From positions 1-32,481 of the forward strand of contig JAFGLD010000281.1 of NCBI GenBank assembly GCA_016928235.1: 32,481 nucleotides of DNA, given 5' to 3'. The stretch's first letter is position 1, and every line of letters starts with the position of its first letter. The stretch is from Anaerolineae bacterium (lineage in GTDB: Bacteria > Chloroflexota > Anaerolineae > Aggregatilineales > UBA3940). The notes below the pieces were generated by a model that saw only the letters and a list, made by a program, of their open reading frames with translations, was not told where the DNA came from and made no database searches. The translations under genes and the position numbers were made by a program. Positions 1 through 32,481 of the stretch are shown here, one piece after another.

Positions 1-86
1 AACTGATCACTACGATTGTCGTTCAATCGTCGAGCACTGAAAACTGATCACCTAAACCAAACAGAACAAAAACTTGATCATCGAGT
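1..86. repeat. Intergenic repeat cluster with AACTGATCA-type motifs
   Basis: The 148 bases before the first gene hold no convincing ORF. They contain AACTGATCAC at 1-10, AACTGATCACC at 42-52 and AAAAACTTGATCATCGAGT at 68-86. The last 19-mer recurs exactly, in inverse orientation, at 30489-30507. CTGAAAACTGATCACC (37-52) resembles the interior of the mobile elements at 17703 and 32292. This is seen directly in the sequence; what the repeat does is unknown. Confidence 0.6.
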
Positions 87-148
87 AACAGCTAAGTAGT
101 TACGACAAGTGTAAGTATCAAGAAATTTGGTTTACTGGAAGAAACAAA

Positions 149-2005
149 GTGATCGATCAAGAGATTCGTCAAGCACTTCGGCTGGCCCGAGAGGGACACA
201 AAGAGCAGGCTCAAGATCTGCTCAAACAATTTCTCCGACGGGACCCCAACAACGCCGATGCCTGGATTATCATGGCTCAGGTGGTTGAAGATCAAAACGA
301 TGCTATCTCGTATATGAGGAGAGCCGTCAAGCTGCGCCCTGACGATACGAGGGCGCAGCGCTACCTCGATCATCTGCTCCAGCAGAGCAAGCCGGCCGAA
401 AAACAGGCTCTCTCATCGAACATGGTGCTGGGCCTGGTGGCCATCGGGCTCGTGGCGTGTCTGGCTGCTTTGCTGGCTTTTGTCTTCCTCCGGCCCGACA
501 CAACAGAGACGGCGGAAGACAACATGAGTTGCGAAGTTCTGGTCCAACAGGCACTTGAGCTTTCCGATCAGGGCTGCCGGGGCATTGGCAGCAACCAGGT
601 TTGTTATGGCCACTCCAGTCTTCAGGCCGAGCTGGTACCCGGTATTACGACGCGTTTCAACCAGTCTGGCGATGTGGTGGCGCTGAACATGTTGGAGCGG
701 TTCATTGCGTCTCCCATGAATCTTGAAAAGAAGGAATGGGGGATTGGCGTGTTCCGGGTAGAGGCCAACACGCCCGGCTCGCTGCCCGGCCAGATGGTCA
801 CCCTGCTGATCTTTGGCGATACCTCCATCGACAACGCCTCCGGCGATATGCGTGCCTTCTACTTCTCTACCGGGCTGGGTGTTATTGAATGTGAGGCTGT
901 CCCGTTCGATGGTCTGCTGGTCCGGATGCCCGATGGGACAGGAGTCAGCTTCCGCGCCAACGGCACCGATATCACCCTGATGGGATCGGGTGTGCTGCAG
1001 GCCAGGCCCGATGAATCGATGAGTGTCTCGATGCTCAGTGGCAGCGCCCGGATCAGCGCCAACGGCCAGGAACAGGTCTTCGGCGCCGGCCAGGAAGTGA
1101 CGGTGCCGCTGTCCGGGCTCGAAGCCGATGGGACGCCTTCTGCTCCCAAGACCCTGATGGATGAGGTACTGGCGGCTTCCTGCACGCTGACAGGGCTGGG
1201 CTGTCCCGGAACGGCGCTGCCGGTGGTCTCTCAGGGCGATGTCCTGGCGACCATGCAGCATACCCCTCTTGCGGGGACGACGGTAGCGGAGAGCACGACC
1301 AATCCGCTGGTCACGCTGCCGCCGTCGGCTACCTACAAGCCGGGTGACCCGACCTGGACGCCGGTGCCAACGAAGCCGACCAACACGCCCGGCGGCCCAA
1401 CCAACACGCCGACCAGGACCAACACGCCCGGCGGCCCAACCAACACGCCGATCAGAACCAACACGCCCGGTGGCCCAACCAATACGCCGACCAGGACCAA
1501 CACGCCCGGCGGCCCAACCAATACGCCGACCAGGACCAACACGCCGGTTACACCGACCAAGACACCTACCCCAACGGCAACGGCTACACCATCCTATACA
1601 CCTACCCCGACGGTTACACCATCCCTGACGCCTACCCTGACGGTTACCACCGAGCTGCCGCCAGTCTCGTGTGACAACATTGTGTTGGCCTGGAATAATG
1701 CCCCCAACGTCGACATTACCAACAATAATGCAACTACGATTACTCTCATCAATGTCTACATAAGCTGGGACGGAGATGGCGAGTTGACGGGAATAAGACT
1801 TGGCAGCAATATCTGGACAGGGCGTATAGTTCCCCCTCCTTCAGAAACCAGTCAGACCATCGGAGAAGATAAAAATCGCACCATTGATGGCGGTGGTAAG
1901 ACAAAGACATTAACATTTCAGTTCGCTCCGCAGAAACCGGGCGCACCTCCTTTCTCCGTTGTGGTTACCTTTGAAGGAGGATGCGAACGTAGCCCTAACC
2001 CTTAA
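149..2005 (+). CDS. Membrane-anchored TPR / FecR-like protein with Thr-Pro repeat linker
   Basis: A 618-aa protein starting at GTG 149, with GGAAG about 8 bases upstream. Residues 1-80 form a TPR-like helical repeat region (ALRLAREGHKEQAQDLLKQ and the following helices). A single membrane segment spans about 92-114, so the TPR part should be cytoplasmic and the rest outside. Residues about 235-325 look like a FecR-type beta domain (DGTGVSFRANG, VLQARPDE, SGSARISANGQ, GAGQEVTVP). From 411 comes a low-complexity linker of 13-residue units beginning TNTPGGPTNTP, then a C-terminal beta domain (about 510-618) with Ig-like spacing and an isolated Cys. Thr-Pro linkers of this kind are common in Chloroflexota surface proteins. 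A role in surface display, or in passing a signal from outside to the TPR part, is inference. No sigma factor neighbours it, unlike classical FecR. Confidence 0.75.
   Translation: MIDQEIRQALRLAREGHKEQAQDLLKQFLRRDPNNADAWIIMAQVVEDQNDAISYMRRAVKLRPDDTRAQRYLDHLLQQSKPAEKQALSSNMVLGLVAIGLVACLAALLAFVFLRPDTTETAEDNMSCEVLVQQALELSDQGCRGIGSNQVCYGHSSLQAELVPGITTRFNQSGDVVALNMLERFIASPMNLEKKEWGIGVFRVEANTPGSLPGQMVTLLIFGDTSIDNASGDMRAFYFSTGLGVIECEAVPFDGLLVRMPDGTGVSFRANGTDITLMGSGVLQARPDESMSVSMLSGSARISANGQEQVFGAGQEVTVPLSGLEADGTPSAPKTLMDEVLAASCTLTGLGCPGTALPVVSQGDVLATMQHTPLAGTTVAESTTNPLVTLPPSATYKPGDPTWTPVPTKPTNTPGGPTNTPTRTNTPGGPTNTPIRTNTPGGPTNTPTRTNTPGGPTNTPTRTNTPVTPTKTPTPTATATPSYTPTPTVTPSLTPTLTVTTELPPVSCDNIVLAWNNAPNVDITNNNATTITLINVYISWDGDGELTGIRLGSNIWTGRIVPPPSETSQTIGEDKNRTIDGGGKTKTLTFQFAPQKPGAPPFSVVVTFEGGCERSPNP
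1379..1534 (+). repeat. Four tandem 39-bp units coding for a TNTPGGPTNTPTR linker
   Basis: Four near-identical 39-bp units (1379-1417, 1418-1456, 1457-1495, 1496-1534) each code for 13 residues. Only one residue differs, a Thr to Ile change in unit 2. A fifth unit starts (TNTPV) and then decays into irregular TPT repeats up to about 1650. High DNA identity between units points to recent expansion by slippage or unequal recombination, so copy number probably varies between strains. Confidence 0.9.
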
Positions 2006-2068
2006 ATTCCCTTCTGGAATTCCGGAGTAGAGACTCATGGTTTATTGAGGATGCATAGCTGGTTCGAT

Positions 2069-2121
2069 GTTGACCAACGACTCCTACCCGTTGACTAACG
2101 CTTCCTACCCGTCGACCAACG
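2069..2121. repeat. Two and a half copies of a 21-bp tandem repeat
   Basis: Units are 2069-2089 and 2090-2110, differing at two positions, followed by an 11-base partial copy at 2111-2121. Each starts GTTGAC/GTCGAC and ends in CTACCC. The last partial copy runs directly into the inverted-repeat element at 2122. It lies between the convergent genes ending at 2005 and 2186 and has no coding role that I can support. Confidence 0.8.
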
Positions 2122-2168
2122 GTATCTTCTCAATAGCTTGGGGTAGTTTTTACGCATTGAGAAGATAC
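2122..2168. mobile_element. Deleted MITE copy A (both inverted repeats, 47 bp)
   Basis: GTATCTTCTCAAT at 2122-2134 is matched by its exact reverse complement at 2156-2168, extended to 14 bp by the G/C pair 2121/2169. The 21-base interior keeps the left subterminal CTTGGGGTAGT seen in the copies at 17703, 31952 and 32292, so this looks like an internal-deletion derivative. No flanking direct repeat is visible. It sits between two convergent genes and would fold into a 14-bp hairpin in RNA from either strand, so it may help end both transcripts. Confidence 0.7.
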
Positions 2169-2185
2169 CTGTGTCGATCCGCTTA

Positions 2186-3007
2186 TTACTGGGCTCGGAA
2201 GACCAGCCCGTTGCCGTTATCGGCGCTGAGGGTCAGCATCGTACCCTCGATCTGCCATGTGCTGACTTCGGCCAGCGTTGCAAGATACCGATCTTCCTGC
2301 TCCATACCGATCTCGCAGGCCATTTTAGTCGCGACAATCTCGCCGACCGTAATCGCCGCGCCGTCGATGCTCACTGCGCCGGAATAGCTGTTGCAGGTCG
2401 CATTCCCGGCGATCTGACCGTCGGCTATGGTAGCGGTAACAGTCGTATCCCCGATCAGCGAGGAGACTGCATCGCCGCCGGTGACAAAGGACTCCAGCAT
2501 CCAGATCGTTCCCTCCAGGCTGACATCCGAAGGCGGTACAACACGCTCAAAGAGCAGGTTGGCCGTTTCGCCGGAGAGTGTGAGCGTCGAACCTTCCACA
2601 CTCCAGGCGTTGACACCGGCCAGCGCCTCAAGATATGTCTGCTCCTGCTCCATCGTATACTCACAATACATGTCCGTCGAGCCGATGTTGCTGAAGCTGA
2701 TGCTGCCTGCCTCAACGGTATAATCTCCAAAGTAGTGGTTGCAAGCTGAACCGGTGATTTGCTCGCCGTCAAAATCGGCGGTAATCCCCGATCCTTCCAG
2801 CAGGCTATGATTGTTCAGGCTGACCAGAGCCCAGTTGCCGATCAATTGCCCGCCCACGATCTGCATACCGGCGGCAGCGCCATCGTTGGGCAGATGATTG
2901 CCTTCACCGGTGACGGTCCGCGGCTCTTCTTGCTCGCTGCCGGCGCACCCGGCCATGACCACTCCGGCAATAAGGATCGACAGTAGAACCGGCTTATTGG
3001 TAAACAT
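2186..3007 (-). CDS. Lipoprotein with two META (HslJ-like) domains
   Basis: A 273-aa protein. I chose ATG 3007 over the in-frame GTG at 3019 because GGTGAG lies six bases before the ATG, whereas the GTG sits directly against the SD-like AAAGG. The N-terminus is a lipoprotein signal peptide ending VMAG-C21, so the protein should be lipid-anchored outside the cytoplasmic membrane. Two META domains follow (about 50-155 and 165-273), each with the pattern 'LxGxxWxLxS...', a GSACN or GNATCN loop, a second Cys (MYCEY, KMACE) and a final LTLS...LLFER/LVFR strand. The paired Cys in each repeat could form a disulphide. META proteins such as E. coli HslJ are linked to envelope stress and novobiocin resistance, but no biochemical activity is known. 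The gene is monocistronic, converging with the TPR gene. Confidence 0.85.
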   Translation of the reverse strand: MFTNKPVLLSILIAGVVMAGCAGSEQEEPRTVTGEGNHLPNDGAAAGMQIVGGQLIGNWALVSLNNHSLLEGSGITADFDGEQITGSACNHYFGDYTVEAGSISFSNIGSTDMYCEYTMEQEQTYLEALAGVNAWSVEGSTLTLSGETANLLFERVVPPSDVSLEGTIWMLESFVTGGDAVSSLIGDTTVTATIADGQIAGNATCNSYSGAVSIDGAAITVGEIVATKMACEIGMEQEDRYLATLAEVSTWQIEGTMLTLSADNGNGLVFRAQ

Positions 3008-3232
3008 GATTGTTCTCACCCTTTCTTAAAAATAACGCTGGAATGAAGATTGTCTTTATCCCCCTATGGTAAGTTTTTGATCTTACCCTGTTATTCACGC
3101 TGTCTTCTCCGTCACATGAATGTTGTTGTGATAGGGTAACGCCCTTAGGATATGTTTTGTTCCCTACTGCATAACTATCAACGGAAGGTCATTTCCCATC
3201 CTGGTTGATTGACAACAGATTTGGCAAGCCGA
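3008..3232. other. Divergent intergenic region upstream of META and A2M genes
   Basis: This is the proximal part of a 553-base divergent gap (3008-3560). It should hold the META promoter, but I cannot point to a convincing -35/-10 pair on the minus strand. Nothing else is supported before the GATC repeat array begins at 3233. Confidence 0.4.
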
Positions 3233-3319
3233 GAAAAAGATCGGGAAGTTTTTGAAAAAGATCGAAATGTTTTTGGGAAAAGATCATGATCTTTTTTGGA
3301 AGAGATCAAGACGTTTTTT
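3233..3319. repeat. Four tandem GATC-centred 21-23-bp repeats with flanking A- and T-tracts
   Basis: Units are 3233-3253, 3254-3274, 3275-3297 and 3298-3319. Each has the form (G)GAAAAAGATC-N5/6-GTTTTT: an A-rich left side, a GATC at the same place and a run of five or six T at the end. Unit 3 contains the palindrome GATCATGATC. The period is close to two helical turns, so A- and T-tracts fall on one face of the helix, which predicts intrinsic bending or an array of protein sites. It lies about 240-330 bases upstream of the alpha-2-macroglobulin start. Function is inferred, not shown. Confidence 0.8.
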
Positions 3320-3405
3320 GCTTAAGTTGACGCTTATGTCCCCTGCTGAGACCGCCGGTTGTGCCCCTCTGTTTTCGCACCCCCCCAGCCGGCCCTCCCT
3401 CTGAA

Positions 3406-3435
3406 TTGCCTGTTTTTCCGCATCGATACTATGCT
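3406..3435 (+). promoter_or_regulatory. Possible promoter of the alpha-2-macroglobulin gene
   Basis: TTGCCT (3406-3411) and TATGCT (3430-3435) are separated by 18 bases and each match four of six positions of the sigma-70 consensus. This leaves a leader of about 120 bases before ATG 3561. An alternative -35-like TTGACG at 3327 has no partner -10. Confidence 0.3.
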
Positions 3436-3560
3436 AAGAGAAAGTCGTTGGCTTTTGGCTGTTACGAATGGAACAAAGCCTTGCCCGGCAGCGTTTAGCG
3501 ATCATCAAGTGTTTTGCTTTCAGGCATCGTTTTGTATCATTGAGAGGAGAAGATTCAGTC

Positions 3561-6500
3561 ATGACAGAACATCAAGGCCGCTCATTCTCATTCGGCCGCA
3601 GACACATCCCGGTATTCATCGGCATCCTTTTACTTGCGGCTGCCGGTGTTTTCCTGATCGTGCGACAGGTAACACGCGGCCCGTCCGTGCCCATTCCTGT
3701 TGCCACAGACGATCCCGGCGTCGTAGGAGGAGCTGTATCTGAGTGGCAACAAGTGGAGGGCTCTATGTTATCCATTCGGTTAAGTGAAGGACAGGCATTA
3801 CTGCAAGCTATCGAGCAGCGCCCGGTGGCTACCGGTGAGCCGCTTTCACCTGAGGAAATCGAGCAGATCCTGGCCCGCCTTCCTGACCTGACCCCCGAGC
3901 CCGGCGATCAGACCGAATTCCAACTGGCGCAGGATCCGATTCCACCGCCCCGTCCGGGCGAGACCATTACCCAGACCTTTCCACAACCTGAGCCCTCTCC
4001 TGCTCCGGATGTGAGCGAAGATGGCCCCTTGACTGTGCTGCGTTATGCGCCTGAGGGAGAAGTCCCCATCGCGCCGCTCATCAGCGTTACCTTCAACCAG
4101 CCCATGGTGCCCCTGGGCACGCTGAGCGACCTGGCCAAGAAGGATGTGCCGGTGAAGATCGAGCCGGATCTGCCCGGCACCTGGCGCTGGTTGGGCACCA
4201 AAACGCTCACCTTCGACTATGACTCGGAGCTTGTCGACCGCATGCCGATGGCTACCGAGTACCGCGTTACCGTGCCCGCGGGCACGAAATCGGAGACCGG
4301 CGGCGTGCTGGCCGAAGGCGTCACGTGGACCTTCGCGACACCGCCACCGAAGATGCTCGCCACCGCTCCCGGCGGCGACTCGGTGTCATTGGAGCCGATC
4401 TTCTTCGTCGCCTTCGACCAGCGCATCGACCCGGCGGCAGTCCTGAAGACCATCCAGGTCAGAGCCGGCAACAATGAAGTGGCTGTCAAAATGGCCCGTG
4501 ATGCCGAGATCGAACAGGATGAAAGGGTCAGCCGGCTGGTAAAGGATGCCACCGAAGGGCGTTGGCTGGCCTTCAAGACGAAATCGCCACTCCCGGCAGA
4601 TACCGGCATCTCGGTGACAATTGGCCCGGGCACGCCTTCCGCCGAAGGCCCGTTGGTCACTCAGGAGCAGCAGAGCTTTAGCTTCTCGACCTATGCGCCG
4701 CTGCGGATCGAGGAACATGGCTGTTCCTGGTACGATGATGTCTGTCGTCCGCTCACCCCGTTCTACATCCGCTTCAACAACCCACTCGACCTGGAAGCCT
4801 ACCAGGAGAGTATGGTGCGCGTGACTCCGGAGATCCCGGGGGCTGTGATTAATGTGCACGGCAACTCGATTGAAATCCGGGGCGCGACCCAAGGCCAGAC
4901 AACTTATCAGGTCATGGTCGACGGCAATATCCAGGATACCTTTGGCCAGAAGCTGGGCAAAGACACCACCCTGACCTTCAAAGTCGACAAAGCTGAGCCA
5001 TACCTGGCGGGGCCGGATCAGAGTTTCATCACCATCGACCCGTCGGCGCCCAAGCCGATTTTCTCGGTGTATGCCATCAACTACGCCAAAGTCAATGTCA
5101 AGGTCTACACCGTCCAGCCCTCTGATTGGCCAGGCTACCTGCAATACCTGAGCGACTGGCAGCGGACCGATAATCCCCCCAGTCTGCCCGGTCAACTGGT
5201 CTATGACAAATCCGTCAATATCCAGGCGCCGGCCGATAAGCTGACCCAGGTGGACATCGACCTGAAACCTTACCTGAACGGCGATTTTGGCCATCTGATT
5301 GTCGTCGTCGAGCCACCCAAAGGCTTGCTTGAGACTGAGGAGCAGAAGTGGCAGCGATTCTCGCAGACGGTTCACGCCTGGACGCAGATCACCCAGATCG
5401 GTCTGGATGCTTTTGCCGATTACGAGACGATGACGGCCTGGACCACCGCGCTCAAGGACGGCTCGCCGCTCTCGGGCGTGAGCATCCAGCCCAGGCCGCA
5501 GGGAGCCAGCGCCACGACCGGCGATGACGGCATCGCCCGTTTTGCGTTTCCCTCCGGCGCGAGCTACCTGGTGGCCAGCAAGGGGGCCGATACCGCGCTG
5601 CTGCCGAGTTCAACACATTACTGGAGAGATTATGGCTGGAACACCAGCCCGCCCAGCGATGAGATGCGCTGGTATGTCTTCGATGACCGGCAGATCTACA
5701 AGCCCGGCGAAGAGATGCATGTCAAGGGCTGGCTACGGCGCGTCGGCGGCAGGCAAGACGGCGATGTAGGATTGGTGGGCGATGGCGTGACTGCGGTGAG
5801 CTACCAGGTCACCGATCCCCAGGGGAACGAGATCGGCAGCGGCCAGGCTGAGGTCAATGCCCTGGGCGGCTTCGACTTCGTGTTCACCGTCCCGGAGGCC
5901 GTCAACCTGGGATATGCCCAGATTAACTTCGAGGCATATGGCAGTTACTCCCTGGATGGCGGCTCTTATGGGCACCCGTTTCAAATCCAGGAGTTCCGCC
6001 GCCCTGAGTTCGAGGTGACGGCTCGCAACGAGACCATGGGGCCCTATTTCGCGGGCGATCATGCCGTCGTCGCGGTGGACGCCGCTTACTATGCCGGCGG
6101 CCCGCTGCAAAATGCCGATGTCACCTGGCAGGTGACATCCTCGCCCGGCAGCTATGCACCGCCCAACTGGCCCGATTTCACCTTTGGCACCTGGCAGCCC
6201 TGGTGGTGGTTCGATTGGGAATATGGCCCCGACGACGGGAGTGGAACGGCTGAAACCTTCACCGGCAAGACTGATGCCGGCGGTACCCACTATCTGCGCA
6301 TCGACTTTGACGCGAACGACGACGGCGAGCCCCGGCCGGTGAGCGTGATGGCCGAGTCTTCCGTGATGGATGTCAATCGCCAGGCCTGGAGCAGCACTAC
6401 CTCCCTGCTGGTTCACCCGTCCGATCGCTATGTTGGTCTGCGTAGCGATCGCGCCTTTGTCGAGCGCGGAACGCCGCTCGAAGTGGACGTCATCGTTACC

Positions 6501-9500
6501 GATCTGGACGGCAACGCCGAAGCCGGCCGCCCGGTCGAAGTCCGCGCGGCCCGGATGGCGTGGAAGTTCCGCGACGGTAGTTGGCAGCAGGAGGAAACCG
6601 ACATCCAGCAGTGCAATCAGAAATCGGCGCTTGAGCCGATCACCTGCTCCTTCGAGACGAAGGTGGGCGGCACATACCAGATCACTGCCATGGTCAAGGA
6701 CGACCAGGGCCGGCAAAATCAGAGCCGGCTTACCCGCTGGGTGAGCGGCGGCGAACTGCCACCGTCCCGCAAGGTAGAGCAGGAAGAGGTCACGCTGATT
6801 CCTGATAAGGAAACCTACCAGCCGGGCGACACGGCCCAGATCCTGGTGCAATCGCCCTTCAGCCCGGCCGAGGGCCTGCTGACGGTCACCCGCAGCGGCA
6901 TTCTCTACACCCAGCGATTCCGTATTGACCAGGGAAGCACCACGCTGCAAATCCCGATCGAAGACAAGCATATCCCCAACCTGAACATCCAGGTGGATCT
7001 GACAGGCTCGGCCCCGCGCACTGACGACCAGGGCAAGGAGCTTAAGGATGTGGCGCCGCGCCCTGCCTACGCCACCGGGCAACTGAACTTGAGCATTCCA
7101 CCACTTGCGCGGACGCTCGCGCTCCAGGTGGCGCCTGATGCGTCGGAGCTAGAGCCGGGCGGCGCAACGTCGCTCTCGGTTGTCCTCAAAGATGCTGCCG
7201 GCCAGCCGGTTCCCGATGCTGAACTGGCTGTGGTAGTGGTCGATGAAGCCGTCCTGGCGCTCTCCGATTACCAACTACCTGATCCTGTCAGCATCTTCTA
7301 CACGGATCGTTCCTCTTACTTGAACAGCATCTACAGCCGTGCCGGCATCGTCCTGGTCGATCCGCAGGTGCTGGCCCGCCAGGATGCCAGTGCAGTTGCC
7401 GCGTTGCCCACGGCTACCGGAGCCGGTGGATGGGCGTTTGATCCGCAGACAGAGGCCCCGGCAGAGGAAGCGATGGCGGTTGATATGTTTAGAGGAGATG
7501 TGGAAAATAAGTCCAGCGGCCCGACTTCCGAGCCCATTCGCATGCGCTCCGATTTCAATCCGCTGGCGCTCTTCGCTCCCTCAGCACGCACCGATGCGAA
7601 CGGCCAGGCGCGCGTATCGATCCAACTGCCCGATAACCTGACCCGCTACCGGGTGATGGTGGTTGCTGTCGACACGGGTGGGCAGCGGTTTGGTACGGGC
7701 GAATCGAACATGACGGCGCGCCTGCCGCTGATGGTACGCCCATCGGCCCCGCGCTTCCTCAACTTTGGCGATCGCTTCGAGCTGCCGGTGGTGCTCCAGA
7801 ACCAGACCGACGATCCCATGAACGTCGATGTAGCTATCCGGGGCAGCAACCTTGATCTCACAGGCGGCACAGGCTTGCGGGTGACGGTGCCCGCGCGTGA
7901 CCGGGTCGAAGTGCACTTCCCGTCCGCGGCCGAGCAAGCCGGCACGGCGCGTGTGCAGATCGCCGCGATCTCCGGCTCCTATGCGGATGCCGCCACGGTC
8001 GAGCTGCCGGTCTACACTCCGGCCACCACCGAAGCCTTCGCCACTTACGGCGTGCTCGATGCAGGTGTCGTGGCCCAATCGGTGCTGTCGCCTTCCGGCG
8101 TCTTTCCGCAGTACGGTGGTCTGGAGATCAACACCTCGTCCACCGCGCTTCAGGCGCTCACCGATGCCGTGCTGTACCTGACATCGTATCCCTTCGAGTG
8201 CTCCGAGCAGCTCGCCTCGCGCATCCTTGGCGTGGCCGCGCTGCGTGACGTGCTCACGGCCTTCAAGGCCGATGGCTTGCCTGCTCCTCAAGAGATGGAA
8301 GCGGCGGTCGATCGGGATATTGCCCGGCTGCAAGGGCTGCAAAACCCTGATGGCGGCTTCCCTTACTGGCGGCGTGGCTTCGAGTCGAGCCCCTTCAATA
8401 CCATCCATGTTGCGCACGCGCTGGCCAGGGCGCAGCAAAAGGGCTTCAACGTTCCTGAGCAGATGCATCAGAGTAGTCTCGAATACCTCCGGAATATCGA
8501 GAACTACTATCCCAGTTGGTACGGGCAGCAGACCCGCCGGACGCTCAGCGCGTATGCGCTCTACGTCCGCAGTCTGACCGGGGATCGCGACTCAGCGAAG
8601 GCATCGAACCTGCTCAACGAGGCCGGCCTGGAAAACCTGCCCGTGGAGACTGTTGGCTGGTTGTGGCCGGTGATCGATGATACGGCTCAACTGGAGGCCA
8701 TCCGCGTCTTTGTCAACAATCACGTCGTCGAGACGGCCGGCGCGGCTAATTTCACCACCGCCTACGACGATGAGACCTACCTGCTGCTCAGCTCTGATCG
8801 ACGCACCGACGCCATCCTGCTCGACGCGCTGATCAACGATAATCCGCAAAGCGACCTGGTTCCCAAGGTGGTGGCCGGTCTGCTGGCGCACCGCACGAAG
8901 GGACGATGGGGCAACACCCAGGAGAACGTCTTTGTCCTGCTGGCGTTAGATCGCTACTTCAATACCTACGAAGCCGAGACGCCCGATTTCGTCGCGCGTC
9001 TGTGGCTGGGCGAGACCTACGCCGGGGAGTTTGCGTTCGAGGGACGTACCACTGAGCGGCAGGAAGTCATGATCCCGATGTCGTATGTGATCTCGGAGAC
9101 CGAGGCCGGTGGCGGAACAGAGAACCTGATCCTGAGCAAAGACGGCCCCGGACGCCTCTACTACCGGCTTGGATTGCGCTATGCTCCCACCGATCTGAAC
9201 CTCGATCCGCTGGATATGGGCTTTGTCGTTCAGCGCCGGTATGAAGCGGTGGATAACCCCGATGACGTATCTCAGGACAGCCAGGGTATCTGGCACATCA
9301 AGGCTGGGGCGCGCGTGCGGATCAAGATCACTATGGTAGCAACCAACCGGCGTTACCACGTAGCACTGGTCGATCCACTGCCGGCCGGTCTGGAGATCGT
9401 CAACCCGGCGCTGGCCGTCTCGGGCAGCACGCCTCAGGACCCCAACAGTCCGGATACTCGTTACGGGTGGTGGTGGTGGGGAACCTGGTATGAGCATCAG

Positions 9501-9683
9501 AACCTGCGCGATGAGCGTGCCGAGGCGTTTACCTCACTGTTGTGGGATGGTGTCTACACCTATACCTACATCGCACGGGCAACCACGCCGGGGACGTTCG
9601 TCGTGCCGCCGGCCAAGGCTGAGGAGATGTACTCACCCGAGGTGTTCGGGCGCAGCAGCAGCGATTGGGTCGTGGTCGAGTAG
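3561..9683 (+). CDS. Giant membrane-anchored bacterial alpha-2-macroglobulin with intact thioester
   Basis: The start is ATG 3561 (2040 aa), preceded by GAGGAGA; the upstream in-frame ATG at 3468 would add 31 unrelated residues before the signal anchor. Residues 15-36 form one hydrophobic N-terminal segment without a lipobox Cys, so the protein is anchored by a helix rather than a lipid, unlike E. coli YfhM. A series of macroglobulin and Ig-like beta domains fills 150-1250. A poorly ordered Ala/Pro/Glu-rich stretch at about 1280-1335 sits where the protease bait region is expected, followed by the A2M core (PSARTDANGQARVSIQLPD). The thioester motif C1547-S-E-Q1550 is complete, within an alpha-helical thioester domain (about 1500-1780). 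The C-terminus has the family's receptor-like domain (RDERAEAF, PPAKAEEMYSPEVFG). Known bacterial homologues trap invading proteases covalently. No pbpC (penicillin-binding protein 1C), the frequent partner, is adjacent. A four-Trp run near residue 1975 is unusual but in frame. Confidence 0.92.
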   Translation: MTEHQGRSFSFGRRHIPVFIGILLLAAAGVFLIVRQVTRGPSVPIPVATDDPGVVGGAVSEWQQVEGSMLSIRLSEGQALLQAIEQRPVATGEPLSPEEIEQILARLPDLTPEPGDQTEFQLAQDPIPPPRPGETITQTFPQPEPSPAPDVSEDGPLTVLRYAPEGEVPIAPLISVTFNQPMVPLGTLSDLAKKDVPVKIEPDLPGTWRWLGTKTLTFDYDSELVDRMPMATEYRVTVPAGTKSETGGVLAEGVTWTFATPPPKMLATAPGGDSVSLEPIFFVAFDQRIDPAAVLKTIQVRAGNNEVAVKMARDAEIEQDERVSRLVKDATEGRWLAFKTKSPLPADTGISVTIGPGTPSAEGPLVTQEQQSFSFSTYAPLRIEEHGCSWYDDVCRPLTPFYIRFNNPLDLEAYQESMVRVTPEIPGAVINVHGNSIEIRGATQGQTTYQVMVDGNIQDTFGQKLGKDTTLTFKVDKAEPYLAGPDQSFITIDPSAPKPIFSVYAINYAKVNVKVYTVQPSDWPGYLQYLSDWQRTDNPPSLPGQLVYDKSVNIQAPADKLTQVDIDLKPYLNGDFGHLIVVVEPPKGLLETEEQKWQRFSQTVHAWTQITQIGLDAFADYETMTAWTTALKDGSPLSGVSIQPRPQGASATTGDDGIARFAFPSGASYLVASKGADTALLPSSTHYWRDYGWNTSPPSDEMRWYVFDDRQIYKPGEEMHVKGWLRRVGGRQDGDVGLVGDGVTAVSYQVTDPQGNEIGSGQAEVNALGGFDFVFTVPEAVNLGYAQINFEAYGSYSLDGGSYGHPFQIQEFRRPEFEVTARNETMGPYFAGDHAVVAVDAAYYAGGPLQNADVTWQVTSSPGSYAPPNWPDFTFGTWQPWWWFDWEYGPDDGSGTAETFTGKTDAGGTHYLRIDFDANDDGEPRPVSVMAESSVMDVNRQAWSSTTSLLVHPSDRYVGLRSDRAFVERGTPLEVDVIVTDLDGNAEAGRPVEVRAARMAWKFRDGSWQQEETDIQQCNQKSALEPITCSFETKVGGTYQITAMVKDDQGRQNQSRLTRWVSGGELPPSRKVEQEEVTLIPDKETYQPGDTAQILVQSPFSPAEGLLTVTRSGILYTQRFRIDQGSTTLQIPIEDKHIPNLNIQVDLTGSAPRTDDQGKELKDVAPRPAYATGQLNLSIPPLARTLALQVAPDASELEPGGATSLSVVLKDAAGQPVPDAELAVVVVDEAVLALSDYQLPDPVSIFYTDRSSYLNSIYSRAGIVLVDPQVLARQDASAVAALPTATGAGGWAFDPQTEAPAEEAMAVDMFRGDVENKSSGPTSEPIRMRSDFNPLALFAPSARTDANGQARVSIQLPDNLTRYRVMVVAVDTGGQRFGTGESNMTARLPLMVRPSAPRFLNFGDRFELPVVLQNQTDDPMNVDVAIRGSNLDLTGGTGLRVTVPARDRVEVHFPSAAEQAGTARVQIAAISGSYADAATVELPVYTPATTEAFATYGVLDAGVVAQSVLSPSGVFPQYGGLEINTSSTALQALTDAVLYLTSYPFECSEQLASRILGVAALRDVLTAFKADGLPAPQEMEAAVDRDIARLQGLQNPDGGFPYWRRGFESSPFNTIHVAHALARAQQKGFNVPEQMHQSSLEYLRNIENYYPSWYGQQTRRTLSAYALYVRSLTGDRDSAKASNLLNEAGLENLPVETVGWLWPVIDDTAQLEAIRVFVNNHVVETAGAANFTTAYDDETYLLLSSDRRTDAILLDALINDNPQSDLVPKVVAGLLAHRTKGRWGNTQENVFVLLALDRYFNTYEAETPDFVARLWLGETYAGEFAFEGRTTERQEVMIPMSYVISETEAGGGTENLILSKDGPGRLYYRLGLRYAPTDLNLDPLDMGFVVQRRYEAVDNPDDVSQDSQGIWHIKAGARVRIKITMVATNRRYHVALVDPLPAGLEIVNPALAVSGSTPQDPNSPDTRYGWWWWGTWYEHQNLRDERAEAFTSLLWDGVYTYTYIARATTPGTFVVPPAKAEEMYSPEVFGRSSSDWVVVE

Positions 9684-9716
9684 GGGATTCTCTACTCCTG
9701 ATTCCAATTACCAATG

Positions 9717-9747
9717 CCAGGTGCCCATCTCAAAGATGGGCACCTGG
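9717..9747. terminator. Perfect 14-bp hairpin downstream of the A2M gene
   Basis: CCAGGTGCCCATCT (9717-9730), a CAA loop and the exact complement (9734-9747) begin 34 bases after the A2M stop. The stem is strong, but no U-run follows on either strand. A terminator role, or RNA 3'-end protection, is therefore inferred from position and stability only. Confidence 0.5.
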
Positions 9748-9764
9748 GTTGCTGTCACATGGCG

Positions 9765-9807
9765 CAACTGCCGGTACCACGCGAGAATAGCGTGGTACCG
9801 GCAGTTG
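9765..9807. repeat. Perfect 18-bp inverted repeat with 7-base loop
   Basis: CAACTGCCGGTACCACGC (9765-9782) pairs exactly with 9790-9807 across GAGAATA. It is the second of three hairpins between convergent genes. It lacks a U-run, so it is not a typical intrinsic terminator; it may be a remnant of a palindromic repeat element or an RNA 3'-end structure. Confidence 0.7.
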
Positions 9808-9903
9808 AGTTGTCGGGTGGTGGGAGGCAGGGGGTGGTTTTGAAGTAATTTCGTGCTTGCGCCACCACCCAACCTACACCATTTTTATGTCTCACACATG
9901 GTT

Positions 9904-9941
9904 ACTGCTGTCATTCCCGCTTCCGCGGGAATGACAGCAGT
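9904..9941. repeat. Perfect 17-bp palindromic REP-like hairpin
   Basis: ACTGCTGTCATTCCCGC (9904-9920), loop TTCC, exact complement 9925-9941. The core has the form ATTCCC-N8-GGGAAT, the same format as the dRS3 repeats of Neisseria and similar to REP-like palindromes found in many genomes. It ends 13 bases before the stop of the histidine kinase gene on the other strand. No second full copy is present in this window. Confidence 0.7.
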
Positions 9942-9954
9942 AGCGAAGGGATTG

Positions 9955-12903
9955 TCAAGGATAAGTTTCGTCACCGGCATGATCCTCGATGGGAATCCAC
10001 ACCCTGAATGTTGTGCCATGATCGGGCACCCTGCCGCTCTCTATCTCAATGCTGCCGCTATGCCGGTCGATAATCTGCTTGACAATCGACAGGCCTAAAC
10101 CGGTACCCGGCACGCCGGACTCGCGCCCTGCTTTACCTCGGAAGAAGCGCGTGAACAACTGTGTTTGTTCTTCAGGAGAAATGCCGAGGCCCGTATCAGA
10201 AATACTGAACCCTACCCATTGCCGACCGTCTACTTGACGTGTATGTGTTGCGACGGATACCCGGCCACCCGCGGGAGTGTAGCTGATGGCATTGGTTAAC
10301 AGGATGCTCAATGCCTGCCCCAGCAGTCCAGTGTCAGCCATGACGCCAGGCAGCTCTGGTTCTCCGTGGAAGCTAAGGGTCAGGCCTTCATTAGCGGCAA
10401 TCGGCTGCCGGTCGGCAACGTATTGGCTTGCCAGTGTGTTGAAATCGACCAATCCCAGGCGGAAATCAATCCGATTTTGGTCCAGACGTGAAAGCTGCAA
10501 CAGATCCTCGATTGTTCGTGCCAGGCGCTCTGTTTCTCGCTTGATAACACTGAGGTGTTCGTGAAGCTGATCCGGACGGTTTTCCAATAGATACTGGCGC
10601 AACTTGAGACTGGAAATCGGAGTCTGTAGCTCATGAGAGACGTTTGAGACGAACTCGTCTTTGACGCGAGACAGAACAAGCAGCCGGTCGTTCGCTTCTT
10701 TAAGCTCTGCGGTTCGCTGCTCTACCAACTCTTCGAGATGCTCGCGATACTGCTCCAGCTCTGTCTCTGTCTTCATGCGGGCGATGACATCACCTGCCTG
10801 GGCAGCAATCGTCTCGATCGCATCACGAGCAAACATAGGCATCTCGGTCAGGGTGTGCGAAGCGACATTCAGACAGCTGATCACCTGGCCTTCGTGACGG
10901 ATTGGGATGACAGCAAGCGCATGCAGGTTCTCGTGCTGCCTGGATGAATTCAGCGGTGTCTCCAGTTGCACATGCTCGGTGTAGATCGGTTTGCCGGTCA
11001 TAACAATCTGTACATTAGCCGAATCTGCATCAAAATGGGAGGTGTTTGCGATGAAAGCCGGCGTTAGTCCCTGATGTACAGCCAGGTTCAAATCTCCGGA
11101 ATCCGTGTCGACGAGATAAATGCCGCCGCTGTCCATACCGGAGAGACGGATCGCTGTATCGAGGCATAGACGCAACCCGGCCTCGAGATTGGATGAGGCG
11201 CTGAGTGCCAGGGCCAGGTCGCGTTGAGCGCGGATCAGGGCCTCTGCCCGCTTGCGCTCGGTGATGTTGCGATCGACACCACGATATCCCATCAATGTAC
11301 CATCAGGTGCGCAAAAGGGTACGCCGCTGGTCTCCAGGATGACCGGATGGCCATCTTTGTATAGACGGGTGTTCTCGAAAGGGCCGAACGGCCGGCGTGT
11401 TGTCACAATATTCTGGAAAATATTTCGCGTTTGTCCGGCTTCATCCGGCAGCATCGTATCGAAGAGGCTTTTACCCAGCAGATCATCCGGCTCAAACCCT
11501 ATCATGTCGCGGGCCCTGGGGCTGACGTAGGTGTAGATTGCCTGGGGGTCTATCTCCCAAATCCAATCCTGCACTGTCTCGACCAGATTGCGGAAGCGTT
11601 CTTTGCTTTCTTCTAACGCAGCCTCGGCCTGCTTGAGCTTGGTAATATCGCGTCCCACAGCCTGCAGTTCAACGACCTGATCATCTTTACCCGTAATGCA
11701 CTGGACAACCCATTGAATCCAACAGGCTTCGCCGTCATGCCGGTAATTGACATACTCCCCCGATAATGACCTGGGTTGTTTTGCCAGATCCTCAGTTTCC
11801 CTCCTGACCAACTCACGGTATTCAGGTGCAATCATAAATAAATACGTATTGCCGATCAATTCCTCGCGTGATTTGCCGAAGAACCGGCAATAAGCATCGT
11901 TGACAAAGGTCAGCGTGGTATCCGGCAGATATCGGCTAATCAGGTCGACCTGACTTTGGATCATAGCACGATAGTGTCCTTCACTTTCCCGTAGAGCCTC
12001 AACTAAATTTCTGCTCTCAGTGATATCACGGCCAATGCCCATCAGGCCAATGGTGTTACCCTGACCGTCGCTCAGTGGTATTTTGGTTGTCAAAAGCCAT
12101 CGTTCTGATCCTTGGGAATCCACGATCATTTCTTCGCGGTTGATGAGCAACTGCCCGGAACGGATGACTTGCATGTCGTCGGCGAAGAAGCGATCTGCAA
12201 TCTCTCGAGGGTAGTAGTCAAAATCGGTTTTGCCGATAACCTCGCTGGGTGATCCGGCCCCCATGGCAAGAATGTCTGCCTCATTCTTGAGTATAAACCG
12301 GCCTTCACTATCCTTGGCATAAACGAGATCGGGTATGCTGTCTACCAGTGTTCGCAGCAGGTTACGTTCCTGGGCTAATTCTTCCTGTGCCTGTCTGCGC
12401 TCGGTGATATCCTGGATCAGTCCGTCGTAGGCAATCAGATGTCCGTCAGGGTCAAAATAAGGAACCGGAGTATTTCTGACCCATCGCTTCTTACCATCTT
12501 TACGCGTGATGCGATGTTCAACCGGTTGAGCATCTTGCCCGGCCAGAAGCCGGCGTGCCTGCTCCAGAATAGCCGGGCGATCGGCTATGTCTACCATCTG
12601 CAGCCATAGGTCGGGATTGGCTGTGAAATCCTCACTGGTGTAGCCTGTCACCGCTACACAAGCGGGCCCATGAGCGGTTTCTACTGCTCGACCGCCCGCT
12701 ACGCGCACTGTATAGATATAATCGGTCAGGGTTTGCGTGATGCGCCGGTAGCGATCTTCGCTCTCGCTCAATGCAATCTCAGTTTGCTGATCCCTGGCCG
12801 GCGAGTTCTCCAGCTCCGCAACGCGTCGGCTGAGCGATTCCAGATCAGAAAGGAGCTGTGCTTTCGTCTTGTTTCTTGCACTTTTGCTGGTAGAAGTTTG
12901 CAT
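9955..12903 (-). CDS. Cytoplasmic multi-PAS/GAF sensor histidine kinase
   Basis: A 982-aa protein without membrane segments. After a short coiled coil (15-50) come four PAS/PAC units (about 50-170, 180-298, 305-425, 433-555), each closing with a D-I/N-I-T motif (QDITERR, RDITESR, RDITKLK, RNITERK). A GAF domain (about 560-710) and a second coiled coil (712-745) follow. The HisKA box carries the phospho-acceptor H757 in VSHELQTPI, and the ATPase domain has the N box (N871), G1 (DTGLG, 903-907) and G2 (GTGLGLSI, 933-940). All catalytic motifs are intact. By family knowledge it autophosphorylates H757 and passes phosphate to a response regulator, but no receiver domain or regulator gene is nearby, so it is an orphan. 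The signal may be redox, small-molecule or light, and cannot be read from the sequence. It is divergent from the aconitase X genes. Confidence 0.93.
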   Translation of the reverse strand: MQTSTSKSARNKTKAQLLSDLESLSRRVAELENSPARDQQTEIALSESEDRYRRITQTLTDYIYTVRVAGGRAVETAHGPACVAVTGYTSEDFTANPDLWLQMVDIADRPAILEQARRLLAGQDAQPVEHRITRKDGKKRWVRNTPVPYFDPDGHLIAYDGLIQDITERRQAQEELAQERNLLRTLVDSIPDLVYAKDSEGRFILKNEADILAMGAGSPSEVIGKTDFDYYPREIADRFFADDMQVIRSGQLLINREEMIVDSQGSERWLLTTKIPLSDGQGNTIGLMGIGRDITESRNLVEALRESEGHYRAMIQSQVDLISRYLPDTTLTFVNDAYCRFFGKSREELIGNTYLFMIAPEYRELVRRETEDLAKQPRSLSGEYVNYRHDGEACWIQWVVQCITGKDDQVVELQAVGRDITKLKQAEAALEESKERFRNLVETVQDWIWEIDPQAIYTYVSPRARDMIGFEPDDLLGKSLFDTMLPDEAGQTRNIFQNIVTTRRPFGPFENTRLYKDGHPVILETSGVPFCAPDGTLMGYRGVDRNITERKRAEALIRAQRDLALALSASSNLEAGLRLCLDTAIRLSGMDSGGIYLVDTDSGDLNLAVHQGLTPAFIANTSHFDADSANVQIVMTGKPIYTEHVQLETPLNSSRQHENLHALAVIPIRHEGQVISCLNVASHTLTEMPMFARDAIETIAAQAGDVIARMKTETELEQYREHLEELVEQRTAELKEANDRLLVLSRVKDEFVSNVSHELQTPISSLKLRQYLLENRPDQLHEHLSVIKRETERLARTIEDLLQLSRLDQNRIDFRLGLVDFNTLASQYVADRQPIAANEGLTLSFHGEPELPGVMADTGLLGQALSILLTNAISYTPAGGRVSVATHTRQVDGRQWVGFSISDTGLGISPEEQTQLFTRFFRGKAGRESGVPGTGLGLSIVKQIIDRHSGSIEIESGRVPDHGTTFRVWIPIEDHAGDETYP

Positions 12904-13011
12904 AGCACACCAGGAAAGACATAATAAACTGTGTGAATGGTGGCAGCGATGACAATAGAAGATGTATTCAGTTTATCATAGCAACTCAAAATGGACATCA
13001 GTGGAACTTTT

Positions 13012-14223
13012 ATGCGCCTGACGAATGAAGAACAAGCGATGTTGGATGGCGGCCAGGGCCAGGCAACCCGGAAAGCAATGCAGATCCTGGTTGCATTGGG
13101 CAGGATCTATGGTGCTGACCGGATGCTGCCGGTGAGATCTGTGCAAATTGCCGGGGTGAGCTATGACAACCTGGGGGATGCCGGTCTCGAGTGGCTCTCG
13201 AAGATGGCTGATGGTGGCGGCCGCGCCTGTGTGACGGCGACACTTAACCCGGCCGGAATGGATATCGAGAATTGGCAGAAGCTTGGCATTCCCGCCGAAT
13301 TTGCCGAGAAACAGAAGAGGGTAATCGATGCTTTTGTCCGCATGGGGGTAACCCCTACCTGTACCTGTACGCCCTATCTGGCCGGGAACAAACCATCGTT
13401 GGGTGATATACTGGCATGGGCGGAGAGCAGCGCGGTGTGTTATGCCAACTCGGTCATCGGCGCGCGTACCAACCGGGAAGGCGGTCCGAGCGCGCTGGCG
13501 GCTGCGCTTACCGGGTGTACACCGGAATACGGAATGCACCTTGATCCGAACCGGCAGCCTGGTGTGACTGTCAAAGTGCAGGCAAGCCTGGTTGACACGG
13601 CAGATTTCGGGGCGCTCGGCAAGGCGATTGGTGAGAAGCTGGAGACGCTTGGCCACAAAGCTATCCCCTTCATTACAGGCATCGAAGCTGCATCGATGGA
13701 GCAGCTCAAATCGTTTTGCGCCAGCATTGCTACCTACGGTGGTTTGGCGATGTTCCATATGCAGGGCATCACGCCCGAAGCGTGTGACTTCGGGCCACCG
13801 GCTGGCGATCATCTTTTGATTACCAGCGATGATCTGGAGCGGGCTCGCCGCTCGTTGTGTGATGCTTTGCCCCATGAGGTGGATTTTGTCTCGCTGGGCT
13901 GCCCACATCTCTCGATCCATGAGGTCGCGCGGGTGGCTGGGCTGCTGAGCGGAAAACGGGTGACGAAGGAATTCTGGATTACCACATCGAGGCCGGTCAA
14001 AGCGACAGCCGATCAGCTTGGATACACAGCGATTATCGAGGCCAGTGGAGCCAAATTTGCGGTCGATACCTGCTGTGTGGTCGCGCCGATCTGTGGACGC
14101 TTCAAGGCTATGGCAACTGATAGTGCTAAGGCCTGTTACTATGCCTATAGCAAGAACAAATTCAGAACGCGATTGTTGGATTTTGACCGGGTGATCGAAG
14201 AGGCATTGGAGGATGAAACGTGA
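13012..14223 (+). CDS. Aconitase X large (catalytic) subunit
   Basis: A 403-aa protein. I prefer ATG 13012 (GGAA about 9 bases upstream; MRLTNEEQAML matches the usual family N-terminus) over ATG 12991, seven codons earlier. The AcnX catalytic domain covers the whole chain: QIAGVSYDNLGDAGLE (45-60), PTCTCTPYLAGNKP (115-128, C117 and C119), AWAESSAVCYANSVIGARTNREGG (135-158), SLGCPHLS (294-301, C297) and VDTCCVVAP (351-359, C354/C355). These Cys are candidates for the iron-sulphur ligands. Known AcnX enzymes are either cis-3-hydroxy-L-proline dehydratase (bacteria) or phosphomevalonate dehydratase (archaeal mevalonate pathway). The sequence resembles the archaeal separate-subunit type from memory, but the substrate is not settled. 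The histidine kinase gene is divergent, with about 100 bases between starts. Confidence 0.9.
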   Translation: MRLTNEEQAMLDGGQGQATRKAMQILVALGRIYGADRMLPVRSVQIAGVSYDNLGDAGLEWLSKMADGGGRACVTATLNPAGMDIENWQKLGIPAEFAEKQKRVIDAFVRMGVTPTCTCTPYLAGNKPSLGDILAWAESSAVCYANSVIGARTNREGGPSALAAALTGCTPEYGMHLDPNRQPGVTVKVQASLVDTADFGALGKAIGEKLETLGHKAIPFITGIEAASMEQLKSFCASIATYGGLAMFHMQGITPEACDFGPPAGDHLLITSDDLERARRSLCDALPHEVDFVSLGCPHLSIHEVARVAGLLSGKRVTKEFWITTSRPVKATADQLGYTAIIEASGAKFAVDTCCVVAPICGRFKAMATDSAKACYYAYSKNKFRTRLLDFDRVIEEALEDET

Positions 14224-14651
14224 CGGCAAACACACAGGAACAACCCTCGACTGCACCAATGAGTCTTCGGGGTCGCTCGATTTGCACCGGGAAGGCCGAG
14301 GGCAACGCGCTGGTTACCACAATGGGAATATCCTTCTTTGGCGGCGTCGATCCCGATTCGGGGGTAGTGGTCGAAAAGGGACACGAGCTTGAGGGCCAAA
14401 CAATCGCAGGGAAGGTTCTTGTTTTCCCCTCCGGGAAGGGATCGACGGTTGGGTCGTACACGCTTTACCGGTTACGTAAGGCGGGCAAAGCGCCCATCGC
14501 TATTGTGAATGCTGAGTGTGAGCCGATCACCGCTGTGGGCTGTATCATCGCCGAGATTCCGTGTGTCGATCAAATCCCCATCGAGCAAATTGCCACCGGA
14601 GATCGTCTTCGGGTCGATGGGGGGGATGGCCAGGTAGAGAGGGTACAATAG
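14220..14651 (+). CDS. Aconitase X small (swivel, DUF126) subunit
   Basis: A 143-aa protein whose GTG start (14220) overlaps the large-subunit TGA in GTGA, which implies translational coupling. An ATG at 14259 (MSLRGRS) is an alternative that would remove 13 disordered residues. The swivel domain shows GRSICTGKAEGNAL (18-31), FPSGKGSTVGSYTLYRL (69-85) and NAECEPITAVG (97-107). The Ser/Gly-rich GKGSTVGS loop is the conserved substrate-binding loop of the family. It should assemble with the preceding gene product into one dehydratase. The stop lies only 2 bases from the stop of the convergent SHOCT gene, so there is no room for a separate terminator. Confidence 0.9.
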   Translation: MTANTQEQPSTAPMSLRGRSICTGKAEGNALVTTMGISFFGGVDPDSGVVVEKGHELEGQTIAGKVLVFPSGKGSTVGSYTLYRLRKAGKAPIAIVNAECEPITAVGCIIAEIPCVDQIPIEQIATGDRLRVDGGDGQVERVQ

Positions 14652-14653
14652 TC

Positions 14654-15019
14654 TCACATCTTCGAAAGGATATCGGCCTTCTTCTCTTCATAATCTGCTT
14701 CGTTGATCAGCTCGTCGTCAAGCATTCCCTTGAGCATCTTTAACTTTTGAGTGGGATCAACCAGCTCTTTGCCGCGCGGCGCAGCTCTGTTTTCACCCCA
14801 GTCTCGGTTCGCTAAAGAAGATCGATTCCACTGCTGTCGCCGCGAATAATTTTCCAGCCAGCGTTCCGTGTCCGGGATCCAGGCTACAAAGAGATACACC
14901 AGGGCCCCTGCAAGAGGCACAAGCAGAATGAAGAATATCCAACGCTCGCGGCCCGTATTGTAGGCATGGATCGCCAGATAAACGTCGAGGACTAATATAA
15001 ACAATCCCAGATAGTGCAT
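14654..15019 (-). CDS. Small membrane protein with C-terminal SHOCT domain
   Basis: A 121-aa protein from ATG 15019, which has GAGG eight bases upstream; the ATG two codons earlier (15025) and a longer reading to 15052 are less likely. The N-terminus carries two membrane helices (about 2-20 and 25-47), of the phospholipase-D nuclease N-terminal type without any catalytic part. A polar linker follows, then a SHOCT domain at about 92-121 (DPTQKLKMLKGMLDDELINEADYEEKKADIL shape, given here only as its pattern of a short amphipathic helix pair). SHOCT modules mediate oligomerisation in unrelated proteins. The role is unknown. Confidence 0.75.
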   Translation of the reverse strand: MHYLGLFILVLDVYLAIHAYNTGRERWIFFILLVPLAGALVYLFVAWIPDTERWLENYSRRQQWNRSSLANRDWGENRAAPRGKELVDPTQKLKMLKGMLDDELINEADYEEKKADILSKM

Positions 15020-15042
15020 GCGCATACCCTCACAGGTGGACC

Positions 15043-15061
15043 TGCCGGGCAAATCCCGGCA
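15043..15061. other. 7-bp GC-rich hairpin between SHOCT and glycosyltransferase genes
   Basis: TGCCGGG (15043-15049), loop CAAAT, CCCGGCA (15055-15061). It lies just upstream of the SHOCT start and about 100 bases downstream of the glycosyltransferase stop, both on the minus strand. It could be a weak terminator or a leader structure; no U-run supports the first. Confidence 0.3.
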
Positions 15062-15163
15062 ACATATTGCGGATAAGTATAGATATTTCAGGTCGTTTAG
15101 GCTAAACAGCTCATGATTGTCCCAATCGGTATCGCCGATTAACTAAGGATGACCACTTCGATG

Positions 15164-17563
15164 CTAATCGATGGCTATTGTCTCAAGCATCAGCAAGTCA
15201 CCCTGCTCTACGTTGTCCGGGCCGACTACCGGTAATCGCTCCATCGATACCCAATCGTAGACTGCAATAGCAAACCTGTATTCGCCCGGCGGGAAGGTCG
15301 GTGGAATGACAAAGCCGTAATTGTCGCGGATCGGCTCTCCCGGCTTCCACTGGCTTGTAGGCGCAAAGCCTCCTACAGGCCATCGATCTTGCTGCAGAAC
15401 CACTGCGCCACCGGGATCGAGCAGATAGACACCCACTGTGTAATCGATCGGCATTGGCTCTATAGCTTCCCATAGCAGGGAGATACCCAGCATGTGAACC
15501 TGATCGGTGGTATTGACATCTGAATTGACGGCAATGTCATAGCCTTGTAGCCGAATAGTCTCCCCAAACCCGGCATCGACTGCTTGAGCCGGTGTCATAT
15601 CAGCAGACGGCGCTTGCAAGGGCAGATACGCGATCAGTCTGACCGTCGGTGAAAACTCGGTCACGCCGACGGTATAAGCGTGTTTGGCCAGATACCACTC
15701 CGGTGGGCGGTTCGACCAGGAATGAAAGGGGCTGCTGTTGACAACCAGCCACCACACACCGCCTCGATAAAGCGCTCCGCCCTGGCGGGTCTCCTCAAAG
15801 ATCTTGATCGAATTTGGGGCGACTAAATCGTCGACATTGTCTGAGATTACCTCGGGTTCTTGTTCCCAACTGCTGCGCTCACCTGGGGACGATGGTAGGC
15901 TGTACCAGATTGCCTTGCCCTTATACCAGTTGGTGAAGTAAGGAACATAGGTTGAATTGGACAATATGATGATATCTTGTGCATCGGCGTTTTGTGAAAG
16001 ATAGTCTCGCAGGCTCGTGAGATCGGGATTGTCAGACTGGTATTGCGGATCATGGCGCGCCGTCAGCAAAGCGGTCGTCGTCATGACGACGACCAGCACC
16101 GGGCTGATGCCTGCTAAGCGTATTTGCGCACGGCGCGCAAGTCCGGGCCGGCACAGGAGACATATCACAGCGCCTGCCAACAAGACAATACCCGAAGACA
16201 GAAGCCCAATCATCATCCGGTTAATCGGTGGGTTTAGCCAGAGAATATCGGTTGGTGCCTGAGGCAAGAACAGCAAGCTGCCAATGGCCTGTGACCAACG
16301 GAATGACCAGATGGCAGGCCCTGTCCACACAAAATGGCCGGTACCGGCTTCAATTTGGGCGTAATAGCTGTAAAGGTTGACGTAAGTTCCACCGATCTGG
16401 ATCAGCGTCCCGTAGAGGCTTAGCGCCACAAGAGCAGCTTTGGGCCACCAGTGAGAACTGTTCAGCATTCGATCGATGAGGGGGATCGCAGCCAGCATCA
16501 TAATGGGGGTCATAGGGACCATGTAACGCGGCCCCCACCCGGCCCCCCCACTCCATACATACGGCCCCTTGACACCTGCATAGATGATTGTGAACCACAT
16601 CAGCAATGCAAGCGGGAACCAGGATTCTCGCCAACGATGATGAGGAATCACAAACGGAGCGCCCAGAGCCAAAAACAGAATCGGAGAATACCACCAGATA
16701 CCTTTGCCGGGGCTGAGCCAGAAGCCTGCTACACCTTTCCAGGCTTCCGGCAACCCCCCGACGAGCTTATCAGCCCACGTAAAAACCCGGTAGCGTGTCG
16801 CAGCAAGGCCGGCCTGTTCTCGTAAGACAAACAGGACAATGCCCAACACAATTATAATGGATAACAACCCTATCCCGATTGTCACAATCGTGCGCCAGTG
16901 TTTTTTGAAATGGACAGAACCCGGGTAGGCAAAGACGGCCAGCGCCGGCAGCGCGATCAACATGACATCTTTGCATAATAGGGCACATATGATGACGACG
17001 ATGCTAATCACAAGCCATTTCCACTGCTGTGACTTTTCGGCCCCGAAAGCTTTTCGCCATTTTTCGAGGGAGAAGACTGAACCGAATAGCAGTAAGCCGG
17101 CCAGCGGATCCCGAAAAAAGGTTTGAGCATAGGGCCAGGCAATGGTCGTCAGGCCGAAAAGGAGCGCCGCGATCGCGGCTGTTCGATCCGTATAACCCAG
17201 TTCGAGGACATAATGAAAGAGGATGATGGCTGTGAGAACAGTCACGAAGAGATTGAACAGGAATATCGTGTGAACATTTCCTATAGCAGGTATCTGATAA
17301 GCTATCCAGTAGAGGGGAGCGGCCAACAGGGGATGAGCCAGTTCTATCATAATGGGCTGTAAACCCCAGATATGGGTGGTCTGACTGACATAGTTGCTTT
17401 TTTGCAGCACAAGACTGTTGGTGACATCGACAAGCAATCGCTCGTCCCCTGTCTTGAATAGACCGGTAAATGTAAAGAGATAGACCAGGTAGATCAGCCC
17501 GGCTATCGCCGACACCAGCGCAACCCGGTACATATTTTTCTCTGCTGCTTGCGGTAATTCCAT
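15164..17563 (-). CDS. GT39/PMT-like membrane glycosyltransferase
   Basis: A 799-aa protein. I chose ATG 17563, which has GAGGG six bases upstream, over ATG 17578. Residues 1-480 hold about 11-12 hydrophobic helices. An acidic pair in the first external loop (TGDERLLVD, about 44-52) sits where GT-C fold enzymes place their catalytic Asp/Glu. Residues about 500-799 are soluble and external: first a mixed region, then a beta-sandwich (QGYDIAV, LLWEAIEPMPIDYTVGVYLLD, PPTFPPGEYRFAIAVYDW) that I know from many Chloroflexota glycosyltransferases. Family members move a sugar from a polyprenyl-phosphate donor to protein or lipid on the outer face. Donor and acceptor are unknown; the uppS gene at 23905 makes the matching lipid carrier precursor. 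A mobile element lies directly upstream. Confidence 0.75.
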   Translation of the reverse strand: MELPQAAEKNMYRVALVSAIAGLIYLVYLFTFTGLFKTGDERLLVDVTNSLVLQKSNYVSQTTHIWGLQPIMIELAHPLLAAPLYWIAYQIPAIGNVHTIFLFNLFVTVLTAIILFHYVLELGYTDRTAAIAALLFGLTTIAWPYAQTFFRDPLAGLLLFGSVFSLEKWRKAFGAEKSQQWKWLVISIVVIICALLCKDVMLIALPALAVFAYPGSVHFKKHWRTIVTIGIGLLSIIIVLGIVLFVLREQAGLAATRYRVFTWADKLVGGLPEAWKGVAGFWLSPGKGIWWYSPILFLALGAPFVIPHHRWRESWFPLALLMWFTIIYAGVKGPYVWSGGAGWGPRYMVPMTPIMMLAAIPLIDRMLNSSHWWPKAALVALSLYGTLIQIGGTYVNLYSYYAQIEAGTGHFVWTGPAIWSFRWSQAIGSLLFLPQAPTDILWLNPPINRMMIGLLSSGIVLLAGAVICLLCRPGLARRAQIRLAGISPVLVVVMTTTALLTARHDPQYQSDNPDLTSLRDYLSQNADAQDIIILSNSTYVPYFTNWYKGKAIWYSLPSSPGERSSWEQEPEVISDNVDDLVAPNSIKIFEETRQGGALYRGGVWWLVVNSSPFHSWSNRPPEWYLAKHAYTVGVTEFSPTVRLIAYLPLQAPSADMTPAQAVDAGFGETIRLQGYDIAVNSDVNTTDQVHMLGISLLWEAIEPMPIDYTVGVYLLDPGGAVVLQQDRWPVGGFAPTSQWKPGEPIRDNYGFVIPPTFPPGEYRFAIAVYDWVSMERLPVVGPDNVEQGDLLMLETIAID

Positions 17564-17694
17564 AGAATGCCCTCGCATATTTTAGGGTGGCCCCATGCGC
17601 AAAATCCGCGTTATGCTGCGCGTTGCTCAGATGTTTCTGAAGATCGCGGAACACAAGAAGTGTATGACAGATGACAAACTAAACTAACCATTTG

Positions 17695-17843
17695 GATGAT
17701 TGGTATCTTCTCAATAACTTGGGGCAGTTGTTTCCTGGTTATTAGTTTTTTGACCATCGGCCTGTGTTTTGCACCTGAAAACTGAGCACCAAGAATTGGC
17801 TGCAAGTCACCTTCCTCGGATTATTGAGAAGATACGATGATTG
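17695..17843. mobile_element. Full-length MITE copy B with 15-bp terminal inverted repeats and 8-bp target duplication
   Basis: The element itself is 17703-17835 (133 bp). GTATCTTCTCAATAA (17703-17717) is matched by its exact reverse complement at 17821-17835. Both sides are flanked by GATGATTG (17695-17702 and 17836-17843), a perfect 8-bp direct repeat, the mark of transposition. The interior has no ORF. It shares about 36 of 42 aligned bases with copy D around CCTGAAAACTG. It sits in the gap upstream of the glycosyltransferase gene and downstream of the peptidase gene, so it may have altered the promoter of the former. Confidence 0.88.
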
Positions 17844-17861
17844 GCTACTATTGCTCAGGTA

Positions 17862-19268
17862 TCACTTCTTTTCTTTTTTGCCCTTGCTCAAACCTGAAAC
17901 TGATGGCTGCTCGTCGGTGACCAACTGATCTCCCTGCCTGTTTGACTTGGGATATCTGGATTGAGCCAGACCAACATGGGGTGGGAAAAATGCGCGTGGA
18001 TCGATCTGACCAGACCGGTTACCGTCACCTTCGGCTTGCAATTTCTGAGGGGCTGCTTGCTCATCGATAGCCTGTACGAAGGCCCACACATAAGCATAAT
18101 TCCGATCCAGGACATCCGGGACCATCTTATCGAGTGTGTCTTCCTTGTGGTGCCAATACAAATCAGGCCCAGCGTAATCATAGCGTGTGCCGCTTTCATC
18201 AAAACCGGCTATCGTGATGGCCGGGACACCAACACGGAGCGCATCTGCCATTTCGGAGTGTCCACCATCGATCTGTGTTGAATGTGCCTTTAACTCCGGA
18301 TGCCGGCCGGCGACCGCGACTGCTAATGCGATCAGTTCCGGAGACGCGCAAAATGCAAACAGGTTAAAGGTGCTTTCGCGGACAAGGTAGGCAGGATCAT
18401 CGCGCCCCAGCATCTCGAAGACGACAGCCTTGGGGCTGACGAGATCGCCCAGGTGCCGCTTGTAGAAATCGGCGGCGCCATAGTGTTTGACCTCTTCGCA
18501 TCCTGTGCAAGCCAGCCAGACACGTGTGTTTTGGAGTGGCGCGCGGGCTATCTGTTCTCCAAGCGTCAATACCAGCCCCGCGCCGGTTGCATTATCATTG
18601 GCGCCGTTTGAAAAAGGCGCCAGATCGGCTTCCAACATAAATCCTGCAAACAGTAAGGCGTTAATGGCTGCCGGCAGCATCGGCCAGGGCCAGAGCTGTG
18701 GCATTTGCGTTACCAAACCAATGCCGTACAAAACGATTTGAATATAGAAGGTCAGGAAAAAAATCAATGAGAACAGACGCCAGAACTTGATCATTGAGAT
18801 CGAGCGAAAGATGAGACCGCAGTGATTGGTGTCGACATGCCCCATCAAGATGAGATCCTGCTTGTGCTCGCCCGATGGGGGAACAGTGGCTATGACATTC
18901 TGGCTGAATGCTTGAGGCAGCAATTTCCGGACAGGGTTGTTTTTGAACAGTAGCTCCAGACCCTGCGAGATGAGGCAGAGTATTGCGATGAGCAACGCTA
19001 TTGCTGCTCCGACACGTCCGCCCAGGGGATAGACGAAAAACGAGATCAGCATGCCTGTTGCGATGGTGAAGTGGAAGCCAAAGAGCGTTGTTGCGCTCCG
19101 GAAAACCTCGACGTGAGGCTCCAGGCCAAAGTCGCTAAGGACTTTTCGGCAGTAAGCAGATGCCTGTCGTTCTTCGTCGGTGGTTGAGCCGCGTGGCCCG
19201 ATATCTTCAGCCAGCGCGCGGATGTGTCTTAGCCATGTGTTCAGGATATGCGGATCGCTGTGTGTCAT
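17862..19268 (-). CDS. Membrane-associated M28 family zinc metallopeptidase
   Basis: A 468-aa protein from ATG 19268, preceded by AGGAG at six bases. Predicted zinc ligands of the M28 fold are present: H144 in GHVDT, the bridging D225 in GANDNATG, the E258-E259 pair in TGCEEV, and H373 in WHHKEDTLDKM, which replaces the usual YHxxxDT. At the remaining ligand position, E285 (FEMLG) stands where the family usually has Asp. Hydrophobic stretches at about 61-108 and 164-212 interrupt the peptidase fold, so the enzyme is probably membrane-bound. The last 65 residues are a charged, low-complexity tail ending in Lys-rich sequence. M28 enzymes are aminopeptidases or carboxypeptidases; substrate unknown. 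It is co-directional with the GH94 gene 207 bases upstream, but a hairpin lies between them. Confidence 0.88.
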   Translation of the reverse strand: MTHSDPHILNTWLRHIRALAEDIGPRGSTTDEERQASAYCRKVLSDFGLEPHVEVFRSATTLFGFHFTIATGMLISFFVYPLGGRVGAAIALLIAILCLISQGLELLFKNNPVRKLLPQAFSQNVIATVPPSGEHKQDLILMGHVDTNHCGLIFRSISMIKFWRLFSLIFFLTFYIQIVLYGIGLVTQMPQLWPWPMLPAAINALLFAGFMLEADLAPFSNGANDNATGAGLVLTLGEQIARAPLQNTRVWLACTGCEEVKHYGAADFYKRHLGDLVSPKAVVFEMLGRDDPAYLVRESTFNLFAFCASPELIALAVAVAGRHPELKAHSTQIDGGHSEMADALRVGVPAITIAGFDESGTRYDYAGPDLYWHHKEDTLDKMVPDVLDRNYAYVWAFVQAIDEQAAPQKLQAEGDGNRSGQIDPRAFFPPHVGLAQSRYPKSNRQGDQLVTDEQPSVSGLSKGKKEKK

Positions 19269-19428
19269 TGCCTACTCCTTGGTGATATGGTTGATTGATT
19301 GAACCTATGGGTGGCAGGTGAATCACAGGTGAGCAATGTCAAGTATAGCTAAGCTGCTCAGCATAACATAGCCGAACGTGGATTGTTTTTCTTGAGAGCC
19401 AGGATTGATGACCCCATGGATTATGTCT

Positions 19429-19463
19429 GGCGGTCGATCTCGGTATCAGGTAGATCGACCGCC
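19429..19463 (-). terminator. 12-bp perfect hairpin after the GH94 gene
   Basis: GGCGGTCGATCT (19429-19440) pairs exactly with 19452-19463 around an 11-base loop. It begins 13 bases beyond the GH94 stop on the minus strand. No clear U-run follows, so termination is inferred from place and stem strength. Confidence 0.45.
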
Positions 19464-19475
19464 GGATCGGTTTCT

Positions 19476-21854
19476 TTAGCCCAGTATAACTTCTACGATG
19501 TTGGCCTCATCCAACAGATCGACCGGTGCCAGATTTCCCTCGATGGCTTGCCCGTTCAGCGTCATCGACGCGACACCGCGCTCAACGTGGTTGGGATTGT
19601 GGACTCGGATCACGATCTGCTTGCCCCGAAATTGGCGCTGTGCTTCGAAGCCTTCCCACTCGCCGGGAATACAGGGGTCGATGCGCAACCCATCCAGCTC
19701 AGGGCGGATGCCTAACAGGTATTGGGTGACGGCGATGTATGTCCAGCTGGCCGTGCCGGTCAGCCAGGGATTGCGCGATTGGCCAAAGCGCGGAGAGGGC
19801 CGTCCGTGGGTAAACTGGCTGTAGACATACGGTTCTACTTGCCTGATCTCAGCCTGGGTGTTATACCGTGCGGGCAGGTAGGAACGGTAGTATTCGTAGG
19901 CCCGGTTACCTCTCCCCAACAGACATTCCGCGACAATAACCCACGAGTTGCTGTGACAGAAGATGCCGCCATTCTCTTTATGGCCCGGCGGGAACACGAT
20001 CAGCGACAGGTTCACATCGGGGTCGGGTTTGGTATGCCCTGGATGGCACAGCATGACCCCATACTCGGTCGCCAGGTGCGTGTGGACTGCATCCATCGCC
20101 TGGACGGCTTGATCGGGGCTCGCGCCGCCGCTGATGACTGCCCAGACATTCGATTCCAGGTAGATTTTCCCTTCGTCCTTGGCGTGGGTTCCCAGCTTAC
20201 CCCCTGATTCTGATATCCCGCGCAGGAACCAACTGCCATCCCAGGCATGTGCGTCGATCTGCCGTTTGATCTCGGCGGACTGCCCGGCACACCAGGCAAC
20301 ATCGGCATCGTTACCTTTTTGCTCGGCCAGCCGGCTGAAGATCTGCAAGCCCATATAAAACAGGAAGGTCGAGAACAGGCTCTCGCCGGTTGTGCCCAGG
20401 TGGATGCAGTCGTTCCAGTCTCTTGCCAATCCCTGGATTAGCCCATGGGCGCCTTTGTGAGCGATGCTGAACAGCAGCCCTTGCTTGAGGTGATCATAGA
20501 CGGTCGCCTGACCGTGATCGGCGTAGGGAAGCACCTTATCGAGGTAATCGAGCCGGCCTGTCTCATAGATAAAATTCGATACGGTGATCGGCAGCCACAG
20601 CACGTCGTCGCTGCGGTACTGCTCGACCGTAGGAGTAGGCTCATGTCCGGGAGTGTGGGAGAGCGGCTTGATCAGCGGCATGGCGCCGCCTTCCTCGGTC
20701 TGGCCGGTGAGTATCAGATCCAAGCGGTCTTCGACGGCTTCCGGGATGCTGTGGGTCACCGCCAGCATATCCTGCACCGTGTCTCGATATCCCAGACCAT
20801 CGCGGTCGCCGGCCTCGATCAGGCTGACCCCGCGCGACCAGTTGAAGGTCATGTGTGTCTGATAAGCATGCCAAACGTTGACCATACTGTTGAGATCGCT
20901 GTCGGGAGTGCTGACCTGGAAGGGTTCCAGGTGTCCTGCCCACTCGGTACGGATCGCCTCCAGCTCCTGTGATAGGCGCTCCGGAGTGGCATACTCGGAC
21001 AAAACTTGTCGGGCCGGCGGCAGTCCCCGCCATTCTTCATCCGGCGAGCCGACGCCCAACACGAAGATGAGCTGGCGCTTTTCCCCAGGTTCAAGCGTAA
21101 TGGTTGTGTGCAGCGATGAGCAGGCGTTGTCGCCGACGGCAATCGAGTTGGAACACTGACCTGCTTCGACGGTCAACGGATTGGATGGTGTCCGGTAGGG
21201 GCCGAGAAAGACATCCCGATCGGTGTCAAATGAGGCGACATCTCCCCCGGCTAACCCGAAGAAGCTAACATTCCATTCACCTGCATAGTTACGGCGACTG
21301 ATGATGCCGTCGTCATAGTCCATCCGGACGATGTACTGGCTGTATTGCAGGTTCTCCAGGTCTTGCCGATAAAGCCAATCGTTAGACAGCTCGGCGTAGC
21401 TGAATATCGACAGCTTGCGTGTCTCCGCTCCGGGGTTCGATACGTCGAGTGACCAGTACTCGAAGGCCTGGCCGCGAGGGATGAAGCAGGTGAAGGCGCT
21501 CGAAATCCCGGCGTAGGTGGCCTCGAAGATCGAATACCCCAGGCCATGCCGGACCCGACACTCATATTGATCGAGCGGCTTGCCGACCGGCTGCCACGAT
21601 GCCGACCAATAATCGCCGCTGTCATCGTCGCGGATGTACAGGTAGCGCCCTGGTTGATCGATGGGCATGCCATTAAAGCGCATACGCAAAATGCGCCCTG
21701 TGCCGCCCGATTGATAGAAGCTGTAGCCGCCAGCGTTTTGTGTGATGATGCCCCCGTAGAGTCGCGAGCCCAGGTAGTTGATCCATGAGCGCGGGGTATC
21801 GGGGCGAGTGATGACATATTCCCGATTGTCATCGTCGAAGTATCCATATTGCAT
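19476..21854 (-). CDS. GH94 glycoside phosphorylase (cellobiose/chitobiose phosphorylase-like)
   Basis: A 792-aa protein. ATG 21854 is preceded by AAGGA at eight bases; the TTG at 21872 would add six residues. The N-terminal beta-sandwich opens MQYGYFDDDNREYVITRPDTP (roughly 1-21) with WINYLGS, typical of GH94. The (alpha/alpha)6 catalytic domain contains GLGYRDTVQDM and the DWND motif with the expected general acid D482; the length fits the roughly 800 residues of the family. No signal peptide, so it is cytoplasmic. GH94 enzymes cleave a beta-linked disaccharide with inorganic phosphate, giving a sugar 1-phosphate and saving one ATP. Cellobiose, N,N'-diacetylchitobiose, laminaribiose or cellobionate are all possible; I cannot choose. 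No sugar ABC transporter is adjacent. Confidence 0.9.
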   Translation of the reverse strand: MQYGYFDDDNREYVITRPDTPRSWINYLGSRLYGGIITQNAGGYSFYQSGGTGRILRMRFNGMPIDQPGRYLYIRDDDSGDYWSASWQPVGKPLDQYECRVRHGLGYSIFEATYAGISSAFTCFIPRGQAFEYWSLDVSNPGAETRKLSIFSYAELSNDWLYRQDLENLQYSQYIVRMDYDDGIISRRNYAGEWNVSFFGLAGGDVASFDTDRDVFLGPYRTPSNPLTVEAGQCSNSIAVGDNACSSLHTTITLEPGEKRQLIFVLGVGSPDEEWRGLPPARQVLSEYATPERLSQELEAIRTEWAGHLEPFQVSTPDSDLNSMVNVWHAYQTHMTFNWSRGVSLIEAGDRDGLGYRDTVQDMLAVTHSIPEAVEDRLDLILTGQTEEGGAMPLIKPLSHTPGHEPTPTVEQYRSDDVLWLPITVSNFIYETGRLDYLDKVLPYADHGQATVYDHLKQGLLFSIAHKGAHGLIQGLARDWNDCIHLGTTGESLFSTFLFYMGLQIFSRLAEQKGNDADVAWCAGQSAEIKRQIDAHAWDGSWFLRGISESGGKLGTHAKDEGKIYLESNVWAVISGGASPDQAVQAMDAVHTHLATEYGVMLCHPGHTKPDPDVNLSLIVFPPGHKENGGIFCHSNSWVIVAECLLGRGNRAYEYYRSYLPARYNTQAEIRQVEPYVYSQFTHGRPSPRFGQSRNPWLTGTASWTYIAVTQYLLGIRPELDGLRIDPCIPGEWEGFEAQRQFRGKQIVIRVHNPNHVERGVASMTLNGQAIEGNLAPVDLLDEANIVEVILG

Positions 21855-22252
21855 TGAATATATCCTTAGCAAAGAGCATCATAGAGATAGGGGGCAACTG
21901 TCCGGGGGATTTCTTCCCGCGAATTTGCTGTGGAATATACCCCAACTGACCATAACACTAGCAGAAAGATGAAGAGGCCGCAAGAATTGCAATGCCGGTC
22001 TATCCGCTTGTGTTCCGGCCTCATGCCGCCGGCCATCGATCATAAGCTCACCCATCCCAAGCCTGGATTATCGCCCTTCGACCGAGTTTTAGTGTATTGT
22101 TGGTTTTGGTTTGCACCCGTCACATGTGGCGGATCGTTTTTGGTCTGCTGGTGTTACATCAAACAGCATATCGGCGCATTTTACAAAATGGGTGTATCTT
22201 TAACTGTCAGAATATCTTGAAGTCCTGAATTACTAAATGGAGGAAAACCATC
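21855..22252. other. Divergent intergenic region, GH94 / YIP1
   Basis: About 400 bases between divergent genes. It should contain both promoters, but I see no convincing -35/-10 pair, repeat or RNA gene. The plus-strand Shine-Dalgarno of the YIP1 gene, GGAGG, lies at 22239-22243. No mobile-element copy is present. Confidence 0.4.
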
Positions 22253-22837
22253 ATGATGGATCGAATTATCGGTGCGTTAACGTTTAAACAAGGTGTATAT
22301 AGCGAGGTTAAGTCAGATACGTCATTCACGCAAAATGCCTGGCTCATCGTGGCCGTAACGGCCTTTCTTGCCCAGCTTGGCAGTTCTGCCAGTCAGGTTT
22401 CGACCGGTGGGGGCATCGTCGGGTGGTTAGTTGCAACGATTGTGGGCACCATCTTCGCAGTGGGAGCATTCGCGCTTGCCTGCTATGTGGTGGTTTTTGT
22501 CGCCAAGACGTTGTTCCAAACAACAACCACCTTCGAAGAGATGGTTCGGGTATTGGGACTGGCTTATATCTGGAACATCGTCAGTTTTCTGGCCATCGTA
22601 GGTATCATCTCACCTGCCCTGGTCTGCGCGGTTTCTCCCATCACTCTGATTGCCGGTCTGGCAGGGTTGGCCGCCTTTGCAATCGCTCTCAAGGCATCAC
22701 TCGGTCTTGAATGGGTGCAAACGATCGTTGTCGCCATCATTGCTATGGTGGCCATATTTGTTGTCATGATGATCGCCGGCCTGATCCTGGGTATTCTTGG
22801 CTTTGGGGCTGCGGCAGCCGCAGGTACACTGCGCTAA
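22253..22837 (+). CDS. YIP1-family integral membrane protein
   Basis: A 194-aa protein. GGAGG ends nine bases before ATG 22253; an ATG at the next codon is equally possible. The short N-terminus (RIIGALTFKQGVYSEVKSDT) is followed by five hydrophobic helices (about 28-47, 58-85, 100-125, 127-148, 160-188). This is the YIP1-domain layout, with a 'VLGLAYIWNIVSFL' type segment in the middle. The C-terminus is Gly/Ala-rich. Bacterial YIP1 proteins have no assigned function. The gene is monocistronic, closed by a strong terminator. Confidence 0.7.
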   Translation: MMDRIIGALTFKQGVYSEVKSDTSFTQNAWLIVAVTAFLAQLGSSASQVSTGGGIVGWLVATIVGTIFAVGAFALACYVVVFVAKTLFQTTTTFEEMVRVLGLAYIWNIVSFLAIVGIISPALVCAVSPITLIAGLAGLAAFAIALKASLGLEWVQTIVVAIIAMVAIFVVMMIAGLILGILGFGAAAAAGTLR

Positions 22838-22857
22838 CCACAACAGAAACACTCATC

Positions 22858-22887
22858 AAAGAGCGCAGCAAATTTGCTGCGCTCTTT
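22858..22887 (+). terminator. Strong intrinsic terminator after the YIP1 gene
   Basis: A perfect 30-bp palindrome with 15-base arms (22858-22872 and 22873-22887) around AAATTT. It contains GAGCGCAGC and its complement, is followed by CCTTTC and later TTTTT, and starts 20 bases after the stop. The A-run on the 5' side would also serve as a U-run for transcription from the other strand. Confidence 0.85.
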
Positions 22888-23072
22888 CCTTTCAATTCGC
22901 TTTTTGTACAAGTTGACAACCAACGGTAGATCGGACAAAATGAGGCACAGAAGTACGGGCTGAGTGCCGAGCCACTGAGTGAGTGGTAACATATTGGTGT
23001 ATAACTGATGAATGGTACTTGCTATAGCCTATATTTCGCACTTTGAATGACAGTCTTTGGTGATCAGTTTAG

Positions 23073-23091
23073 GGGCGACCCGCGGTCGCCC
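23073..23091. other. 8-bp GC-rich hairpin in the frr upstream gap
   Basis: GGGCGACC (23073-23080), loop CGC, GGTCGCCC (23084-23091). It lies in the 448 bases between the YIP1 terminator and frr, about 245 bases before the frr start. No other gene or RNA is recognisable in this gap. It could be a leader structure or a small repeat. Confidence 0.4.
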
Positions 23092-23210
23092 AAGGTGTAT
23101 GATGTCACAGCCTCTCTCTTTGTAGCGAACAGCTTTTCAACGATTCGAAAGGCGCGACATTTAGGTTATAGCTAAGCCCGGCCATTGATCACTGAAGGTC
23201 GCAATCTGAG

Positions 23211-23234
23211 AACTAATGACCAAAAACTAATCAC
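23211..23234. repeat. AACTAATNAC direct repeat pair
   Basis: AACTAATGAC (23211-23220) and AACTAATCAC (23225-23234), a 14-base period. Similar pairs occur at 30583-30606, and related motifs at 1-86 and inside the MITE copies. They are seen only between genes in this window. Confidence 0.5.
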
Positions 23235-23335
23235 AAATAACTGCGGTTGTTACCTTGAAGCATGAGCCGCTCGTGGTTATCAACAAATGTCATTTTGTTT
23301 ATCCTGGCTTCTGCCCAGCCCTGGAGTCAATGTCT

Positions 23336-23893
23336 ATGATCAAAGAACTGTTAAGCGATGCCGAGACACGCATGAAGGGTGCCATTCACGCTCTTGAAGA
23401 AGAGCTGGCGGGCATCCGCACCGGGCGGGCATCCCCGGCATTGGTCGAGAAGATGACGGTGGAATACTATGGCACACCGACCATGTTGCAGCAGTTGGCA
23501 ACCATCGCAGTGCCGGAGCCGCAGCTCCTGACCATCCGCCCCTTCGATCCCGGCTCGATCAGTATTATCGAGAAAGCCATTCGTACTTCCGATCTTGGGC
23601 TGAACCCGTCGAATGATGGAAAGCTCATTCGTCTGAGCATTCCCAGTCTGACAGAAGAGCGTCGCCATGACCTGGTCAAGCTGGTCCACAAGCGGCTGGA
23701 AGAAGCCAAGGTCGCCTTGCGCAATGTCCGGCGCGACATACTGGCAGATATGCGCGATTTCGAGAAAGAGAAGGCGATCTCAGAGGATGAGTTTTATGGC
23801 GGGAAAGACAATCTGGAAAAACTCACCGCTCGCTATATCGAGCAAGTCGATCAAGTTGGTATGCGCAAAGAACAAGAAATCAAAGAGGTGTAA
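23336..23893 (+). CDS. frr: Ribosome recycling factor
   Basis: ATG 23336 gives exactly the usual 185 residues and has GGAG nine bases upstream. The longer reading from 23255 adds 27 residues without family similarity. The chain shows the standard RRF motifs: an N-terminal helix with [27 protein letters not shown], then [50 protein letters not shown] and the C-terminal [18 protein letters not shown] (each seen in order, quoted as short segments). With EF-G it splits the post-termination ribosome in the cytoplasm. It is the first gene of frr-uppS-cdsA. The usual upstream partners rpsB, tsf and pyrH are absent, replaced by a 440-base gap. Confidence 0.97.
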
Positions 23894-23904
23894 AAACAAC
23901 CATT

Positions 23905-24639
23905 TTGTCTCAAATCCTAGCTGACATCGAAACACAAGAATTGCCTCCGGAATGTATCCCTACCCACGTTGCGATCATCATGGACGGCAACGGCCGGTGG
24001 GCCAAACAGCGTGGCCTACCACGCCTGGCGGGGCATCGAGCAGGTACGGAGAACCTGCGCCGTATCCTGCGTGCCTGCGTCGAGCTTGGGATCAAAATCC
24101 TGACGCTTTATGCCTTCTCTACCGAGAACTGGGGTCGACCGGAAGCTGAGGTCAGGGGGCTGATGCGCATTCTGGAGGATGTCATTGATCACGAGCTGCC
24201 TGAGTTGCACAAAGAAGGTGTTCAACTCAGGCACCTGGGCGATCTCTCTCGTATCAGCAAGAAGCTGCAGACAAAGGTCCTCAATGCCGTCGAGATGACC
24301 AGGAACAACCACCAGTTGATCTTGAATGTTGCCTTCAACTATGGCGGTCGCGCCGAGATCATTCATGCCGTCCAGGAGATTGTCCGGCATGGGCATCCGG
24401 CGGAGGAAATCGACGAGGCGCTGGTGAGCAAGTATCTCTATACCGGCAGCCTGCCCGATCCCGATCTGATCGTGCGTACCAGCGGCGAGCTTCGGATCAG
24501 TAACTTTTTGTTATGGCAAGCCGCCTATGCCGAATATTACATCGCCCCCGTCTTCTGGCCGGATTTTGACAAAGAGGAGCTTTGCAAGGCGTTACGCCTT
24601 TTCTGCCAGCGAGATCGCCGGTTCGGGCTCGTTAAATAA
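23905..24639 (+). CDS. uppS: Undecaprenyl (polyprenyl) diphosphate synthase
   Basis: A 244-aa cis-prenyltransferase, starting at TTG 23905, 11 bases after frr; I see no better ATG or GTG. Its own Shine-Dalgarno is weak (GAGGTG about 14 bases away, inside the end of frr), so coupling to frr is likely. All family motifs are present: [14 protein letters not shown] with the catalytic D27, [10 protein letters not shown] (43-52), FSTENWGRP (71-79) and [20 protein letters not shown] (191-210). It condenses farnesyl diphosphate with isopentenyl diphosphate to make the C55 lipid carrier for peptidoglycan and surface glycans. The third residue after RTSG is Leu, where many homologues have Gln or His. 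Confidence 0.97.
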
Positions 24640-24642
24640 ACT

Positions 24643-25458
24643 ATGCTGCAGGAACGTGCTTTGAGTGGCGCGGTATTAGTCGCGCTAACACTTGCCATGA
24701 TCCTGGCTGGCGGCAACCTGTTTATCCTGGCTATGCTGATCGTCTTTGGCATGAGCGCAATGGAGTTTGTTCACCTGGTTGCCTGGAGGGGACATCGTGC
24801 CTTTGGGGGGCTGATGACGCTCTGGGTGGCCCTGTTTATTCTGGATCGAGCCTATCCCTCTCTAGGCTTGCTCAACCCCGGTTTAACGCTGCTGCTAATC
24901 ATCACGCTGGCTTGGGCGGTGATACGCTTCCAGCAAGGTACTGCTAACGCCGTAACAGGCTTTGCCATAACCATAGCCGGCGGTGTTTATCTGGGCTGGA
25001 CCGGCGCGCACCTTGTCAGTTTACGGGCATTAGATGAGGGGGTATTCTGGACGCTGACCCTCTGTGTGGCTGTCTGGACCGGCGATACAGTTGCCTATTT
25101 AGTGGGTACACAGTTTGGCCGTAATCGCCTGATACCGGAAGTCAGCCCCGGAAAGACGTGGGAGGGTTATCTGGGGGGCATTGTTGGCTCATCGCTGCTG
25201 ACTGCGCTGGCTGCGCTGGCATGGCAGCAATTTGGAGCCAGCAGCCTTATTTCACCAGGACATGGTTTTGTCATCGGCCTGCTGGTCTCATCGATTGGCC
25301 CCTTGGGAGACATCGGAATCAGTATGTTCAAGCGGTATGCCGGAACCAAGAATTCGGGTCGTCTCATACCCGGACATGGCGGTTTGTTGGATCGGTTGGA
25401 CGCTCTGCTGGTTGCCGGACTGTTGGAATATTACTATCTGATGTTTTTTGTGCTGTGA
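24643..25458 (+). CDS. cdsA: Phosphatidate cytidylyltransferase (CDP-diacylglycerol synthase)
   Basis: A 271-aa membrane protein, ATG 24643 three bases after the uppS stop, so co-translated. It has about seven to eight membrane helices and the C-terminal signature S-x-F-K-R-x4-K-N-S-G-x2-IPGHGG-x2-DR-x-D (about 226-253). It makes CDP-diacylglycerol from CTP and phosphatidic acid, the branch point for bacterial phospholipids. One thing is odd: the signature Asp that follows Lys (KD) is Asn here, at N237 (codon AAT, 25351-25353). All other signature residues, including GD earlier and the LDR-x-D at the end, are intact, so the enzyme is probably active. It ends the frr-uppS-cdsA cluster; dxr and an RseP-type protease, often next, are absent. 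Confidence 0.93.
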   Translation: MLQERALSGAVLVALTLAMILAGGNLFILAMLIVFGMSAMEFVHLVAWRGHRAFGGLMTLWVALFILDRAYPSLGLLNPGLTLLLIITLAWAVIRFQQGTANAVTGFAITIAGGVYLGWTGAHLVSLRALDEGVFWTLTLCVAVWTGDTVAYLVGTQFGRNRLIPEVSPGKTWEGYLGGIVGSSLLTALAALAWQQFGASSLISPGHGFVIGLLVSSIGPLGDIGISMFKRYAGTKNSGRLIPGHGGLLDRLDALLVAGLLEYYYLMFFVL

Positions 25459-25785
25459 GAAACCTCTTTTGTAAGTTGCCCGGATAAGTCTTTGCAACGC
25501 GAGTGGTGTATGCTGTGGGCACGAGTATGAAATTACTGTGCCCGAACCGTGGACAGACTGTACGCATAAATTGCCGGGAAAATTGGTCTCCAAAGCAGTT
25601 TTTCTACCCCACTATTCCGCATTGAACTCTTTTTGTCCAATTAGATCAGGCCCTCAAAAGCTGTCTGAGAAGTCGTGGCAAAGATCCTAAAGGTTTCCTC
25701 AGAATGCCTTCACGTTCAGGGGAAGCCGTGCTTGCAAGCACAATGACGCGCTTACCAGGTCCAAAAACCTTTTTTAGACAGTTTC
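25459..25785. other. Convergent intergenic region with a possible decayed inverted-repeat element
   Basis: 327 bases between the stops of cdsA and the MscS gene. CTGTCTGAGAA (25661-25671) matches the reverse complement of 25771-25781 at 9 of 11 positions. Between them is the 14-bp palindrome GTGCTTGCAAGCAC (25728-25741). This may be a degraded miniature element unrelated to the GTATCTT family. No ORF here looks real and no canonical terminator is clear. Confidence 0.35.
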
Positions 25786-26994
25786 TCAGCGCGAACTGCG
25801 TGCGAAGCTCGATAAATCATTCCCTGTTGGTTCCTGAAAGATGCGTAGATCAAACTGGGGTACTACTGCCAGTAGATGATCGAAAATGTTAGCTTGAATT
25901 GTTTCGTACTCTTCCCAGGCAGTGGTATTAGTGAAGGCGTAAATCTCAATCGGCAAACCGGTTGACCCAGGTGAGAGCTGGCGCACAATCAACGTCATAT
26001 CGTTACGAATTTGAGGATGGCTCTGAAGATATCTAACGATGTAGGCACGAAAAGTGCCAATATTTGTCAAGCCCCGGCTGTTTGCCAGCACATTGGGATC
26101 CAGCCCCTGTTCTTTATTCCACTTCTCAATTCTGGCCAGGGCTTGCTCGATATAATCCTGGATCAGATCGAATTGCTTGAATCGCTCGATCATCTCGTCG
26201 TCACAGAAATGGATGCTGGCTATGTCGATGTAAAGAGCACGTTTGATGCGTCTTCCCCCACTGTCGCTCATGCCACGCCAATTTTTATAGGCTACTTCCA
26301 TGAATTTGTAGGTGGGCACCACCGAGATAGTCTTATCCCAGTTCTGGATTTTGACCTGATGCAAAGAAATGTCGATCACATCGCCATCAGCGTTGAAGGA
26401 TGGCACTTCCAGCCAGTCTCCTACACGCAGCAGGTCGTTCGTAGAAATCTGGAAGCTGGCCACCAGCGATAAAAGCGTATCACGGAAGATCAACAGCAAA
26501 ACAGCAGTGGCTGCCCCTAAACCGGTTAGGATGCCGGTTACATCCTTGCCTGTGATCAGGGAAATGCTGAGGATGAACCCCATGATGACAACCAACAACT
26601 TCACAATATCAAGATAACTTTTGATGGAACCACCTTTGAAAGACTCACGGTGTTCGTAGATGTCATTGCATGCATTAAGCAGGGCATTCACGGTTACAAC
26701 GCCCAGCCACAATGCCACAAAAAGTACCCCAACCTGAATAGTTTGTTGAGCGGCAGGGATAAGGTAAGCAAAGGCATTGGTTAGTAGCAACGGTACGAGC
26801 AGAGCCGTTCTACGCGGCTTGATGTGTTGGACAATGATATCGTCGGTTTTTTGCTCTGTTCGCCCAACAAAGGCGATGATCAGGTTGACCACAAACCGAT
26901 TAGCGATAAAGTAGGATATGAGAATGATCAGACCTGCTATCGGAAGTCTCATCACCGGGTTTTCAGATAGATAATCTTGGATAAATTCAAACAT
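25786..26994 (-). CDS. MscS-family mechanosensitive channel, YbdG-like
   Basis: A 402-aa protein. ATG 26994 has AAAGGG just upstream; the 27036 start would add 14 residues. Hydrophobic helices at about 16-43, 64-82, 88-108 and 128-148 lead to the MscS pore helix at about 158-183 (GLGAATAVLLLIFRDTLLSL). The MscS beta domain follows (LRVGDWLEVP, KFMEVAYKNWRGMSDSGGRRIKR, in pieces). The insertion SDSGGRRIKR with following 'IDIASIHFCDDEMIERF' is the mark of the E. coli YbdG/MscM subgroup. Such channels open under membrane tension and protect against osmotic downshock. The gene lies 64 bases after the ABC permease on the same strand, and may share its transcript. Confidence 0.9.
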   Translation of the reverse strand: MFEFIQDYLSENPVMRLPIAGLIILISYFIANRFVVNLIIAFVGRTEQKTDDIIVQHIKPRRTALLVPLLLTNAFAYLIPAAQQTIQVGVLFVALWLGVVTVNALLNACNDIYEHRESFKGGSIKSYLDIVKLLVVIMGFILSISLITGKDVTGILTGLGAATAVLLLIFRDTLLSLVASFQISTNDLLRVGDWLEVPSFNADGDVIDISLHQVKIQNWDKTISVVPTYKFMEVAYKNWRGMSDSGGRRIKRALYIDIASIHFCDDEMIERFKQFDLIQDYIEQALARIEKWNKEQGLDPNVLANSRGLTNIGTFRAYIVRYLQSHPQIRNDMTLIVRQLSPGSTGLPIEIYAFTNTTAWEEYETIQANIFDHLLAVVPQFDLRIFQEPTGNDLSSFARSSR

Positions 26995-27058
26995 ATCGCC
27001 CTTTCTAAAGTGTTGAAAGCCCAGGGGAAAGCGCACACGATAGTGCTATGCCGGCATC

Positions 27059-28816
27059 TCATTCCTCGGAGACAACGGCATCCAGGATAGCCCGCTCCCG
27101 GCGTTGCAGTAGCTGAGCCAACGGCTTGAGCGTGATCCAATAAAGCCCTACACAGTAGACCGTCCCCAGCGGCATTGTGAAGATCAGAGCTGGTTTCCAC
27201 AAGAAATAAGGGAGAACGATGAGCACCAGGACGGGTGGTGTAGCGATCAGCCAGGCCAGCAGGCCCCACAGGTTGCCCTGCTGCTGTTTGGTGCCAAACT
27301 GAAACTGTGCACGGTATGGGCCGATGATAGCAGCCAGGTTGTAAGCAGGCGATCCGCCGATTTGCAGGCACAGTCCCAGGTAGAATCCCAGGGGCAGTAT
27401 GTGCCATGACCGGGTGGCCAGAGCGACACCGAACGAGATGATCAATGTCTGTAAGCTCATGTACAACAAGACGACAAGATTGGCGGACAGGATAATGTGC
27501 CTTCGATCAATGGGCGAAGTTGACAGTGTGGCAAACCCCTTACGATCGACAACACCATAGTAATTAGCGGTAAATGCCAGGTTGTTGGTCATGCTGACCA
27601 TGGCGATGGCAGCAACACCAACTATCATTGGCAGTGCAGCCATCATTCCGGCTGATAAATCATTGGAGCGGACCATGCTGCGCATAAACAGGAACCCCAT
27701 CACAACTATCATCAGTGTCGGGAGGAAGAGCTGGCGAGTCAGCGGACTGCGTCGCAGATAGATCCAGTCTTTGCGGAAGAGCGCCCAGAAATCCGGAGGC
27801 CCAGGCAGATTTAGAAAACGACGGTGGCTGCGAACACGCTCGGCACCCATACTCATCGCTGCGCCGTTCATCAGCCGCCAGGTGACTCCGGCATGAACCC
27901 ACAGCAGCAAAGCCACAACACCAATCGACAAAGGCAAGAACAACAATGCCGATTTCCAATCTCCCGCGGCTGTTGCTCCCATTGCTGCTGTCGGCCAGTT
28001 AAAGGGCACCCAGTTCAGTAAACGCGACGGACGCGCAATCTCGATGATGCTGCTGATGCCCAGCCGGACGTCGTCGAAGCTTTCTGCCTCGTCCAGTCTT
28101 CCCATTGCCAGCTGCATATCCTCTCCAATGGCATCGGCGATAATCGGAGGAGCCTCGCTGTAATCCTTCGTGATATCCTGTACGATGTATTGTCCCAACC
28201 AGCAGAACATGAATGGCGCCGTCAATACGACCAGTAGCCAGGCGCGCAAGCGGCGGTCGCCGGCTACCAGATCGAAGATGTCTTCCATGATACGACCGGT
28301 AAGGATCAACAGAATCAAGGCTGGTATGACTCCCAGCACGATCACCGGCAAGGCAATCGGGTTATGCCAGGCCAGACCGGCTACCTCTCCCAAGATGATG
28401 GGCACTGTCCAGATACCTGTCATCGTCAGCATCGACATCAATATGCTGCCCGCGACGATGCTCCGAGAACTGATTGGGAACGGGAACAGGCGCGACATCT
28501 CAAACCGCTCAAACATCTGTGAGTTGTACGAAGCCGGCAGCAATAGCCAGATGAAAAGCATAAAGCTGTTGACGATGATAGCAACTTCGTAAGCGGCAGC
28601 GGGTGTCAGAATGGCCAGACCTATTCCAATGCCAATGCCCATTAGCACGAACATGGGAAATACGAGGCCGAAGATTAGCAACTGGAGCAGACATCCTCCC
28701 AGACGCAGTCTGACGCTCGCACGTGTGCTGCGAAACATGGCAAGCGTCAGTTTCCACTGTAACCAGAACAATGTTCGAAGCTCGGCCCAGATCGAGGGTT
28801 GTTTAGCGATCTGCAT
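27059..28816 (-). CDS. ABC transporter permease (large multi-pass)
   Basis: A 585-aa integral membrane protein from ATG 28816 with GAAGGA about four bases upstream. I count around 12 hydrophobic segments, beginning at about 45-75 and ending near 545-570, in two halves separated by a polar loop near 215-260 and another near 335-360. It starts 31 bases after the stop of the ATP-binding gene, so the two should form one exporter. Large permeases of this kind, paired with DrrA/CcmA-like ATPases, are common in Gram-positive and Chloroflexota genomes. The substrate is unknown. No substrate-binding protein is present, which agrees with export rather than uptake. Confidence 0.85.
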   Translation of the reverse strand: MQIAKQPSIWAELRTLFWLQWKLTLAMFRSTRASVRLRLGGCLLQLLIFGLVFPMFVLMGIGIGIGLAILTPAAAYEVAIIVNSFMLFIWLLLPASYNSQMFERFEMSRLFPFPISSRSIVAGSILMSMLTMTGIWTVPIILGEVAGLAWHNPIALPVIVLGVIPALILLILTGRIMEDIFDLVAGDRRLRAWLLVVLTAPFMFCWLGQYIVQDITKDYSEAPPIIADAIGEDMQLAMGRLDEAESFDDVRLGISSIIEIARPSRLLNWVPFNWPTAAMGATAAGDWKSALLFLPLSIGVVALLLWVHAGVTWRLMNGAAMSMGAERVRSHRRFLNLPGPPDFWALFRKDWIYLRRSPLTRQLFLPTLMIVVMGFLFMRSMVRSNDLSAGMMAALPMIVGVAAIAMVSMTNNLAFTANYYGVVDRKGFATLSTSPIDRRHIILSANLVVLLYMSLQTLIISFGVALATRSWHILPLGFYLGLCLQIGGSPAYNLAAIIGPYRAQFQFGTKQQQGNLWGLLAWLIATPPVLVLIVLPYFLWKPALIFTMPLGTVYCVGLYWITLKPLAQLLQRRERAILDAVVSEE

Positions 28817-28847
28817 CTATTCCTTCCCTTCCGGCATGAGCCGATAG

Positions 28848-29642
28848 CTATGCATTTTCATTGTCTGTCAGCCAATCTAACCGGGCTCCGTCCTCCTGTA
28901 TGCCTACCGTTTGCAGGAAGACATCTTCAAGTGAGGCGTCTTTGGGAAGATTGACACGCTGTCGCAATTCCGGAATACTGCCAACATCGATCAGCCGACC
29001 CTTGTTGATGATGCCCACCTGGTCGCAAAACCGCTCAGCCAGCTCCATGACATGAGTAGAGAAGAAGATGGTTGTTCCCCGCCCGGCGCGCATATCTCTC
29101 AGTAGCTCCTTAATGGCCCTGGTCGAGACAGGGTCGATGCCCTCGAATGGCTCATCCAGAAACAGGATATCGGGGGCGTGGATCAGGGCACAGGCCAGGG
29201 CGGTCTTCTTGCGCATACCATGAGAGTAATCGATGATCATTTTGTCGATGGACTCTTCTAATTCCAGCATATTGAGTAAAGACGGTATACGACGCTCGAT
29301 CTCGGCGTGATCGAGACCATGCAGGCGCCCGACCAACTCGATTTGCTCACTGGCGGTGAGCCGTTGGTAAAGGCTCAAGCCCTCAGGTACCACGCCGATG
29401 CGGCGCTTGACTTCCAACGGCTCTTGTTTGATATCGAAGCCGCCGATACAGGCTGTGCCTGCGGTAGGAGGCAACAGTGCTGTGAGCATGTTGATGGTGG
29501 TCGATTTCCCCGCGCCGTTGGGCCCCAGGAAACCGAAGATGATGCCTTGATCGACGCTCAGGTTGAGGTGATCGACGGCTGTCATGTTCCCATATTTGCG
29601 TGTCAGATTCTCCGTTTTAATCGCCGGTACCTGATTGTCCAT
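28848..29642 (-). CDS. ABC transporter ATP-binding protein
   Basis: A 264-aa protein from ATG 29642. Walker A GPNGAGKST (40-48), signature YSHGMRKK (139-146, with SHGMR in place of SGGQQ), Walker B ILFLDEP (159-165) and the switch H197 in FFSTHVME are all intact. The Q-loop reads VVPEGLSLY, with Glu (E87) where many ABC proteins have Gln; this is usual in the drug/bacitracin-type exporter ATPases. It drives the adjacent permease by ATP hydrolysis at the inner membrane face. It is the first gene of the ATPase-permease-MscS set; its promoter should lie in the 316-base gap shared with the divergent YccF gene. Confidence 0.95.
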   Translation of the reverse strand: MDNQVPAIKTENLTRKYGNMTAVDHLNLSVDQGIIFGFLGPNGAGKSTTINMLTALLPPTAGTACIGGFDIKQEPLEVKRRIGVVPEGLSLYQRLTASEQIELVGRLHGLDHAEIERRIPSLLNMLELEESIDKMIIDYSHGMRKKTALACALIHAPDILFLDEPFEGIDPVSTRAIKELLRDMRAGRGTTIFFSTHVMELAERFCDQVGIINKGRLIDVGSIPELRQRVNLPKDASLEDVFLQTVGIQEDGARLDWLTDNENA

Positions 29643-29958
29643 TGGTTTTCCTTGTCAGGTGTCAAAAGGATGCAAAGGCAGTTGAATTGGCAGTGTACAT
29701 GCGCAATAGGAGGCACATTGTACCAACAAAACGCATTATAGTAGTATTCGTTTAGCAGAAATTTGTCCAGGCTCAAGCCGATGCTTGCGAACGATCGGGT
29801 TTCATCTATTGAAGGCGCGGGCTCAGCCCGGCATCGCGATTGCGGTGAATCTATACGTATGTCTGAAAAGTCCTCCGCGAACGATAGCGGCATGTTGTAT
29901 CCTTCTCAGGTTGTTATGCGTATAACATTGTAGACTGCAATAGAAAGGTAAATAGAAA
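29643..29958. other. Divergent intergenic region between ABC ATPase and YccF genes
   Basis: About 316 bases with no supported gene. It should contain the promoters of both neighbours. The only structured site I see is the palindrome at 29913-29926, listed separately. Confidence 0.4.
29913..29926 (+). promoter_or_regulatory. Operator-like palindrome upstream of the YccF gene
   Basis: GTTAT-GCGT-ATAAC is a perfect 5-bp inverted repeat with a 4-base centre, ending 32 bases before the YccF start, close to where RNA polymerase would bind. It could be a repressor site. Chance occurrence of such a short palindrome is not excluded. Confidence 0.3.
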
Positions 29959-30381
29959 ATGAAGACTTCTGAAGGCCAGTCGATCGTAACTCGCAGGCAG
30001 CCAGGCTGTCTGATCCAGATTGTATGGTTTGCCTTGATTGGCTGGTGGGCCGGTCAAGCCTGGGCTGCAATTGCGTGGTTTTTGTGTATTACGGTTGTGG
30101 GGATGCCGTTGGGGGTTATGATGCTCAACAATGTGCCCAAGATCATCGCATTGCGTGATCCGTCCGATGTAATGGTAGTACAGCGCGGGGAGCATATGAT
30201 TGTGCGTGAGCTGCCCCAAGTCAATATTATGCTGCGAGCCCTGTATTTTCTGTTGATCGGATGGTGGTTGAGTCTGATCTGGATTGAGCTGGCGTTTGTT
30301 GTCAGTCTGACCATCATCGGATTGCCGCTTGGTTTCTGGATGTTCGATTTGGTGCCTGCGTTGGTGTCTTTGAAACGATAA
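29959..30381 (+). CDS. YccF (DUF307) family membrane protein with duplicated module
   Basis: A 140-aa protein from ATG 29959, with AAAGG about ten bases upstream. It has two clear repeats of one module: FALIGWWAGQAWAAIAW...GMPLGVMMLNNVPKI (about 25-67) and FLLIGWWLSLIWIELAF...GLPLGFWMFDLVPAL (about 97-137). Each holds one or two membrane helices and ends in a G-[ML]-PLG motif. This matches the YccF/DUF307 family, whose function is unknown. A polar, probably cytoplasmic, hinge (ALRDPSDVMVVQRGEH) joins them. It is monocistronic and convergent with the MFS gene. Confidence 0.85.
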   Translation: MKTSEGQSIVTRRQPGCLIQIVWFALIGWWAGQAWAAIAWFLCITVVGMPLGVMMLNNVPKIIALRDPSDVMVVQRGEHMIVRELPQVNIMLRALYFLLIGWWLSLIWIELAFVVSLTIIGLPLGFWMFDLVPALVSLKR

Positions 30382-30477
30382 GAGTGGTTGAACGATTAAG
30401 GCATAGCGGTGAAACAACTTTTCTCGTTGAGCAATAGACTTGATAGGTGTCAACTTAAGGCATCAATACCGCTTGGC

Positions 30478-30606
30478 GATCAGTTTTCACTCGATGATCA
30501 AGTTTTTGACATTGCCTGGTGATTGGTAATCAGTGATCAGTTTTTTTGTTCGCAATGGCAGGCTCTTGGCTGTATATCAAAGACTAATAACCAGGAACTA
30601 ATAACC
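30478..30606. repeat. Composite intergenic repeat, inverse copy of the 1-86 type
   Basis: The 272-base gap between YccF and MFS genes holds GATCAGTTTTC (30478-30488), ACTCGATGATCAAGTTTTT (30489-30507, exact reverse complement of 68-86), and ACTAATAACC twice (30583-30592 and 30597-30606). The string ACTAATAACCAGGAA also occurs, reversed, inside MITE copy B. No ORF is credible here. Confidence 0.65.
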
Positions 30607-30653
30607 GAAAGTGTAGAACCAAGCAGATCGAGTTTGTGCTTATAATGAAATTC

Positions 30654-31877
30654 TCATTTGCTGCGGCTGCCCATCCCGAATACCAGTGCAGCCAGGGTGG
30701 CTGTACCGGCTGCAAAGAAGAATATTGCATGGGGACTGATGACATCCCATAGATAACCGGCTACGACTGACCCGATGCTCCAGCCCAGACCCAGCATCGC
30801 AGCTCCAAACAATGTCTGGGCTGTTGCGCCCAGACCGGGAGGGGCCACTGAGCTGACATAATCGACGGCCGACATCCAGAAAATGCCATAGCAGACACCG
30901 ATGCCAAGTACAGCAACAATTGCCAGAGCGGGTGTTGGGCTCAAGCCGATGAGCGACCAGACCAGGATATAGATAAACATGGATCCGAGGATCAGTTTTT
31001 GGGGCGCATAGCGACTAAACCAGTGTTTCCCGAAAAACATAATCGGGACTTCCAGTAGCGCATTAGCCGTCCATGCCAGCCCGACTTGCTGCTCTGTTCC
31101 ACCAAGTGCCTGGATGTACAGCCCCAGGAAACCAACATAGCCGGCTGTTCCCATCCCCAGAACCATAGCAGCAACGAGAAAACTGAGATAGTCCCGCTGC
31201 CCAAACAGCTTATGCATGCCCTCCCTGAGGCCAATCCTTTTCTCGACATGTTCAACCGGCAAGAAGAAGCTCAGTATGGTGCATCCAACTCCCATGAAGC
31301 CGGCATACAGCCAGAAGATCGGCGTCAGCTCGCGCCCGGTTAGTATCTGACCCAGACCAAGTGAAAGCACTATAAAACCGATCGTCCCCCAGATCCGTTG
31401 GCGCCCGTAACTATCGCCGGTGTGTCTGATTGTGTTCATTACGGCACTGTCGACAATCGGGCAGATAGGGGTACGGAACAACGTAATGATCAAGGTCAAT
31501 ACCATGAATATCCAAAATGACTGGAATGGGACGTAGAACAGGCCGGTTATCCCAGCGACAAAGGCACATAATGCCAGAACCTGGCGATGAATCTGCCAGT
31601 GATCGGCAATCGAGCCCCAGATCGGGTTAGCTGCCAGTGCAATCAAGGGGGCAACACTGCTTAACCAGCCAATTTGGGTGCCCGTCAGTCCTTTGTCTTT
31701 AAGATAGATGTTGAGAAACGGCGCGAAGCAGCCAATAGCCGCATAGTAGAGAAAATAGTAGCTCTTAGCCGCCAACAAACCCTGCTTGACTGAACGGGCA
31801 TCAATTGCAGGATCGAGTATAGGGGTGGGAGATGTTTCGCGATGGATGGTTGTTGATCCTTTCCGGATAGCTACCAA
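30654..31877 (-). CDS. Major facilitator superfamily transporter (MFS_1-like / HcaT-type)
   Basis: A 407-aa protein with about 12 membrane helices in two halves around a central loop (VEHVEKRIGLREGMHKLFGQRDY, roughly 210-232). The start is TTG 31877, with no ATG within the first 100 residues on the N-terminal side and only a weak GGTAG upstream, so the exact start is uncertain. The first helix motif (YYFLYYAAIGCFAPFLNIYLKDKGLTGTQIGWL, in pieces) and GSIADHW in loop 2-3 match the LacY/HcaT-like MFS_1_like family. RIWGTIGF and APPGLGATAQTLFGA are further family marks. The substrate may be a nucleoside, aromatic acid or sugar; I cannot decide. The gene is flanked by repeats on both sides. Confidence 0.88.
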   Translation of the reverse strand: MVAIRKGSTTIHRETSPTPILDPAIDARSVKQGLLAAKSYYFLYYAAIGCFAPFLNIYLKDKGLTGTQIGWLSSVAPLIALAANPIWGSIADHWQIHRQVLALCAFVAGITGLFYVPFQSFWIFMVLTLIITLFRTPICPIVDSAVMNTIRHTGDSYGRQRIWGTIGFIVLSLGLGQILTGRELTPIFWLYAGFMGVGCTILSFFLPVEHVEKRIGLREGMHKLFGQRDYLSFLVAAMVLGMGTAGYVGFLGLYIQALGGTEQQVGLAWTANALLEVPIMFFGKHWFSRYAPQKLILGSMFIYILVWSLIGLSPTPALAIVAVLGIGVCYGIFWMSAVDYVSSVAPPGLGATAQTLFGAAMLGLGWSIGSVVAGYLWDVISPHAIFFFAAGTATLAALVFGMGSRSK

Positions 31878-31951
31878 GTCTACCAGGTATGGTTGAGGAA
31901 ATCGACTGTAGCTGACATAGAAATGGATGGCTCGCAGAACGTGCAGCGGAG

Positions 31952-32010
31952 GTATCTTCTCAATAACTTGGGGTAGTCTTTAGTCCGTTCTCGGTTTTTA
32001 GTTCCTTGAC
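31952..32010. mobile_element. Partial MITE copy C (left end only)
   Basis: GTATCTTCTCAATAACTTGG and the following GGTAGT match the left end of copies B and D; similarity fades after about 32010 (GGTTTTTAGTTCCTTGAC). No matching right end is found nearby except that of copy D at 32401-32415, in the correct orientation. Confidence 0.7.
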
Positions 32011-32291
32011 AATGTTACCTTTCAAGTAATCGTTCAGAGAAGTAAGCAGGATCGATCAGACAATATGTTGTGTGACATCTGTACCGGTCAGGTCATCACG
32101 AGCATCATGCGGATCTCCAACTCCCAACCACCATCTCCTAACCCCCTGAACAGTTACCTGCCGGCAGATTTTATTCGGCGATCCGGCACGGCAGCATAGA
32201 CAGGGATTCGACGACCTGATCGGGCTACATATCGAACCCGGCAAATCACTCCGGATGCTCTGTACTCATATCAAAGCACCCGACATTCAAC

Positions 32292-32415
32292 GTATCTTAA
32301 TAACTTGGGGTAGTTCTTGGTTTTTTGACCGTCGACCTGTGATTTGCGCCTGAAAACTGATCGCTGATCATCAGGAATGAGCTTGAAGTTGCCTCCCAGA
32401 TTATTGAGAAGATAC
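32292..32415. mobile_element. MITE copy D, near full length
   Basis: The left end GTATCTTAATAA (32292-32303) lacks three bases of the full repeat; the right end TTATTGAGAAGATAC (32401-32415) is intact. Length 124 bp against 133 for copy B, with similar interiors (TTTTTTGACC, then CCTGTG, TTTGC, CCTGAAAACTGA). No target duplication is visible, so it is older or has been rearranged. Confidence 0.8.
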
Positions 32416-32481
32416 ACCGGCACCGTGGGGGTGAGGTCAAACGGCGCTCCTTACACACGCTATTGCTGCCATACTGCTGCC

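Follow-up and report, generated by a model that had tools for sequence, protein, structure and literature searches.

A MITE family of Anaerolineae shares its ends with an IS66-type insertion sequence

What kind of sequence is the 133-bp segment bounded by inverted repeats in this Anaerolineae contig, and which transposase could have placed it there? The window, i.e. the whole stretch of 32,481 nucleotides analysed here, makes up the entire contig C24 of a host genome of 5.35 Mb in 372 contigs. The segment is called copy B below.

Copy B and its relatives in the host genome

Direct reading confirmed the perfect 15-bp terminal inverted repeats (TIRs) and the exact 8-bp target-site duplication (TSD) of the preliminary description; its statement that copy B has no coding capacity was upheld as well. 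The element is intergenic, flanked by two genes on the same strand, its right duplication lying 18 bp beyond the stop of an M28-type peptidase-like ORF (17862-19268, minus strand). Across the window we observed six TIR-like matches with at most three mismatches, against 0.49 expected, and none of 100 shuffles gave six. The three other copies listed earlier (at 2122, 31952 and 32292) do share the family ends; however, the former two are degenerate and the last forms the left part of a composite (Table 1). For the left end at 31952, no second end bordered by a target duplication was found.

Table 1 Features of copy B, other copies in the window, and complete insertion sequences (IS) with the same ends
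Feature	Position	Strand	Details
Left TSD of copy B, GATGATTG	17695..17702	+	Direct reading
Left TIR of copy B, 15 bp, GTATCTTCTCAATAA	17703..17717	+	Direct reading and TIR pattern scan
Copy B, complete simple MITE of 133 bp (module A)	17703..17835	+	No coding capacity
Right TIR of copy B	17821..17835	-	Reverse complement of GTATCTTCTCAATAA
Right TSD of copy B, GATGATTG	17836..17843	+	
Internally deleted copy, 47 bp	2122..2168	+	Imperfect TIRs; flanks without TSD (6/8 mismatches)
Solitary left end, about 27 bp	about 31951-31978	+	TIR plus CTTGGGGTAGT; 96% match
Module A with damaged left TIR (GTATCTTAATAA)	32292..32415	+	Left module of composite A-linker-C
Composite linker, first 66 bp (ACCGGCACCGTGGGGGTGAGG...)	32416..32481	+	Contig ends inside
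G133 IS, 1866 bp	L195:887-2752		TSD AGTGACAT; single intact 553-aa ORF; JACIWR010000029.1, Anaerolineae MAG
G295 IS, 1835 bp	L193:881-2715		TSD TGCAGATG; JAUWHU010000072.1, Thermoflexia MAG

The exact 14-bp end GTATCTTCTCAATA occurs 131 times in the host genome (reversed-string control: 0), and BLAST of the 133-bp element against this genome gave 42 matches. Simple copies of module A with their own 8-bp TSD are found at 17703 of the window and at loci L002 and L006. The host also holds composites of about 390-520 bp with the constant order A-linker-C, module A forming the left part in some 25 fetched copies. In three of them (L008, 517 bp; L016, 507 bp; L023, 390 bp) exact 8-bp TSDs stand at the outer ends, implying that the composite moved as one unit; such composites exemplify the merging of small elements into larger mobile units. 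TSD-bearing elements mostly span 71-229 bp, composites reaching 517 bp, and carry no transposase gene, in agreement with the size of MITEs (below about 600 bp).

Other small elements are interleaved with this family. At L008:1130-1646 an insert with GGCTCAACGCGGAA ends (ISL3-like) and the 8-bp repeat GCATCTTC lies within the composite's TIR; it represents a third type of MITE, inserted into one of the first. Both the host and its genus sibling contain another IS66-type MITE family, the second, whose ends are GTAACTATTCAGC/GTAACTACTCAGC and whose duplications measure 8 bp (L010:272-353, L010:553-674, L085:15136-15392, L084:13672-13760 and L229:319-473). In the host it is also nested within modules A and C, with known empty sites, and the stretch GCTAAGTAGTTAC near the contig start (window 91-103) may be an end of this GTAACTACTCAGC family.

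Target duplications, empty sites and distribution

We examined the flanks of 128 candidate TIR pairs in DNA fetched from the host, its genus sibling and other genomes of the class. Exact repeats of 8 bp flank 28 of the pairs, with none at 5, 6, 7, 9, 11 or 12 bp and a single chance repeat each at 4 and 10 bp. When up to one mismatch is allowed, the 8-bp count rises to 39, against 0.5 expected from shuffled flanks. A 218-kb sample of genome G188 provided a further 21 exact and 6 one-mismatch 8-bp TSDs, many of them at near-identical 112-bp copies, so that amplification there is recent. With about 118 TIRs in these 218 kb (L245-L264), this genome displays an extreme and recent MITE expansion.

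Empty sites come from nested copies in the same genome. A 114-bp element with the family ends (L256:8043-8156) interrupts a 120-bp repeat that is also present in four uninterrupted copies, and a 143-bp element (L253:1672-1814) interrupts the 112-bp MITE, itself represented by many uninterrupted copies. In both cases, once the insert and one TSD copy are removed, the remainder aligns directly with the empty copies. The family thus combines TIRs and a target duplication of constant length with multiple copies at unrelated sites and empty sites, as MITEs do. Together with the autonomous elements described below, this bears out the earlier proposal of a non-autonomous transposable element family.

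Of 396 genomes sampled from the class, 78 contain the pattern GTATCTTCTCAANAA, in 64 of 223 genera, its reversed control giving almost nothing. A search for further copies had been advised in the preliminary description; the ends recur both in the host genome and in its relatives. The maximum is reached in G188, with 278+286 (564) copies, and within a 61-genome sample of the host's own order the pattern is absent save in the genus sibling. Such a patchy distribution would fit an IS spread horizontally, followed by local amplification of MITEs.

An IS66-type partner with the same ends

IS66 came into consideration as the partner family through a decayed host locus (C104:4688-4933) in which a TIR is followed by an IS66-like N-terminus. 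Another transposase relic of the host (C77:22990-23943, 53% identity) is interrupted by stop codons, and neither in the host assembly, a draft about 92% complete, nor in the genus sibling did we find an intact autonomous copy. A search of TIR-bearing genomes with the PF03050 profile yielded two complete elements of 1.84-1.87 kb, in G133 and G295, both having the family ends and the 8-bp TSD characteristic of IS66. The full IS that had been suggested as a check, one with these ends and making 8-bp duplications, has thus been found, and the MITEs have their ends in common with an autonomous element. The family left unrecognised earlier is thereby identified as IS66, in its single-ORF (ISBst12-like) layout.

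One 553-aa ORF spans the G133 element, without tnpA or tnpB, as in the ISBst12 group. Its product scores 49.2 bits with Pfam DDE_Tnp_IS66 (cut-off 23.1) and thus carries the IS66 domain; with the NCBIfam IS66 equivalog it reaches 119.8 of the 180 bits needed, implying a divergent IS66 relative outside the equivalog group. Residues D233 and E474 are invariant in all nine aligned proteins, canonical IS66 proteins included, and no zf-IS66 domain was detected in the transposase by Pfam profile search. Its counterpart in G295 is 57% identical and contains one in-frame TAG. In genome G098, twelve contig ends fall within the same gene for the transposase, immediately inward of a perfect TIR, which is what a high-copy, identical autonomous IS would produce; the element thereby accounts for assembly breaks in such genomes. 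In many MITE-rich genomes of the sample, no transposase of this group was detectable.

Classical IS66 elements possess three ORFs, tnpA, tnpB and tnpC, and GTAA ends are the norm in the family. The Anaerolineae IS shares with them the DDE_Tnp_IS66 domain and the 8-bp duplication, and differs by its one ORF. Complete relatives on plasmids of the cyanobacteria Nostoc and Dolichospermum (52-54% identity, 1782-1806 bp) have ends GTATC..CTCA and an 8-bp TSD; more distant ones, both at about 31% identity, reside on plasmids of the proteobacteria Allochromatium (1741 bp, GTAACTTCTCAATAA, 8-bp TSD) and Mesorhizobium (1723 bp, GTAACCGGGGCAGATTACCGGG). Phage records yielded no relative of the transposase. 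The ends start with GTAT in Anaerolineae and Nostoc and with GTAA in Allochromatium and Mesorhizobium, while ISGka4 has one of each.

Plasmid pHTA426 is reported to carry an IS66 element of the ISBst12 group (PMC8024623); ISGka4 on this plasmid measures 1635 bp, with ends GTAACTATTCAGCC/GTATCTATTCAGCC and an 8-bp TSD. Transposition has been shown for ISDge4 of the same group, which has a single ORF, the end GTAACTGCTCAGCA and an 8-bp repeat (PMC12898284). As in both, the Anaerolineae IS combines a single IS66-DDE ORF, an 8-bp TSD and ends starting GTA[A/T]CT..TCA. In pairwise comparison its transposase has weak but significant similarity to ISBst12/ISGka4 (BLASTP 5e-8). It differs from the group, however, in being longer (553 aa), devoid of a detected zf-IS66 and only about 21% identical to ISGka4 over the alignment, and the ends of the IS are GTATCTTCTCAATAA instead of GTAACT..TCAGC.

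We now propose, with a probability of roughly 0.93, that the MITE is mobilised in trans by an IS66-family IS of single-ORF (ISBst12-like) layout. The anatomy of the elements points to an IS66-type transposase acting on the MITE in trans and to a requirement for ends of about 22 bp. The enzyme would bind these ends, composed of GTATCTTCTCAATAA, 3 bases and GGGG, and would move anything placed between two of them in inverted orientation; a staggered cut at the target, once repaired, would leave the 8-bp duplication. Interiors vary among genomes and subfamilies, as would follow if the ends alone are needed. Two neighbouring MITEs could likewise move through their outer ends as a composite of module A, linker and module C.

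Age of copy B and alternative readings

The preliminary description had suggested that copy B moved recently, which our data do not support: its divergence from the module A consensus amounts to 14.2%, the highest value of 23 copies (3.9-9.4% for the others), and its nearest relative is only 81% identical. The intact 8-bp duplication is in itself weak evidence for recency. In the genus sibling (G001), the upstream gene of copy B was found, the intergenic DNA being too diverged for alignment. Judging by the relics, the host's own helper has probably decayed and the window copy is probably stationary now.

ISL3 was tried first as the partner family because it also makes an 8-bp TSD; its ends moreover resemble G..TCTTC, and host contig C265 starts with an ISL3 transposase fragment. 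However, the delimitable ISL3 elements of TIR-bearing genomes end in GGCTCTTT or GGCTCAAC, none in GTATCTTC, and several TIR-rich genomes, the one with 564 TIRs among them, have no ISL3 match. With the wrong ends, and no ISL3 transposase placed between those of the family, this candidate was rejected, and it is most improbable that an ISL3-family IS serves the MITEs. The PF01609-type transposases of the host were discarded too, having no such ends nearby. A 1.9-kb TIR pair in G122, considered as an autonomous IS, has no TSD and encloses host-type genes; it rather represents two separate MITEs.

Could the copies instead be conserved palindromic extragenic repeats that never transposed, such as terminators, REP-like sequences or structured RNAs, with similar boundaries by chance? 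Their high number, the intergenic position of copy B and the hairpin-forming potential of the MITE sequence (z -2.84) would agree with this, but many unrelated flanks carry exact 8-bp duplications, and these together with the empty sites refute it as a full explanation. Autonomous ISs with the same ends also speak against it, and an Rfam search of the window matched no family, so that we give this reading almost no credence. It is likewise rather unlikely that formerly mobile MITEs have in part been retained for a host role such as terminating transcription or regulating nearby genes: interiors often hold further palindromes, e.g. in the G188 copies, and copy B lies between same-strand genes, yet the distribution is patchy and copies are degenerate and nested. 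A broader version of IS66-driven mobilisation, in which one IS66-type end works as a mobilisation tag throughout the class Anaerolineae, with unrelated interiors and A-linker-C cassettes repeatedly captured and amplified to hundreds of copies, some of them acting as regulatory or terminator hairpins, seems unlikely.

The elements constitute a real and well-supported new MITE family, of an already known, ordinary kind of mobile DNA. As far as excerpts of the respective reports describe them, the bacterial MITEs of Cardinium (PMC9769881) and Pseudomonas syringae (PMC3189936) are similarly short, non-coding, TIR-bounded, multi-copy and IS-dependent, and differ in being tied to other IS families. 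No description of an IS66-type MITE was found in the literature searched. A very abundant and apparently undescribed repeat of Anaerolineae genomes thereby receives a family assignment, together with a helper transposase and a test system.

Two further observations concern ORFs of the window and are drawn from translations. At positions 12991-14651 two adjoining ORFs of 410 and 143 aa overlap; they resemble the two portions of an aconitase X-type enzyme. The ORF at 149-2005 has a FecR-like part followed by low-complexity TNTPGGPTNTP repeats.
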